A stretch of 57,418 nucleotides of DNA from an uncultured Nocardioidaceae bacterium (GTDB taxonomy: Bacteria; Actinomycetota; Actinomycetes; Propionibacteriales; Nocardioidaceae). A program made the translations under genes and the position numbers. Positions 1 through 57,418 of the stretch are shown here, in pieces. The stretch is taken from positions 1-57,418 of the forward strand of contig CADCUK010000206.1 in the NCBI GenBank assembly GCA_902805865.1. The letters are read 5' to 3'. The notes under the pieces are model-generated. The model was not told where the DNA came from. It was given only the letters and a program-made list of their open reading frames with translations, and did no database searches. Position 1 is the stretch's first letter. The number at the start of each line of letters is the position of its first letter.

Positions 1-33
1 GAGGGCGACCCGTCCGAGCTGGTCGCCGACTGA
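1..33 (+). CDS. 3' end of an upstream gene (partial)
   Basis: An open frame runs from the first base to a TGA at 31-33 and encodes the short acidic tail EGDPSELVAD. It is the only plus-strand frame that ends just before the next gene, so it may be the end of a gene that begins outside the window. Ten residues are too few to assign a function, and a chance frame is possible. Confidence 0.3.
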   Translation, partial: EGDPSELVAD

Positions 34-87
34 CCCTGCCCGGTCGTCTCTCCGGTCATCTCCCCGGCCACCCCTAACCTGGGCACC

Positions 88-1071
88 ATGCGTGCCGTCA
101 TCGCCACCGAGCCCGGTGGCCCCGAGGTCCTGACCGTCAGCGAGCTGCCCGACCTCGCTCCGGGTCCCGGCGAGGTGGTCGTCGACGTCGTCGCGTCGGC
201 CGTCAACCGCGCCGACCTGCTCCAGCGGCAGGGCCACTACCCGCCGCCTCCCGGAGCGAGCGAGATCATCGGCCTCGAGTGCAGCGGACGCATCGCCGCC
301 GTCGGTGACGGCGTGGACCGGTGGCAGGTCGGCGACGAGGTCTGTGCGCTGCTCGCCGGCGGAGGGTACGCCGAGCAGGTGCTCGTGCCCGCCGCGCAGG
401 TGATGCCGCTGCCGTCCGGTGTGGATGTCGAGACGGCAGCTGCGCTGCCGGAGGTGGCCTGCACGGTCTGGTCGAACGTGTTCATGGTCGCCCACCTGCG
501 ACCGGAGGAGACGCTGCTCGTGCACGGGGGTGGCGGGGGCATCGGCACGTTCGCGATCCAGCTGGCGCACGCGCTCGGCGCCCGGGTGGTGACCACCGCC
601 GGGTCCGAGGAGAAGCTCGAGGTCTGTCGCTCGCTCGGGGCCGACGTGGCCGTGAACTACCGCGAGCAGGACTTCGTCGACGAGGTGCGAGCAGCCACCG
701 ACGGCCGGGGAGCGGACGTCATCCTGGACAACATGGGCGCGAAGTACCTCGGCCGCAACGTCGAGGCCCTTTCGACCGAGGGCCGGCTGGTGATCATCGG
801 GATGCAGGGCGGCACGAAGGGCGAGCTCGACATCGCGACGCTCCTGCGCAAGCGCGGAGCGGTGATCGCCACCGCGCTGCGGTCCCGGCCGGTCGAGGAG
901 AAGGCGGCGATCTGCGCAGCGGTCGCCGAGCACGTCTGGCCGCTCGTGGGGTCCGGGGACGTCAAGCCGATCGTCGCGGAGCGGTTCCCGCTCGCCGAGG
1001 CAGCGGCCGCCCATGCTGCGGTCGAGCGGGGCAGCAACATCGGGAAGGTGCTCCTCACGACCGGTCGATAG
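88..1071 (+). CDS. NAD(P)H:quinone oxidoreductase, medium-chain dehydrogenase family
   Basis: This is a 327-residue zinc-independent MDR oxidoreductase of the quinone reductase/PIG3 type, expected to transfer hydride from NADPH to quinones or similar enones in the cytosol. The GroES-like N-terminal half includes the NRADLLQRQGHYPPPPGAS stretch typical of the PIG3 group. The Rossmann half carries a glycine-rich nucleotide loop GGGGGIG at about residues 147-153. No structural zinc cysteine cluster is present, which separates it from the alcohol dehydrogenase at 11049-12236. The length is normal. It ends 10 bases before the proteasome activator gene, so the two are probably cotranscribed, although the functions have no obvious link. 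The substrate cannot be read from the sequence. Confidence 0.9.
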   Translation: MRAVIATEPGGPEVLTVSELPDLAPGPGEVVVDVVASAVNRADLLQRQGHYPPPPGASEIIGLECSGRIAAVGDGVDRWQVGDEVCALLAGGGYAEQVLVPAAQVMPLPSGVDVETAAALPEVACTVWSNVFMVAHLRPEETLLVHGGGGGIGTFAIQLAHALGARVVTTAGSEEKLEVCRSLGADVAVNYREQDFVDEVRAATDGRGADVILDNMGAKYLGRNVEALSTEGRLVIIGMQGGTKGELDIATLLRKRGAVIATALRSRPVEEKAAICAAVAEHVWPLVGSGDVKPIVAERFPLAEAAAAHAAVERGSNIGKVLLTTGR

Positions 1072-1081
1072 GCTGGCGTCC

Positions 1082-1684
1082 ATGACCGACCAGCCGCGAC
1101 CTGACGCACCCAGCACCGACGAGCAGGACCCGCGGGTCGTGATCATCGGCCCGAACGGCATGGCCGTGAGCGGCGGGTCGTCCGGCGCCGACGGTTCCGG
1201 CGGTTCCGGCGAGGACGCGGGTGACGAGGAGCAGGAGCGCCACATCACCGACCTCGTCGAGCAGCCCGCCAAGGTCATGCGGATCGGTGGGATGATCCGC
1301 CAGCTCCTCGAGGAGGTGAAGGCAGCCCCGCTGGACGAGGCGTCGCGTGCCCGGCTGGCCGGGATCTACGACTCCTCGATCGCCGAGCTCAAGTCGGGAC
1401 TCGCGCCTGAGCTCGTCGACGAGCTCGAGCGGTTGTCGTCGCCGTTCGCCGCCGGCACGCCCTCGGAGCCCGAGCTCCGCATCGCCCAGGCGCAGCTCGT
1501 CGGCTGGCTGGAGGGGCTGTTCCACGGGATCCAGACGGCGATCTACGCCCAGCAGATGGCGGCCAGGGCGCAGCTGGAGCAGATGCGTCGGGCACTTCCC
1601 CCGGGCGCCGTACCAGCGGCGATGGGTCAGCAGCCCCCGCCGGCCGACCCGTCCGAGGGCCGCAGCTCCGGTCTGTACCTCTGA
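1082..1684 (+). CDS. bpa: bacterial proteasome activator (Bpa) family protein
   Basis: The 200-residue product resembles the ring-forming, ATP-independent activator Bpa (Rv3780 family) that docks on the actinobacterial 20S proteasome and feeds it unfolded or Pup-independent substrates. Visible features are a disordered Gly/Ser/Asp/Glu-rich N-terminus (residues about 25-55), the conserved core beginning QPAKVMRIGGMIRQLLEEV, and a long helical region ending AARAQLEQMRRALPPG. The protein ends GLYL, close to the GQYL docking tail known in this family, with Leu where Gln is usual. The ATG at 1082 was chosen because the core then has a normal N-terminal extension and the gene follows its neighbour by 10 bases. 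The proteasome genes themselves are not in the window. Confidence 0.85.
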   Translation: MTDQPRPDAPSTDEQDPRVVIIGPNGMAVSGGSSGADGSGGSGEDAGDEEQERHITDLVEQPAKVMRIGGMIRQLLEEVKAAPLDEASRARLAGIYDSSIAELKSGLAPELVDELERLSSPFAAGTPSEPELRIAQAQLVGWLEGLFHGIQTAIYAQQMAARAQLEQMRRALPPGAVPAAMGQQPPPADPSEGRSSGLYL

Positions 1685-1722
1685 GGTTTTTCGGGGCGCG
1701 CTCTTGCGTCGACCGACCGCAA

Positions 1723-1760
1723 TGATTCATGGTTGATCGAAGTGATTCATTGCTGACCGA
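1723..1760 (+). promoter_or_regulatory. two direct repeats upstream of tetR-type gene, candidate operator
   Basis: TGATTCATGGTTGATCGA (1723-1740) and TGATTCATTGCTGACCGA (1743-1760) match at 15 of 18 positions and are exactly 20 bases apart. They lie 34 bases before the TetR-family start codon, in one of the few A+T-richer patches nearby. The two-turn spacing and position suggest a regulator binding site, probably autoregulatory; that role is inferred. Confidence 0.45.
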
Positions 1761-1793
1761 TCCGGTCGGACCATCGTCTCCGAGGAGTCCCGC

Positions 1794-2375
1794 ATGCGCC
1801 AGACCGCGGCAGAGATCGACCACGCGATCCTCGACGTGGCCGCCGGCATCTTCGCGACGTACGGCTTCACGCACAGCTCCGTGCAGCAGATCGCGGACGC
1901 GGTGGGCTACTCCAAGCCGGGACTGCTGCACCGGTTCGGGAGCAAGGAGGCGTTGCACCGGGCGGTGCTGACCGAGGTCTCCGACACGGTGCAGGACATC
2001 GTCGGGCACGCCGTCGCCCACAGCGACCAGCCTGACCAGGTGACCCAGGTCCTCGAGCTGATGACCCTCAAGGCGCTGGAGCGGCCCGGGATGGTGCAGA
2101 TGATGCTGCGTGCCTTCGAGTCCGACGGCGACGAGCCGGGTGTCGAGGCGATCCAGGGGCTCGGCTACCGGCTCGTCGACGCGCTCGACCATCCGCTCAG
2201 CAGCCCCGCCGAGCGGCTGCGAGTGGTGCTCGCGGTGAAGCTGATCGTCACCGCGGCGATGACCCAGCACTCGAAGGTCGACGCCGACCTGCACGTCGAC
2301 CGGGAGGAGCTCGTGCCGATGATCGTGTCGCTGGCCGCGCACGTGCTCGGCGCCAGCAACGGCGTACCTGCCTAG
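1794..2375 (+). CDS. TetR/AcrR family transcriptional regulator
   Basis: This is a 193-residue one-domain-plus-sensor repressor. The N-terminal helix-turn-helix spans roughly residues 10-55, with the signature segment SVQQIADAVGYSKPGLLHRF followed by GSKEAL. The C-terminal helical region (about 60-193) would form the ligand pocket and dimer interface but gives no clue to the ligand. GAGGAG at 1781-1786 gives a ribosome binding site for the ATG. The gene is convergent with the kinase at 2390, leaving only 14 bases between stops, so it is transcribed alone. No obvious target gene is adjacent, and the direct repeats upstream suggest autoregulation. Confidence 0.9.
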   Translation: MRQTAAEIDHAILDVAAGIFATYGFTHSSVQQIADAVGYSKPGLLHRFGSKEALHRAVLTEVSDTVQDIVGHAVAHSDQPDQVTQVLELMTLKALERPGMVQMMLRAFESDGDEPGVEAIQGLGYRLVDALDHPLSSPAERLRVVLAVKLIVTAAMTQHSKVDADLHVDREELVPMIVSLAAHVLGASNGVPA

Positions 2376-2389
2376 GGCGCAGCTCGGTC

Positions 2390-3019
2390 TCAGGTGTTGT
2401 CGATGACCAGTTCGGCGCGGCCCCGGGGGTCGCAGCGGTCGAAGTACATCCTCTGGGCCTCGACGTAGCGCCGCTGGTCAGGATCGTCCACGTCGTCGAC
2501 CGAGCCGTCGCGCGCCGCCAGCCGGGACACCGACACCTCGAACGGCACGTCGAGGAACACCACCAGGTCCCAGCACCCGTCGAGCTCAGGACGCTGGCAG
2601 AACAGGCCGTCGACGACCAGCACGCCCTCGTCCGGAGGAGTGCGCGGCCGCAGGTCCAGCGCGGCGTCGTAGGCGACGTCATGGATCGCCGGGCGGTACG
2701 TGGCCGGCGGGCCCGCCCGCCACGGCTCGATCAGCTCACGCCGCAGCGCCGGGTAGTCGAAGTGCCTGCTCCACACCGCTTCGGGCGTCCGACCCTCCCC
2801 ACGCCGGTGCTGCAACGGGTGGTGGAACCCGTCGATCGAGGCGCGCACCACGTCGCGTCCGTCAGCACGCAGCCGCTCGGCCAACGCCTCGGCGAAGGTC
2901 GTCTTGCCGGCGCCGTCCACCCCGTCGATCGCGACCACCGGCCGGCCGCGCTCCGGCACGAGGGCGGCGGCCCGCTCGACGGCGGCGGGGTCCACCGGCT
3001 CCACCGGCACGTCGGTCAC
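2390..3019 (-). CDS. uridine kinase-like P-loop NTPase
   Basis: This 209-residue protein belongs to the uridine kinase/phosphoribulokinase-like P-loop group. Walker A is GVDGAGKTT at residues 33-41, followed by ASIDGFHHP, which is the segment where this group places its substrate-side aspartate. A DEGVLVVDGLF strand follows, and a RYVEAQRMYFDRCDP lid-like segment lies near the C-terminus. The GTG start at 3019 was chosen because it overlaps the TGA of the upstream HAD gene (GTGA), indicating translational coupling. The true substrate is unknown: uridine, another nucleoside, or an unrelated small molecule are all possible, so I give no symbol. Confidence 0.8.
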   Translation of the reverse strand: MTDVPVEPVDPAAVERAAALVPERGRPVVAIDGVDGAGKTTFAEALAERLRADGRDVVRASIDGFHHPLQHRRGEGRTPEAVWSRHFDYPALRRELIEPWRAGPPATYRPAIHDVAYDAALDLRPRTPPDEGVLVVDGLFCQRPELDGCWDLVVFLDVPFEVSVSRLAARDGSVDDVDDPDQRRYVEAQRMYFDRCDPRGRAELVIDNT

Positions 3020-3810
3020 GACAGGAAGAGCTCGGTCAGCACCTGCGCGACGCCGTCCTCGTCGTTGCGCGGCGCCGTGTGCCCGGCCGCGGCTATCGCC
3101 GTCGGGTGCGCGTTCGCCATCGCGTACGACGTCCCGGCCCACTCGAGCATCGCGATGTCGTTGGGCATGTCCCCGAATGCGACCACGTCCTCGGCGGCGA
3201 TGCCGCGCTCGGCGCAGATCAGCTCCAGCGTGCTGGCCTTCGTGACCCCGGCTGCGCTCATCTCGATGAGCGAGCCCACCGACGACCACGTCGTGGTGAC
3301 GGCATCACCGACGAGCTGCTCGACGCGGGCCCAGTACTCGTCCGGTGCCATCTCCAGGTGCAGCGCCAGAAGCTTGACCACCGCGTCGTCGAAGATCTCC
3401 TCGAGCGGACCGATCGTCAGGTCGGGGTTGTCCTGGTCCTCCGGCTGCGGGAGGAACACCGGCTCCTTGCCGAAGCCGGTGGCCTTCTCCAGGGCGAACA
3501 TCGAGCCGGGGAGCTCGCTGCGCACGAGGTCGGCGACCTTGAGACCGATGTGCCGGGGGATCGCGCGCGCCTCGACGACCGCGCGTCCCGGGACGTCGTA
3601 CACGATCCCGCCGTTGCTGCAGATCGCCAGCCCGTGGTCGCCGACGTGGTGCCACAGCGACTCCATCCACCGGATCGGCCGGCCGGTCACGAAGACCACC
3701 GTGACCCCCATCGCGTCGAGCGCGTCGAGGACCTCGCGGGTGCGGTCGGTGACGGTGCCGTCGGTGTGCAGCAGGGTCCCGTCGAGGTCGGTGGCGACGA
3801 GCTTGTGCAC
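3016..3810 (-). CDS. HAD-superfamily (Cof-type) hydrolase
   Basis: This 264-residue phosphatase of the Cof/IIB type has motif I DLDGT at residues 8-12 (D8 nucleophile, D10 acid/base), motif II VTGRP at about 41-45, Lys191 as motif III, and motif IV GDMPND at 213-218. The region between motifs II and III is the large C2-type cap that selects the substrate, usually a sugar phosphate or a cofactor phosphate. It lies between a second HAD protein and a kinase, on the same strand. The stop overlaps the kinase start by four bases. Substrate cannot be inferred from these motifs. Confidence 0.9.
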   Translation of the reverse strand: MHKLVATDLDGTLLHTDGTVTDRTREVLDALDAMGVTVVFVTGRPIRWMESLWHHVGDHGLAICSNGGIVYDVPGRAVVEARAIPRHIGLKVADLVRSELPGSMFALEKATGFGKEPVFLPQPEDQDNPDLTIGPLEEIFDDAVVKLLALHLEMAPDEYWARVEQLVGDAVTTTWSSVGSLIEMSAAGVTKASTLELICAERGIAAEDVVAFGDMPNDIAMLEWAGTSYAMANAHPTAIAAAGHTAPRNDEDGVAQVLTELFLS

Positions 3811-3822
3811 CGGGCCAGCGTA

Positions 3823-3878
3823 GTCAGGCCGACCCCGGGCCGGGCCGGCGGTCAGGCTGACCCCGGGCCGAGCCGGCC
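3823..3878. repeat. two tandem 28-bp direct repeats between HAD genes
   Basis: Two adjacent 28-bp units (3823-3850 and 3851-3878) each begin GTCAGG(C/T)(C/T)GACCCC and continue GGGCCG(G/A)GCCGG, with about 25 of 28 positions matching. They fill almost the whole 70-base gap between the two HAD phosphatase genes and end two bases before the stop codon of the second. A recent tandem duplication is the simplest explanation. Confidence 0.75.
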
Positions 3879-3880
3879 GC

Positions 3881-4771
3881 TCAGAACCAGCGGTCGAGCT
3901 CCCGCGCTACCCCGTCCTCGAGCACCGTCTCGGTGACGAAGTCCGCCGCCTCCTGCACCTCGAGCGGCGCCTGACCCATCGCGACACCGCGACCGGCCCA
4001 CTGGATCATCTCGATGTCGTTGCGGCCGTCGCCGATCACCAGCACGTCGTCGGCGGCGACGCCGAGCCGCTCGCAGATCTGCTGCAGCCCCGAGGCCTTC
4101 GAGACCCCCTGCGGTGCCAGGTCCAGCCAGGCGGTCCAGCCGATGTAGTAGTTGATGCCGTGCAGCCCCAGCCGTTCCGCGAGCGCGATGAACTCCTCGG
4201 CAGTCGCGTCCGGGTCGCGGATGATGACGCGGGTGACCGGCTCCGCGACGAGCTCGTCGACCGACTGCAGCGTCATCTCGCCGGTGATCTCCCCGTCGGG
4301 GAAGTGCCGGTTGACGCGGTAGCCGACACCGATCTCCTCCACCGCGACCAGCGCGTGCGGCACGTGCTCGACCAGCTCGCGGACAACCTCGCTGGCGTCG
4401 AAGGTGACCGCGGTGAGCACCTCCACCGGCGGGTAGCTGAAGGTGACGGACCCGTTGGAGGCGACGGACAGCACCTTCGCGGCGCCGTCCCCGGTCGTCC
4501 GGCCCCGAGGGAGCTCGAGCATGTCGAGGACCCGCGTGATCCCGAACGTCGAGCGCCCGGTGGCCAGCACGACGTGGGCGCCGGCGTCGATCGCCTTGTC
4601 GATGGCCGTGCGGACCGCCGGGGAGATGCTCTCCTCCACGGTGTTGCTCGCGATGCCGTGGCCTGCCGCGAAGAGGGTGCCGTCGATGTCGAGCGCGACG
4701 AGCTTCGGCTGCCACCCTTCGTCCGGTGGTCGAGGAGCGGCAGAGCCGTGTCTCGAGACCTGGTTGCTCAC
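3881..4771 (-). CDS. HAD-superfamily (Cof-type) hydrolase, second copy
   Basis: A 296-residue relative of the neighbouring phosphatase, with motif I DIDGT (D28, D30), motif II LATGRS, a cap domain, the QGVSKASGL lysine segment and motif [11 protein letters not shown]. The GTG at 4771 overlaps the serS stop codon (GTGA), which supports coupling to serS. The N-terminus is about 20 residues longer than in its neighbour, and this extra segment ([18 protein letters not shown]) is encoded by a dispersed palindromic repeat described separately. An internal later start is unlikely because motif I follows closely. It may be a tandem duplicate of the 3016-3810 gene that later diverged. The substrate is unknown. 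Confidence 0.88.
4723..4763. repeat. dispersed palindromic repeat inside the HAD gene N-terminus
   Basis: The segment starts CCGGTGGTCGAGGAG (4723-4737) and ends TGTCTCGAGACC (4749-4760). The 15-base opening occurs again, in opposite orientation, inside the treY part of the trehalose gene (47779-47793). Its reading frame encodes the non-conserved start of the HAD protein. It therefore appears to be one member of a dispersed repeat family tolerated in coding sequence. Confidence 0.6.
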
Positions 4772-6045
4772 TTGGTGACCGGCTCGAGGACTTCGCGACC
4801 CTGGAGGTACGGCCGCAGCGCCTCCGGCACCAGGACGGAACCGTCTGCCTGCTGGTGGGTCTCGAGGATCGCGACGATCGTCCGGGTCATCGCGCACAGC
4901 GTCCCGTTGAGCGTCGCGAGCGGCTTGGTGCCCTCGGCGAACCGGCCACGGATGTCGAGGCGGCGTGCCTGGAAGTCGGTGCAGTTGCTGGTCGAGGTCA
5001 GCTCGCGGTACTTGCCCTGCGTGGGGATCCACGCCTCGCAGTCGAACTTCCGCTGCGCGGACAGGCCCAGGTCCCCGGCCGCCACGTCGATCACCCGGAA
5101 CGCGAGCCCGAGCTTCGTGAGGAACTCCTTCTCCCACTCGAGCAGCCGCTGGTGCTCGGCGTACGACTCCTCGACGGTGGTGTAGGAGAACATCTCCACC
5201 TTGTCGAACCAGTGGACGCGGATGATGCCGCTGGTGTCCTTGCCGTAGGAGCCCGCCTCCTTGCGGTAGCAGGGGCTGAAGGCGGCGTAGCGCAACGGAA
5301 GCGTCTGGCTGTCGAGGATCTCGTCGGAGTGGTACGCCGCCAGCGGCACCTCGGAGGTCCCCACGAGGTAGAGGTCCTCGCCCTCGATGCGGTAGACGTC
5401 GTCCGCCGCCTGGCCGAGGAACCCGGTGCCCTCCATGGCGCGCGGGCGGACCAGCGCCGGCGGGATCATCGTCGTGAATCCCGCGGTCCGCGCCTGGTCC
5501 ATCGCCATCTGCACCAGGGCGAGCTCCAGGTCCGCACCGACGCCGGTGAGGTAGTAGAAGCGGGCCCCGGAGACCTTCGCGCCCCGGTCGATGTCGATGG
5601 CGCCGAGGATCCGGCCGAGCTCGATGTGGTCCTTGGGCTCGAACCCCTCGGCTGAGAAGTCACGCGGCTCCCCGACGTGCTCGAGCACGACGAAGTCGTC
5701 CTCGCCCCCGGCGGGTGCCTCCTCGGCGGCCGGGTTGGGGATGCTCATCAGCACCCGCTTGTAGTCGTCCTCGGCCTCGGCCTGCGCGGCCTCGGCCTCC
5801 TTCACGCCGGACGCGAGGACCTTCGTGCGGGCGAGCAGCTCCTGCTTCTCGTCGCCCTGCGCCTTGGCGATCTGCTTCCCCAGGCTCTTCTGCTCCGCGC
5901 GCAGCCTCTCGAAGTCGACGATCGCCGTACGTCGTCGGGCGTCCACCGCGAGGGCCTCGTCGACGACGCTCGCCGACAGCCCGCGCCGCTCTTGAGCAGC
6001 ACGGACACGGTCGGGGTCGTCACGGAGGACACGGGGATCGATCAC
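4768..6045 (-). CDS. serS: seryl-tRNA synthetase
   Basis: A full-length 425-residue class II aminoacyl-tRNA synthetase that charges tRNA-Ser (and tRNA-Sec where present). It begins [15 protein letters not shown], then has the N-terminal coiled-coil tRNA-binding arm (about residues 30-105, rich in [12 protein letters not shown]-type heptads). The catalytic domain shows motif 2 [18 protein letters not shown] and motif 3 with [16 protein letters not shown] followed by the [11 protein letters not shown] segment. It heads the minus-strand run with two HAD proteins and a kinase. The serS-DUF4446-pheA proximity is also seen in other Actinobacteria such as mycobacteria. Nothing is unusual in the enzyme. 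Confidence 0.98.
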
Positions 6046-6086
6046 CGCCCCATGTTATCGGCGCCGACGAGCCCGTTTGCCCGCGC

Positions 6087-6168
6087 GAGTGCCGTCTCGA
6101 CCTCGTGCAAGTGCCGTCTCGACCCAGCGCGAGTGCCGCTTCGACCTCGCGCGAGTGCCGTCTCGACC
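6087..6168. repeat. four 22-bp phased repeats, core GAGTGCCGTCTCGACC
   Basis: Cores of 16 bases lie at 6087-6102, 6109-6124, 6131-6146 and 6153-6168, exactly 22 bases apart. Copies 1 and 4 are identical; copy 2 has one change at the first base and copy 3 has one change (GCTT for GTCT). The array sits in the 209-base gap between divergent serS and the PAP2-kinase gene. The exact two-helical-turn phase means it could present a repeated protein site on one face of the DNA. Confidence 0.85.
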
Positions 6169-6254
6169 CGCGGGGGGAGGGGGTCGGGAAGGGGGAGATA
6201 CTTGGCGCTGCCATGGAAGCCGACCGTGGCGACTGCATCCGTGAAGGGAGATCC

Positions 6255-7829
6255 ATGGCGCTGACGGCCCGCACCCGGGGACGGCTCTTCCTGGGCATCG
6301 TCCTGGCCGGCCTGTGGATCCTCTTCGCCGGCTACATGGTGTGGCAGCACCCGGACACCGTCGACCGGATCGACCACGACTTCGGAGAGCCTTTCGCGAC
6401 GTACACCGCGGAGCACGCCTGGCTCGAACGAGCCGCGGTCATCGCAGCCTGGTGGACCAGGTTCCTCCCGATGGCGGTCTACACGGTGATCGTGGCCGGG
6501 GTCCTCGCCTGGAAGGGGTTCGGCCGCACGGCCGCCTGGGTGGTGCTGGTCGCGGCGGGCTGCACCGTCACGACCACGCTGATGAAGATGGCATTCGACC
6601 GCGAGCGCCCGGACTACGCGCTGATGGCGCTGCAGGACTACGGCTTCCCCTCCGGCCACTCGAGCGGCATCGCGACGGCCGCCGGGATCGTGATCGTGCT
6701 CGCGACGATCTTCCTACGACGCCGCAACCAGCGCCGGATCGTCACCGTGCTCGCCGTGCTGGTGGCGCTGCTGATCGGTCTCGACCGCCTGCTGCTCGGG
6801 GTCCACGGCATCACCGACGTGCTCACCGGGTTCGCCCTCGGCGTGCTCTGGGTCGTGGGAGGTGTGTACGTCGCTGACCCCGCTCCTCGCTCACCGGTCC
6901 TGGACCCGCTGCCGAACCCCCTGCCGCGCACCCGTGAGCTCGCGGTGATCCTCAACCCCATCAAGGTGGAGGACCCCGCAGCGTTCCGGGCGCTGGTCGA
7001 CCAACGCGCGGTCGAGCTCGGGTGGAGCGCACCGACCTGGTACGAGACCACGATCGCCGACCCGGGCCGTTCGATGGCGCACGACGCAGCCATGGCGGGC
7101 GCCGAGCTGGTCGTGGTGTGCGGCGGTGACGGCACCGTCCGGACGGTGTGCGCCGAGCTGGCCGGGACCGGCATCCCGGTCGGCGTGGTGCCGGCAGGCA
7201 CCGGCAACCTCCTCGCCCGCAACCTCGCGCTGCCGCTCTACCTCAACGCAGCGATCGACGTCGCGCTGAACGGTCAGGACCGTGCCATCGACATCGTGCG
7301 GATCGCCGGCGACATGATCGAGCCGGACGAGCACTTCCTGGTGATGGCCGGGATGGGGTTCGACGCCGCGATCATGGAGGGCGCCAACGAGCAGCTGAAG
7401 GCCAAGGTCGGCTGGTTGGCGTACTTCGTCGCCGGGATGCGCCACCTGATGTTCCCGGCGATGCGGGTGGAGATCTCCGTCGACGACTCGCCGTTCAGCA
7501 GGCACCGCGCCCGCACGATCGTGGTGGGCAACGTCGGCTTCCTCCAGGCGGGGCTGCCGCTGCTGCCCGACGCGACCATCGACGACGGGCGCGTCGACGT
7601 GGTGATCGTGAACCCGGCACGGTTCCTCAGCTGGCTGAGGGTCGTGGTGCGGGTGGTCAGCCGGGGGAAGAAGACCGACGCGACCGTCAACCGGATGACC
7701 GGCCGGAAGGTCGTGGTCCGCGCGTCGCACGACGCCCCTCGTCAGGTCGACGGCGACCCGGTCGGCGCGGGACGCGAGCTGATCTGCGAGTGCCTGCCGG
7801 GCAAGCTGCTCGTCCGGGTCCCCCGCTGA
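6255..7829 (+). CDS. PAP2 phosphatase fused to diacylglycerol/lipid kinase domain
   Basis: A 524-residue two-domain lipid enzyme. The N-terminal part is a multi-pass PAP2 phosphatase with segments at about residues 12-30, 72-86, 93-110 and 143-200. Its acid phosphatase motifs are K111-x6-R118-like (KMAFDRERP), PSGH (132-135) and a third motif RLLLGVHGITD, where the histidine and aspartate are present and Asp replaces the usual Ser before Arg. From about residue 228 it becomes a diacylglycerol/sphingosine kinase-like domain with ILNP, GGDGT (290-294) and PAGTGN. The two activities act on opposite sides of phosphatidate-type chemistry, so the fusion probably controls a membrane lipid phosphate pool. 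GAAGGGAG precedes the ATG. Which lipid is used is unknown. Confidence 0.9.
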   Translation: MALTARTRGRLFLGIVLAGLWILFAGYMVWQHPDTVDRIDHDFGEPFATYTAEHAWLERAAVIAAWWTRFLPMAVYTVIVAGVLAWKGFGRTAAWVVLVAAGCTVTTTLMKMAFDRERPDYALMALQDYGFPSGHSSGIATAAGIVIVLATIFLRRRNQRRIVTVLAVLVALLIGLDRLLLGVHGITDVLTGFALGVLWVVGGVYVADPAPRSPVLDPLPNPLPRTRELAVILNPIKVEDPAAFRALVDQRAVELGWSAPTWYETTIADPGRSMAHDAAMAGAELVVVCGGDGTVRTVCAELAGTGIPVGVVPAGTGNLLARNLALPLYLNAAIDVALNGQDRAIDIVRIAGDMIEPDEHFLVMAGMGFDAAIMEGANEQLKAKVGWLAYFVAGMRHLMFPAMRVEISVDDSPFSRHRARTIVVGNVGFLQAGLPLLPDATIDDGRVDVVIVNPARFLSWLRVVVRVVSRGKKTDATVNRMTGRKVVVRASHDAPRQVDGDPVGAGRELICECLPGKLLVRVPR

Positions 7830-7892
7830 CAGGTGGGTCGTGTGGTCCAGCGTGCGCTGGGGCGCACTCTCAGCCGCGCGACCCCTCCGCCG

Positions 7893-8360
7893 TCACCTCG
7901 GCGAGAGCTCGAAGACCTTGATCTGCCGGTCGGTGCGCTCGGCGTACAGGTTGTAGTTGGGCCACACCGCGACCATCTCGGACCAGGCGCGGTCGCGCTC
8001 CTCACCCTCGAGCCGGCGGGCGGTCACGTCCTGGGTGCGGCCGTTGACCGTGATCTGGCAGTCGGGGTTCGCCTCGACGTTGACCACCCAGACCGGCTGC
8101 TTCGGGCCGCCGAAGTTCGAGCCGGCGACCAGCCAGTCCTCGCCGCGGGGGACGGCGAGGAGCGGGGTGGACCGCGGCTCTCCCGACTTGCGACCCCGAG
8201 CGGTCAGCGTCAGGTTGGGCAGCCCGGCGACGTCGAGGATCGTGACGCGGCCCTTGGTCAGCCGCTGCAGCGCCTTGTCGGTCGCGGTGATCTGCGGCAG
8301 GAGCTTCGGCATGAACGACAGGCTGCCGATCTTGACGGCGAGCGGCGTGAGCAGACCCAT
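7893..8360 (-). CDS. nitroreductase/deazaflavin (F420)-dependent family protein
   Basis: The 155-residue product matches the DDN/F420H2-dependent split beta-barrel family. Characteristic segments are LTLTARGRKSGEPRSTPLLA, then VAGSNFGGPKQPVWVVNVEANP and a C-terminal FELSPR. Proteins of this family use reduced F420 to reduce quinones or nitro-aromatic compounds, and some bind other flavins or none. It is monocistronic or weakly linked to DUF4446 downstream genes; about 90 bases separate it from the DUF4446 gene. Substrate is not predictable. Confidence 0.9.
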   Translation of the reverse strand: MGLLTPLAVKIGSLSFMPKLLPQITATDKALQRLTKGRVTILDVAGLPNLTLTARGRKSGEPRSTPLLAVPRGEDWLVAGSNFGGPKQPVWVVNVEANPDCQITVNGRTQDVTARRLEGEERDRAWSEMVAVWPNYNLYAERTDRQIKVFELSPR

Positions 8361-8453
8361 GCCGGGCAGCGTAGTGGAACACGTTCCACCCGGACGAGGT
8401 CGCGGGCCGGCCGGCAGCTCGGCCGGTGGGGGCTTCGGGCAGCGGGCCTTCGG

Positions 8454-8870
8454 TCAGCGGGCCTTCGCCTGGGTGACCGCTTCCTCCTCCTCGGGGGACA
8501 GCGTGGTGGTGCCCGCCCAGGCAGCGAGGTCCTTGGCGTAGGTCCGGGCGTCGCTGCGTCCGTGGATCGAGGTCAGCACCATGCCGTTGCCGCCCTCGTC
8601 GACCAGGGCCATCGACCACGAGAGCCGGCCCCCCATGTCACCGAAGGCGTCGTACCGGACGACGGCGAGGTGCCGGAGCGCCCCGGTCGTCTCGGTGCGC
8701 AGCCGCTCGACCTCGTCCCGGAGTCCCTGCACGTCGGTCGGCAACGGCGAGGCGACCGACCCCGTTCGGCGGGTCCGTAGCGCACGGTAGGCCACCACGG
8801 AGAGCGTCAGGGACACCAGCGTGAGCAGGGCGAGCACGACGACCAGGGCGGTCAGCACGGAGTTCGACAT
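8454..8870 (-). CDS. DUF4446 family membrane-anchored protein
   Basis: A 138-residue protein with one N-terminal membrane segment (about residues 5-29), then a short coiled coil (VQGLRDEVERLRTETTGALR) and the family core HLAVVRYDAFGDMGGRLSWSMALVDEGGNGMVLTSIHGR. These features match DUF4446, whose function is not known. It lies on the same strand as pheA and 110 bases downstream of it. Its last codons overlap a 13-base direct repeat (CAGCGGGCCTTCG at 8440-8452 and 8455-8467), suggesting a small tandem duplication at the 3' end. The active region would face the cytoplasm. Confidence 0.85.
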   Translation of the reverse strand: MSNSVLTALVVVLALLTLVSLTLSVVAYRALRTRRTGSVASPLPTDVQGLRDEVERLRTETTGALRHLAVVRYDAFGDMGGRLSWSMALVDEGGNGMVLTSIHGRSDARTYAKDLAAWAGTTTLSPEEEEAVTQAKAR

Positions 8871-8980
8871 GGCGCGGTCAGCCTAAGCCGGTGCCGCGCC
8901 CGAGCAACGCAGCCACGCGGAGCCCGTCCCACTGCCGGCGTAGCCGGTGCGTCAGCCGCAGCGGCCGCCGGGGTGGGCCG

Positions 8981-9946
8981 TCAGCGCCCGTCCCGGAGGC
9001 GGGCGAGCCAGTCGCCGGCCTGCTCGAACTCCTGGTCGGTGGTGCCCGGCCGGATCGTCGGGGCCTTGCCGTCGTGCCGCTCGTACGACCCGAGGAACCG
9101 GACGTCCGCACACACCCGGCGCAGCCCCATCAGCGCCTCTCCGACCCGCCGGTCGGCGATGTGCCCCTCGGCGTCGATCGAGAAGCAGTAGTCGCCGAGC
9201 GCGGCGCCGGTGGGGCGCGACTCGATCCGGGAGAGGTTCACGCCGCGGGTCGTCAGCTGCTCGAGGATCTCCAGGAGCGCGCCGGGGTGGTCCTCGCGCA
9301 TGAACGCCACCAGGCTCGTCTTGTCGCGGCCGGTGGGGGCGGCAGGACGGCCCGGCCGGGAGACGAGCACGAACCGGGTGACCGCCTCGGCGTTGTCGCC
9401 GATCCCCTCGGCCAGCGCCTCCAGCCGGTAGTGGTCGCCCGCCAGCGGAGCGGAGATCGCTGCGTCCCAGGGCGGGTCCTTGGGGCCCTCCGGCCCGACG
9501 GCGAGGGCGGCGGCAGCCGCGGCGGTCGAGGAGGAGTGCACGACCTCGGCGGCCGGCAGGTGCTCGGCGATCCACCCCCGGGTCTGCGCGGCGGCGTGCG
9601 GGTGGGTGGCCACCCGCTCGATGTCCTCGAGCTTCGTCCCTGGCTGGACGAGGAGCGAGAACGCCACCGGCACCGTCATCTCGGCGACGATCATCAGCGG
9701 CTCCCCCTGCGCCAGCTCGTCGAGCGTCACCGGCACCGACCCCTCGACCGAGTTCTCGATCGGCACGACCGCGTGGTCCGCCTCGCCCGATCGCACGGCG
9801 TCCAGCGCCACGGTCACGGTGGCGCAGGGGTGCAGCTCCGCGGAGCCCGCGTCCGGCAGGCTGCGCAACGCCTGCTCGGTGAAGGTCCCCGCCGGACCGA
9901 GGAACGCGTAGCGCAACGGGGTCCGGGAGGTGTCGGTCTCAGCCAC
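8981..9946 (-). CDS. pheA: prephenate dehydratase
   Basis: A 321-residue monofunctional prephenate dehydratase that converts prephenate to phenylpyruvate in phenylalanine synthesis. It starts with YAFLGPAGTFTEQAL, has the conserved VPIENSVEGSV segment, the catalytic-site VTRFVLVSR segment, and a C-terminal ACT domain (about residues 205-290) with GALLEILEQLTTRGVNLSRIESRP and FSIDAEGH. The ACT domain is the known site of phenylalanine feedback binding. There is no chorismate mutase domain. The length is normal for Actinobacteria. It follows the DinB/MDMPI-like gene by 24 bases on the same strand. Confidence 0.97.
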   Translation of the reverse strand: MAETDTSRTPLRYAFLGPAGTFTEQALRSLPDAGSAELHPCATVTVALDAVRSGEADHAVVPIENSVEGSVPVTLDELAQGEPLMIVAEMTVPVAFSLLVQPGTKLEDIERVATHPHAAAQTRGWIAEHLPAAEVVHSSSTAAAAAALAVGPEGPKDPPWDAAISAPLAGDHYRLEALAEGIGDNAEAVTRFVLVSRPGRPAAPTGRDKTSLVAFMREDHPGALLEILEQLTTRGVNLSRIESRPTGAALGDYCFSIDAEGHIADRRVGEALMGLRRVCADVRFLGSYERHDGKAPTIRPGTTDQEFEQAGDWLARLRDGR

Positions 9947-9970
9947 GACGTCAGCGTAGTGCTGGTCCCG

Positions 9971-10525
9971 TCAGGGCTGTCGGCCGATGAAGCCGAGCAA
10001 CAGCGTCTGGGGGTCGGCGTCGTCTGGCACCGGCACGCGTGGGCCGTACTGGCCGCTCGACCGCAGGATCTCGTCGATCGGGAGCATCCCCTCGTAGAGC
10101 CGCCGGCACATGTCGGCGTCGAGGGTCTCGTCCTGGCCGGTCGCCCGGGCCAGGTCCCAGGTGTGCATGAAGACGTCGGCGGTGTAGAACCGGTCGATCG
10201 CGTCGGGCAGCGGCACCTCGCCGAGGTGCGGGTTGCTCAGGACCAGCTCTGTGGTGCCCGGGTCGTCGAGCAGCGCCTGGATGGCGTCCCGCTGGGCGGC
10301 CCAGGCCCCGACCGGGTCCTCGTCGACCGTCGGCCCGGCCGGGAGGGTGATCCCGGCGCCCGACTGCAGGAAACCGGGGAACCACTCGACGAGGTGGCGT
10401 ACGACGTCCCGGGCGACCCATCCCTCCACGGGGGCCGGGGCGTCCCAGCCGTCGTCCGGGACACCTTCGACCCGGAAGGTGAAGGCTGCGGCGTGCTGAC
10501 GGTGGGACTCGCTCGGCGTGCTCAT
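9971..10525 (-). CDS. DinB/mycothiol-dependent maleylpyruvate isomerase-like protein (TIGR03086-type)
   Basis: A 184-residue protein with the N-terminal four-helix arrangement of the MDMPI/DinB superfamily: HAAAFTFRVEGV, then VEGWVARDVVRHLVEWFPGF, and a later DVFMHTWDLARATGQ segment. The helix-borne histidines are the usual metal ligands of this superfamily, and some members use mycothiol as a cofactor. The ATG at 10525 overlaps the stop of the ArsR gene (ATGA), so the two are translationally coupled. ArsR plus a DinB- or SRPBCC-type partner is a recurring pairing in Actinobacteria. The chemical role is unknown. Confidence 0.82.
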   Translation of the reverse strand: MSTPSESHRQHAAAFTFRVEGVPDDGWDAPAPVEGWVARDVVRHLVEWFPGFLQSGAGITLPAGPTVDEDPVGAWAAQRDAIQALLDDPGTTELVLSNPHLGEVPLPDAIDRFYTADVFMHTWDLARATGQDETLDADMCRRLYEGMLPIDEILRSSGQYGPRVPVPDDADPQTLLLGFIGRQP

Positions 10526-10899
10526 GCTGGTGGTCCTTCCAGGTGGTCGTTCGGGTGGTCGATCGGGTGCTGGTCGTCGGCGGCCAGCTGGTCGAGCAGG
10601 GCGTCCAGGCGCCGGTAGCGCCGCTCGGCCTCCCGCTGGCGACGTTCGATCCAGCCGGTCATGAGGTCGAGGACGTCGGCCTCGAGGTCGCCGGGCCGGC
10701 GCTGCGCCTCCTGGGTGCGCCGGACCAGGCCGGCGTCCTCGAGGACCTTCAGGTGCTTGGCCACCGCCTGCAGGGAGACCTCGTAGGAGGTGGCCAGCTC
10801 GGTGAGCGTGGCGTCGCCGTGAGCCAGCCGGGCGACGAGGTCCCGACGGGTGGGGTCCGCGAGTGCCCCGAAGACCCGGGAGAGCTGCGCCTCGTCCAC
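10522..10899 (-). CDS. ArsR/SmtB-type winged-helix repressor
   Basis: A 125-residue winged-helix regulator starting MDEAQLSRVFGALADPTRRDLV, with the recognition helix region TSYEVSLQAVAKHLKVLEDAGLV. No cysteine-rich metal site is present, so it belongs to the metal-independent ArsR subgroup that often regulates SRPBCC or DinB partners. The C-terminus (DALLDQLAADDQHPIDHPNDH) is extended and histidine-rich. It is divergent from the zinc alcohol dehydrogenase, with two palindromes between the genes. Autoregulation together with control of the dehydrogenase is the likely arrangement, by inference. Confidence 0.92.
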   Translation of the reverse strand: MDEAQLSRVFGALADPTRRDLVARLAHGDATLTELATSYEVSLQAVAKHLKVLEDAGLVRRTQEAQRRPGDLEADVLDLMTGWIERRQREAERRYRRLDALLDQLAADDQHPIDHPNDHLEGPPA

Positions 10900-10910
10900 C
10901 TGTCACCTTC

Positions 10911-10926
10911 TCAACCAGTTGGTTCA
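10911..10926. promoter_or_regulatory. palindromic operator, site 1
   Basis: TCAACCA-GT-TGGTTCA is an inverted repeat with six of seven arm bases paired. It lies 12 bases upstream of the ArsR start codon on the other strand, where binding would block transcription of that gene. It repeats the sequence of site 2. Confidence 0.7.
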
Positions 10927-10951
10927 ACAGTGCTGGCGAACGGCAGCCTTG

Positions 10952-10967
10952 TCAACCACCTGGTTGA
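10952..10967. promoter_or_regulatory. palindromic operator, site 2
   Basis: TCAACCA-CC-TGGTTGA is a perfect 7-base inverted repeat with a 2-base spacer. Its centre is 41 bases from that of site 1, close to four helical turns, within the divergent ArsR/alcohol dehydrogenase region. The size and symmetry fit an ArsR-family dimer site. Confidence 0.75.
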
Positions 10968-11048
10968 GCAACGGCCATGTCTAGCGACCCCGGCGCCGGG
11001 TACTGGAGGAGGAGCGCACCGACCGACCAACGCACCGAGGAGAACGCA

Positions 11049-12236
11049 GTGAGAGCCGTCACCTGGCAGGGCACGCACGACATGCAGGTCACCGAGGTCC
11101 CCGATCCCCAGATCCAGGAGCCGACCGACGCGATCATCAAGGTCACGTCCACCGGCTTGTGCGGCTCGGACCTCCACCTCTACGAGACCCTCGCCCCGTT
11201 CATGGAAGCGGGCGACATCGTCGGCCACGAGCCGATGGGCATCGTGGAGGAGGTCGGCAGCTCGGTCACCCAGCTGGCTGTCGGCGACCGGGTCGTGGTG
11301 CCGTTCAACGTCTGCTGCGGCTCGTGCTGGATGTGCGACCAGAAGCTCTACAGCCAGTGCGAGACCACGCAGAACCACGAGCACGGCACCGGCGCCAGCT
11401 TCTTCGGCTACAGCAAGCTCTACGGCCAGGTCCCCGGCGGCCAGGCGGAGTACCTCAGGGTGCCGTTCGCCGACTTCCTGCCGGTCAAGGTGCCCCACGG
11501 TCCCTCCGACGACCGCTTCCTGTTCCTCTCCGACGTGCTCCCGACCGCCTGGCAGGCGGTGAAGTACGCCGACGTCCCCGACGGCGGAACGCTCCTGGTC
11601 CTCGGCGCCGGTCCCATCGGCGACATGTCCGCCCGGATGGGCGTCCACCTCGGCTACCGGGTGATCTCCGTCGACCGCGTCCCCGAGCGGCTGGCGCGCG
11701 TCGAAAAGCACGGCGCCGGGGTCGTCGACCTGACCGAGGCCGAGAAGCTCGGCGGCGTCGGGACGTTCGTCCGCGAGCTGACCGACGGCCGCGGCCCCGA
11801 CGCCGTCATCGACGCGGTCGGCATGGAGGCACACGGCTCACCCGCCGCGACCGGCGTCCAGAAGTTCGTCGGCCTGCTGCCCGACGCGGTCGCCGAGCCG
11901 ATGATGAAGAACGCCGGCATCGACCGGCTCGCCGCGCTGCACACCGCCATCGACGCCGTACGCCGCGGTGGCACGATCTCGATCTCCGGCGTGTACGGCG
12001 GTGCCCTGGACCCGATGCCGATGTTCCAGCTCTTCGACAAGCAGGTCCAGCTCCGGATGGGTCAGGCGAACGTGCGGGCCCACACCGACGAGCTCCTCGC
12101 GATCCTGCAGGACGGGGACCCGTGGGACGTGGAGTCCTTTGCGACCCACCACCTGCCGCTCGACGACGCGCCTGATGCCTACGAGAAGTTCCAGAAGAAG
12201 GAGGACGGCCACGTCAAGGTGGTCTTCCAGCCCTGA
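11049..12236 (+). CDS. zinc-dependent alcohol dehydrogenase, FdhA-like
   Basis: A 395-residue MDR dehydrogenase. The catalytic zinc region is TGLCGSDLHLYE, followed by HEPMGIVEEVG. The structural zinc loop has the Cys-rich segment CCGSCWMCDQKLYSQC. The NAD-binding fold is marked by LVLGAGPIGDMSARM. Long inserted loops before and after the Rossmann fold are typical of the glutathione-independent formaldehyde dehydrogenase-like subgroup, so small aldehydes or alcohols are likely substrates. The GTG at 11049, preceded by GAGGAGAA, gives the conserved start VRAVTWQG. An upstream ATG would add a non-conserved leader. It is probably controlled by the divergent ArsR protein. Confidence 0.92.
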   Translation: MRAVTWQGTHDMQVTEVPDPQIQEPTDAIIKVTSTGLCGSDLHLYETLAPFMEAGDIVGHEPMGIVEEVGSSVTQLAVGDRVVVPFNVCCGSCWMCDQKLYSQCETTQNHEHGTGASFFGYSKLYGQVPGGQAEYLRVPFADFLPVKVPHGPSDDRFLFLSDVLPTAWQAVKYADVPDGGTLLVLGAGPIGDMSARMGVHLGYRVISVDRVPERLARVEKHGAGVVDLTEAEKLGGVGTFVRELTDGRGPDAVIDAVGMEAHGSPAATGVQKFVGLLPDAVAEPMMKNAGIDRLAALHTAIDAVRRGGTISISGVYGGALDPMPMFQLFDKQVQLRMGQANVRAHTDELLAILQDGDPWDVESFATHHLPLDDAPDAYEKFQKKEDGHVKVVFQP

Positions 12237-12255
12237 CCCGCGCTGCCTGCGCGGG
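12237..12255. terminator. hairpin between convergent dehydrogenase and sulfatase genes
   Basis: CCCGCGC-TGCCT-GCGCGGG forms a perfect 7-base stem immediately after the dehydrogenase stop codon and just before the sulfatase stop on the other strand. No T-tract follows. It is probably a bidirectional terminator of the tail-less kind common in G+C-rich Actinobacteria. Confidence 0.6.
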
Positions 12256-12258
12256 AGC

Positions 12259-13941
12259 TCAGTAGCCGTGGACCCTGTTCACCTGCCGCCAGAACGAGTT
12301 CGTGAGCCGCCGCTCCTGCGTCGGGTCGGCCTGCAGCTCCGCGGGCAGCGGAGCCACGCACCGCTGCCCGCGGCAGTGCAGGTACTCCTCCCACACGGCC
12401 AGGAGCTGCCGCTTCACAGCGCGGTACGCCGGGTCGGAGTGCCGGGACTCCATCTGGTTGGCGTCGTCGGCGAGGTCGTAGAGCTCGAGCGTCCCGCGGA
12501 TCGTCCGGATGAGCGAGTAGCGCGCGGTCCTGATGCCGAAGTAGGACTGGCCGGTGCCACTGAACCCGAGCTCTCGGGCCTTCTCGCGGTCGACCTTCCG
12601 CCAGATGTGGGACTCGGTCAGCACCGGCGCCTGCCACCCCACATCTCCGGTGCGCATCGTGCGGACCTTGGACGTCCCGTCGATCGGGTGGCGGGCCGTG
12701 AAGAGGCCGGTGACCTTGCCGAGGTCGAGGATCGTCGCGGCGAGGTCGACCAGCGTGATCGGGTCGTACCGGCGCTCACCTGAGCGCATGCCCGGCCCCG
12801 TGACGAGGAACGGCACCCGGATCGACGGCTCGTAGCCGAGGACCTTGCCGGAGGTCCGCCGGTGCTCGCCGAGGAAGAACCCGTTGTCGCTGGTGAACAC
12901 CAGGACCGTGTTGCTCCACTCCCCGGTCCGCTTGAGCCGCTGCACGATGTCGGCGACCTCCCGGTCGAGGACGTAGACGGACTCCGCGCGCTGCCGTGCG
13001 CTGTTGGTCATCCCTCGGCGAGCATCGGCACCGGGCTCCCGCACCTTGCTCATGAACCGCGGCTTGTCACTCATGTCCCTCTCGACCGGGCCCCCACCTC
13101 GCGGGACCCCCGGGGCGCGGTTGATCACGTCGTCGAACCAGCCGCGGACCCACGCGGGGCGGGCCGGAGTGGCGTGCCGGGGGTCTCCGGGCTCGCGCGG
13201 CAGCCCGGTGTGCGGTGCGACGAAGGAGGCCCACAGGAAGAACGGCCGGTCGGTGCGGGAGTACTTGCCGATCAGCCCCTGGGAGATCCGGCTGATCCCC
13301 ACGGTCGAGTACTCGCCCCGGTGCCGGTCGTCGATCCGACCGTTGTGGTTGTAGACGACGTTGTCGTAGTGGTAGGTGCCGCCGGAGTAGCCCGCACCGA
13401 CGGGCGGCTCCACCGACGCGTACCAGTCCGTGTAGCCGCGCGGCACGTACTGGAGGCTCGGCCCACCGGTCACGCGTGAGGGCTGGTGACCGTAGCCGTT
13501 GAGGTACTTGCCGACGAGCGCGGTGCGGTACCCGCCGTCCTCGAGTGCGGTGGCGACCGTGTAGCGGTCGTCGAAGCTGCCGAAGCCGTAGGGACGCAGG
13601 CTGTGGAACACCTCGTGGTTGTGCGAGTGCTGGCCGGTGAGGATCGAGGCCCTTGCCGGGCAGCACAGCGGGTTCGGGGCGAACGAGTTCTCGAAGGTCA
13701 ACCCGTTGCGGCCGAGGATCCTGCGCGTCTTGGGCATGAACCGGATCTCGTCCGCGCGCATGTCGTCGGCGGTGATCAGCACGATGTTCGGCCGACCCTC
13801 CGGCGCTGCGAGCCGCGTCATCCCCTGCGACGGCGGTGCGGCGACCGACGGTCCCTCCACGGCGGCCAGTCCCGCAGCACAGAGCAGGTCGGTCAGCACG
13901 GCCGGCAACCAGGGTCGGCTAGGTCGGTTCCCGAGAGTCAC
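12259..13941 (-). CDS. secreted type I sulfatase
   Basis: A 560-residue sulfatase. The start used is the GTG at 13941, with GAGGA seven bases upstream and a hydrophobic signal-like segment (WLPAVLTDLLCAAGLAAVEG) following. From about residue 50 the fold begins with RPNIVLITADDMRADEIRFMP, where the two aspartates bind calcium. The formylglycine motif is C-C-P-A-R, with the modified cysteine at about residue 93, and NSFAPNPL before it. Further metal residues are in VFTSDNGFFLGEH. The protein hydrolyses sulfate esters outside the membrane and needs the formylglycine-generating enzyme, which is not in the window. The physiological substrate is unknown. A start at 14004 is possible but extends beyond the signal peptide. 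Confidence 0.9.
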   Translation of the reverse strand: MTLGNRPSRPWLPAVLTDLLCAAGLAAVEGPSVAAPPSQGMTRLAAPEGRPNIVLITADDMRADEIRFMPKTRRILGRNGLTFENSFAPNPLCCPARASILTGQHSHNHEVFHSLRPYGFGSFDDRYTVATALEDGGYRTALVGKYLNGYGHQPSRVTGGPSLQYVPRGYTDWYASVEPPVGAGYSGGTYHYDNVVYNHNGRIDDRHRGEYSTVGISRISQGLIGKYSRTDRPFFLWASFVAPHTGLPREPGDPRHATPARPAWVRGWFDDVINRAPGVPRGGGPVERDMSDKPRFMSKVREPGADARRGMTNSARQRAESVYVLDREVADIVQRLKRTGEWSNTVLVFTSDNGFFLGEHRRTSGKVLGYEPSIRVPFLVTGPGMRSGERRYDPITLVDLAATILDLGKVTGLFTARHPIDGTSKVRTMRTGDVGWQAPVLTESHIWRKVDREKARELGFSGTGQSYFGIRTARYSLIRTIRGTLELYDLADDANQMESRHSDPAYRAVKRQLLAVWEEYLHCRGQRCVAPLPAELQADPTQERRLTNSFWRQVNRVHGY

Positions 13942-14039
13942 CGGCACATCCTCACAACTCCACCCGGTGCGCGCCTGATCCGTAGGTCCCGGCCGAGATG
14001 ACACTTCTGGGTAGGGCCCGCCCTGGGTATGTACCGTCC

Positions 14040-14444
14040 ATGGACAGTCAGCTGCTCGACGTGCACACCGGCGACCGGGAGGTCGTCCTCGACATCACCG
14101 ACGACTGCTCGGCCTTCGTCCGGGACCGCGGGGACGGGCTGCTGCACGTCTTCGTGCCGCACGCCACGGCAGGGATCGCCGTGCTGGAGACCGGCGCCGG
14201 GAGCGACGACGACCTGCTCGCGACGCTGGGTGACCTGCTCCCGGCCGACGACCGCTGGCAGCACCGGCACGGCAGCCGTGGCCACGGCCGTTCGCACGTG
14301 ATGCCGGCCCTCGTGCCGCCGTACGCGACGGTGCCGGTGGTGGGCGGGCGGTTGGCCCTCGGGACCTGGCAGAGCATCTGCCTGGTCGACCTCAACGTCG
14401 ACAACCCCGACCGTCAGCTGCGGCTCAGCTTCCTGGCCGGCTGA
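14040..14444 (+). CDS. YjbQ family protein
   Basis: A 134-residue protein of the YjbQ/UPF0047 family, with the histidine-rich segments LLHVFVPHATAGIAVLE and WQHRHGSRGHGRSHVMPAL, and the C-terminal GTWQSICLVDLNVDNPDRQLRLSFLAG. The family shows weak thiamine phosphate synthase activity in Escherichia coli, but its real function is not settled. The ATG at 14040 gives the family start; an upstream frame adds 14 residues. It is divergent from the sulfatase gene by about 100 bases. Confidence 0.9.
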   Translation: MDSQLLDVHTGDREVVLDITDDCSAFVRDRGDGLLHVFVPHATAGIAVLETGAGSDDDLLATLGDLLPADDRWQHRHGSRGHGRSHVMPALVPPYATVPVVGGRLALGTWQSICLVDLNVDNPDRQLRLSFLAG

Positions 14445-14484
14445 CGCTCAGGGGCGGAACTGGGTGCCCGAAATCTCTCATTCA

Positions 14485-14496
14485 GGACCTAGGTCC
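14485..14496. promoter_or_regulatory. 12-base perfect palindrome GGACCTAGGTCC
   Basis: A perfect palindrome in the gap between two convergent genes, followed 38 bases later by a strong hairpin. It resembles the centre of dormancy-regulator (DosR/DevR) boxes, but only loosely. With no gene start nearby it may serve a small RNA or be unrelated to transcription. Confidence 0.35.
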
Positions 14497-14534
14497 GTCG
14501 ATAGGAGAAGTGCGCCTCGAGGGCGCCGGAGCTC

Positions 14535-14573
14535 GAGACGGCCCCGCCACTGAGGGGTGGGCGGGGCCGTCTC
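14535..14573. terminator. bidirectional terminator hairpin
   Basis: GAGACGGCCCCGCC (14535-14548) pairs perfectly with GGCGGGGCCGTCTC (14560-14573) around an 11-base loop. It is placed between the convergent YjbQ and YtxH-like genes. No T-tract follows, as is usual in this G+C range. Confidence 0.85.
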
Positions 14574-14597
14574 GTACCGTTGAGACAGTCAGCCTGC

Positions 14598-14888
14598 TCA
14601 GGTGTTCGGGTACGCCGTCTCCTGCAGCGGTACGCCGTTGGCGCCGGTGTCGGTCGACGAGGACTGCACCTTCTGGGTGGCCGAGTCGGCGACGCCGGCC
14701 ACCTTCTCCTTCACCACCGGCGCAGCGTCCTTGGCTGCGTCCGCTGCCTTGCTGGCCGTCGCCTGGACCGTGGGGTTGCCCTTGATCTTCAGGGCGGTCG
14801 TGCGGATCTGCTCGTAGCGCTCCCGCCCTGCGCGGGCGCCGAGCACGTAGCCGATCCCGCCGGAGACGAGCATCGTCATCTTCCTCAT
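14598..14888 (-). CDS. YtxH-like small membrane protein
   Basis: A 96-residue protein with a short hydrophobic N-terminus (MLVSGGIGYVLGARAGR) and an alanine/lysine-rich amphipathic tail (ATASKAADAAKDAAPVVKEK), the pattern of YtxH-like general-stress proteins. The ATG at 14888 has the strong site GGAAGGAA four bases upstream. It is the last gene of a four-gene minus-strand cluster with a BrkB-like protein, a DUF3618 protein and a Holin-X protein. The function is unknown. Confidence 0.75.
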   Translation of the reverse strand: MRKMTMLVSGGIGYVLGARAGRERYEQIRTTALKIKGNPTVQATASKAADAAKDAAPVVKEKVAGVADSATQKVQSSSTDTGANGVPLQETAYPNT

Positions 14889-14889
14889 G

Positions 14890-16002
14890 TCATTTCCTTC
14901 CTTGTGACGTCTGGGTCGGGGAGTCGGCGTACTTCGCCGCCACGTCCCCGTCGGGGTCGGCCTGCTCCCGGATGGCGCGGCCCATCTCGATGTCCTTCTG
15001 CTCCTTCTCACGCGCCTTGTCGATGTTGCGCGTGTCGCGCGCCGGGAGCTGGAGCTCCTCCTCGGCCGGGATACCGGCCTCGAGCTCGCGGCCACGCTCC
15101 ATCTCGGAGTCGATCTCGGCGCCGAGCAGCAGCGCGAGGTTCGTGATCCAGAGCCACAGCAGGGTGACGATCACGCCGGCCAACGAGCCGTAGGTCTTGT
15201 TGTAGCTGGAGAAGTTGCCGACGTAGAAGGCAAAGGCGATCGACGCCAGCACCCAGATCACGATCGCGATGGCCGCGCCGACCGACAGCCACTTGAACTT
15301 CGGCTGCTTGACGTTGGGCGTCGCGTAGTAGAGCAGCGCCACGACCATCATCACGATCACCGCGATCACCGGCCACTTCGCGATGTTCCAGATCGTCACT
15401 GCGGTGCTCCCCAGCCCGACCTTGTTCCCGATGGACTCCGCGAGCGGTCCGGAGACGATGAGCATGACCAGCACGAGCGCGGAGAGGAGCACGGCGCCGA
15501 GCGTGATGACCAGCATCAGGGGGCGCAGCTTCCAGAACGGGCGTCCCTCATCGATCTCGTAGATGCGGTTCATCGCCCGACCGAAGGCGCCGACGTAGCC
15601 GGACGCCGACCAGAGTGCGCCTGCGATACCGATCAGCAGGGCGATTCCGGCGCCCTGGGACCTCGCGAGACTCTCGAGGATCGGGGTGAACGTCTCCAAC
15701 GTGTCCTTGCTGACCAACGGCTTCATGATGTCGGTGATCGCCTTGACGGCCTTCTGCCCCTGGCCGACGAGGCCCAGCACGGAGAACAGCGCCAGCAGCG
15801 CGGGGAAGACGGCCAGGACGGCGTAGTAGGTCAGCCCGGCCGCCTGGTCCGTGCACTGGTCGTCACTGAACTCGCGGAGCGTCTTCCGGGCGACGTACTT
15901 CCACGAACGCTTGTCGAGGTCGGTGGGTGAGTCCGGCTTCGCCGAGGACTCGGGGTCCGGCATGGACTCCTCCTCCTTGCCCACACCCTTCACGTCGGTC
16001 AT
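14890..16002 (-). CDS. YihY/BrkB-family inner membrane protein
   Basis: A 370-residue integral membrane protein of the YihY/BrkB family. The cytoplasmic N-terminus leads into QAAGLTYYAVLAVFPALLALFS, and about six further membrane segments run to about residue 300, including the family segment SYNKTYGSLAGVIVTLLWLW. A charged C-terminal tail (about 65 residues) is cytoplasmic. The start at 16002 overlaps the DUF3618 stop (ATGA) and has GGAGG upstream. A second start at 15963, with AAGGAGGAGGAG before it, would remove 13 residues and is equally good. The family was once named as ribonuclease BN in error and its function is still unclear. The stop is one base from the YtxH-like start. Confidence 0.92.
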   Translation of the reverse strand: MTDVKGVGKEEESMPDPESSAKPDSPTDLDKRSWKYVARKTLREFSDDQCTDQAAGLTYYAVLAVFPALLALFSVLGLVGQGQKAVKAITDIMKPLVSKDTLETFTPILESLARSQGAGIALLIGIAGALWSASGYVGAFGRAMNRIYEIDEGRPFWKLRPLMLVITLGAVLLSALVLVMLIVSGPLAESIGNKVGLGSTAVTIWNIAKWPVIAVIVMMVVALLYYATPNVKQPKFKWLSVGAAIAIVIWVLASIAFAFYVGNFSSYNKTYGSLAGVIVTLLWLWITNLALLLGAEIDSEMERGRELEAGIPAEEELQLPARDTRNIDKAREKEQKDIEMGRAIREQADPDGDVAAKYADSPTQTSQGRK

Positions 16003-16250
16003 CTGCGCCTCCACCACACGAGTGCCACCGCGACCACCACGACGGTGGCCCCGAACACGAGCAACTCCGCACGAGGACGACCGGAGTCGTCCGTCGTGCG
16101 GTCCTTCACGTCTGCCTTGACCCCGGCCACCTTGGCCTGGGCCTGCGACTTCACGTCGAGCTTGGCGGAGAGGGCGTCCAGCGTGCCGGCGAGCTGCTCG
16201 CGCTGCTGCTCGATCTCGGCCTGGATCTCCTCGGGGGACTGGCTGGTCAT
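15999..16250 (-). CDS. DUF3618 domain protein (short)
   Basis: An 83-residue protein with the N-terminal DUF3618 helix pattern (SPEEIQAEIEQQREQLAGTLDALSAKLD), a hydrophilic linker, and one membrane segment near the C-terminus (LLVFGATVVVVAVALVWW) ending in arginines. It starts inside the stop of the Holin-X gene (ATGA) and ends inside the start of the BrkB gene, so the three are coupled. The same domain opens the 17384-18058 product. Function is unknown. Confidence 0.85.
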   Translation of the reverse strand: MTSQSPEEIQAEIEQQREQLAGTLDALSAKLDVKSQAQAKVAGVKADVKDRTTDDSGRPRAELLVFGATVVVVAVALVWWRRR

Positions 16251-16705
16251 CGGCGCTCACCCTTCACGGTGGCGACGTCCTTCTTCAGTCCGCTCATCGC
16301 CCGCTCCGGCGCGGGGGAGCCGACCTCGGCCACCTTGTTCTTGCCGACGAGCGCTGCGACGCCCGCGATGACGAAGAGGATCACAGCGACGATCAGGGCC
16401 GCGGCCCACGCCGGGAGCACCAGGTCCAGCAGCAGCACGAACGTCGCGATCAGCACCGCGAGACCGAAGAAGCCCATGAGCCCGGCGACGCTGAACATGC
16501 CGACGCCGATGCCGGCCCGCTTGCCCTTCTGGGCGAGCTCGGCCTGGGCCAGCCGCATCTCGGACCTGATCAGCTCAGGGATCTGCGACGACAGCGAGGA
16601 CACCAGGCCGCCCAGCGACGCCTCCTGGGGCTCGGTCACCGGCTCCGGCAGCGCGTGGGCATTTTTCGGCTCCCGCGCGCGCTGTGAATCGTGCACGTGG
16701 CTCAT
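16247..16705 (-). CDS. Holin-X (phage_holin_3_6) family membrane protein, copy A
   Basis: A 152-residue protein with a helix of the SLGGLVSSLSSQIPELIRSEMRLAQAELA type followed by two membrane segments (about 80-104 and 108-132). This matches the actinobacterial Holin-X family, which is named by similarity to phage holins but is chromosomal and has no lysis neighbours here. It is the first gene of the cluster running to 14598, and is divergent from the rhodanese gene. Copy B is at 18055-18558 and shares the SxGGLxSxxSxxxxxLxRxExxLAxAE pattern. Function is unknown; an envelope stress role is inferred. Confidence 0.88.
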   Translation of the reverse strand: MSHVHDSQRAREPKNAHALPEPVTEPQEASLGGLVSSLSSQIPELIRSEMRLAQAELAQKGKRAGIGVGMFSVAGLMGFFGLAVLIATFVLLLDLVLPAWAAALIVAVILFVIAGVAALVGKNKVAEVGSPAPERAMSGLKKDVATVKGERR

Positions 16706-16771
16706 GAACGCAGAGTCTCCGGAACCCCAGCGGCGCAAACCCCACGTGTCACAGGCCGGTACCTTGGCGGC

Positions 16772-17083
16772 ATGCGAGAGATCGATGTCGACCAGCTCGA
16801 GCAGGCCCTCGCCGACGGGGCCTCACTCGTCGACGTCCGGGAGCCCGCGGAGTTCGTGCAGGCGCACGTCCCCGGCGCAGTGCTCATGCCGATGAACCAC
16901 CTCGCCGGTCGCCTCGGCGAGCTCGACAGGTCCGCACCCGTCTACCTGATCTGCCGGAGCGGACACCGCAGTGCGGTGATGTGCGAGCACCTGGTCGCCC
17001 TCGGCTACGACGCGGTCAACGTGGCCGGCGGGACGCTCGCGTGGGTCCAGGCGGGCAAGCCCTACGAGCGCGGCCTGGACTGA
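16772..17083 (+). CDS. rhodanese-like domain protein
   Basis: A 103-residue single-domain sulfurtransferase. The active-site loop is YLICRSGHRSA, with Cys at about residue 60 as the expected persulfide carrier, and SLVDVREPAEFVQAHVPGAVLMP is the N-terminal family signature. It ends in a GYDAVNVAGGTLAWVQAGKP segment. The ATG at 16772 was chosen since the fold begins directly after it; an earlier frame adds 27 non-conserved residues. It lies between two related envelope cassettes on the other strand, and may deliver sulfane sulfur to an unknown acceptor. Confidence 0.92.
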   Translation: MREIDVDQLEQALADGASLVDVREPAEFVQAHVPGAVLMPMNHLAGRLGELDRSAPVYLICRSGHRSAVMCEHLVALGYDAVNVAGGTLAWVQAGKPYERGLD

Positions 17084-17110
17084 CCACACTGGCCGGACCA
17101 CACTGGCCGG
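17083..17110. repeat. two tandem copies of ACCACACTGGCCGG
   Basis: Two perfect, adjacent 14-bp copies (17083-17096 and 17097-17110) begin on the last base of the rhodanese stop codon. They are followed by an imperfect continuation, and open the 300-base gap. No function is evident. Confidence 0.8.
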
Positions 17111-17127
17111 ATCACCCACGGACGACG

Positions 17128-17171
17128 CAGGGCCGGGACCCCCGATTCGTGATCGAAGGATCCCGGCCCTG
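17128..17171. terminator. hairpin 1 of the rhodanese/DUF3618 gap
   Basis: CAGGGCCGGGA (17128-17138) pairs perfectly with TCCCGGCCCTG (17161-17171). A small inner stem TTCG/CGAA caps it. It lies 45 bases after the rhodanese stop and is most likely that gene's terminator. Confidence 0.75.
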
Positions 17172-17227
17172 ACTTCGGTCCGCCCCGAGGCGGCACGAGC
17201 ACCGGCTCCCGAGCGGCCGATGCCGGT

Positions 17228-17285
17228 CGAGAGCGGTCGTGGTCGCACCAAGGGTGCGGCAAGGCGCTGGCCACGACCACTCTCG
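17228..17285. other. hairpin 2 of the rhodanese/DUF3618 gap, nested stem
   Basis: GAGAGCGGTCGTGG (17229-17242) pairs with CCACGACCACTCTC (17271-17284) with one mismatch, extended by one further C-G pair. A second stem CGCACC/GGTGCG (17244-17249 and 17253-17258) is nested inside it. It is between two terminator-like hairpins, so a separate RNA or DNA-level role is possible. Confidence 0.65.
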
Positions 17286-17297
17286 TCGTCGAAACTA

Positions 17298-17369
17298 CGA
17301 ACCACGGCGGCCCGGGCACCACACCCTTGAGGGTGTTTTGTCCTGGTGCCCGTGCCGCCGCGTGGTTCG
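17298..17369 (-). terminator. long hairpin 3, probable terminator of the DUF3618 operon
   Basis: The left arm (17298-17321, starting CGAACCACGGCGG) pairs with the right arm (17344-17369) over about 24 bases with one bulge and one mismatch. Inside it, CACCC (17322-17326) pairs with GGGTG (17331-17335). It starts 15 bases after the minus-strand DUF3618 stop, as expected for a terminator. The size is unusual. Confidence 0.75.
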
Positions 17370-17383
17370 TCCGGGGTGCTCGA

Positions 17384-18058
17384 TCAGATCGAGGTGCCCG
17401 GCGAGCTCTGGTGCTGCTGGACGCTCTCCTTGGAGTCCTGCGCGCTGGACCTGACGTCCTCAGCGGCGCTCTGCCCCTCGGCCTTGACCGTCTGGGCAGC
17501 GTCCTGAGCGGTGCTCTTGACCGAGTCCGCAGCCGACATCGCCGGCTCCTTGAGCTCCTCGGCGGTCTCCTTGGCGACCTCCTTGGCCATGTCCTGGGCC
17601 TGGCTCACGAGAGGCGTCGCCTGCTCCTTCACCGCCGAGGCGGCCTGACGCTCGCGGGACGTGGCCGGGAGCAACGAGCCGAGCAGCCAGCCTGCCCCGA
17701 GAGCGATCATTCCGGCTGCCAGCGGGTTGCCCTGGGCCTGCGTCTTCGCGGTCTGCCCGGCGTTGGAGACCGTGCCGGTAACCGAGCTGCTCACGCCGCT
17801 GACGGAGTCGCCGACACCGCTCGTGACGCCGGTCGCCCGGCCGTGGAGCGACGAGGCGGTGTCCTCGGCGCTGCCCATCACCTTGTCCTTGATGCCGGTG
17901 GCGGCGCCGGTGACCTTGTTGACCTGGCGCTTGGCGATGTTCGACGGCTGGACGGCCTCACCGAGCGCGTTGACGTTCTGGCTCAGGTTCGCGCGGGTCT
18001 GCTCGATCTCCGCGCGGAGGGCGTCAGGATCGTTGGTGTTCATGTTGCTCGTGGTCAT
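17384..18058 (-). CDS. DUF3618 domain protein with long alanine-rich tail
   Basis: A 224-residue protein. The DUF3618 region is at residues about 9-45 (DPDALRAEIEQTRANLSQNVNALGEAV). A long low-complexity part rich in Ser, Val, Gly and Thr follows, then a membrane segment (about 113-130, NPLAAGMIALGAGWLLGSLLP) and a helical Ala/Glu/Lys-rich tail of coiled-coil character (about 135-224). It starts in the stop codon of the Holin-X copy B gene (ATGA). It is the longer counterpart of the 83-residue DUF3618 protein in the neighbouring cassette. Function is unknown. Confidence 0.85.
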   Translation of the reverse strand: MTTSNMNTNDPDALRAEIEQTRANLSQNVNALGEAVQPSNIAKRQVNKVTGAATGIKDKVMGSAEDTASSLHGRATGVTSGVGDSVSGVSSSVTGTVSNAGQTAKTQAQGNPLAAGMIALGAGWLLGSLLPATSRERQAASAVKEQATPLVSQAQDMAKEVAKETAEELKEPAMSAADSVKSTAQDAAQTVKAEGQSAAEDVRSSAQDSKESVQQHQSSPGTSI

Positions 18059-18558
18059 CGGGGGTCCTCGTTTCCTTTGAGTGCGTCGGGAATGCGCTGC
18101 GCCGTCTCCTGGGTCCGCGGCACGCCTTCCACCTTCTTGAGCTCCTTGCGGCCGAGCATGGCCAGCACGGCCGCGACGATGCCGAAGAGGACGGCCATGA
18201 TCACTGCGGCCAACCCGAGGCTGTCGATCAGCTCGCCGATCGCCATCCAGAGCGCGATGGAGAGGAACAGTAGGACGAAATGTCCGAGATACCCTGCTCC
18301 GGCCAGCATCCCGGCGCCCTTGCCGGCCTTGGTCGCGGAGTCCTTGACCTCGGCCTTGGCCAGCGCGACCTCCTGCCGCATCAGCGTGGAGAGGTCGGCG
18401 GAGATGTCGCTGATGAGGCCGCCGATCGAGCCGACCTCACCCTTCGCGTAGGTGTCGTGCGATCCGTGGATCGGCTCCGCGTCGGGAATAGCGTCGCGGA
18501 TCGACTCGCTCCGGCCGGTGCTGCCCGCCCGCGGCGGGGTCTCGTATGGCGTACTCAT
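18055..18558 (-). CDS. Holin-X (phage_holin_3_6) family membrane protein, copy B
   Basis: A 167-residue protein with a disordered N-terminus, then VGSIGGLISDISADLSTLMR and EVALAKAEVKDSATKAGKG, and two membrane segments (about 83-107 and 112-137), ending in basic GRKELKKVEG. It parallels the copy at 16247-16705 in layout and in residues. It begins within the stop of the preceding gene (TGATG) and its stop overlaps the start of the DUF3618 gene, so all three genes are coupled. Function is unknown. Confidence 0.88.
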   Translation of the reverse strand: MSTPYETPPRAGSTGRSESIRDAIPDAEPIHGSHDTYAKGEVGSIGGLISDISADLSTLMRQEVALAKAEVKDSATKAGKGAGMLAGAGYLGHFVLLFLSIALWMAIGELIDSLGLAAVIMAVLFGIVAAVLAMLGRKELKKVEGVPRTQETAQRIPDALKGNEDPR

Positions 18559-19469
18559 CAGCTGCGGCCCTCTTCCGGAGCGTTGCCCGAGGCGTTGGTG
18601 CCGCGTGCGCCGAACTCGCTCGGCATCTGGTCGCGCTGGGCGCCGGAGTCGGTCGGGTTGAACTGCGCGGTGGCGTCACCGGCGGGGTCCACGTCGGTCT
18701 CCGGAGCGACGCTGTAGGCGGGGCTCACCGGGGCGGCCTCGGCAACACCGGACGTCTGGGTCGTCGGGGTGGTGGCGTAGCCCGACTCGCTCTGCACGCC
18801 GCCGTAGACGCCGGTCGCGTTGGTCGGCGAGTTCGCCGGCAGGCCGGCGGTCGGCGCGGTGCGGGTCGTGACCGGGGCGCCGGTGTACTGCGTGCCGGAG
18901 TACTGCGTGCCGGAGTACTGGGTGCCGGTGTACTGGGTGCCGGAGTCGTCGCGCGCCTCGTCGGCGATGCCGCGGGTGAAACGTCCGCCCACGAAGCCGA
19001 CCACTGCGGCGCTAAGGAGGAATGCACCCGGACGACGCCGTGCGAAGCGGCGTACCTCGTCGAGGAGCTCGGAGGGCTGGCGGTTCTCCAGCATGTCGGC
19101 TGCGGTGCGGACGCGCTCGGCGGCCTGCGTGGCCAGGTCCGAGGCCAGTCCCGGCTGCTGCACGTCGCCGGAGACCATGCCCTGGAGCTCGTCGGCGAGC
19201 GTGCGAAGACCCGATGCTGCCTTCTCCTGCTGGGCCGTGCCCTGCTCGGTGACCTGCTGGCGGGTCTGGTCGAGGAGCATGCGCGCCTGGCTCATCGCCT
19301 CGTTGGTGACCTCGCCGGCCTGCTGCTTCGCGGTCCCGACAGTCTGCTTGCCGCTCTGGACAGCGTCCTGAGCGACGCCGCGCGCCTCTTCCTTGGCTAC
19401 GTCGCGCGTGGACGCGTCACCGCTGGCGGACGTCGCGCCCCCAGATGTGGTTCCCATCGTCTCAGTCAT
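18558..19469 (-). CDS. hypothetical helical membrane-linked protein with GTQY repeats
   Basis: A 303-residue protein that I cannot assign to a named family. After MTETMGTTSGG comes a long helical region (about residues 20-135) with heptad-like Ala/Gln/Glu content and VAKEEARGVAQDAVQSGKQT, then ENRQPSELLDEVRRFARRRP followed by a short hydrophobic segment AFLLSAAVVGFVGGRF. A four-copy pentapeptide (S/T)GTQY follows at about residues 176-195, and then a disordered Thr/Ser/Ala-rich tail. It is the first gene of the second envelope cassette, ahead of Holin-X copy B and DUF3618. The ATG at 19469 has GAAGGGAA upstream. Similar helix-plus-hydrophobic layouts occur beside Holin-X genes in Actinobacteria. 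Confidence 0.8.
   Translation of the reverse strand: MTETMGTTSGGATSASGDASTRDVAKEEARGVAQDAVQSGKQTVGTAKQQAGEVTNEAMSQARMLLDQTRQQVTEQGTAQQEKAASGLRTLADELQGMVSGDVQQPGLASDLATQAAERVRTAADMLENRQPSELLDEVRRFARRRPGAFLLSAAVVGFVGGRFTRGIADEARDDSGTQYTGTQYSGTQYSGTQYTGAPVTTRTAPTAGLPANSPTNATGVYGGVQSESGYATTPTTQTSGVAEAAPVSPAYSVAPETDVDPAGDATAQFNPTDSGAQRDQMPSEFGARGTNASGNAPEEGRS
18885..18944. repeat. four tandem 15-bp repeats encoding GTQY
   Basis: Four consecutive 15-bp units (18885-18899, 18900-18914, 18915-18929, 18930-18944) of the form GTACTGCGTGCCGGA or GTACTGGGTGCCGGA/T. On the minus strand each encodes (S/T)GTQY in the 303-residue protein. Being in frame (15 = 5 codons), copy number can vary without breaking the protein. 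Confidence 0.9.
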
Positions 19470-19568
19470 GCCATTCCCTTCGTCGTGGTCCTGTGTGTGG
19501 CGCGCCAGGCGTCGTACAGCACTTGACAACTGCCACATAGACCTGTGCCCACGAGGAGGTGAGGAAAA

Positions 19569-19584
19569 CCACCCCTAGGGGTGG
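19569..19584 (-). terminator. terminator of the MMPL gene
   Basis: CCACCCCTAGGGGTGG is a perfect 16-base palindrome. On the minus strand it is followed by TTTT, and it lies 14 bases after the MMPL stop codon. This is one of the few hairpins here with a T-run. Confidence 0.75.
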
Positions 19585-19597
19585 GCAGACCGATTTG

Positions 19598-21649
19598 TCA
19601 GCCAAGCCGACGTGGCCACCAGAAGGCAGCGCCGAGCCGCACGGCGATCGCCGGGACCAGCACGGTCCGCACGACCAGCGTGTCGAGGAGGACCCCGACG
19701 CAGATCACGACGCCCAGCTGGGCAAGCACGACGAGCGGCAGCACGCCGAGCACCGCGAACACCGCCGCCAGCAGGATGCCGGCGCTGGTGATCACCCCGC
19801 CGGTCGCGGTGAGCGCCCGGAGCATGCCCTCCCGGGGGCCGTGCCCGGGCGCCTCCTCCGCAGCGCGGGTGACCAGGAAGATGTTGTAGTCCACGCCGAG
19901 CGCGACGAGGAAGAGGAAGGCCAGCAGCGGTACGCCGACGTCCAGACGGTCGAAGCCGAAGAGCCCGGTGAACAACCACCACGAGGCCCCCAGCGCGGCG
20001 AAGTACGTCGCCACGACACTGGCCACCAGGATCAGCGGCGCCACCAGCGACCGCAGCAGCAGGACGAGGGCGACGACCACCAGCGCAAGGATCAACGGGA
20101 TCAGCAGCAGCCGGTCACGCGCCGCGGCGTCCCGCTCGTCGATCGACTCGGCCTCGGTGCCGCCGACGTCGGTGGCCGGGAACGGCTCCAGGGCCGCACG
20201 CAGCTCCCGGACCGTCTCCTGCGCGGCCGACGTGCCGGGGCCGGCCTCGAGCACGACATCGATCCGCGTCAGGTCCTGCGGTCCCGCTCCCTCCACGACC
20301 GGGCGGACCGAGTCCACCCCCGCCACCGCCTCGATCGCCGGGACGACCTCGGCAGCGCCGGCCTCGGTCAGCACCGTGGTCGGGTCGGCGCTGCCGGCCG
20401 GGAACGACTCCGCCAACCGCTCCGCCGCCGCGATGGCCTCGGGCTTCTCGAGGAACTGGTCCGACTGCGACAACCCGGTCTGGATCTGCAGCACTCCGGA
20501 GGAGAGCGCCGCCAGGACGACGAGCGTGGACACGATCAGCGCACCGGGTCGCCGGGAGACCAGATCGCCCACGCGCCGCCACACCGACCGGGCGTCGACG
20601 AGCGTCGGCTGTCCGGTGCGGGGCGTCTGGGGCCAGAAGATCCAACGACCGAACAGCACGAGCGTGAACGGCAGGGCGACGAGCGCCGCGAGCGCAGCGA
20701 CGACGACCCCGACGGCGCACGCCAGGCCGAGACCACGGGTGGTGGGCACGACCGACAGGAGCAGGGTCAGCAGGCCGAGCACCACCGTGGTGGAGCTGGA
20801 CAGCACGGCCTCCGCGGTGCGCCGGGTCGCGCGGCGCATCGCGGCGTACCGGTCCTCGTCGAGGCGCAGCTCGTCCCGGTAGCGCGAGATGAGCAGCAAC
20901 GCGTAGTCGGTGCCCGCTCCGAAGACCAGCACCGAGAGGATGCCGACCGTCGACTCGTCCCATGTGACACCGGTCGCCGCGAGGGTGTGGGTGGCGAGGG
21001 CGACAGCCGCCCGGTCCGCGATGCCGACGACGACGATCGGCACGAGCCACAGCACCGGGCTGCGGTAGGTGATGATCAGGAGCAGGGCGACGACGGCGGC
21101 GGTCGCCGCGAGCAGCCGGAAGTTCGCGCCGTCGAAGACCGCCGCGAGGTCCGCCTGGATCGCCGCCGGGCCGGTGACCTGGGCCGTGACGCCGTCGGGC
21201 AGCCCCTCCTGCAGGTCTGTGCGGAGCTCGGTCACCTGCTCGGCGATCTCGGTCGCACCGGCCCCCGGCACCGCCAGCACTCCGAAAGCGGCCGTGCCGT
21301 CCTCGCTGGGGACCAGACCGCCAGGGGGGCCGGCCGGCCCTGACGACGTCTGCTGTCGCTGGGGCGCGGCACCGTCGAACAGCTTCTGCAGCTCGTCGAG
21401 CTCGGCCGGGGCCAGCTGGTCGGACGCGGCGAAGAGCACGATCGCCGTCGACTCCTCCGTCGTCTGCAGCTCCTGCTGGAGGGCCACGACCTCGGTGCTC
21501 TGGTAGCCCTCGGGGAGCGAGTCGACCGGGGTCGCGTCCCGCTCCGCCTCGCCCAGGAGCCCGGCGGCGAGTAGCCCGAGGATCAGGCTCACGAGCGCGA
21601 CGGCCCAGGCGCGGCGGCGTTGCATCAGGACGTCCAGCATCGCGTGCAC
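19598..21649 (-). CDS. MMPL-family RND transporter
   Basis: A 683-residue MMPL permease with the expected twelve membrane segments in two halves, each after a large extracytoplasmic domain. The family motif appears twice, as VFGAGTDYALLLISRYRDEL and, in the second half, LGVDYNIFLVTRAAEE. MMPL proteins export lipids or lipid-like compounds using the proton gradient. The GTG at 21649 (VHAMLDVLMQRRR) has GGAGG 10 bases upstream; MLDV at 21640 and MQRRR at 21625 are alternatives. The gene is divergent from the MFS exporter. No lipid synthesis genes are adjacent, so the cargo is unknown. Confidence 0.9.
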   Translation of the reverse strand: MHAMLDVLMQRRRAWAVALVSLILGLLAAGLLGEAERDATPVDSLPEGYQSTEVVALQQELQTTEESTAIVLFAASDQLAPAELDELQKLFDGAAPQRQQTSSGPAGPPGGLVPSEDGTAAFGVLAVPGAGATEIAEQVTELRTDLQEGLPDGVTAQVTGPAAIQADLAAVFDGANFRLLAATAAVVALLLIITYRSPVLWLVPIVVVGIADRAAVALATHTLAATGVTWDESTVGILSVLVFGAGTDYALLLISRYRDELRLDEDRYAAMRRATRRTAEAVLSSSTTVVLGLLTLLLSVVPTTRGLGLACAVGVVVAALAALVALPFTLVLFGRWIFWPQTPRTGQPTLVDARSVWRRVGDLVSRRPGALIVSTLVVLAALSSGVLQIQTGLSQSDQFLEKPEAIAAAERLAESFPAGSADPTTVLTEAGAAEVVPAIEAVAGVDSVRPVVEGAGPQDLTRIDVVLEAGPGTSAAQETVRELRAALEPFPATDVGGTEAESIDERDAAARDRLLLIPLILALVVVALVLLLRSLVAPLILVASVVATYFAALGASWWLFTGLFGFDRLDVGVPLLAFLFLVALGVDYNIFLVTRAAEEAPGHGPREGMLRALTATGGVITSAGILLAAVFAVLGVLPLVVLAQLGVVICVGVLLDTLVVRTVLVPAIAVRLGAAFWWPRRLG

Positions 21650-21759
21650 GGTCGGTGGTCCTCCCTCTCCCTTGACGACCCAAGCGAAGCGGATGCGGTG
21701 CGGCACCGGTGCCTCGGCCCTGGTTCGCGATAAACCCGGAGGCAGACTGCTCCTTCCCT

Positions 21760-23067
21760 GTGGATACTTCTGCGGTGAGCTGGCTCGACCGGGTCCGCGG
21801 CCTGCGGATGGACGTCACTCCGCTGCGGACCTCCCGCGACTTCCGGCTGCTGTTCGTCGCAGGGACGGTGTTCTACCTCGGCGGGATGATCAGCTACGTC
21901 GCCATCCCGTACCAGCTCTACACGCTGACCGGCTCGAACGCGGCTGTCGGCCTGATCGGGCTCGTCGAGCTGGTCCCGCTGGTCGTCGGCGGTCTGTACG
22001 GCGGAGCTCTCGCCGACCACGTCGACCGCCGCAAGCTGCTCGTCGTGACCGGGGTCGCCCAGGCGCTCATCACCGCACTCCTGGCCCTCAACGCCCTCCA
22101 GGAGCAGCCGGCGGTCTGGCCGCTCTACGTGCTCGCGTTCCTGCTCGCTGCCTTCTCGAGCGTGCAGCGGCCGTCCCGGGAGGCGTTGCTGCCACGCACC
22201 GTGCGGCACGACGAGATCGTGGCCGCCAACGCGCTCGGCTCCTTCGGCATGCAGGTGGGTCTGCTCCTCGGCCCCACCATCGGTGGTCTGCTGCTCGCGA
22301 GCGTGGGGGTGGCCTGGTGCTTCGCGGTCGACGTGGTCGGCCTGGCGATCGCCACGGCCCTCTACGCGGCGATGCGGTCCTACCCGCACCGCGACGAGAC
22401 GACCCCGCCGAGCCTGGCCGGCATCGCCGAGGGGCTGCGCTACGCCGTCGGGCGCAAGGACCTGCTGGGCACCTACCTCGTCGACATCGCGGCGATGCTG
22501 CTGGCGATCCCTGTCGTGCTGTTCCCTGCGTTCGCCCAGGACATCTTCGAGCGGCCGGAGCTCCTCGGACTGCTCTACACCTCCGAGACCGTGGGCGCGA
22601 TGGTCGCCACCGCCACGAGCGGCTGGGCGGGCCGGGTCCACCAGCACGGACGGGTCATCGTCATCTGTGCCGCGCTGTACGGGTTGTTCATCGGGCTCGT
22701 GGGGCTGGCGCCGAACATCTGGGTCGCCATGGGGCTGCTGGCCCTCGCCGGCGGGGCCGACATGATCTCCGCCGTCTTCCGGTCGACGATCTGGAACCAG
22801 ACGATCCCCGAGTCGATGCGCGGTCGCCTGGCCGGGATCGAGATGCTGTCCTACTCGGTGGGGCCGCTCGGCGGTCAGGTCCGCGCCGGCTTCGTCGCGG
22901 ACGCCTGGTCGGTGCGCGGCTCGATCGCCAGCGGAGGGTTCGCCTGCGTCGCCGGGGTGCTGCTGACCGCCGCGATCCTCCGCGACTTCTGGCACTACGA
23001 CGAGCGCACCGATCCCTATGCGCAGGCCGAGCGCGCCCGACGTGCAGAGACCGAGTCGCCTGCCTGA
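21760..23067 (+). CDS. MFS transporter, EntS-like exporter
   Basis: A roughly 435-residue major facilitator of the enterobactin-exporter (EntS)/multidrug type, with about 11-12 membrane segments. The N-terminus MDVTPLRTSRDFRLLFVAG and the loop ADHVDRRKLLVVTG are typical of this branch. The C-terminus is charged and cytoplasmic. The start is uncertain: GTG at 21760, GTG at 21775 and ATG at 21808 are all in frame, and none has a well-spaced ribosome site. It is divergent from the MMPL transporter. Substrate is unknown. Confidence 0.85.
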   Translation: MDTSAVSWLDRVRGLRMDVTPLRTSRDFRLLFVAGTVFYLGGMISYVAIPYQLYTLTGSNAAVGLIGLVELVPLVVGGLYGGALADHVDRRKLLVVTGVAQALITALLALNALQEQPAVWPLYVLAFLLAAFSSVQRPSREALLPRTVRHDEIVAANALGSFGMQVGLLLGPTIGGLLLASVGVAWCFAVDVVGLAIATALYAAMRSYPHRDETTPPSLAGIAEGLRYAVGRKDLLGTYLVDIAAMLLAIPVVLFPAFAQDIFERPELLGLLYTSETVGAMVATATSGWAGRVHQHGRVIVICAALYGLFIGLVGLAPNIWVAMGLLALAGGADMISAVFRSTIWNQTIPESMRGRLAGIEMLSYSVGPLGGQVRAGFVADAWSVRGSIASGGFACVAGVLLTAAILRDFWHYDERTDPYAQAERARRAETESPA

Positions 23068-23206
23068 CGGCCGTCCGACCGCGACCTGACTGCCACTCGA
23101 CCGCCCGCCGACAGCGGTTGTCAGGAACGTCACGGTGACCGGACCGCCGATGTTCGCGAGGATGGGCCGGCCCACCCACTCGTCGTACCTCTGCCCAGGA
23201 GAACCC

Positions 23207-23668
23207 ATGCCGCTGCTCGACGTCGCCCCGATCGAGGCCACCATCGACATCGCCGCACCGCCGGCCGAGGTCTGGTCGCTGGTCTCGGACCTGCGCAACA
23301 TGGCGCGGTGGAGCCCGCAGGTCGTCAAGACGTTCGTCAGGACGCCGGTGGCCGAGGGCTCGACGATGTTCAACATCAACCGGCGCGGGTTCCTGGTGTG
23401 GCCCACGCAGGCGAAGGTCGTGCGCTTCGCTCCCGAGCAGGAGATCGCCTTCCGGGTCAAGGAGAACTTCACGGTGTGGAGCTACCGTCTCGAGCCGGTG
23501 GGGTCCGGCACGCGGGTGACCGCGCGGCGTGAAGCCCCGCAGGGGATCTCCGACCTCTCGGTGGGGCTGACCAAGCGCGCTCTCGGCGGCGTCGAGGTCT
23601 TCACCGCGGAGCTGCAGGAGGGCATGCAGCAGACGCTCCGCAAGATCAAGGCCGACGCCGAGGGCTGA
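23207..23668 (+). CDS. SRPBCC family protein (polyketide cyclase/dehydrase-like)
   Basis: A 153-residue START-like domain. It opens with the typical VAPIEATIDIAAPPAEVWSLVSDLRNMARWSPQV strand-helix arrangement and ends with a long C-terminal helix that encloses the hydrophobic pocket. Members bind lipids, polyketides or other hydrophobic ligands. AGGAGA lies six bases before the ATG. It is probably transcribed on its own or with the next gene. Ligand is unknown. Confidence 0.85.
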   Translation: MPLLDVAPIEATIDIAAPPAEVWSLVSDLRNMARWSPQVVKTFVRTPVAEGSTMFNINRRGFLVWPTQAKVVRFAPEQEIAFRVKENFTVWSYRLEPVGSGTRVTARREAPQGISDLSVGLTKRALGGVEVFTAELQEGMQQTLRKIKADAEG

Positions 23669-23721
23669 GCGGCTCCGGCCTGCTCCGGCCCGCTCTGGAA
23701 CGGGGCACGCAGAATGGATGC

Positions 23722-24339
23722 GTGAACGTCGAGAGGCCGGACCGGAGCCGCGCGAAGGATCCCCGCACCGGGGCCGACGCGGTGCGGGCGCGCATCCAGC
23801 AGCAGGGCAGCTGGGTCGACCTGCAGATCCGCCAGGCCGTCGCCCGCGGCGAGTTCGACGAGCTGCCCGGCTACGGCAAGCCGTTGGAGAGCCTCTCCGG
23901 GGACCGCGACCCGGACTGGTGGGTCAAGCAGCTCATCGAGAGGGAGCAGATCACCGGGGTGCTGCCGCCGTCCCTCCAGGTGCGCAAGGAGGATGCGGAG
24001 CTCGACGACCGGCTGGACCGGCTCGCCACCGAGGAGCTGGTCCGCCGGGAGGTGGACGACTTCAACGCGCACGTCCGCTGGGCCCTCTACCGGCCCCCGG
24101 AGGGGCCCCCGGTCGTGACGCGGCCGCGCGACACGGACCACGAGGTGGAGCGGTGGCGGGCCCGCCGCGAGGTACGCCGTCAGCGAGCGGCCGCCGCCCT
24201 GGCCGCGAGGCCCCGGACCGAGGAGACCACACCGGGTCGCGGATCCCGACGGCTGGTCAGCCGGCTGGTGGCCCGACTGGCGGCACGGCTGGGTGGTCGG
24301 CTGGGGGGTCGGCCTGCGGGTCGGCCGGACCGCTCCTGA
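23722..24339 (+). CDS. DUF1992 (DnaJ-C28-like) domain protein
   Basis: A 205-residue protein with the DUF1992 signature: a short helix QIRQAVARGEFDELPGYGKP followed by the LIEREQITGVLPPSLQVRKE segment. This domain is found as the conserved part of DNAJC28-like proteins; its activity is unknown. From about residue 150 the protein becomes a basic, Arg/Ala-rich tail. The final 28 codons overlap the 3' end of the convergent regulator gene by 83 bases. The start is GTG, since the only nearby ATG is out of frame. Confidence 0.85.
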   Translation: MNVERPDRSRAKDPRTGADAVRARIQQQGSWVDLQIRQAVARGEFDELPGYGKPLESLSGDRDPDWWVKQLIEREQITGVLPPSLQVRKEDAELDDRLDRLATEELVRREVDDFNAHVRWALYRPPEGPPVVTRPRDTDHEVERWRARREVRRQRAAAALAARPRTEETTPGRGSRRLVSRLVARLAARLGGRLGGRPAGRPDRS

Positions 24340-26761
24340 AGGCCGCCACCGCCTCGTCGAACCTCAGCGTCCGTCCCTCGTCGAGGGCGTCCTCGTACCG
24401 GTCCTTCCCGAGGGCCTCCCGGGCGGCTGCGACTGCTGCGTCCCTGGCGGCGTCGTCGGGCAGGTAGTAGCCGTAGACCGTGCCGCCCGCGGACTCCCTC
24501 ATCACCTCGGCAGCGCCCACCAGCACCGGCACCCGGTCGTGCCGCCCGGTGCGCCCCTCGAGCACGGCAGCCGCCTCGAGCACGAACGACAGGTTGGCCG
24601 CGTCCCGCGTCTCGGCGGAGAGTGCAGCGGCTTCCTCGAGGGTCCGGCGCACGTTGTCGTGGTCGCCCGCAGCGAGCTCCACCTGGGCCAGGTTGTAGAG
24701 CGCGATGTAGGTGGTCAGCCGGTCACCGCGGCTCCTCGCCGCCTCGACTGCGACCCGGAGGTTCTCCTCGGCACGGCCGGTCTCCCCGCGCGCCAGGGCA
24801 ACCGTCCCCAGCCAGACCCGGGTGAGCGCCGCGACCCAGTCCTCGGCCCACCCCGACACGGGCGCCGCGCGATCCAGCGCGGCGAGGAACGCTGCCTCGG
24901 CACCGTCCAGGTCGCCGCGTGCGAGGGCGACCAGCCCGCGGCCGGCGGTGGCCGAGATGGTCACGGTGACGTCACCGGTCGCCTCGGCGATCTCGCCGGC
25001 CTCTCGCCACCCCGGCTCGGAGACATCGAGGTCGCCCTGGGCGAAGGACATCGCTGCGTCCACCAGCAGGGCCCGCGCCCGCACGCCGTCCGGCAGCTCG
25101 TGACGCAGCGCCTGCTCCATCGCCGAGCGACCGGTCTGCAACCGGCCGCGGAGCCACCAGAACAGCCACAGCCCCCAACCGATCCGGGCAGCCGTGGCCG
25201 CGTCCCGGCCGTCGCCCAACGACCACCGGAGCGCCGCGGCGAGGTTCGCGTCCTCGAGGTCCAGGCTGTTGAGCCAGTCGATCTGGTCGGCGCGGGTGTA
25301 CTCGGGAGCCGCTCGCTCGGTCAGCTCCAGCACCCAGGCGGCGTGGGCACTGCGCAGCCCGGCCCGGCTGCTGTCGTCCAGGAGGCTGTCGGCGTACTGC
25401 GCGACGGGCTCCAGCAGCCGGTAGCGCCGGTCCCGTTGCGGCCGGGGGTCCACCTGCACGAGGCTCTGCTCGACCAACCGCTCGAGCAGCGTCCAGGCCT
25501 CGGGGTCACCCGACACCGCTTCGACGGCCTCCAGCGTGAAGCCTCCGCGGAAGACCGACAGCGTCGCGAACAGTCGCTGCTCCTCGGCGGTCAGCAGCTC
25601 GCGGCTCCACTCCAGCGCGGCGTGCACGGTGCGCTGCCGGTCGGGGAGGTCGGTCGGGCCCTCCCGCCGCATCAGCTGACCCAGCCGGACCAGCACCTGG
25701 GCGGGGGCCAGCGTGCGGAGCTGTGCCGCCACGAGCTCCAGCACCAGCGGGATGCCTGCGAGCCGGCGGCAGAGCTCGGCGACGTCAGCAGCATCGGCGT
25801 CGGTGAGCGGGAGGTGGCTCGCCCCGGCCCGCGCCCGGTCCAGGAACAGCGCCCCTGCCGAGGACGCCGCGACCTCGTCGAGTGACGGGGTGCCGGCTCG
25901 CGGCACCTCCAGCGGGGGTACGACGACCACCGACTCGTCGCGCACGGCGAGTGCGATCCGACTCGTCGCCAGCACCGTCGAGCCGCGGCTCGCCGACACG
26001 AGGGCGGCGACCTCCCGGCCGATGTCCGGGATCTGCTCGAGGTTGTCGAGCACCAGGAGCAGCTGGCGGTCGGCGAGGTGCTCGCGCAGCCGGCCCTCGA
26101 CGCCCGGACCGTCCACGTCCGGCATGCCCACGGCGGTGGCGATCGCCGAGCAGGCCTCGACCGTCCGGCTGACGTGGGCCAGCGGCACGAACACGCCCCC
26201 GTCGACGAAGTCTGCGCCCGCGCGCTGCAGCACCGCCGCAGCGACCCTGGTCTTGCCGATGCCTCCAGGTCCGGTCAACGTGACCAGCCGGGTCCCCGAC
26301 CGGACCGCGGTGACGAGCCCGTCCACGGTCTCCGAGCGGCCGAACAGCGGGGTGCTCGGCAGAGCCGCGGACGGGGGCACCCCGTGCACCCCCTCGCCGT
26401 CGCGAGCGGGGGCAGCAGTGCCGGCGTCCGGCCCGCCGCTGACCGCGTCGACGGTCTCCGGGCCGGCCGGCACCTGCGTGTCCGTTGCGCCTGCTCGACG
26501 GGAGGCGCGCTTCGGCACGGCCGCGACCAGCTCGGCCCGGGCGTCGCTGTCGAGGTCGAGCGCCTCGGCGAGGGCACGCACCGTGTGCGGGTAGGGACGG
26601 GTCCGCACTCCACGCTCGAGCGCGCTGACGCCGTACGTGGTGAGCCCGGCGCGTTCTGCCAGCTCCTCCTGCGTCAGCCCGGCCGCTTCCCGCATCCGCC
26701 GCAGCAGGCCCGCGAACGGCGTGGTCGCCCGCAGCTGTGCCTCCCCCTCCACGCCGCACAT
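24257..26761 (-). CDS. XRE-type regulator with NTPase (STAND/NB-ARC-like) and TPR domains
   Basis: An 834-residue protein. Residues about 12-70 form an XRE helix-turn-helix (LLRRMREAAGLTQEELAERAGLTTYGVSALERGVRTRPYP type of sequence). A linker leads to the NTPase with Walker A GPGGIGKT at 164-171 and the following LLLVLDNLEQIP Walker B segment. From about residue 480 the chain is helical, with TPR-like repeats (for example ALRHELPDGVRARALLVDAA and GRAEENLRVAVEAARSRGD). Such proteins usually act as ATP-gated transcription regulators or signal sensors. The gene is divergent from the copper repressor csoR, 70 bases away. The inducing signal and targets are unknown. Confidence 0.88.
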   Translation of the reverse strand: MCGVEGEAQLRATTPFAGLLRRMREAAGLTQEELAERAGLTTYGVSALERGVRTRPYPHTVRALAEALDLDSDARAELVAAVPKRASRRAGATDTQVPAGPETVDAVSGGPDAGTAAPARDGEGVHGVPPSAALPSTPLFGRSETVDGLVTAVRSGTRLVTLTGPGGIGKTRVAAAVLQRAGADFVDGGVFVPLAHVSRTVEACSAIATAVGMPDVDGPGVEGRLREHLADRQLLLVLDNLEQIPDIGREVAALVSASRGSTVLATSRIALAVRDESVVVVPPLEVPRAGTPSLDEVAASSAGALFLDRARAGASHLPLTDADAADVAELCRRLAGIPLVLELVAAQLRTLAPAQVLVRLGQLMRREGPTDLPDRQRTVHAALEWSRELLTAEEQRLFATLSVFRGGFTLEAVEAVSGDPEAWTLLERLVEQSLVQVDPRPQRDRRYRLLEPVAQYADSLLDDSSRAGLRSAHAAWVLELTERAAPEYTRADQIDWLNSLDLEDANLAAALRWSLGDGRDAATAARIGWGLWLFWWLRGRLQTGRSAMEQALRHELPDGVRARALLVDAAMSFAQGDLDVSEPGWREAGEIAEATGDVTVTISATAGRGLVALARGDLDGAEAAFLAALDRAAPVSGWAEDWVAALTRVWLGTVALARGETGRAEENLRVAVEAARSRGDRLTTYIALYNLAQVELAAGDHDNVRRTLEEAAALSAETRDAANLSFVLEAAAVLEGRTGRHDRVPVLVGAAEVMRESAGGTVYGYYLPDDAARDAAVAAAREALGKDRYEDALDEGRTLRFDEAVAAFRSGPADPQADPPADHPAVPPVGPPAG

Positions 26762-26804
26762 CCTAGGCGGATCGCTCCACCTCGGGCGACAGGTCGCGAA
26801 CCAC

Positions 26805-26819
26805 TACCCTAGGGGGGTA
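26805..26819. promoter_or_regulatory. CsoR operator
   Basis: TACCC-TAGGG-GGGTA matches the known pseudo-palindromic CsoR box (TACCC, five-base spacer, GGGTA). It lies 13 bases before the csoR start codon and overlaps the predicted -10 region. Copper binding to CsoR should release it. Confidence 0.9.
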
Positions 26820-26823
26820 TAGT
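26818..26823 (+). promoter_or_regulatory. -10 hexamer TATAGT of the copper operon
   Basis: TATAGT overlaps the right arm of the CsoR operator and ends eight bases before the ATG. Transcription starting at the usual distance would leave almost no leader, and no Shine-Dalgarno sequence precedes the ATG, so csoR may be leaderless. A convincing -35 box is not seen. Confidence 0.55.
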
Positions 26824-26831
26824 ATCGACCC

Positions 26832-27122
26832 ATGAGCGAGCACCACGGATACATCCACGCCAAGGACGACTACCTCCGGCGGCTGAAGCGCATCGAGGGA
26901 CAGGCGCGCGGTCTCCAGCGGATGGTGGAGGAGGAGAAGTACTGCATCGACATCCTCACCCAGGTCTCCGCGATGACCAAGGCGCTCCAGTCCGTCGCCC
27001 TGGGCCTGCTCGACGAGCACGTCGCGCACTGCGTCGCCGACGCGGTCCGCTCCGGCGGCCCCGAGGCGGACGCCAAGCTCAAGGAGGCCGGCGAGGCGAT
27101 CGCCCGCCTCGTCCGATCCTGA
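26832..27122 (+). CDS. csoR: copper-sensing transcriptional repressor CsoR
   Basis: A 96-residue all-helical repressor. Copper-site residues are Cys38, His63 and Cys67 (X-C, H-xxx-C arrangement), matching the Cys-His-Cys site of mycobacterial CsoR. The DNA-facing segment RRLKRIEGQARGLQRMVEEEKYC is family-typical. It is the first gene of an operon with copZ, a small membrane protein and copA, and its operator lies immediately upstream. It should derepress the operon when cytosolic Cu(I) rises. Confidence 0.95.
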   Translation: MSEHHGYIHAKDDYLRRLKRIEGQARGLQRMVEEEKYCIDILTQVSAMTKALQSVALGLLDEHVAHCVADAVRSGGPEADAKLKEAGEAIARLVRS

Positions 27123-27153
27123 ACCGATCCGTTTACACGACCGGGAGGTCACC

Positions 27154-27360
27154 ATGTCCGACACCAGGCAGTACACCGTCACCGGGATGACCTGCGGCCA
27201 CTGCGTCGCGTCCGTCACCGAGGAGGTGCAGGAGGTTCCCGGCGTCGAGGACGTCGCCGTCGTCCTCGAGACCGGTTCCCTGACCGTCACCAGCAACCAG
27301 CCCGTCGACGAGGGCGCCATCCGCGCTGCCGTCGAGGAGGCCGGCTACCAGCTGGCATGA
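27154..27360 (+). CDS. copZ: copper chaperone, heavy-metal-associated domain
   Basis: A 68-residue single HMA domain with the Cu(I) site GMTCGHC (Cys14 and Cys17) and the C-terminal EEAGYQLA. It is expected to carry copper to the ATPase CopA. GGGAGG lies seven bases before the ATG. Its stop overlaps the start of the next small gene (ATGA). Confidence 0.93.
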
Positions 27361-27548
27361 GCGCGTCCTTGCTCGCGCGCCCCGGACGGGTCGGAGGCGG
27401 ACCGGCGTTCACGATCGCCTGGTACGCCGTCGTGCTCGCCGTCGTCTTCACGATCGCCTTCTGGCTGGGCCGAGCGGTCGGACCGGCCCCGGCGGAGACC
27501 GAGCGTCAACCCGTCGCACCGCACTCCCCCACGGAGAGCCACCCATGA
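27357..27548 (+). CDS. small single-pass membrane protein in copper operon
   Basis: A 63-residue protein that I do not recognise. It has a basic N-terminus ([14 protein letters not shown]), one membrane segment (about residues 18-42, [21 protein letters not shown]) and a short hydrophilic tail with two histidines. There are no cysteines. Its start overlaps the copZ stop and its stop overlaps the copA start (ATGA in both cases), so it is translated in step with the copper genes. A role as a partner of CopA is inferred only from position. Confidence 0.75.
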
Positions 27549-29821
27549 CGTCCCCGGCCGCCGTGGAGCTCGAGATCGCCGGCATGACCTGCGCATCGTG
27601 CGCCAACCGCATCGAGCGCAAGCTCAACAAGCTCGACGGCGTCACCGCGACCGTCAACTACGCCACCGAGAAGGCGAAGGTCACCTTCCCCGACACGGTC
27701 AGCACCGAGGAGCTCGTCCGCACCGTCGAGGCCGCGGGGTACTCCGCGACGCTGCCCCGGGCGGCCGGGTCGGACGCGCCGGAGGAGCCGGCCCTCGACC
27801 CGGCCCAGCAGCTCCGCCAGCGGCTCGTGGTGTCCGCGGCGCTCACCGTCCCGGTCCTGCTGCTCAGCATGGTGCCTGCCCTCCAGTTCGAGAGCTGGCA
27901 GTGGTTGGCGCTGACGCTCGCCTCGCCCGTGGTCGTCTGGGGCGCACTGCCCTTCCACCGGGCCGCTTGGACGAACCTGCGCCACGGCGCGTCGACGATG
28001 GACACGCTCATCTCGCTGGGCACGCTCGCTGCGTACGGCTGGTCGCTCTACGCGCTGTTCCTGGGCACCGCGGGCGAGCCCGGCATGAAGCATCCGTTCG
28101 AGCTCACGGTCGAGCGGACGAACGGCGCCGGCAACCTCTACCTCGAGGTGGCCGCCGGGGTCACCACGTTCCTGCTCGCGGGGCGGTACTTCGAGGCCCG
28201 CTCCAAGCGCCGGGCGGGGGCCGCCCTCCGAGCGCTGCTCGAGCTGGGCGCCAAGGACGTCACGGTCGTCGAGGAGACGCCGGCGGGACCACGCGAACGG
28301 CTGGTGAGCACCGACGCGCTCACCGTGGGCATGCGGTTCGTCGTCCGTCCGGGCGAGAAGGTCGCCACCGACGGGGTAGTGGAGCAGGGGACCTCCGCCG
28401 TGGACGCCTCGATGCTCACCGGCGAGTCGCTGCCGGTCGAGGTCGGGCCCGGCGACACCGTCGTGGGCGCCACCGTCAACGCCGGAGGGCGGCTGGTCGT
28501 CAGGGCGACCCGCGTGGGCTCCGACACCCAGCTGGCCCAGATGGCGCGGCTCGTCGAGGACGCCCAGAACGGCAAGGCGGAGGTGCAGCGGCTTGCCGAC
28601 CGCGTCTCGTCGGTCTTCGTGCCCGTCGTCATCGCGCTGGCCGTGGGCACCCTCGGCTTCTGGATCGGGTCGGGCGCAGGGCTGGCGACCGCCTTCACCG
28701 CCGCTGTCGCCGTGCTCATCATCGCCTGCCCGTGCGCGCTCGGACTCGCCACACCGACTGCCCTCATGGTGGGCACGGGGCGGGGCGCGCAGCTGGGGAT
28801 CCTCATCAAGGGACCCGAGGTGCTCGAGTCCACCCGCTCGGTCGACACCGTCGTCCTCGACAAGACCGGCACGGTGACGACGGGTCGGATGACGCTGGCC
28901 TCGGTCACCCCGGCCGACGGCGAGTCGGCCGACCTGGTGCTCCGCCTCGCCGGTGCGCTCGAGGACGCCTCAGAGCACCCCATCGCCCGGGCCATCGCCG
29001 CCGGCGCACGCCAGGACGGCGGACCGCTGCCGGGCGTGGACGGTTTCGCCAGCCTCGCCGGGCGCGGGGTGCGCGGCACCGTCGTCGACGGCGCACGGAC
29101 GTACGCCGTGGTGGTCGGCAGGCCCGAGCTGCTGTCGGAGGCCGGCTCGGAGTCATCGGGGTCGCCGGGCCTGCCGGCCGAGCTCGAGGACGCCCTCCAC
29201 GCGGCACGGTCCGCAGGAAGCACGGCGGTGGTCGTCGGCTGGGACGGCCGGCCCCGCGGGGTCGTCGTCGTCGCGGACGCGGTCAAGCCCGGCTCGGCCG
29301 ACGCCGTACGCCGGTTGCGGGAGCTGGGGCTGCACCCCGTGCTGCTCACCGGGGACCACGAGAGCGTCGCTCGCTCCGTCGCCTCGGTCGTAGGGATCGA
29401 CGACGTGGTCGCCGACGTGCTGCCGGCCGACAAGGTGGACGTCGTCAAGCGGCTGCAGGCGGAGGGCCGGGTGGTCGCGATGGTCGGTGACGGCGTCAAC
29501 GACGCGGCCGCCCTGGCGCAGGCCGACCTGGGTCTCGCGATGGGCACCGGGACCGACGTCGCGATCGAGGCGAGCGACCTCACCCTGGTCAGCGGCGACC
29601 TCCGCGTCGCCGCGGACGCCATCCGGCTCTCGCGCCGCACCCTGGGCACGATCAAGGGCAACCTGTTCTGGGCCTTCGCGTACAACGTGGCGGCGCTTCC
29701 GCTGGCGGCCGCCGGACTGCTGAACCCGATGCTGGCGGGCGCCGCCATGGCTTTCAGCTCGGTGTTCGTGGTCAGCAACAGCCTCCGGTTGCGACATTTC
29801 CGGGCGGAAGCCGTCGACTGA
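27545..29821 (+). CDS. copA: copper-exporting P1B-type ATPase
   Basis: A full-length 758-residue Cu(I) ATPase that expels copper from the cytoplasm. It has one N-terminal HMA domain (GMTCASC, Cys16 and Cys19), membrane helices, the actuator loop with LTGESLPVE, the intramembrane copper site CPC (at about residue 395, [14 protein letters not shown]), the phosphorylated aspartate in DKTGTVT (at about 438), the nucleotide-domain SEHPIARAI histidine motif, and GDGVNDA. The gene starts inside the preceding stop codon. The CPC motif and the CsoR/CopZ neighbours point to copper rather than cadmium or zinc. Confidence 0.96.
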
Positions 29822-29904
29822 TTCGACAGACCTCCGGCAGCGGCGATCCCCGCTACGCTGTGCGGATGGGCAGACGGGTGCCCATCGGGAGGCGGTGTTG
29901 GGGG

Positions 29905-32046
29905 ATGACGGAGATGTTGCATCCCCTGACCCTGCACCAGGTCCTGAGCGGTCCCTGGTTGTCCGCCCTCCCGCTCCCCGTGCTGGCGATCGACAAGCAC
30001 GGCCTGATCATCGGCGCCAACCTGCCGGCTGCCCAGCTGCTCGGGGTCGCGGTCGACGACCTGCAGGGCCGCGAGTTCGCAGGCACGGCCCTGGGAGACG
30101 ACCATCAAGGCGGCTTCGCGGACGTGCTCCGGCACGTGCTGGACGGCACCACCTGGGGCGGACCGCTCCCGCTGGTGACCGCACCTGAGGCGCACCTCAA
30201 GGTCACGCCGGTCGAGGACCACGGAGCGGTGGTCGGCGCGCTCGTGGCGATCGAGTCCGTGGACGCCGACCGGCCGGCCTCGGCTCGGATGGCCGAGCGG
30301 CTCAACAGGCTGGCCCGGGTGGCCACCGAGCTGCAGACGGTGCGGGACCTCCCGAGCGTCACGAACATCGTCGTCTCACACATGGCCGATGCGGCAGGAG
30401 CCACCACGGCCTCGCTCTCGGTGATGATCGACGACGACACCCTTGCCCTGCTGGGCCTGCGCGGTGGAGCAGCCGGGGCGAGCACCCGGTGGGCCACCTA
30501 CCCGGCCGACGAGTCGAACCCCGCCGGCGTCGCCCTGCGCAGCGGTCGCCCGCTCCTGATGGCCGGGCGGAAGGCGATCGCCGACCGCTTCCCCGACCTC
30601 GACCTCAGTGCGCCAGGACAGCGCTCGCTGCTCTGCCTGCCGCTGCGCGCCGGTGCGCGCACGGTCGGCGTGATGACGTTGTCGTTCCCGAGCGTCATCG
30701 AGGCCGACCCGGCCGAGCTGGAGTTCTACCAGATCATGGCGGACTCCTGCGCCCAGGCGGTGGAGCGGATCAGGGCGGTGGAGACCGTCGAGCAGCAGCA
30801 CGCCCAGCTGAAGTTCCTGGCAGCGGCGAGCGCCGAGCTCGGGAGCAGCCTCGACTACGAGTCGACGCTCCGCAACGTGGCCGAGCTCGCCGTCCCCGAC
30901 CTCGCCGACTGGTGCGCGATCTCGCTGGCCCAGGACGGCGTCCTCCGCACCCTCGCCGTGGCTCACCGCGATCCCGCGAAGGTGCAGCTCGCTCTCGAGT
31001 TCCAGCAGCGCTACCCACCCGACCCGGCATCCGAGGCCGGCAGCTACCACGTGCTGCGGACCGGTGAGACGCAGCTGATCCCCGAGGTGACCGACGACAT
31101 GCTGGTCGCCGGGGCGCAGAACGAGGAGCACCTCGAGATGCTGCGCGGGCTGGCGCTGCACAGCGCGATCACGGTGCCGCTGCAGACCGACGACCGCATC
31201 TTCGGCACGATCAGCTGGATCAACGGCGAGACCGGTCGCCGCTTCTCCCCCGACGACATCCCGTTCCTCCAGGACCTGGGCCGCCGCGCGGGTGTCGCCA
31301 TCGACAACGCGCTGCTGCACAGCGAGCTGCGCGAGGTCGCCGATCGGCTCCAGGAGGCCGTACGACCGGCGGCGCTGCCCCAGCCCGAGGGCTGGCAGCT
31401 GGGCGCGACGTACTCGTCGGCCGGCCGAGCCAGCGTCGGCGGCGACTTCTACGACGTCATCCCCCTGCGGGACGGGCGGGTGGCGCTGGCCGTCGGCGAC
31501 GTCATGGGTCGCGGTGTCACAGCCGCCGCCGCGATGTCGCAGATCCGCGCCGCTCTGCGCGCACTCGTGGCCGTGGACCCCGATCCCCGCACGGTGATGA
31601 CCCGGCTGGACCTGCTCTACGAACGGTTCCCCTCCGACCAGCTCGTCACGCTCGTCTACGCCCTGGCCGACCCGGACCTCGACCAGCTCGTGATGAGCTG
31701 CGCCGGCCACCCGGCCCCGATCGTCATGCACGCGGACGGGACGGCGGACTTCGTGCAGGCGGCCGACGGCACGATCCTCGGTGTCGGCGCGGTCTCGAGG
31801 AGGTCGGTCTCCGTGCCGTTCCTGCCCGGCGACACGATCCTCATGTACACCGACGGCCTGTTCGAGCGGCGGGACGAGGAGCCGCAGGTGAGCGAGGACC
31901 GGCTGCTCGAGACCTACCGCGCCATGCGCCCCGAGCCGACCGCCGACGACCTGGAGCAGCTCGTGGCCCAGATGCGCGACCCGTCGAGGGACGACGACGT
32001 GGCCGTCCTGGCGGCCCGCCGGCTCAGCTCGCCCGAGCCCCGCTGA
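29905..32046 (+). CDS. GAF/PAS-sensor SpoIIE-type serine phosphatase
   Basis: A 713-residue cytosolic signalling phosphatase. A short PAS-like region (about residues 15-105, LPVLAIDKHGLIIGANLPAAQLLG) is followed by two GAF domains (about 135-275 and 300-455) and a PP2C/SpoIIE domain (about 475-705) with GGDFYDVIPLRDGRVALAVGDVMGRG and MYTDGLFERR. The metal-binding aspartates are present. Such proteins dephosphorylate anti-sigma factor antagonists in partner-switching pathways. No anti-sigma factor or antagonist gene is adjacent. The ATG at 29905 follows a G-rich segment; a GTG at 29860 would add 15 residues. Its end overlaps the convergent MerR-type gene by 23 bases. Confidence 0.9.
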   Translation: MTEMLHPLTLHQVLSGPWLSALPLPVLAIDKHGLIIGANLPAAQLLGVAVDDLQGREFAGTALGDDHQGGFADVLRHVLDGTTWGGPLPLVTAPEAHLKVTPVEDHGAVVGALVAIESVDADRPASARMAERLNRLARVATELQTVRDLPSVTNIVVSHMADAAGATTASLSVMIDDDTLALLGLRGGAAGASTRWATYPADESNPAGVALRSGRPLLMAGRKAIADRFPDLDLSAPGQRSLLCLPLRAGARTVGVMTLSFPSVIEADPAELEFYQIMADSCAQAVERIRAVETVEQQHAQLKFLAAASAELGSSLDYESTLRNVAELAVPDLADWCAISLAQDGVLRTLAVAHRDPAKVQLALEFQQRYPPDPASEAGSYHVLRTGETQLIPEVTDDMLVAGAQNEEHLEMLRGLALHSAITVPLQTDDRIFGTISWINGETGRRFSPDDIPFLQDLGRRAGVAIDNALLHSELREVADRLQEAVRPAALPQPEGWQLGATYSSAGRASVGGDFYDVIPLRDGRVALAVGDVMGRGVTAAAAMSQIRAALRALVAVDPDPRTVMTRLDLLYERFPSDQLVTLVYALADPDLDQLVMSCAGHPAPIVMHADGTADFVQAADGTILGVGAVSRRSVSVPFLPGDTILMYTDGLFERRDEEPQVSEDRLLETYRAMRPEPTADDLEQLVAQMRDPSRDDDVAVLAARRLSSPEPR

Positions 32047-32365
32047 CCGGCTCCTCGCCGGTCGCCGAGCGCAGCCGGGCGATCTCCGAGCGGAGCCGGC
32101 GAGTCTCTGCCTCGAGCTCAAGCACCTCGCTGATGCCGCGAAGGTTGAGCCCCGCCTCGAGGAGCACCGAGATCCGCTCGATGCGGGCGATGTCGTGGTC
32201 GCTGTACCGCCGTGTACCGCCTGCGGTGCGCTCCGGCTCGAGGAGCCCCTTCGCCTCGTAGGAGCGGAGGTTCTGCGCAGGCACCCCGGTCAGCTCCGAG
32301 GTCACCGAGATGCCGTACAGCCCACGACGGTCCGGGTCGCTGAGCTCCAACGGGTCGTGCGGCAC
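32024..32365 (-). CDS. HspR-like MerR-family regulator
   Basis: A 113-residue MerR-type regulator. Its DNA-binding part reads YGISVTSELTGVPAQNLRSY then EAKGLLEPERTAGGTRRY, close to HspR, the repressor of heat-shock genes in Streptomyces. A dimerising helix (about residues 75-105) follows. The GTG at 32365 has GAGGAGG at proper spacing; a GTG at 32371 abuts that site and is less likely. It is divergent from an Hsp20 gene and is the probable regulator of it. I found no copy of the known HspR inverted repeat (CTTGAGT and its inverse), so the operator may differ. Confidence 0.85.
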   Translation of the reverse strand: MPHDPLELSDPDRRGLYGISVTSELTGVPAQNLRSYEAKGLLEPERTAGGTRRYSDHDIARIERISVLLEAGLNLRGISEVLELEAETRRLRSEIARLRSATGEEPVSGARAS

Positions 32366-32402
32366 GTCCACCTCCTCGGTCGATCTGCGGCTCAGATCAT
32401 AC

Positions 32403-32430
32403 TTGACGACCGCCGTTGGATGTATAAAAT
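32403..32430 (+). promoter_or_regulatory. probable promoter of the hsp20 gene
   Basis: TTGACG (32403-32408) is followed after 16 bases by TAAAAT (32425-32430), the only A+T-rich stretch in the 130-base MerR/hsp20 gap. It points toward hsp20 and fits a housekeeping-type promoter. The -10 could also be read as TATAAA two bases earlier. Confidence 0.6.
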
Positions 32431-32496
32431 CTCCATCAGACGTTGTAGATCATGGTCGGGGCACTGCCCTGGACCAACACCCTGGAGGAGGCAGAC

Positions 32497-32919
32497 ATGT
32501 TGATGAGGACCGACCCGTTCCGCGACTTCGACCGTCTCACCGGCGCGATGTTCGGCTCCGCCGCCCGCCCGTCGGCGCTCCCGATGGACGCCTACCGCGA
32601 CAACAGCTCGTTCGTGGTGCAGATGGAGATCCCGGGCGTCGACCCCGAGTCCATCGACCTCACCGTCGAGCAGAACGTCCTGACCGTGCACGCCGAGCGC
32701 AAGCCGGTCCACGACGGTGACGTCGAGCGCGTGGTGGCCGAGCGTGTCTACGGCGTCTTCAGCCGCCAGCTGTTCCTCGGCGACACCCTCGACACCGACA
32801 AGCTGAGCGCGTCGTACGACGCCGGCGTGCTGACGATCCGCATCCCGGTCGCCGAGCAGGCGAAGCCGCGGAAGATCTCGATCGACACCAACGGATCGGT
32901 CAGGCAGATCGCCGGCTGA
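32497..32919 (+). CDS. Hsp20/alpha-crystallin family small heat-shock protein
   Basis: A 140-residue small heat-shock chaperone that holds unfolded proteins in an ATP-independent way. The alpha-crystallin domain runs from about residue 40 (SSFVVQMEIPGVDPESIDLTV) to about 125, with ERVYGVFSRQLFLGDTLD and the closing GVLTIRIPVAE. GGAGGAG lies seven bases before the ATG. It is divergent from the HspR-like regulator. The typical C-terminal IXI is represented by RKISID. Confidence 0.93.
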   Translation: MLMRTDPFRDFDRLTGAMFGSAARPSALPMDAYRDNSSFVVQMEIPGVDPESIDLTVEQNVLTVHAERKPVHDGDVERVVAERVYGVFSRQLFLGDTLDTDKLSASYDAGVLTIRIPVAEQAKPRKISIDTNGSVRQIAG

Positions 32920-32960
32920 CCCATCTCGGCGGCACTGGCCCGCGCGAGCTGCACAAAAGT

Positions 32961-32993
32961 CGATGGCCGGGACCCTTGAGGTCCCGGCCATCG
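32961..32993. terminator. bidirectional terminator hairpin
   Basis: CGATGGCCGGGACC (32961-32974) pairs perfectly with GGTCCCGGCCATCG (32980-32993) around the loop CTTGA. It separates the convergent hsp20 and protease genes. The stem is among the strongest in the window. Confidence 0.88.
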
Positions 32994-33042
32994 GCCTTGT
33001 TGCCAGTCGTGCGGTGTTGCAGTCGTGCGCTGCGGTGGTGGC

Positions 33043-34656
33043 TCAGAGAGCCGTTCCGCAGTGCTTGCAGAACTTCTGCCCCGGGTCGCCCTTCGTGCCG
33101 CAGTTCTGGCAGAAGATCGTCTCGTCGACGACCTCCGGCGCAGGTGCTGCCGCGGGTGCGGGTGCCTCAGGTGCGGGTGCCGCTGCGGCGGGTGCCGGAG
33201 CAGGGGCCGGTGCGGGCGGCGGAGTGGCCGGAGCCTGGCTCGGTGCCGCAGCAGACGGACCCGGCTGCAGAGCAGTGGGGGTGAGGACCGCGGTGCTCGT
33301 CGCACCAGGAGTCACGCCCGTGCCGCCCGGCTGCTGGTAGCCCTGGTAGCCCGGTGCCGGAGGACCGCCGTACGCGTGACCACCGGTCGTCGAGCTGCCG
33401 CCCTTCTTCTTCCGCGACATGGCCAGGAGCACTGCGCCGAGGATCGCGAGCAGGACGAGCACACCTACGACGATGCCGATGATCATGCCCATGTTGCTGC
33501 CGCCGCTGCTGTCGTTGCCGGCGTCCTCGGCCGGCGGGTCCGGAAGCTCCTGCGACTTGTCGAGGTACTCCTTGGCCAGCTGGTTCGTCGGCTGGTTGTC
33601 GACGACGGTCTCGAGGTTCTCGACCGCCGCCTCCTTGTCACCGGCGAAGTAGGCGTCGAGACCGGCCCGGTAGGCCTGGGTGTCCTCGCTGAGGGCGCTG
33701 TCGGCACCTGCGTCACCCAGCAGCTCCCGGATCACCGACACCGGCTGGATGAAGTTGAACGACTGGGTCTCGACCGCCGGGCCGAAGCTGTTGACGCCGA
33801 CGACCTCACCCTCGAGGTTGACCGTCGGACCACCGCTCATGCCGCCGGACATCGCTGCAGAGATCTCGTAGACGGTGGTGAGCCCGCCGGACATCGTCTT
33901 CTGCGAGCTGACCGAGCCCTCCTTGAACGACGGGCTGAAGTCAGGGTCCGCCACGGTGTCCACAGAGCCGGGGTACCCGACGGCGATGACGTCGGTGCCG
34001 ACCTCGATCTCGGACTCGGCGAGCGGGAGCGAGTTCAGCCCGCTCTCCTCCACCTTGAGGACGGCACCGTCACCCTGCGCGAACTTCTGCCACTTCACGA
34101 CGCGCGCGGGAAGGCCCTTGCTGGTCTCCACGCCGCCGGCGCTCTCCGCCCAGGCGACGGTGACCTTCATCTGCGGCTTTGCGCGACGGCCACCCTGGTC
34201 CATGATCACGTAGTCGTTGAAGCCGAGGACGTCCTCGATGGTGAGGCCGGTCGACTCGTAGTAGCCGGTGTCGAGCGCCCACTGCGCGGCCTGCTCGTAG
34301 ATCGCCGGCTCCCCCGTCTCCGGGGTGTTCACGCAGTGACCCGCGGTGCCGATGTAGCCGTTCTCGGTGAGGACGAACCCGGTGCAGCCACCGCCGGTGG
34401 TGATCGGGTTGCCATCGTTGAGGTAGAGCTTGTTGTACGTGTCGTAGACGTAGCCGGTCCAGGTCGTTTCGATGTAGACGATGCTGGGCTGGGTGTAGGC
34501 GCGGACGCGCTCCAGCGGCGTGGCGGTGTCCGGCGCGCTGGATGCGTTCGACTCGGTGCTCGGGGACGGAGTCTCCGAGGCGGTTGCTGTTGCGGTTGCG
34601 CCGCCGGCCAGCAGCGTCGCCGCTGCCATGACTGCGACGGTCAGACTTCTTCTCAT
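33043..34656 (-). CDS. membrane-anchored trypsin-like serine protease with C-terminal zinc ribbon
   Basis: A 537-residue protein with a signal peptide (MRRSLTVAVMAAATLLAGGA), a trypsin-like domain (about residues 50-310) with the catalytic histidine in TAGHC (His107), a likely aspartate in QGDGAVL (Asp196), and the nucleophile in GMSGGP (Ser274). A short helical, TPR-like part (about 325-370) precedes one membrane helix (389-413, then RKKK). The cytoplasmic part has a long Pro/Ala-rich linker and a zinc ribbon with Cys516, Cys519, Cys530 and Cys533. Protease outside and zinc ribbon inside suggest signalling or assembly across the membrane. AGGAG precedes the ATG. Confidence 0.88.
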   Translation of the reverse strand: MRRSLTVAVMAAATLLAGGATATATASETPSPSTESNASSAPDTATPLERVRAYTQPSIVYIETTWTGYVYDTYNKLYLNDGNPITTGGGCTGFVLTENGYIGTAGHCVNTPETGEPAIYEQAAQWALDTGYYESTGLTIEDVLGFNDYVIMDQGGRRAKPQMKVTVAWAESAGGVETSKGLPARVVKWQKFAQGDGAVLKVEESGLNSLPLAESEIEVGTDVIAVGYPGSVDTVADPDFSPSFKEGSVSSQKTMSGGLTTVYEISAAMSGGMSGGPTVNLEGEVVGVNSFGPAVETQSFNFIQPVSVIRELLGDAGADSALSEDTQAYRAGLDAYFAGDKEAAVENLETVVDNQPTNQLAKEYLDKSQELPDPPAEDAGNDSSGGSNMGMIIGIVVGVLVLLAILGAVLLAMSRKKKGGSSTTGGHAYGGPPAPGYQGYQQPGGTGVTPGATSTAVLTPTALQPGPSAAAPSQAPATPPPAPAPAPAPAAAAPAPEAPAPAAAPAPEVVDETIFCQNCGTKGDPGQKFCKHCGTAL

Positions 34657-35014
34657 GTTCGCTCCTGGTGCGCGAGAGGCCACTCCCCGACGGGCCATTT
34701 CGGTGCCAACTGTGAACCAATAAATGCGCTGGCGGGAGAGGCCCGATGAAAGTCGTGACCATTCCCGGGAAGGTTTGTACATTCACCGCGAAATAGGTCC
34801 CGAGCGATAGAGGAATGAAGTCCCGAAAAGCATGGCCTTTATTAGTGGTTTTGGATTGGTCCCGGTCGAATCGGGACTGACCTACCGGTCCATGCGGCCG
34901 TTGGTCCCCTATCTGGTCCCCCTCGGCTCACAAGGGCGGCTCCAACCCTCGTGCGCCACCGTCGGCACGGTAGACATGGACGGTGCGGAGCTCCTGGGAG
35001 AGAGGTGGCGGTCG
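34657..35014. other. 358-base intergenic region, A+T-richer, with repeated GGTCCC motifs
   Basis: No gene is seen here. The stretch 34690-34930 is clearly richer in A and T than the rest of the window. It has GGTCC or AGTCCC at 34796, 34819, 34858, 34887, 34903 and 34915, and an inverted repeat GTCCCG-GTCGAAT-CGGGAC at 34859-34877. AGTCCCGAA (34819-34827) equals half of the known DosR/DevR site. It probably holds the promoters of the divergent protease and SnoaL-like genes. Confidence 0.6.
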
Positions 35015-35494
35015 ATGTCACGTCTGACGGAGACGATCAGGCACGCCTACCAGTCGTTCGCCGACGACCCGGACAGCCTGTGGGACCGGATCGATGCGCA
35101 GGCCGTGTTCCACGTGGCCGGCCGGCACCCGCTGTCAGGGGTCTACGCCGGCACCGAGGAGATCCGGCGGTACCTCACCTCCGTGCGTGAGGCGACCGGC
35201 GGCCGCGGCGGATACTCGGTCACCTCGGCGTTCGCCGACGAGACCGGTGAGCTGGTGATGGTCGAGGGCACGGCCTTCCACGGGCAGGGCCCCTTCGTCC
35301 GGACGGTCGTGCACCGGCTGCGGCTGAGCGACGGCAAGGTGGTGGAGTTCCGCGACCACCCGTTCGACCAGGAGGCCGAGGACCGCTTCTGGTCGGCCCG
35401 GGTGCCGGCCCAGCGCGACCGCAGCGTCGACGCAGTGGTCAGCCGCGGCCGTGCGGAGTCAGCCAGACCTCGGGGTCGGGCCCCTTCGGAATGA
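35015..35494 (+). CDS. SnoaL-like (NTF2-fold) protein
   Basis: A 159-residue alpha+beta barrel protein of the SnoaL/NTF2 type: the opening helix IRHAYQSFADDPDSLWDRI, then VFHVAGRHPLSGVYAGTEEIRRYL and the closing VVHRLRLSDGKVVEFRDHPFDQE. Such proteins bind small molecules or catalyse ring or isomerisation steps. The ATG at 35015 has GAGAGAGG upstream; ATG at 34976 would add 13 residues without a good ribosome site. The last 56 bases overlap the convergent transferase gene. Substrate is unknown. Confidence 0.82.
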   Translation: MSRLTETIRHAYQSFADDPDSLWDRIDAQAVFHVAGRHPLSGVYAGTEEIRRYLTSVREATGGRGGYSVTSAFADETGELVMVEGTAFHGQGPFVRTVVHRLRLSDGKVVEFRDHPFDQEAEDRFWSARVPAQRDRSVDAVVSRGRAESARPRGRAPSE

Positions 35495-36413
35495 TTCCCG
35501 ACGGGTTCACGTCGGTGTGCACCACGTAGTAGTGCGCCTTGATCTGGTCGAAGTCGATGGTCTCCCCGAAACCCGGTGTCTGGAACAGCTCGCGGGCATA
35601 TCCCCAGAGCGCAGGCATCTCGGTGAGCTTGGTGCGGTTGCACTTGAAGTGACCGTGGTAGACCGCATCGAAGCGGGCGAGCGTCGTGAACAGCCGCACG
35701 TCGGCCTCGGTGATCGCGTCGCCCATCAGGAAGCGCCGGTCGGTCAGACGCTCCTCCAACCAGTCGAGAGCCGTCCAGAGCCGGTCGTAGGCCTCGTCGT
35801 AGGCCTCCTGCGAGCCAGCGAAGCCGCAGCGGTACACCCCGTTGTTGACCTCGGTGAAGACGCGCTTCATCACCGACTCCATCTCCTCGCGGACGTCGGC
35901 CGGCCAGAGGTCCGGGGCACCGGGGCGGTGGTGCTCCTGCCACTCGAAGAAGAGGTCGTGGGTGATCCACGGGAAGTCGTTCGTCACCACCTGGCGCGTC
36001 TCCACCTCGACGAGCGCAGGAACCGTGATGCCTCGCGGGTAGTCCGGGATGCGGTTGAAGTACGCCTCCTGCAGCCGCTCGATGCCCAGGACCGGGTCCC
36101 GGCCGTCGGGGTCGAGGTCGAACTGCCAGCTGCGGCTGTCGTGGGTCGGACCCGGCATGCCCAGCGAGATCACGTCCTCCAGCCCCAGCAGGTTGCGCAC
36201 GATGATCGCCCGGTTCGCCCAGGGGCACGCCTTCGCCGCGACGAGCCGGTAGCGACCCGGCTCCACCGGCCACGTCATCACGTCGAGCTCGGCACCGTCG
36301 TACGGGTCCTGGGAGCGTCCCGACTCCTTGGTGACGCGGTCCGGGATGTAGTTCATGTCCCGGTCGAACGCCTGTCCCTTCGAGACGTACGTCGGTGTCG
36401 TGTCAGAGGTCAT
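35439..36413 (-). CDS. glutathionyl-hydroquinone reductase-like (Xi-class GST) protein
   Basis: A 324-residue Xi-class GST/YqjG-type protein. The thioredoxin-fold part carries the active-site AKACPWANRA (CPWA, with the nucleophilic Cys), and the C-terminal helical domain contains FLMGDAITEADVRLFTTLARFDAVYHGHFKCN. In related enzymes the cysteine removes a thiol adduct from hydroquinones. Actinobacteria lack glutathione and use mycothiol, so the thiol partner here may be mycothiol; that is an inference. The ATG at 36413 overlaps the lipoprotein stop codon (ATGA). Confidence 0.9.
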   Translation of the reverse strand: MTSDTTPTYVSKGQAFDRDMNYIPDRVTKESGRSQDPYDGAELDVMTWPVEPGRYRLVAAKACPWANRAIIVRNLLGLEDVISLGMPGPTHDSRSWQFDLDPDGRDPVLGIERLQEAYFNRIPDYPRGITVPALVEVETRQVVTNDFPWITHDLFFEWQEHHRPGAPDLWPADVREEMESVMKRVFTEVNNGVYRCGFAGSQEAYDEAYDRLWTALDWLEERLTDRRFLMGDAITEADVRLFTTLARFDAVYHGHFKCNRTKLTEMPALWGYARELFQTPGFGETIDFDQIKAHYYVVHTDVNPSGIIPKGPDPEVWLTPHGRG

Positions 36414-38203
36414 CCGGTGTACTCCTGGGTCTGCTCGCCGTCGAGGCACGTGTCGCCGGCGATGGACACCGGTACGGAGTACGTACCCAGTACGGAGCAT
36501 CCGAAGTGTGGGTCCTGCTGGATCTCGTCGAGCACCTGCCACCCGGTGTCCAGCCGGCCGAGGACGAGCCGCCAGGGATCCCCCGCGCAGCTCACCTCAC
36601 CGGCCAGGGCGAAGCCGTCCGTGCGGTAGCGAGTGACCGTGAAGGCGCCCTCTGCGCAGCTGGTGCTGGTCGCGCCGGCGTCGTTGTCCTCGAGCAGCAC
36701 GGCGAGCCGCTCCTCGACGTAGGCGGTGAACTCCGTGCTCCACTCGTCGACGTCGACCTCGTCGCCGGGACGGAACACGTACGGCGCGTCGCCGTAGTCG
36801 TGCTCCTGCGCCGGCGGCGGTCCCACCCAGACCTGGAACCCGGCCGAGGCGTCGGTGAGCGAGTCGGAGATCCTCGCCCACGGCTCCGGCTCCATCTCGA
36901 GGACGGTCGGCAGACCGTCGAGCACGCTGGTGGCCACCCCGCCGGCCATCGCACCGGCGCCCTCGCCGTACTCCTCGGAGAGGGCGGGCTGCAGGAGGGT
37001 CGCGGCGCAGGAGAACGCCCGGTCCACGAGCTGCTGAGCGGCGTCGCGGTTCATCAGCACCACCTCGGCGACCGGTGCGAGGCACTCGGCCGCCGCGCCG
37101 GGGGTGCCGGTCGAGTCAGGAGCTGCCGGTGCGGGGGCCGCGAGCTCGGCCAGGAGGTCCTCACGCGCGGACCGCACGCTGTCACCGAGCTCCTCGTCGA
37201 CGCCGGTCACGAGTCGGCTGTAGGTGCTGGTGGCGAAGTCGAGGGACGACAGGGTCCACGCAGCTGCGCTGAGGTCCGCGGTCACGGTGCCGGTGGCTCC
37301 GGCGGGAAGGAGCAGGTTCAAGGTGTCGCCGGGAGCCAGCACGCGGGTGGCCAACCCGTCCCGGGTGGAGCCGGCCAGCCCCAGCCGCTCGCGCAGCGCC
37401 TGGCCCGGCAACGAGCCTCGCCCGGAGCCGTCCACCGGGAGCCACGTGGCGGGGTAGCCCACCTCCTGGTGCATCCGGCTGTTGTTCCTCAGCCGCAGGA
37501 CCGGTGCCTGCACGCCCTCGGCGTCGTAGTCCGCGTCGGCGCCCGCGACCGCCGGGGTCGACTCGATGGTGTCCACCCCGGCGCACCAGAGCAGCACCTC
37601 ACCCGGCTCGCTGCTGACCTGGAGGCCGCCCTCGACCAACGTGTCCTCGTCGCCACAGGTCGGCGCCGCGACGCTCGAGAGGTTGCTCGCCTTGGCGGCG
37701 AACTCTTCACCGAGCTCTGCCAGCCACGGGGTCCGGTCGAACCGCGCGAGGAACACCCGCCCGGGGCGGCCGACCTCCGCCGTGACCGGCGACTGGCCGC
37801 CGTCCCAGGTCGTCGGCTGCCACTGCCACTCGCCCTGCTCGTCCTCGGCCATCACGATCGGCACGTGCTCGACGGTGAGCTCGGCGGGCGGGTCGAACGA
37901 GACCTCCATGGTCCCGTCGAGGGAACCGTCCGACAGCGTGACCACCGCGGAGCCCCCCATCGCCAGCACGCCTTCGGGGACGTTCTCGGGGGCGGGGGCC
38001 TCCTCGACGGAGAGCTCGCCGTCGGTGGCCGCCCCTGCAGGGAGCACCACCTCGACGGCACCCACGCGGACCTCGGTCTCCACCGCGCGCTGGACGTCGG
38101 CCGATCCGGACTCGTAGTCGTCCCCGGAACCGCAGGCTGCCAGCGCTCCGACCGAGACGGCGACAGAGGCCAGCGCGGCGGCTCTCCTCGCCGGTCGTCG
38201 CAT
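36410..38203 (-). CDS. hypothetical secreted lipoprotein
   Basis: A 597-residue protein with a lipoprotein signal (MRRPARRAAALASVAVSVGA) and lipobox LAAC, with Cys24 as the acylation site. The rest is exported, with beta-rich segments (for example GGSAVVTLSDGSLDGTMEV at about residues 84-102) and pairs of cysteines that could form disulfides. I do not recognise a domain. GAGGGG precedes the ATG. It is translationally coupled to the downstream GST-like gene, an unexpected pairing of an exported and a cytosolic protein. It is divergent from the EamA transporter. Confidence 0.85.
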   Translation of the reverse strand: MRRPARRAAALASVAVSVGALAACGSGDDYESGSADVQRAVETEVRVGAVEVVLPAGAATDGELSVEEAPAPENVPEGVLAMGGSAVVTLSDGSLDGTMEVSFDPPAELTVEHVPIVMAEDEQGEWQWQPTTWDGGQSPVTAEVGRPGRVFLARFDRTPWLAELGEEFAAKASNLSSVAAPTCGDEDTLVEGGLQVSSEPGEVLLWCAGVDTIESTPAVAGADADYDAEGVQAPVLRLRNNSRMHQEVGYPATWLPVDGSGRGSLPGQALRERLGLAGSTRDGLATRVLAPGDTLNLLLPAGATGTVTADLSAAAWTLSSLDFATSTYSRLVTGVDEELGDSVRSAREDLLAELAAPAPAAPDSTGTPGAAAECLAPVAEVVLMNRDAAQQLVDRAFSCAATLLQPALSEEYGEGAGAMAGGVATSVLDGLPTVLEMEPEPWARISDSLTDASAGFQVWVGPPPAQEHDYGDAPYVFRPGDEVDVDEWSTEFTAYVEERLAVLLEDNDAGATSTSCAEGAFTVTRYRTDGFALAGEVSCAGDPWRLVLGRLDTGWQVLDEIQQDPHFGCSVLGTYSVPVSIAGDTCLDGEQTQEYTG

Positions 38204-38313
38204 CGCCGAACCCCTCGTGTCCTTCCCCCGGTACGGCGGCGCCGCACCGTCCGGAACGCTACCGACCAAACCGCCCCAGCACCGGCGAATCGGACGCTGT
38301 CTAGGCTCGGTCC

Positions 38314-39171
38314 GTGCCGACGACCGCCAGACCCGTGTGGCTCGTGGTGGCGGCGATCCTCTCGGTGCAGGTCGGGGCGGCCTTCTCGAAGGGGCTCTTC
38401 GACGTCGTCTCCCCCACCGTGATGGTGTGGCTGCGGCTGGCGACCTCGACGTTGGTGCTGCTCGCCCTCGCGCGTCCACGGCTGCGGGGCCGCAGCCGGA
38501 CCGACTGGGCCGTGATGCTCGCCTTCGGCGCGGCACTCGCGACGATGAACTGGGCGATCTACCAGTCGATCGCCCGGCTGCCCCTCGGAGTGGCCGTCAG
38601 CATCGAGCTCCTCGGGCCCCTGACGCTGGCGCTCGTCCTCTCCCGCCGTCGCACCGACCTGCTGTGGGTGCTGCTCGCCGGTGTGGGGGTGGCGCTCCTC
38701 GGGTTCGAGGGCAAGGAGGTCACGCTGCCCGGAGTGCTCTTCGCCCTGCTGGCGGCCGTGGCCTGGGCCGCCTACATCCTCCTCAGCGCCGGCACCGGCC
38801 GCCGCTGGCCGGGCCTGTCGGGGCTGGCGCTGGCCAGCGTGGTCGGGACCGTGGCGCTCGGTCCGTACGCCGTGGTGGCCGGCGGGGCCGACCTGCTCGA
38901 CGGCCGCGTGCTCGCGATCGGGTTCCTCGTGGGGCTCCTGTCCTCGGTCGTCCCGTACAGCCTCGAGCTGGCCGCCCTGCGCGAGATGCCGGCCAAGGCG
39001 TTCGGCGTGCTGATGAGCCTCGAGCCTGCCGCCGCCGCGCTCGCGGGGCTGGTGCTGCTCGGGGAGCTGCTCGGCGCGGTCGAGTGGCTGGCGATCGCGT
39101 GCGTCGTGGCGGCCAGCGTGGGCGTGACCCGCTCCGCCGCTCCGCCGCAGGTCTCGCCGCCACCGCACTGA
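38314..39171 (+). CDS. EamA/RhtA-type drug-metabolite transporter
   Basis: A 285-residue integral membrane protein with ten predicted helices in two repeats, as in the EamA family, and RhtA-like opening WLVVAAILSVQVGAAFSKGLFD. Members export amino acids such as threonine and homoserine, or other metabolites. The start is GTG. It is upstream of and on the same strand as the penicillin-binding protein. The real substrate is unknown. Confidence 0.88.
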   Translation: MPTTARPVWLVVAAILSVQVGAAFSKGLFDVVSPTVMVWLRLATSTLVLLALARPRLRGRSRTDWAVMLAFGAALATMNWAIYQSIARLPLGVAVSIELLGPLTLALVLSRRRTDLLWVLLAGVGVALLGFEGKEVTLPGVLFALLAAVAWAAYILLSAGTGRRWPGLSGLALASVVGTVALGPYAVVAGGADLLDGRVLAIGFLVGLLSSVVPYSLELAALREMPAKAFGVLMSLEPAAAALAGLVLLGELLGAVEWLAIACVVAASVGVTRSAAPPQVSPPPH

Positions 39172-39217
39172 GTCGCTTTGACGTCGGTCGGTGGCATTGA
39201 CCATGCTGGCCCGCATC

Positions 39218-41065
39218 ATGCGCTCCCTCCTCGCCGCCGGGCTGCTCTGCGCTCTCTCGCTGACCTCGTGCTCGAGCGACGAGCCGTCGGCCGAGGACAC
39301 CGCCGAGCAGGTCGCCGAAGGGCTCACGGCGGGCGAGCTTCCTCCGTCGGCCTTCGAGGGCGAGGCGCCCCAGGCGGCGTACGACGAGATCGTGCGCGGG
39401 CTGGGCGAGGCCGAGCCGACCGTGGAGGTGGGGGAGGTCAGCGAGGACGACACCTCCGCCGAGGCGGCGCTGTCGTGGAGCTGGAGCCTCGGCGAGCAGA
39501 CGTGGGAGTACGAGTCGTCGCTCGAGCTGACCAACGACGGGGAGGCGTGGCGGGCTGTCTGGGCGCCCTCGGTCGTGGAGCCGACCTTGACCGAGGACGA
39601 GTCGCTCGCGGTCACCACGCTCACCCCCGAGCGGGGCGACATCCTCGGCGCGCGCGGTGTCCGGCTGGTCACCGAGCGGCCGGTCGTCCGGCTCGGCATC
39701 GACAAGACCCAGGTCTCGAAGAAGCAGGCCCCGGTGAGCGCAGCCCGAGCCGCGGAGCTCCTCGACGTCGAGCCGGGACCCTTCGTCAAGGCAGTGAAGG
39801 GCGCCGGGGACCAGGCGTTCGTCGAGGCGATCGTGATGCGTCCCGGCGACGCCGAGATGATCAGCCCGTCCTACTACGACACCCCCGGTGCGGTGGCGCT
39901 CGAGGACGAGCTGCCGCTGGCGCCCAACCGCGACTTCGCCGCCGCGATCCTCGGCCGCGTCGGCTCCGCGACTGCGGAGCTGATCGAGGAGTCCGAGGGC
40001 AGGCTGCGGATCGGCGACGTCGTCGGCCTGTCCGGCCTCCAGGCGCGGTACGACGAGGAGCTCACCGGCACCCGCGGGCTCGAGGTCGAGGCGGTCACCG
40101 AGGACGGTGAGCCACGGTCCCTGTTCACCGCCGAGCCGGTCGCCGGCGAGCCGCTCCGCACCACCCTCGACGAGCGGCTCCAGACCAAGGCGGAGCAGGT
40201 CCTCGCCGGCACCCAGGACGTGCCTGCCGCCATCGTGGCGATCCGCCCCTCCACCGGTGCGATCCTCGCCGCGGCGAACGGCCCCGGCACCGGCGGCCTC
40301 AACATCGCCACCTACGGGCAGTACGCCCCCGGGTCGACCTTCAAGGTCGTCTCGTCCCTCGCCCTGCTGCGTGCCGGCGTCACCGCGGACGACACCGTCC
40401 GGTGCCCGGACTCGACCGTCGTGGACGGGAAGCAGTTCGAGAACTACGACGACTACCCGTCCAGCGAGCTCGGCGACATCCCCCTCCGCGACGCCGTCGC
40501 CTACTCGTGCAACACGGCCTTCATCAACGCCCGCACACAGGTCTCGGAGGCGGGGCTGGCCGACGCCGCGGAGTCGCTGGGGCTCGGCGCGGACCAGGAC
40601 CTCGGCTTCCCTGCCTACTTCGGACAGGTGCCGCCACCCGGGTCCGAGACCGAGCTGGCCGCGGACATGATCGGTCAGGGCAAGGTGCTTGCCTCACCGA
40701 TGGTGATGGCCACGGTCGCCGCATCGGTGCAGTCCGGCCGCACGGTCGTGCCCTACCTCCTCGAGGACTACCGTCCCGAGGCGTCGCCCGCGGAGCCGTT
40801 GCAGCCGGACGAGGCCGCGAGCCTGGCCGAGCTGATGCGCGGCGTGGTCGCCGAGGGGTCGGGTGCCTTCCTCGGCGACGTGTCCGGGGACGTCGGCGCG
40901 AAGACCGGTACGGCGGAGTACGGCGAGCCGGGTCCGGACGGCTCGCTCCCGACCCACACGTGGATGATCGCGTTCCAGGACGACCTCGCGGTCGCGGTCT
41001 TCGTCGAGACCGGGGAGTCGGGCTCCTCGACCGCCGGGCCGCTGCTGGAGGCCTTCCTCTCGTGA
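39218..41065 (+). CDS. penicillin-binding transpeptidase, lipoprotein type
   Basis: A 615-residue exported transpeptidase. It starts with a lipoprotein signal, MRSLLAAGLLCALSLTSC, with lipobox LTSC and Cys18 as the anchor. An NTF2-like N-terminal domain (about residues 25-135) resembles the MecA_N region, then a middle domain and a penicillin-binding domain follow. The active-site serine is in STFK (Ser373, Lys376), with SCN (Ser430-Asn432) and KTGT (562-565). It would cross-link peptidoglycan and could tolerate beta-lactams. The ATG at 39218 gives a clean signal; GTG 39191 and ATG 39203 are alternatives. Confidence 0.92.
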   Translation: MRSLLAAGLLCALSLTSCSSDEPSAEDTAEQVAEGLTAGELPPSAFEGEAPQAAYDEIVRGLGEAEPTVEVGEVSEDDTSAEAALSWSWSLGEQTWEYESSLELTNDGEAWRAVWAPSVVEPTLTEDESLAVTTLTPERGDILGARGVRLVTERPVVRLGIDKTQVSKKQAPVSAARAAELLDVEPGPFVKAVKGAGDQAFVEAIVMRPGDAEMISPSYYDTPGAVALEDELPLAPNRDFAAAILGRVGSATAELIEESEGRLRIGDVVGLSGLQARYDEELTGTRGLEVEAVTEDGEPRSLFTAEPVAGEPLRTTLDERLQTKAEQVLAGTQDVPAAIVAIRPSTGAILAAANGPGTGGLNIATYGQYAPGSTFKVVSSLALLRAGVTADDTVRCPDSTVVDGKQFENYDDYPSSELGDIPLRDAVAYSCNTAFINARTQVSEAGLADAAESLGLGADQDLGFPAYFGQVPPPGSETELAADMIGQGKVLASPMVMATVAASVQSGRTVVPYLLEDYRPEASPAEPLQPDEAASLAELMRGVVAEGSGAFLGDVSGDVGAKTGTAEYGEPGPDGSLPTHTWMIAFQDDLAVAVFVETGESGSSTAGPLLEAFLS

Positions 41066-41120
41066 CGACCGGGGCGTCGCCCGGTTGATCCGCTATGTGG
41101 CCTGTGCCACAGTCGCGCGC

Positions 41121-42707
41121 ATGACGTTCCTGACGAAGCTGCCCGCGGAGCCGCGCACGATCGACGAGCCCCTCGCCCACTGGGCGAAGGAGAACCCGAA
41201 CGGCGAGGCCGTCATGTACGGCCCGCGCTCGTGGAGCTGGGCGGAGTGGAACGACCGGGTCCGCCGCGCTGCGGGTGGCCTGCGCGAGCTCGGCGTCGGC
41301 CGCGGTGACGTGGTCGCGTTCCTCGACAAGAACCACCCCGCCTGCGTCGAGATCACCCTCGCGGCGGGGTCGCTCGGCGCTGCGCACGCGATCGTCAACT
41401 GGCGGTCGGCCGGCGACGAGGTCGACTACGCGGTGAACGACTCGGGGGCCAAGATCCTCTTCGTCGGCAAGGAGCTGATGCCGACGATCGAGGGGATCCG
41501 GGACCGGCTCGAGAACGTCGAGAAGATCATCATGGTCACTCCCGACGGTGCCGAGGGCGACGAGTACGAAGCATGGCTGGCGGCTTCCTCACCGCTCGAC
41601 CGTCCGGAGGAGACCTCCCCCGACGACGTCTGCCTGGTGATGTACAGCTCGGGCACGACCGGGCGGCCCAAGGGGGTCATGCTGACCCACCACAACATGA
41701 TCCGGCACACCGACAACGCCCACGAGGGCTGGGGGTTCGAGGACGGCGACAAGTCGCTGGTGGCCATGCCGCTGTTCCACGTCGGCGGGTCGTCGTACAT
41801 CCTGTTCTCGATCTTCGACGGCGTCCCCAGCGTCATGACCCGGGAGCCGGACGGCGGCTCCCTGGCCGGGGCGATCATGAACGGCGCGAACCGCACCTTC
41901 CTCGTGCCGGCGGTCCTCGCCCAGGTGCTGCAGAGCGGCGAGGAGGCGGTGAAGCTGTTCGGCGCGCTCAAGACCTACACCTACGGCGCCGCTCCGATGC
42001 CGAGCCCGCTGCTGCGCGCGGCGATGGAGGCCTGGCCGAACACCGAGTTCATGCAGGTCTACGGGCTCACAGAGGTGGCCGGGGTGATCACGCACCTGCT
42101 GCCCGAGGCGCACCGGGACACCGAGCACCCCGAGCGGCTGCTGTCGGCGGGCACCGTGCTGCCCGAGGCGGAGTGCCGGGTGGTCGACGTCGAGAGCGGC
42201 GAGGACGTCAAGACCGGCGAAGCCGGTGAGCTGTGGTTCCGCACCCCCCAGCTGATGAAGGGGTACCTCGGCAAGGACGAGGAGACCGGCAAGGTCATCA
42301 CCGACGACGGCTGGTTCCGCACCGGTGACATCGGGCGGATGGACGAGGGCGGCTTCGTCTACGTCGAGGACCGGCTCAAGGACATGATCATCTCGGGCGG
42401 GGAGAACATCTACTCCCCCGAGGTCGAGCGCGTGCTCTCCGAGCACCCGGCGGTGGCCGAGGTCGCGGTCATCGGCGTGCCGGACGACACCTGGGGCGAG
42501 GTGGTCAAGGCGGTGGTCGGGCTCAAGCCGGGGACCACGGCCACCGAGAACGGCATCATCGACTTCTGCCAGCAGCGGCTCGCGAAGTTCAAGTGCCCGA
42601 AGTCGGTGCAGATCGTCGAGGCGCTGCCGCGCAACCCGACGGGGAAGATCCTCAAGAAGGACCTCCGCGCCCCGCACTGGGAGGGCCGGGGCAGCCAGGT
42701 CGTCTGA
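41121..42707 (+). CDS. long-chain fatty acyl-CoA ligase (AMP-binding)
   Basis: A 528-residue ANL-superfamily ligase that activates a fatty acid or similar acid with ATP and CoA. The phosphate loop is YSSGTTGRPKGVM, the A5 segment is YGLTE, the A7 motif is WFRTGDIGR, and the catalytic lysine is in NPTGKILKKDLR near the C-terminus. These show a complete, probably active enzyme. The ATG at 41121 was preferred since it gives the family start MTFLTKLPAEP. The acyl group is not known. It ends four bases before the next gene start. Confidence 0.93.
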   Translation: MTFLTKLPAEPRTIDEPLAHWAKENPNGEAVMYGPRSWSWAEWNDRVRRAAGGLRELGVGRGDVVAFLDKNHPACVEITLAAGSLGAAHAIVNWRSAGDEVDYAVNDSGAKILFVGKELMPTIEGIRDRLENVEKIIMVTPDGAEGDEYEAWLAASSPLDRPEETSPDDVCLVMYSSGTTGRPKGVMLTHHNMIRHTDNAHEGWGFEDGDKSLVAMPLFHVGGSSYILFSIFDGVPSVMTREPDGGSLAGAIMNGANRTFLVPAVLAQVLQSGEEAVKLFGALKTYTYGAAPMPSPLLRAAMEAWPNTEFMQVYGLTEVAGVITHLLPEAHRDTEHPERLLSAGTVLPEAECRVVDVESGEDVKTGEAGELWFRTPQLMKGYLGKDEETGKVITDDGWFRTGDIGRMDEGGFVYVEDRLKDMIISGGENIYSPEVERVLSEHPAVAEVAVIGVPDDTWGEVVKAVVGLKPGTTATENGIIDFCQQRLAKFKCPKSVQIVEALPRNPTGKILKKDLRAPHWEGRGSQVV

Positions 42708-42710
42708 GCC

Positions 42711-43073
42711 GTGGAGCTGCTGGGGGTGTACGACGCCGACGGCGGGCTGCGAGGAGAGGCGTCCTACGTCATCGGCAAGCTGCTCGGTCGGCGGCACTGC
42801 AGCCTGTGCGACATCACCCACTCGCCGGTGCGCCGTCGGCCCGAGTGGGACGCGATGGTGGCCCGGCTGGGCCTGTCCTTGCGGCTGGCGCACCTGAACG
42901 AGCTGACGGCCGTCGAGCGTGAGGTCGTCGACGAGGTCGACGCGCCGGTCGTGCTGGTGCTCGGCGAGGGACGTCCCCGTCCCCTGCTGCGGCGCGACGA
43001 GCTCGAGAGCGCCGGCGGCGACCTCGGTCGCTTCGAGACCTTGCTCACCGAGGCGCTGGCCGGGCTGCGCTGA
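42711..43073 (+). CDS. hypothetical protein with CxxC motif
   Basis: A 120-residue protein starting with GTG. The segment YVIGKLLGRRHCSLCDITHS contains a CxxC pair (HCSLC) and the rest is mixed alpha/beta with no membrane helix. I do not recognise the family. It follows the acyl-CoA ligase by three bases and is probably cotranscribed. The cysteine pair could bind metal or act in redox, by inference. Confidence 0.75.
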   Translation: MELLGVYDADGGLRGEASYVIGKLLGRRHCSLCDITHSPVRRRPEWDAMVARLGLSLRLAHLNELTAVEREVVDEVDAPVVLVLGEGRPRPLLRRDELESAGGDLGRFETLLTEALAGLR

Positions 43074-43103
43074 CCGGCGTACGGCCGCGGCACGGCTCGG
43101 GGC

Positions 43104-44606
43104 TCAGCCTCGCTGCGGCGGTGCCTGCGGGGGTGCAGAGCCCCGGCGCGCCTCCTGCTCCGCCACCTCGTCGAGGTCCGCCAGCCGGTCGAGCCCCATG
43201 AGCGGACGCCGCATGCGCGGGTTGCCGGCCAGCCGCTCGCGGTTGCGGGCGAGGAAGGACCAGTAGCCGGCGGTGAACGGGCACGCGTCCTCGCCGAGCC
43301 GGACCTTGGGGTCGAACCGGCAGCCGCCGCAGTAGTCGCTCATCCGGTTGATGTACGCACCTGCCGACGTGTACGGCTTGGTGGCCAGCGCGCCGCCGTC
43401 CGCGTGCTGCGACATGCCGATGATGTTGGCCACCATCACCCAGTCGTAGCCGTCGACGAACGACCGGTGGAACCAGTCCATGACCTGCAGGGGGTCCCAG
43501 CCCCGCTGCAGCGCGTAGCTGCCGAGCACCATCAGCCGTGGGATGTGGTGCACCCAGCCGTCGTCGCGGAGGTTCGTCAGGACGTCCGAGAGGCAGTGGG
43601 CCTCGGTCGCGTCGCCGTCGAGCTCGTCGAACCACTTCGGGAGCTCGACGGTGGCGGCCAACGCGTTCGCGTGCCGGTAGTCGTGGCCGAAGTGCCAGTA
43701 GAGGTGCCACATGTACTCCCGCCAGCCCATCACCTGACGGACGAACCCCTCGACGCTGGCCAGCGGTGCGGCACCGCTCCGCCAGCGCTGCTCGGCGCGG
43801 GAGACGAGATCGGCCGGGTCGATGAGGCCGAGGTTCTGCGGAGCCGAGAGCACCGAGTGCGCCATCCACCGGTCGGTGCTGAGCATGGCGTCCTCGTAGG
43901 GACCGAAGGCCTCGAGCCGGTGCTCCAGGAAGTGGTCCAGGACGGTGCCGGCCTCCTCGGTGGTGGCCGCGAAGCGACGAGGACCGTCGCGGCCGACGAA
44001 GCCGACGCCGTCCCGCTCCCAGCCGTCGAGGTCGCTCCGGACACCCGCGTCGACGTCGTCCTCCTCGGGCCACCACGGCTCCGGCGTCCCCAGCGAGGAG
44101 TCCTTCGGGGGCGGCTCGCGGTTCTCGGTGTCGTAGTTCCAGCGGCCCCCGGCCGGCTCGTCGCCGTCCATGAGCACACCGAGCCGGCGACGGGCGTCGC
44201 GGTAGTAGTCCTCCATGAGCAGCCGCTTCGATCCGCGGCGTGCGGCCCACTGCTCGAACTCGTCACGAGCGGTGAGGAACCCGCGGGCGGGGAGCAGCTC
44301 GACGGGACGTTCGCGCGAGAGCTGCTCGACGAAGCGCAGGGCGGCGAAGCTCGTCGGCTGCAGCACCTGCAGCGGGCCGTCGACCTGCGCCAGCGCCTCC
44401 CGGTAGGTGTCGGTGCGGAGGTAGGTGACCCGGTCGCCCAGCTCGGCCGCGCGGTGACGCATCGCGGACAGCACGAGGTGTGCCTTCTGGCGGTGGAACC
44501 GCCGGCGACGGAACACCGCCTGCGACTCGACGACCAGCAGCGGCCCGTCGTGGTCGTCGGTGAAGTGCGGACCGAGCTGGTCACCGAACAGCCACCGCGT
44601 CGTCAC
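43104..44606 (-). CDS. FeS-type photolyase/cryptochrome (PhrB/CryB-like)
   Basis: A 500-residue flavoprotein of the FeS bacterial cryptochrome/photolyase group. The N-terminal domain opens with TRWLFGDQLGPHF. The FAD-binding C-terminal half includes VRQVMGWREYMWHLYW and LMVLGSYALQRGWDP. Four cysteines placed as in PhrB are visible: one in EAHCLSDV and three in YCGGC and GEDACPF, which should bind the [4Fe-4S] cluster. Members repair (6-4) photoproducts. The GTG at 44606 gives the family start TTRWLFG; an ATG at 44633 is possible. It lies 39 bases downstream of the trehalose gene. Confidence 0.9.
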   Translation of the reverse strand: MTTRWLFGDQLGPHFTDDHDGPLLVVESQAVFRRRRFHRQKAHLVLSAMRHRAAELGDRVTYLRTDTYREALAQVDGPLQVLQPTSFAALRFVEQLSRERPVELLPARGFLTARDEFEQWAARRGSKRLLMEDYYRDARRRLGVLMDGDEPAGGRWNYDTENREPPPKDSSLGTPEPWWPEEDDVDAGVRSDLDGWERDGVGFVGRDGPRRFAATTEEAGTVLDHFLEHRLEAFGPYEDAMLSTDRWMAHSVLSAPQNLGLIDPADLVSRAEQRWRSGAAPLASVEGFVRQVMGWREYMWHLYWHFGHDYRHANALAATVELPKWFDELDGDATEAHCLSDVLTNLRDDGWVHHIPRLMVLGSYALQRGWDPLQVMDWFHRSFVDGYDWVMVANIIGMSQHADGGALATKPYTSAGAYINRMSDYCGGCRFDPKVRLGEDACPFTAGYWSFLARNRERLAGNPRMRRPLMGLDRLADLDEVAEQEARRGSAPPQAPPQRG

Positions 44607-44645
44607 GTCAGCCAGCGTAGGAACTCCCTGCAACCCGTGCCGGGA

Positions 44646-47600
44646 TCAGGGCAGCGGCACGAGGACCGCACCGGCGTGAGCCGGCAGGGTCACCCGACCA
44701 CGGTCCACGACGGCACTCGAGGGTGTGGCCCAGCGCAGCTCGTGCTTGGCCCCGAGGTCGACGACGGCCTCCTGGTCGCCCAGGTTGAGTGCCACGGCGA
44801 CGTCGCCGCGCCGCATGACGAACCAGCGTGCGTCCTCGTCGTACTCGCAACGGGTCGCGGTCATGTCGGGGTCGGTCAGCTCCGGGGTACGCCGTCGCAG
44901 CTCGGCCAGCTCGCGGTAGATCTGCAGCAGCACCGCGTGCCGGCCCTGCTCGGTCTCCGACCAGTCGAGCTTCGACATCTGGAACGTCTGCGGGTCCTGC
45001 GGGTCGGGCACCTGTGACTCGTCCCAGCCCATCCGCTCGAACTCGCGCAACCGGCCCTGCGAGACCGCCTCACCGAGCTCCTGCTCGGGGTGCGAGGTGA
45101 AGAACGCGAACGGCGACGAGGCTGCCCACTCCTCGCCCTGGAAGAGCATCGGCGTGAACGGACCGCACAGCGTCAGCAGCGCCGCGCACGCCAGCTGGTC
45201 GACGTCCAACTTCTCCGGCCGGAGATCTGACAGTCGGTCACCCCTCGCCCGGTTGCCGACCTGGTCGTGGTTCTGGTTGCAGACGACGAGCCGCCAGCCG
45301 GGCATGTGCTCGGTGTCGATCGGCTTGCCGTGCTCGCGGTCGCGGAACGACGACCAGGTGCCGTCGTGGAAGAACCCCTTCTCGCAGACCTTGGCCAGCG
45401 CGGCCAGCGGCTCGAAGTCGGCGTAGTAGCCCTCGGTCTCCCGGGTCAGCGCGACGTGCACGGCGTGGTGGTAGTCGTCGCTCCACTGGCCGTCGAGCCC
45501 GTAGCCGCCGGCCTCACGCGGGGTGATCAGGTGCGGGTCGTTCATGTCCGACTCCGCGATCAGCGTGAGCGGGCGCCGCTGGTGGGCGGACAGCCTCGCG
45601 GTCAGCACCGCCATCTCCTCGAGGATGTGGGGCTCCGAGCCGTCCTCCAGCGCGTGCACGGCGTCGAGCCGCAGCCCGTCGACGTGGTAGTCCTCGAGCC
45701 ACATCCGCACGTTGTCGAGGATGTAGCGCCGCACCTCCTCGGAGCCCTCGCCGTCGAGGTTCACGTGGTCGCCCCACGGGTTGGCGCCCTCGGACGACAG
45801 GTAGGGACCGAACATCGGCAGGTAGTTGCCCGACGGCCCGAGGTGGTTGTAGACGACGTCCTGGATGACACCCAGGCCGGCGGCGTGGCAGGCGTCGACG
45901 AACCGCTGGTACGCCGCGGGACCGCCGTACTGCTCGTGCACGGCGAACCACGCCACCCCGTCGTACCCCCAGCCGTGGTCGCCGTTGAAGGCGTTCACGG
46001 GCAGCAGCTCGACGAAGTCGACACCGATCGACCTCAGGTGGTCGAGCTTGTCGACCGCGGAGTCGAGCGTGCCCTCGGGGGTGAACGTGCCGACGTGCAG
46101 CTCGTAGATCACCGACCCCGGGAGCTGTCTGCCGGTCCACTGCTCGTCGGACCAGCTGTAGGCCGCGGGGTCGAAGGTGCGCGACCGCTCGTGCACGCCG
46201 TTCGGCTGACGACGCGACCGCGGGTCCGGTACGACGTTCGCGCCGGTCCCTGAGCTTCTCTCGGTCCCTGAGCCTGTCGAAGGGTCGACGAGGTAGCCGT
46301 AGTCGATCTCCCCGAGCGGCTCGGGACCGGTGGGGCGCCACCAGCCGTCCCAGTCGGCCGCAGCCCCGCGCTCCATCGGCACGACACGGTTGCCGACGCT
46401 CAGCGACATCGACTCCGCGGTCGGCGCCCAGACGTCGAAGCGCCCGCGGGCACCCGCACCGCCGTGGTGCTCCTCCCGCACCAGCAGCGCCACCGGGTAG
46501 GCGCTGAGCAGCTCGGAGAGGGACAACCCGCCGCTCTCGCCGGTCGTCAGCCGCCGGCCGGTCATCAGGTCGACCCAGACACCGGGCGCGACGGGCAGCG
46601 AGGTGTCGCCCCACCCGCCCTTCGCAGCCAGGCCGACCGGCAGCCGGGTGGCCACGCTGATCGCCCCACCCCTGTCGAACGAGAGGACGTGGTCGGCGGC
46701 ACTGCCCTCGGCGGCGAGCGGCGTGTAGCCGGTGAACAGGTCGGGGTGCTCGCGGCGAGCGCTCAGCGCGACGTGGGTCAGCAGCAGCTTGACCGAGCCG
46801 TCGTCGTCCGGAGTCGGGGCCAGCGGTGGGCGCTCGCCGGCGCGCAGCTCCTTGAGCAGCGCGGCGCGCTGGTCGAAGTCGACCGGGCGGCGGTTGTCGG
46901 GGTCGACGAGGCTCTGCTCCCAGAGCTCGCTGCCCTGGTAGACGTCGGGGCTCCCGGGAACGGTCAGGGTGAGCAGCTTCGCCGAGAGCGCGTTGCTCCA
47001 GCCGGGGCCGGTCACCTGCCCGACGAGCCCGTCGAGGATCCTGCCGACCTCGGGGTCGTCGAAGGCCGCGTCGACGGCCGCGTGCACGGCGTTCTCGTAC
47101 TGCTCGTCCGGAGCGGTCCACAGCGTGCGGTCGCCGGCCTCGCGCATCGCCTTCTCGGCGTAGGCATGGAGCCGTTCGCGGCTGGCGGGCCAGGCACCGA
47201 GGACCGCCTGCCACAGCAGGTTGCCGAAGCCCGGGTCCGGCACCGGTGACAGGTCGAGGAGCCGGGTCAGCGCGTCGGACCACACCTCGGGGAGCTCGGC
47301 CAGCACGCTGATCCGCGCCCGCACGTCCTCGCCCCGCTTGGTGTCGTGGGTCGAGCCGGCGGTCATCGCGTGCGGCCAGTCCTCCTGGCGCCGCCGCATG
47401 GCCTCGTGGAACGCGTCGGGGGCGACCGAGAAGACGCTGGGGTCGCCGCCGACCTCGTTCAGAGAGGTGAGCCGTGCCCAGCGGTAGAAGGCACAGTCCT
47501 CGACGCCCTTGGCCATCACCATGCCGCTCGTCTGCTGGAACCGCTGGGTGGGCGGCGCTGCGCCGTCGGACATCACCGGCGCGAGCACGTCGAGGACCTC

Positions 47601-48863
47601 GGCCAGGTCCGGCCGGTGCCGGCGGGCGTCGGCCAGTGCGTGCTCGAGGTGCTCGCGACCCTCCGGGAGGTAGGAGCGGTAGACCGGGAAGCAGGCCAGC
47701 AGCTCGCTGACCGCGTCCTCGACCTGCTCGAAGGTCGGCGTTCTCGAGACGGGTTCGGTGGTTGAGCCTGTCGAAACCTCCTCCTCGACCACCGGCAACA
47801 CCTGCATGAGCTCGCGGCTGATCCTCCGCACCTCGGAGTGCAGGATGCCGTCGGCCACGTCGCGCTTGGTGCCGTGGATCATCTCGGCCCAGTCGACAGG
47901 GACCCCGCGGAGCTTGTTCTCGAGCTCGTCGAGCGGCCCCTCGCCGGCCGGGTCGACGAGCACCCGGTCGATCGTCGCCATGGCGTCGTACCCGGTGGTG
48001 CCGGCGGTCGCCCACGAGCGCGGCAGCTCCTCGCCGGGCTCGAGGATCTTCTCGACCAGGACGTAGGAGTCCTTGGTGAGCGCGGCCAGGTCGTCGAGGT
48101 AGCTCGCCGGGTCGCGCAACCCGTCCGGGTGGTCCACGCGGAGCCCGTCGACGAGCCCCTCGTCGAACCAGCGCCGGATCTCCGCGTGCGACTTGGAGAA
48201 CCACTCGGGGTCCTCCACCCGGATGGCGACGAGCGTGTTCACCGCGAAGAACCTGCGGTAGTTCAGGTCGTAGTCGGCGCGGCGCCAGCTGATCAGCTCG
48301 TAGTTCTGGCGTGCGTGCACGACGTTCGGGTCGACGTCGGGGCCGAGCTCGGCGGTGCCGGGCGCCAGCGGGAACCGCTGGTCGTAGTAGTGCAGCTCAC
48401 CGGCGAGCACGCGCAGGTTGGAGATCCGGCCGTCCTCGTCGATGTCGTCGTCGCCGATGACCGGGATGCGGAGGCGGCCGCCCGCCGCGTACCAGTCGAT
48501 GTCGAAGGCACTTGCGTACGGCGACTCCTGGCCGTGCGTGAGGACGTGCCACCACCACTCGTTCTCCCACGGTGCCGCGACGCCGACGTGGTTGGGGACG
48601 ATGTCGACGAGCACGCCCATGCCGAGCCGGCGGGCCTCGGTCGCCAGTGCCGAGAGCCCCGAGGCCCGTCCGCGCGAGGGGTCGATGGCCCGGTGGTCCG
48701 CGACGTCGTACCCGTGGCTGCTGCCGCTCTCCGACGCGAGCAGCGGGGACAGGTACACCCAGTCGACGCCGAGCTCGTGGAGGTAGGCAAGCCGGCGGGC
48801 TGCCTCCAGGAGGTCGAAGTCTTCGGTGATCTGCAGCCGGTAGGTGCTGACCGGGACGCGCAT
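44646..48863 (-). CDS. treYZ: fused maltooligosyl trehalose synthase and trehalohydrolase (TreY-TreZ)
   Basis: One 1405-residue frame joins both enzymes that make trehalose from linear maltodextrin. Residues about 1-795 are Tre[42 protein letters not shown] and [14 protein letters not shown], which turns the reducing end into a trehalose unit. Residues about 806-1405 are Tre[32 protein letters not shown] and NHDQVGNR, which releases trehalose. Only about ten residues ([11 protein letters not shown]) separate the two halves, with no stop or new start. GGAAGG precedes the ATG. Two repeat-derived insertions lie in variable parts of each half. It follows glgX on the same strand. Confidence 0.93.
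46245..46284. repeat. dispersed repeat inside the TreZ half
   Basis: GGTCCCTGAGC occurs at 46245-46255 and 46263-46273; the second continues into CTGTCGAAGGG. TGAGCCTGTCGAA (46269-46281) also occurs in the TreY half at 47763-47775. It encodes an in-frame [11 protein letters not shown]-type insertion at about residues 858-873, where related TreZ proteins have none. This is consistent with an inserted palindromic element kept in frame. Confidence 0.75.
47757..47793. repeat. palindrome-flanked repeat inside the TreY half
   Basis: GGTGGTTGAG (47757-47766) and CTCGACCACC (47784-47793) are inverted with one mismatch and flank CCTGTCGAAACC. The minus strand opens CCGGTGGTCGAGGAG, identical to 4723-4737. 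It encodes [13 protein letters not shown] and nearby residues (about 356-370) in a poorly conserved region. The element keeps the reading frame open. Confidence 0.75.
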
Positions 48864-48938
48864 CGCGTTCCTTCCGGAGGGTCGTGGGTGTGGGTCGGGC
48901 TCGTCGGTGAGGGGTACCCGGTCGGGTGCTGTTCAGCC

Positions 48939-51209
<2,271 letters not shown>

Positions 51210-51382
51210 GGGTCTCCTTGCAAGGGTCATGGGGTCATCGTGCCGCCATCATGTGAACGATCCAACTTGTACCCCTCCCCGACTCCGTCAATCAGCCGCC
51301 GGGACCTCCGGCACATGCCTCTCCGGGGGTCCCACGACAGGATCCTGACGTGATCTTCCCCATCCCCGACGGGTGCGGGCCG

Positions 51383-52093
51383 ATGGTCCGTCTTCAGGTC
51401 GTCGTCGCCCACCCCGACGACGAGACGTTCGGCTGCGGCTCCCTGTTGCTGGCGGCCGCCCGCGCCGGAGCCGTCACCGCCGTGACCTGCGCGACGCGGG
51501 GCGAGGCGGGAGAGGTGCGTGCAGGCGTCGAGGTGCCGGCCGGTGGGCTCGGCGCGCTCCGCGAGCGCGAGCTCCGCGAGGCGGCGCAGCTGCTCGGCGT
51601 GCGCCGGATCGACGTCCTGGGGTTCCGCGACTCCGGCATGGAAGGCGAGCCCCCACCTGACAGCCTGGTGGCCGCCGACGAGCCGGCGGTCCGCGCCTCG
51701 GTTGAGGACGCGGTCGACGCCTTCTGCCCCAACGTGCTGGTCACCCTCGACGCGAGCGACGGCCACCGCGACCACGCGCGCATGCGCGACGTCACGCTCG
51801 CCGCCGGCCGCGAGCGGGGGCTGCCGGTCTTCCTGCACTCCCTGCCCCGGTCGACGATGCGGCGGTGGGCCGAGCACATGGCGACGATCGACCCCGACCT
51901 CGCCTATCTCAAGCTCGGCGAGCTCGGGACGCCCGACGAGGAGATCTCGGTGGTCCTGGACACCAGCGCCCACCTGGAGCAGCGGTGGGAGGCGATCCGG
52001 GCCCACCGCTCACAGAGCTCGCCGTTCGACGAGCTGCCCGACGACCTCGCGCGGGCGTTCCTCGCCAGCGACCACCTGGTCGCCGCGACCTAA
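51383..52093 (+). CDS. PIG-L family N-deacetylase
   Basis: A 236-residue zinc deacetylase of the PIG-L/LmbE family, with the metal and catalytic motif AHPDDE near the N-terminus and the second metal motif DGHRDH. Members act on N-acetylglucosamine-type or mycothiol-precursor substrates. The ATG at 51383 gives the usual start; a GTG at 51350 preceded by AGGA would add 11 residues. It is divergent from glgX. Which substrate is used is unknown. Confidence 0.9.
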   Translation: MVRLQVVVAHPDDETFGCGSLLLAAARAGAVTAVTCATRGEAGEVRAGVEVPAGGLGALRERELREAAQLLGVRRIDVLGFRDSGMEGEPPPDSLVAADEPAVRASVEDAVDAFCPNVLVTLDASDGHRDHARMRDVTLAAGRERGLPVFLHSLPRSTMRRWAEHMATIDPDLAYLKLGELGTPDEEISVVLDTSAHLEQRWEAIRAHRSQSSPFDELPDDLARAFLASDHLVAAT

Positions 52094-52122
52094 GCCTGCG
52101 CCCAGCCCGCCCTCTCTGTCGC

Positions 52123-52536
52123 TCAGCCTGCGGAGCCGTCCCCGAGGTCGACCGACCACCGGACACCGAACTTGTCGGTGCACTCACCGAACTCGTCGCC
52201 CCACATCTGCTTCTCGAACGGGACGTCCACGTTGCCGCCGTCGGACAGCTTGGACCAGAACTCGCGCAGCTGCGGGTCGTCGCCGCTGAGGCTGATCGTC
52301 ACGAACGTCTCCGACGCCAGCCCCATCTTGTCGGGGGCGTCGGCGGCCATCAGCGTGAAGCCCTGCGGGGTCTCCAGCCGGCCGTGCATGACGAGCTGGG
52401 CCTCGGGGCCGTCGGGGTCGCCCATCTCGCCGAAGGTCATGATCTCGAGGTCGCCGCCGAAGACCGACTGGTAGAACTCCAGCGCCTCGCGCGCCATGCC
52501 GCGGAAACCGATGTACGGGTTGAGCCGAGCCACCAT
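52123..52536 (-). CDS. VOC superfamily (PhnB-like) protein
   Basis: A 137-residue glyoxalase/VOC-fold protein with the PhnB-type opening NPYIGFRGMAREALEFYQSVFGG and DEFGECTDKFGVRWSVDL near the end. The paired beta-alpha-beta-beta-beta modules are evident. Residues resembling the metal ligands of glyoxalases are not obvious, which fits the PhnB-like group of unknown function. It is on the minus strand, 56 bases after the luciferase-like gene. Confidence 0.88.
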   Translation of the reverse strand: MVARLNPYIGFRGMAREALEFYQSVFGGDLEIMTFGEMGDPDGPEAQLVMHGRLETPQGFTLMAADAPDKMGLASETFVTISLSGDDPQLREFWSKLSDGGNVDVPFEKQMWGDEFGECTDKFGVRWSVDLGDGSAG

Positions 52537-52592
52537 CTGCTTCTCCTTCGTCCGGACCCGGCGGCCGGACGCCGCGGGGTCGGAGCTCCGTC

Positions 52593-53663
52593 CTACCGCA
52601 CCAGCCGGTGGTCGCGCACCCCCGCGAGCAGCTCGAGCGTCGTCTCGCGGGTCTCGGCCCGGTCAGGTGCCGCGTCGGCCGGCGAGCCGGCGACCGGGTG
52701 GACCATCACCTCGTCCACGGCGTACGTCGTGGCGAGCTCGGTCAGCTGCCGCATGACGTCGTCCGGGGTGCCGATGACCCAGCGCGCGCGCATCGCGTCG
52801 TACAGGCGCTGGTGCTCGGCGGGCAGCTGGACGGCGGCCGCCGCCTCGACGCTCAGCTGGGGTCGCAGCTCACCGCCGGTGCGCAGCGCCACCATCGCGA
52901 GGAGCTGGGGCCGGGCGAGCCGCTCCGCCTCCCCGTCCGTCGTCGCGACGCAGACGTTCGCGGTGAGGAAGGTCGTCGGCTCGTCGGCCTCGTCGCTGGG
53001 CCGGAAGCCGGACCGGTAGAGGTCGAGCGCCTCACGGGTGCCGCTGCCGGAGAAGTGGTGGGCGAACACGTAGGGCAGCCCCATGCTCGCTGCCAGCTGC
53101 GCGGAGTAGTCCGAGGACCCGAGGAGCCAGACCGGGGGACGCGACCGGGCACCGGGCGTGGCGCGCAGCTCGTGGGTGCGGCCGCTCAGCGCCAACCCCA
53201 CACCGGCAGGGTCCATCATCGCGATGACGTTGCCGACGTGCTCCGGGAAGCGGTTGACCGCGTCGGCCTCCACCCCGCCCCCGCCGTGCCGGAGCGCCCA
53301 GCTCGTGACCGGGTCGCTGCCCGGGGCCCGACCGAGTCCGAGGTCGATGCGACCGGGGTACGCCGCCTCGAGCAGCGCGAACTGCTCCGCCACGACCAGC
53401 GGGGCGTGGTTGGGCAGCATGACGCCACCCGAGCCGACCCTGATCCGCTCGGTGGCCCCGGCGATCATCGCGATCAGCACCGGCGGGTTCGTCGCCGCGA
53501 CGGCCGGCATGTTGTGGTGCTCGGCCACCCAGTAGCGCCGGAAGCCGCTGCGGTCCGCCACCCTGGCCAGCGCCAGCGACGCCTGGACGGCCTGGGTCGT
53601 CGACTGGCCGTCCCGGACCGGGACGAGGTCGAGCACGGACAGCTGCAGCGGTTGGTCAGTCAC
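52593..53663 (-). CDS. luciferase-like flavin-dependent oxidoreductase
   Basis: A 356-residue LLM-class monooxygenase of TIM-barrel fold, with the MsnO8-type opening LSVLDLVPVRDGQSTTQAVQ and YWVAEHHNMPAVAATNPPVL. The flavin-contact part is LGLGRAPGSDPVTSWALR. It uses reduced FMN or F420; which one cannot be told. The start is GTG. It is followed on the same strand by the VOC gene. Confidence 0.9.
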   Translation of the reverse strand: MTDQPLQLSVLDLVPVRDGQSTTQAVQASLALARVADRSGFRRYWVAEHHNMPAVAATNPPVLIAMIAGATERIRVGSGGVMLPNHAPLVVAEQFALLEAAYPGRIDLGLGRAPGSDPVTSWALRHGGGGVEADAVNRFPEHVGNVIAMMDPAGVGLALSGRTHELRATPGARSRPPVWLLGSSDYSAQLAASMGLPYVFAHHFSGSGTREALDLYRSGFRPSDEADEPTTFLTANVCVATTDGEAERLARPQLLAMVALRTGGELRPQLSVEAAAAVQLPAEHQRLYDAMRARWVIGTPDDVMRQLTELATTYAVDEVMVHPVAGSPADAAPDRAETRETTLELLAGVRDHRLVR

Positions 53664-53701
53664 CTGAGGGCAACGGTCGCCGGGCGACCGGCATTCCCCG
53701 G

Positions 53702-53869
53702 TCAGCCGTCGCGGTCGGGCGGGCTGCCACCTTGCACGGGGTCGGTGCGGTTCGGCTGGTCATCCGGGTCGAGGTCCACCCGGTCGGCGACGTCGGCCTC
53801 GGAGACGCCCTCCTCGGCCGGCACGCCGTCGGGCTGGACGGGGAGCCCTTCACTGCCTGTCTGGGTCAT
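53702..53869 (-). CDS. small acidic conserved-looking protein, 55 residues
   Basis: The frame encodes MTQTGSEGLPVQPDG, then VPAEEGVSEADVADRVDLDP and DDQPNRTDPVQGG. It is strongly acidic and disordered, with no membrane part. The VSEADVADRVDLDPDDQ type of segment resembles small acidic proteins in other Actinobacteria, from memory. It lies between the histidine kinase and the luciferase-like gene on the same strand. Function is unknown. Its codon pattern favours G or C in third positions, as expected of a real gene here. Confidence 0.65.
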   Translation of the reverse strand: MTQTGSEGLPVQPDGVPAEEGVSEADVADRVDLDPDDQPNRTDPVQGGSPPDRDG

Positions 53870-53921
53870 GACCCACCGTTACCCAGCACCGGTCCCGCCA
53901 CGCACCCGGACGGGGTCGCGG

Positions 53922-55787
53922 TCAGGCCTCGATGGGGAACGGCAGGGTCACCGTGAAGGTGCTGCCCTGGCCGAGCTCGGACTCCACGAAGATCTCGCCG
54001 CCGTGCCGGTCCACGATGCGCCGCACGATGGCCAGCCCGAGGCCCGTCCCCGGAACGGCGTGGGCGACGGGGTTGGAGGAGCGGTCGAACTCCTGGAAGA
54101 GCGTGCCGAGGTCGGCGCCCGAGATGCCGATGCCGGTGTCCGCGCAGCTGATCACCGGGCCGTCCGGGCCGTCGTGCAGGGCGAGCGTGACCTGCCCGTC
54201 CTCCTTGGTGTACTTCACCGCGTTGCTGACGATGTTCGTGAGCATCCGCGCGATCTCCTCGCGCTCGCCCCACGCCAGCACGCCGGGCTCGACCCTCGAG
54301 GTGTCGATCGACTGGCGACGGCGGCTCGCCTGGATCGTCATCAGCTCGCAGACCTCGATGACGAGGCCGCTGAGGTCCATCAGCGCGGGCACGAAGGGCC
54401 GGTGCGGGTCCTTGATCTTGGTGAGCAGCAGCATGTCCTCCACGAGTGTCTGGAGGCGCCCCACGTTGCGGATGATGGCGTCGACGCTCACCGGCGAGGC
54501 GGCGCTGTCCTGGAGGAGCTCCACGTGGCCGGCGATCGACGCGAGCGGGTTCTTGAGCTCGTGGGTGATCGTCGCGATCATCTCGCCCTTGTACTCGTCG
54601 AGCTCCTGGAGCTCGCTGACGAGATGACGCTCGCGTTGGTACAGCCTCGCCCGGGCGACCGCGCGTCCGATCTCGCGCCCGACCTCGAGCGCTGCCTCGT
54701 CCTCGGCGGGACGCCATCCCTCGGCGGACGCGTTGCGCAGGATGGTCAGGAAGCCCAGGCAGTCCGGGCCGTCCCCGAGCGGGACCAGGACGAGCGTGCG
54801 GGCGTCCACGGCGTCGAGGAGGAGGTCGGCGGTCTCGCGGGACGTCCGGTCGAGGACCTCCGCGGAGGTGTCGCCGACGTCTGCGACGACGCAGGTCCGG
54901 GCCTGCTGCCAACACGCACGCGCGACCACCTCGCCGATCCCGAGGAAGTCCGGTGGCTCGCCGTGCTGCTGCTCCCCGGTCCGCTGGCCGTGCCGCTCCG
55001 CCACGCGGGCCTTGAGCTGCTCGAGCAGGTCGGGCGGGAAGGTCTCGCCCGGGCTCTTGCCGTCGCTGCCGGGCTCGTCGTTGTCGAACACGCGGATCAG
55101 CAGGCGGTCGCACCGGAAGCCGGTCCGCAGCGGGCCGAAGCTCAGGTCGACCACCTTGAGCAGGTCCAGCTCGCGGGAGGCCAGCTCGATGATCTCGCGG
55201 GTCGCCGCGGCCAGCCGGACACGTTCCTGGAGCCGGTCCCGCTCCTGCGCGTGGTGGATGGCGAGGCCGGCCTGGACGGCGTACATCTCGAGGACCTGCC
55301 GGCGGACCGCACCGGGTCGCATCCCGTCCTCGGGCAGGTCGACGCTGAGCACGCCGAGCAGGTCTCCGCCCGGCCCGTGGAGCGGTGCGTACAACGCGTC
55401 CAGCGGGTGCCAGGCGTCCGGCACGTCAAGCGGCTGCACGTCCGGGACCCAGCTGCTCACCACGTCCGCGGGGAGCCGGTCGTGCGGGACGAACCGCAGC
55501 GACCCCCACTCGTCGGCGATCGCGAACTCCTCGGTGAACTCCTCCAGGGGCATGCGCCGCCCGCGCAGCGCCTGGCAGGCGTCCTCGTCCCCGGCCACCG
55601 CGACGGCCTCCACGAAGCCGTGGGCATCGACGGCGTTGATCACCGCGACCCGGAAGCCGAGCACGTCGACCACGCCCTGGACCGCGGTCTGGAGCACCTC
55701 GGTGAGGTCCTGCACCGAGTGGACGGTCGTGATGAGGTCGTGGAGGTTGCGAAGAGCGCGCACCTCGGGCGCCACGTCCTCGCTCAT
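53922..55787 (-). CDS. soluble GAF-domain sensor histidine kinase
   Basis: A 621-residue kinase without membrane segments. Two GAF-type sensor regions (about residues 15-170 and 195-390) precede the dimerisation/phosphoacceptor helix (ATITHELKNPLASIAGHVEL, with the histidine) and the ATPase domain with the N box (NIVSNAVKYTKEDG), G1 (DTGIGI) and G2 (GTGLGLAIVRR). GGAGGAGG lies before the ATG. No response regulator is adjacent, so it is an orphan in this window. Signal and partner are unknown. Confidence 0.92.
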   Translation of the reverse strand: MSEDVAPEVRALRNLHDLITTVHSVQDLTEVLQTAVQGVVDVLGFRVAVINAVDAHGFVEAVAVAGDEDACQALRGRRMPLEEFTEEFAIADEWGSLRFVPHDRLPADVVSSWVPDVQPLDVPDAWHPLDALYAPLHGPGGDLLGVLSVDLPEDGMRPGAVRRQVLEMYAVQAGLAIHHAQERDRLQERVRLAAATREIIELASRELDLLKVVDLSFGPLRTGFRCDRLLIRVFDNDEPGSDGKSPGETFPPDLLEQLKARVAERHGQRTGEQQHGEPPDFLGIGEVVARACWQQARTCVVADVGDTSAEVLDRTSRETADLLLDAVDARTLVLVPLGDGPDCLGFLTILRNASAEGWRPAEDEAALEVGREIGRAVARARLYQRERHLVSELQELDEYKGEMIATITHELKNPLASIAGHVELLQDSAASPVSVDAIIRNVGRLQTLVEDMLLLTKIKDPHRPFVPALMDLSGLVIEVCELMTIQASRRRQSIDTSRVEPGVLAWGEREEIARMLTNIVSNAVKYTKEDGQVTLALHDGPDGPVISCADTGIGISGADLGTLFQEFDRSSNPVAHAVPGTGLGLAIVRRIVDRHGGEIFVESELGQGSTFTVTLPFPIEA

Positions 55788-55840
55788 GAACCCTCCTCCA
55801 CGGTGCTGGTGACGAGCCTAGGCGGAGGAACCCGCGTCGT

Positions 55841-55855
55841 AGGCAAAACCTGCCT
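55841..55855. promoter_or_regulatory. inverted repeat AGGCA-AAACC-TGCCT between divergent genes
   Basis: A five-base perfect inverted repeat in the 167-base gap between the divergent histidine kinase and DUF6351-like genes. Its size and A+T-richer setting suggest a possible regulator site. A chance match of this length cannot be excluded. Confidence 0.3.
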
Positions 55856-55954
55856 TATCGGACGTCAGTTGTCCGGTGGGCCCGGTCGTAGGTTGCGCAC
55901 GTACCCCCGGTCCCGCACCCTCGTTGAAGCAGCGACAACCCTCCGGGAGGACCC

Positions 55955-57418
55955 TTGCGCACCCTTCGACTCGCGCCTCTGCTCGTCGCCGCAGCGCTGG
56001 CGCTGCCGCTGGCGCCACTGTCCGGGTCCCTGGCCGCCGAGCCCTCGGGCGATCGGGTCTCACGCACCGCGCCGCTCGTGGGTTCGCTGGTGGTCACGGT
56101 GCTCTCCAACCGCGCCGACCTGATCTCCGGCGGGGACGCGCTCGTGCGCGTGCAGCTGCCCGACCGCGTCCGTCCCGGGACGGTCGAGGTGTTCGTCGGC
56201 CGGCGCGAGGTCACGGACCGGTTCCAGGTCCGGCGCAACGGCAGGTTCGAGGGGCTCGTCGACGGCCTGAAGGTCGGGCGGAACGTCGTCCGGGCCACCG
56301 CTCCCGGGTACGCCGGCCGGACCGTCGTCACCAACCACCCGAACGGCGGCCCGGTCTTCACCGGGCCCCAGCTGGAGCCGTACCAGTGCCAGGAGACGGC
56401 CGTCGACGAGCAGTGCAACGAGCCGGCGACCTACGCGCTGCTCTACAAGCGCGAGGGCGAGCCGGGGCTGCACCCCTACGACCCCGACGACCCGGACAAC
56501 CCACCCGAGGACGTGGCGACCACGACCACCGACGAGGGGTTCGAGGTGCCGTTCATCGTGCGTCAGGAGAAGGGGTTCCAGGACCGCGACCGCTACACGA
56601 TCCTCCAGCTCTGGCAGCCCGGGAAGCGCTGGGCCCCCTGGAGGGGTCAGCGGCAGTGGAACCACAAGGTGGTCGTCACCCACGGCGGTGGCTGCGGAGC
56701 GTCGTACGCCCCGGGGAACCCACCCCTCGACGACTACTCCGGGACCCTTCCCGAGGACGTCCCCACCTACGAGCAGAGCTACGTCGCCGCGCTCGGCAAG
56801 GGGTTCGCGGTGATGTCCACCGCGCTCGACAACACCGGCCACAACTGCAACCTCGCCATGCAGGCCGAGTCGCTGGTGATGGCCAAGGAGCGGCTGATCG
56901 AGCAGTACGGCCCGATCCGCTACACGATCGGCACCGGCTGCTCCGGTGGCTCGATCGCGCAGCACACGATCGCCAACGCCTACCCGGGCGTCTACCAGGG
57001 GCTGGTCACCACCTGCTCCTACCCCGACGTGCTGACCGCCGGGGCCCAGTTCGCCGACTACCACCTGCTGCGGCGCTACTTCGAGGAGCCGGAGCGGTGG
57101 AGCCCGGACGCCCCCTGGACCCCTCAGCAGATGGCGGAGGTCGAGGGCCACGCCTCGCACGTCAACGCGGTGACCGCCGACGAGGGGCTGTTCAAGAGCG
57201 CGATCAACCCCGAGGACCCCTGTCCCGGCACCAAGGACCCGGTCGCCGGTGACGAGTCGACCCGCTACGACTCCGAGACCAACCCGGGCGGCGTCCGTTG
57301 CTCGATCCTCGACATCATGGTCAACCTGCTCGGGCGGCGTCCCGAGTCGGTCTGGAGCGAGTGGGAGCAGGCCGCCGGCCACGGCTTCGCGGGGCTGCCG
57401 TTCTCGAACGTGGGCGTG
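55955..57418 (+). CDS. secreted DUF6351-like hydrolase, 3' end cut by window
   Basis: At least 488 residues remain open to the last base. The start is TTG at 55955, four bases after GGGAGG, giving LRTLRLAPLLVAAALALPLAP, a clear signal peptide. The body includes VVVTHGGGCGASYAPG and the nucleophile-elbow-like GTGCSGGSIAQH at about residue 330, so it is probably an alpha/beta hydrolase-type enzyme of the DUF6351 group, related to large secreted esterases. Cysteine pairs suggest disulfides. The substrate is unknown and the C-terminus is outside the window. Confidence 0.8.
   Translation, partial: MRTLRLAPLLVAAALALPLAPLSGSLAAEPSGDRVSRTAPLVGSLVVTVLSNRADLISGGDALVRVQLPDRVRPGTVEVFVGRREVTDRFQVRRNGRFEGLVDGLKVGRNVVRATAPGYAGRTVVTNHPNGGPVFTGPQLEPYQCQETAVDEQCNEPATYALLYKREGEPGLHPYDPDDPDNPPEDVATTTTDEGFEVPFIVRQEKGFQDRDRYTILQLWQPGKRWAPWRGQRQWNHKVVVTHGGGCGASYAPGNPPLDDYSGTLPEDVPTYEQSYVAALGKGFAVMSTALDNTGHNCNLAMQAESLVMAKERLIEQYGPIRYTIGTGCSGGSIAQHTIANAYPGVYQGLVTTCSYPDVLTAGAQFADYHLLRRYFEEPERWSPDAPWTPQQMAEVEGHASHVNAVTADEGLFKSAINPEDPCPGTKDPVAGDESTRYDSETNPGGVRCSILDIMVNLLGRRPESVWSEWEQAAGHGFAGLPFSNVGV

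Follow-up and report, generated by a model that had tools for sequence, protein, structure and literature searches.

A natural fusion of the trehalose-forming enzymes TreY and TreZ, encoded by a single gene, in Nocardioidaceae

The treYZ locus

The window (the whole stretch of DNA that was analysed, 57,418 nucleotides of contig CADCUK010000206.1 from an uncultured Nocardioidaceae bacterium) carries on its minus strand an open reading frame, treYZ, that joins maltooligosyltrehalose synthase (TreY) and maltooligosyltrehalose trehalohydrolase (TreZ) in one polypeptide (Table 1). Translation of the minus strand from the ATG at 48863 yields 1405 residues and one terminal stop, with a calculated mass of 155 kDa; translation of the same coordinates on the plus strand, from 44646, runs into six stops. 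The first-pass annotation of this DNA had placed the gene exactly at 44646-48863, leaving out the strand, and had read it as one uninterrupted frame covering two complete enzymes. That reading is borne out by NCBIfam profile searches, in which both equivalog profiles score above their curated cut-offs and match at nearly full length: TIGR02401 (TreY) reaches 903.5 bits (cut-off 498.65) over aa 4-796 and positions 1-838 of an 838-position profile, and TIGR02402 (TreZ) reaches 769 bits (cut-off 538.8) over aa 808-1368 and positions 2-544 of 545. About 10 residues separate the two matches on the one chain. That the two enzymes are usually encoded separately, as had also been claimed, agrees with the sorting of 113 loci: two frames were found at 78, one frame at 26 and a single enzyme at nine.

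The gene upstream of treYZ, 75 bp away and on the same strand, encodes a glycogen debranching enzyme (GlgX/TreX) with CBM48 and alpha-amylase domains. The frame just downstream (43104-44633, minus strand) matches PF04244 at 136.5 bits, a photolyase-related protein without obvious connection to trehalose. Elsewhere in the window lie a sensor histidine kinase gene (53922-55787, minus strand), for which the best match is phoR_proteo and all of the best 25 of 79 matches fall below their curated cut-offs, and a frame resembling penicillin-binding protein 2 (39191-41065, plus strand; TIGR03423, 201.7 bits against a cut-off of 455).

Table 1. Features of the treYZ locus (window coordinates)
Feature	Position	Strand	Basis
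treYZ, single 1405-codon gene for fused TreY-TreZ	44646..48863	-	Unbroken frame; stop codon at 44646-44648
TreY part (maltooligosyltrehalose synthase), aa 1-797	46473..48863	-	TIGR02401; aligned to MTSase 6LCU
Linker, aa 798-807	46443..46472	-	Gap between the two HMM matches; aa 799-807 at pLDDT < 50
TreZ part (maltooligosyltrehalose trehalohydrolase), aa 808-1405	44649..46442	-	TIGR02402; aligned to 1EH9
Shine-Dalgarno-like GGGAGGAG, possible relic of a treZ ribosome site	46470..46477	-	In frame, codons R-E-E, aa 796-798
Shine-Dalgarno-like GGAAGGA, five bases 5' of the treYZ start codon	48869..48875	-	Read from sequence
glgX/treX, glycogen debranching enzyme, 763 aa	48939..51230	-	TIGR02100, 1016.5 bits (cut-off 640.9)

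Catalytic residues and linker

The TreY half aligns to the MTSase structure 6LCU across aa 3-797, and D244, E271 and D507, which we take to be its GH13 catalytic Asp/Glu/Asp, lie within stretches conserved between the two. The TreZ half aligns to the trehalohydrolase 1EH9 as a single stretch (aa 875-1320), in which D1067, E1104 and D1200, counted on the printed alignment, correspond to D252, E283 and D377 of 1EH9, presumably the GH13 catalytic Asp/Glu/Asp of TreZ. Both presumed catalytic triads are present in TreYZ. In comparisons of both halves with four congeners (L002-L005) NG86 dN is 0.13-0.22 against a dS of 0.46-0.59, and dN/dS is well below 1 in each half.

A structure model restricted to aa 640-1405 and made from a shallow alignment of 20 homologues (mean pLDDT 67.9, pTM 0.59) puts linker residues 799-807 below a pLDDT of 50, as it does further loops. 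A flexible tether is the simplest reading of the linker that so weak a model suggests.

The junction and its counterpart in unfused relatives

Inspection of the treYZ junction finds no stop and no usable start codon, just as the first-pass annotation had stated; its further statement that there is no ribosome site there was inexact, since the Shine-Dalgarno-like GGGAGGAG is present. The next in-frame ATG, GTG or TTG 3' of this motif is the ATG of aa 819, which is too distant and lies inside the TreZ match that begins at aa 808. In close unfused relatives the treZ start overlaps the end of treY or follows it directly (for example, GGGAGGACTCATGACC), and most of them have a Shine-Dalgarno-like motif towards the 3' end of treY, ahead of treZ. 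A count over 91 near relatives gave such a motif in 45 of the 54 frame-shifted pairs and 6 of the 7 same-frame pairs, in neither of the 2 distant pairs, and in 13 of 27 fused linkers; in this count one fused row (L043) had no anchor and one frame-shifted row (L055) was mis-anchored. A GAGGA-like run can also arise by chance, from E-E or R-E-E codons.

Because close unfused relatives have overlapping or abutting genes and 13 of the 27 fused linkers keep the Shine-Dalgarno-like motif as codons, the likely origin of the fusion is a small insertion or deletion at the overlap, or loss of the treY stop, either of which would have put a closely coupled treY-treZ pair into one frame. Expression of a product by readthrough of a stop was also considered and set aside: treYZ has no stop, and the 29 rows in which treY and treZ share a frame, with a single stop separating the domains, resemble normal gene pairs; where their junctions were printed, a start codon follows that stop.

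Conservation and distribution

The same unbroken frame is found in five of five genomes of the genus that were compared, the window's own included, with 74-80% identity in the other four. One of the congener loci (L003) is identical to that of Nocardioides caldifontis (L042) across the compared TreY stretch, which puts the window in or near the Nocardioidaceae. In the five genomes neither enzyme was seen as a separate protein in addition to the fusion, the other matches listed being partial and weak (E 8e-23 or weaker, with 31-44% identity).

Within the family, 294 genomes were searched and 198 matched at E <= 1e-100; at least 17 of these are fused, 16 by an unbroken full-length match and the seventeenth (G254) by two pieces within one 1418-residue frame. 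Twelve fused genomes outside the window's genus were sorted as fused from their DNA, five of them duplicating named loci. Among the matches listed, a further five genomes of the family have a frame that runs through both domains except for one internal TGA. At the level of the order, a threshold of E <= 1e-140 gave matches in 230 of 293 genomes, and among those listed are nine fused genomes from a second family; eight of these were sorted as fused from DNA, and in the ninth (G456) the fused frame is cut by the end of its contig after residue 1095. The search of the class (394 genomes, 1e-215) gave a full unbroken match in four genomes; the one new fusion is that of G628, which is 47% identical and consists of one 1455-residue frame with both domains. 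In the family of G628 (119 genomes with G628 included, 15 matching at 1e-180) the match is unbroken in G628 alone, and in five genomes the frame that spans the two domains is interrupted by one TGA. In the phylum, 7 of 396 genomes matched at 1e-215, the one full unbroken match being the window's own; no new fusion appeared among them, and in four genomes a single TAG interrupts the frame that spans the two domains. The 1e-215 threshold that was used for class and phylum is strict, and distant fusions that align in pieces may be missed by it.

In a collection of named organisms, 21 of the best 80 of 545 relatives are fused (three of them cut by contig ends), and further fusions are possible beyond those 80. 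Fused named isolates include Nocardioides sediminis, N. terrigena, N. currus, N. solisilvae and Aestuariimicrobium kwangyangense. At least one large lineage of actinobacteria, one that includes the Nocardioidaceae, has the fusion as a real, natural and conserved trait. As an observation in its own right, treY and treZ stand in the same frame with one intervening stop in G110, G241, G161, G290, G226 and several distant genomes.

One origin or several

The set assembled for comparison holds 128 rows, of which 36 are fused (a share that targeted fetching of fused rows has raised), 61 frame-shifted, 29 same-frame and two distant. Trees were quick LG+G4 reconstructions, with warnings from the program about long branches or long branches that meet; near-identical rows and rows of low domain coverage were left out beforehand, three fused rows were dropped as short, and the 128-row tree also leaves out unfused rows with TreY identity of 36% or less.

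The 91-row joint tree unites all but one of its 28 fused rows in a clade of 27 (SH-aLRT 99), the twenty-eighth (L037) standing beside an unfused gene. The tree of TreY alone places 34 fused rows on one side of a branch (SH-aLRT 96). In the tree of TreZ alone the main fused group needs two changes rather than one, and the starred branches force only one. The 128-row tree needs three changes, and in it G628 (L200) groups with the same-frame pairs of its own family. A single clade of all fused rows is rejected by the AU test on the 128 rows (p-AU 0.0002), while a single clade of the 35 fused rows other than G628 is not rejected (p-AU 0.494). At least two origins of the fusion are supported, with G628 separate from the rest, as far as can be judged from a tree that contains long rows and was built under the simpler model, LG+G4. 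We do not claim an additional origin for L037, a Nocardioides metagenome-assembled genome: its place beside the unfused L058 is starred, and the p-AU of 0.494 covers it.

Proposed function and competing explanations

We are fairly confident, from gene content and conservation, that TreYZ is a real bifunctional enzyme with its two activities tethered, derived from a coupled treY-treZ pair and encoded downstream of glgX/treX. The debranching enzyme encoded upstream would act on glycogen; the TreY half would convert the reducing end of the freed maltooligosaccharide to a trehalose unit, and the TreZ half, tied to it through a short flexible linker, would release the trehalose. The likely benefit would lie in a fixed 1:1 ratio of the two enzymes and in the closeness of their active sites. 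We infer expression, both activities, the insertion/deletion route and this benefit from the structure of the gene and its relatives.

That the frame is an error of sequencing or assembly joining two separate genes might be supposed for a draft genome (82% complete, 215 contigs), in which a small error between overlapping genes would suffice. The independent congener genomes rule this out, and we give it practically no chance: because the four congeners carry the same unbroken frame, two of them (G002 and G003) as single-contig genomes, the fusion is not a sequencing error, and named isolates (N. caldifontis, N. solisilvae and A. kwangyangense) are fused as well. Decay of one half, with the other alone at work, is very improbable. 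It could draw on the short inserts at aa 363-369 and about 861-876, two stretches absent from most of 18 aligned relatives, but these sit where the relatives vary in length, both presumed triads are retained, and the dN/dS ratios already given are well below 1 in both halves. A slightly better, although still poor, chance attaches to two proteins being made after all, by cleavage of the chain or by additional translation of treZ alone from its old ribosome site. GGGAGGAG still stands at the junction, but no in-frame start lies at a workable distance from it (the next being at aa 819, inside the TreZ match), and the motif is missing from 14 of the 27 fused linkers.

Of another kind is the proposal, also put forward by the first-pass annotation, of channelling, in which the fused protein would hand maltooligosyltrehalose from its TreY to its TreZ half with no release to the cytosol. 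TreY and TreZ catalyse consecutive steps and are covalently joined, and the second, distant fusion in G628 suggests that joining can be favoured; against this, the linker varies in sequence and in length (the anchors stand 30-60 nt apart over 27 fused rows), and its predicted order is low. Channelling is a fair hypothesis that we consider unlikely, if less so than the production of two proteins. Equally doubtful is the broader proposition of a two-step trehalose enzyme that arose at least twice in actinobacteria from coupled genes and acts as one unit, its TreZ site sitting near enough to the TreY site to cut maltooligosyltrehalose before it leaves; were it true, the conversion of glycogen to trehalose would be a closed process in these lineages. 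Tethering of two working enzymes is the reading of TreYZ that we prefer.

Relation to known systems

Both enzyme families and the pathway are well known, and TreYZ is a modest change of gene structure within it. The treXYZ operon of Arthrobacter sp. Q36 (PMC6245314, excerpt) has the same enzymes in the same order as here, glgX/treX, TreY and TreZ, but with treY and treZ as separate genes, which are one gene in the window. NCBIfam NF011077 (PRK14507) describes a TreY with a long extra part, and the partner there is not TreZ; TreYZ is not a member of that family, scoring 683.9 bits against a cut-off of 2148 and matching positions 1014-1692 of the 1693 in the profile. The extra part is presumably a 4-alpha-glucanotransferase. 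A fusion of the Sulfolobus enzymes was reportedly engineered in about 2002. The MTSase-MTHase fusion of Metallosphaera hakonensis (Seo et al. 2008, cited in the portion available of PMC7688234) likewise puts both enzymes on one chain but, unlike TreYZ, is man-made, and artificial assemblies or scaffolds of the TreY-TreZ pair are described in the sections available of PMC10497880. Consecutive trehalose-related enzymes are fused in nature in TreS-Pep2 (TreS-maltokinase; PMC4572677 and PMC11046441, in part) and TPS-TPP (PMC1769515, in part), but the enzymes and reactions differ from those of TreYZ.

No natural TreY-TreZ fusion was found in the accessible portions of the open-access literature on these enzymes, which does not prove its absence; the review PMC11046441, in the sections available, handles TreY and TreZ as separate enzymes, and no trehalose term occurs in the available main text of the gene-fusion survey PMC4921024. 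Genome annotation probably lists natural TreYZ proteins. The first-pass annotation had named a common, already described arrangement as what would refute its reading: the arrangement does recur in the order, but a description of it as a natural fusion was not found in that literature. Industrial trehalose is made with TreY and TreZ (PMC10497880, excerpt), and the natural fusions conserved over two families are ready-made versions of the pair that selection has shaped. Since relatives about 70% identical carry both enzymes unfused, these fusions also make it possible to test cleanly whether the joining of two consecutive enzymes helps.

Inserted peptides and a dispersed repeat

The inserts that most of the 18 aligned relatives lack read VSTGSTT (aa 363-369) and PSTGSGT with further residues (about aa 861-876), and these two extra peptides could impair TreYZ. 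A dispersed short repeat with the core TTCGACARGCTCA lies in frame twice within treYZ, at 47763-47775 and 46269-46281 (both minus strand), and it is this repeat that adds the short peptides. In the window's genome the core has seven matches against one for a reversed control, both treYZ copies included; of the five others, two read simply as FDKL coding sequence. In related genomes core matches number 139 (G037), 34 (G021), 24 (G015) and 11 (G004), with none for the reversed control in each; these counts are upper bounds, some of the matches being plain FDKL coding sequence. Some of the congener copies fall within long frames whose third-position GC is high; others look intergenic. The repeat recalls the in-frame palindromic elements of Rickettsia. 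A text search of the literature found no mention of TTCGACAGGCTCA.

At the same loop of TreY, the congener locus L003 has a similar peptide, and L004, L005 and L049 have EPVE. EPVE might, as a guess, be the repeat read in the other direction; a DNA scan with a relaxed core found no copy in the treY or treZ of those relatives within the 128-row set. In Marmoricola endophyticus (L110), the treY-treZ junction itself has a copy-like CCTTCGACAGGCTCAGGAC, within the opening codons of treZ.
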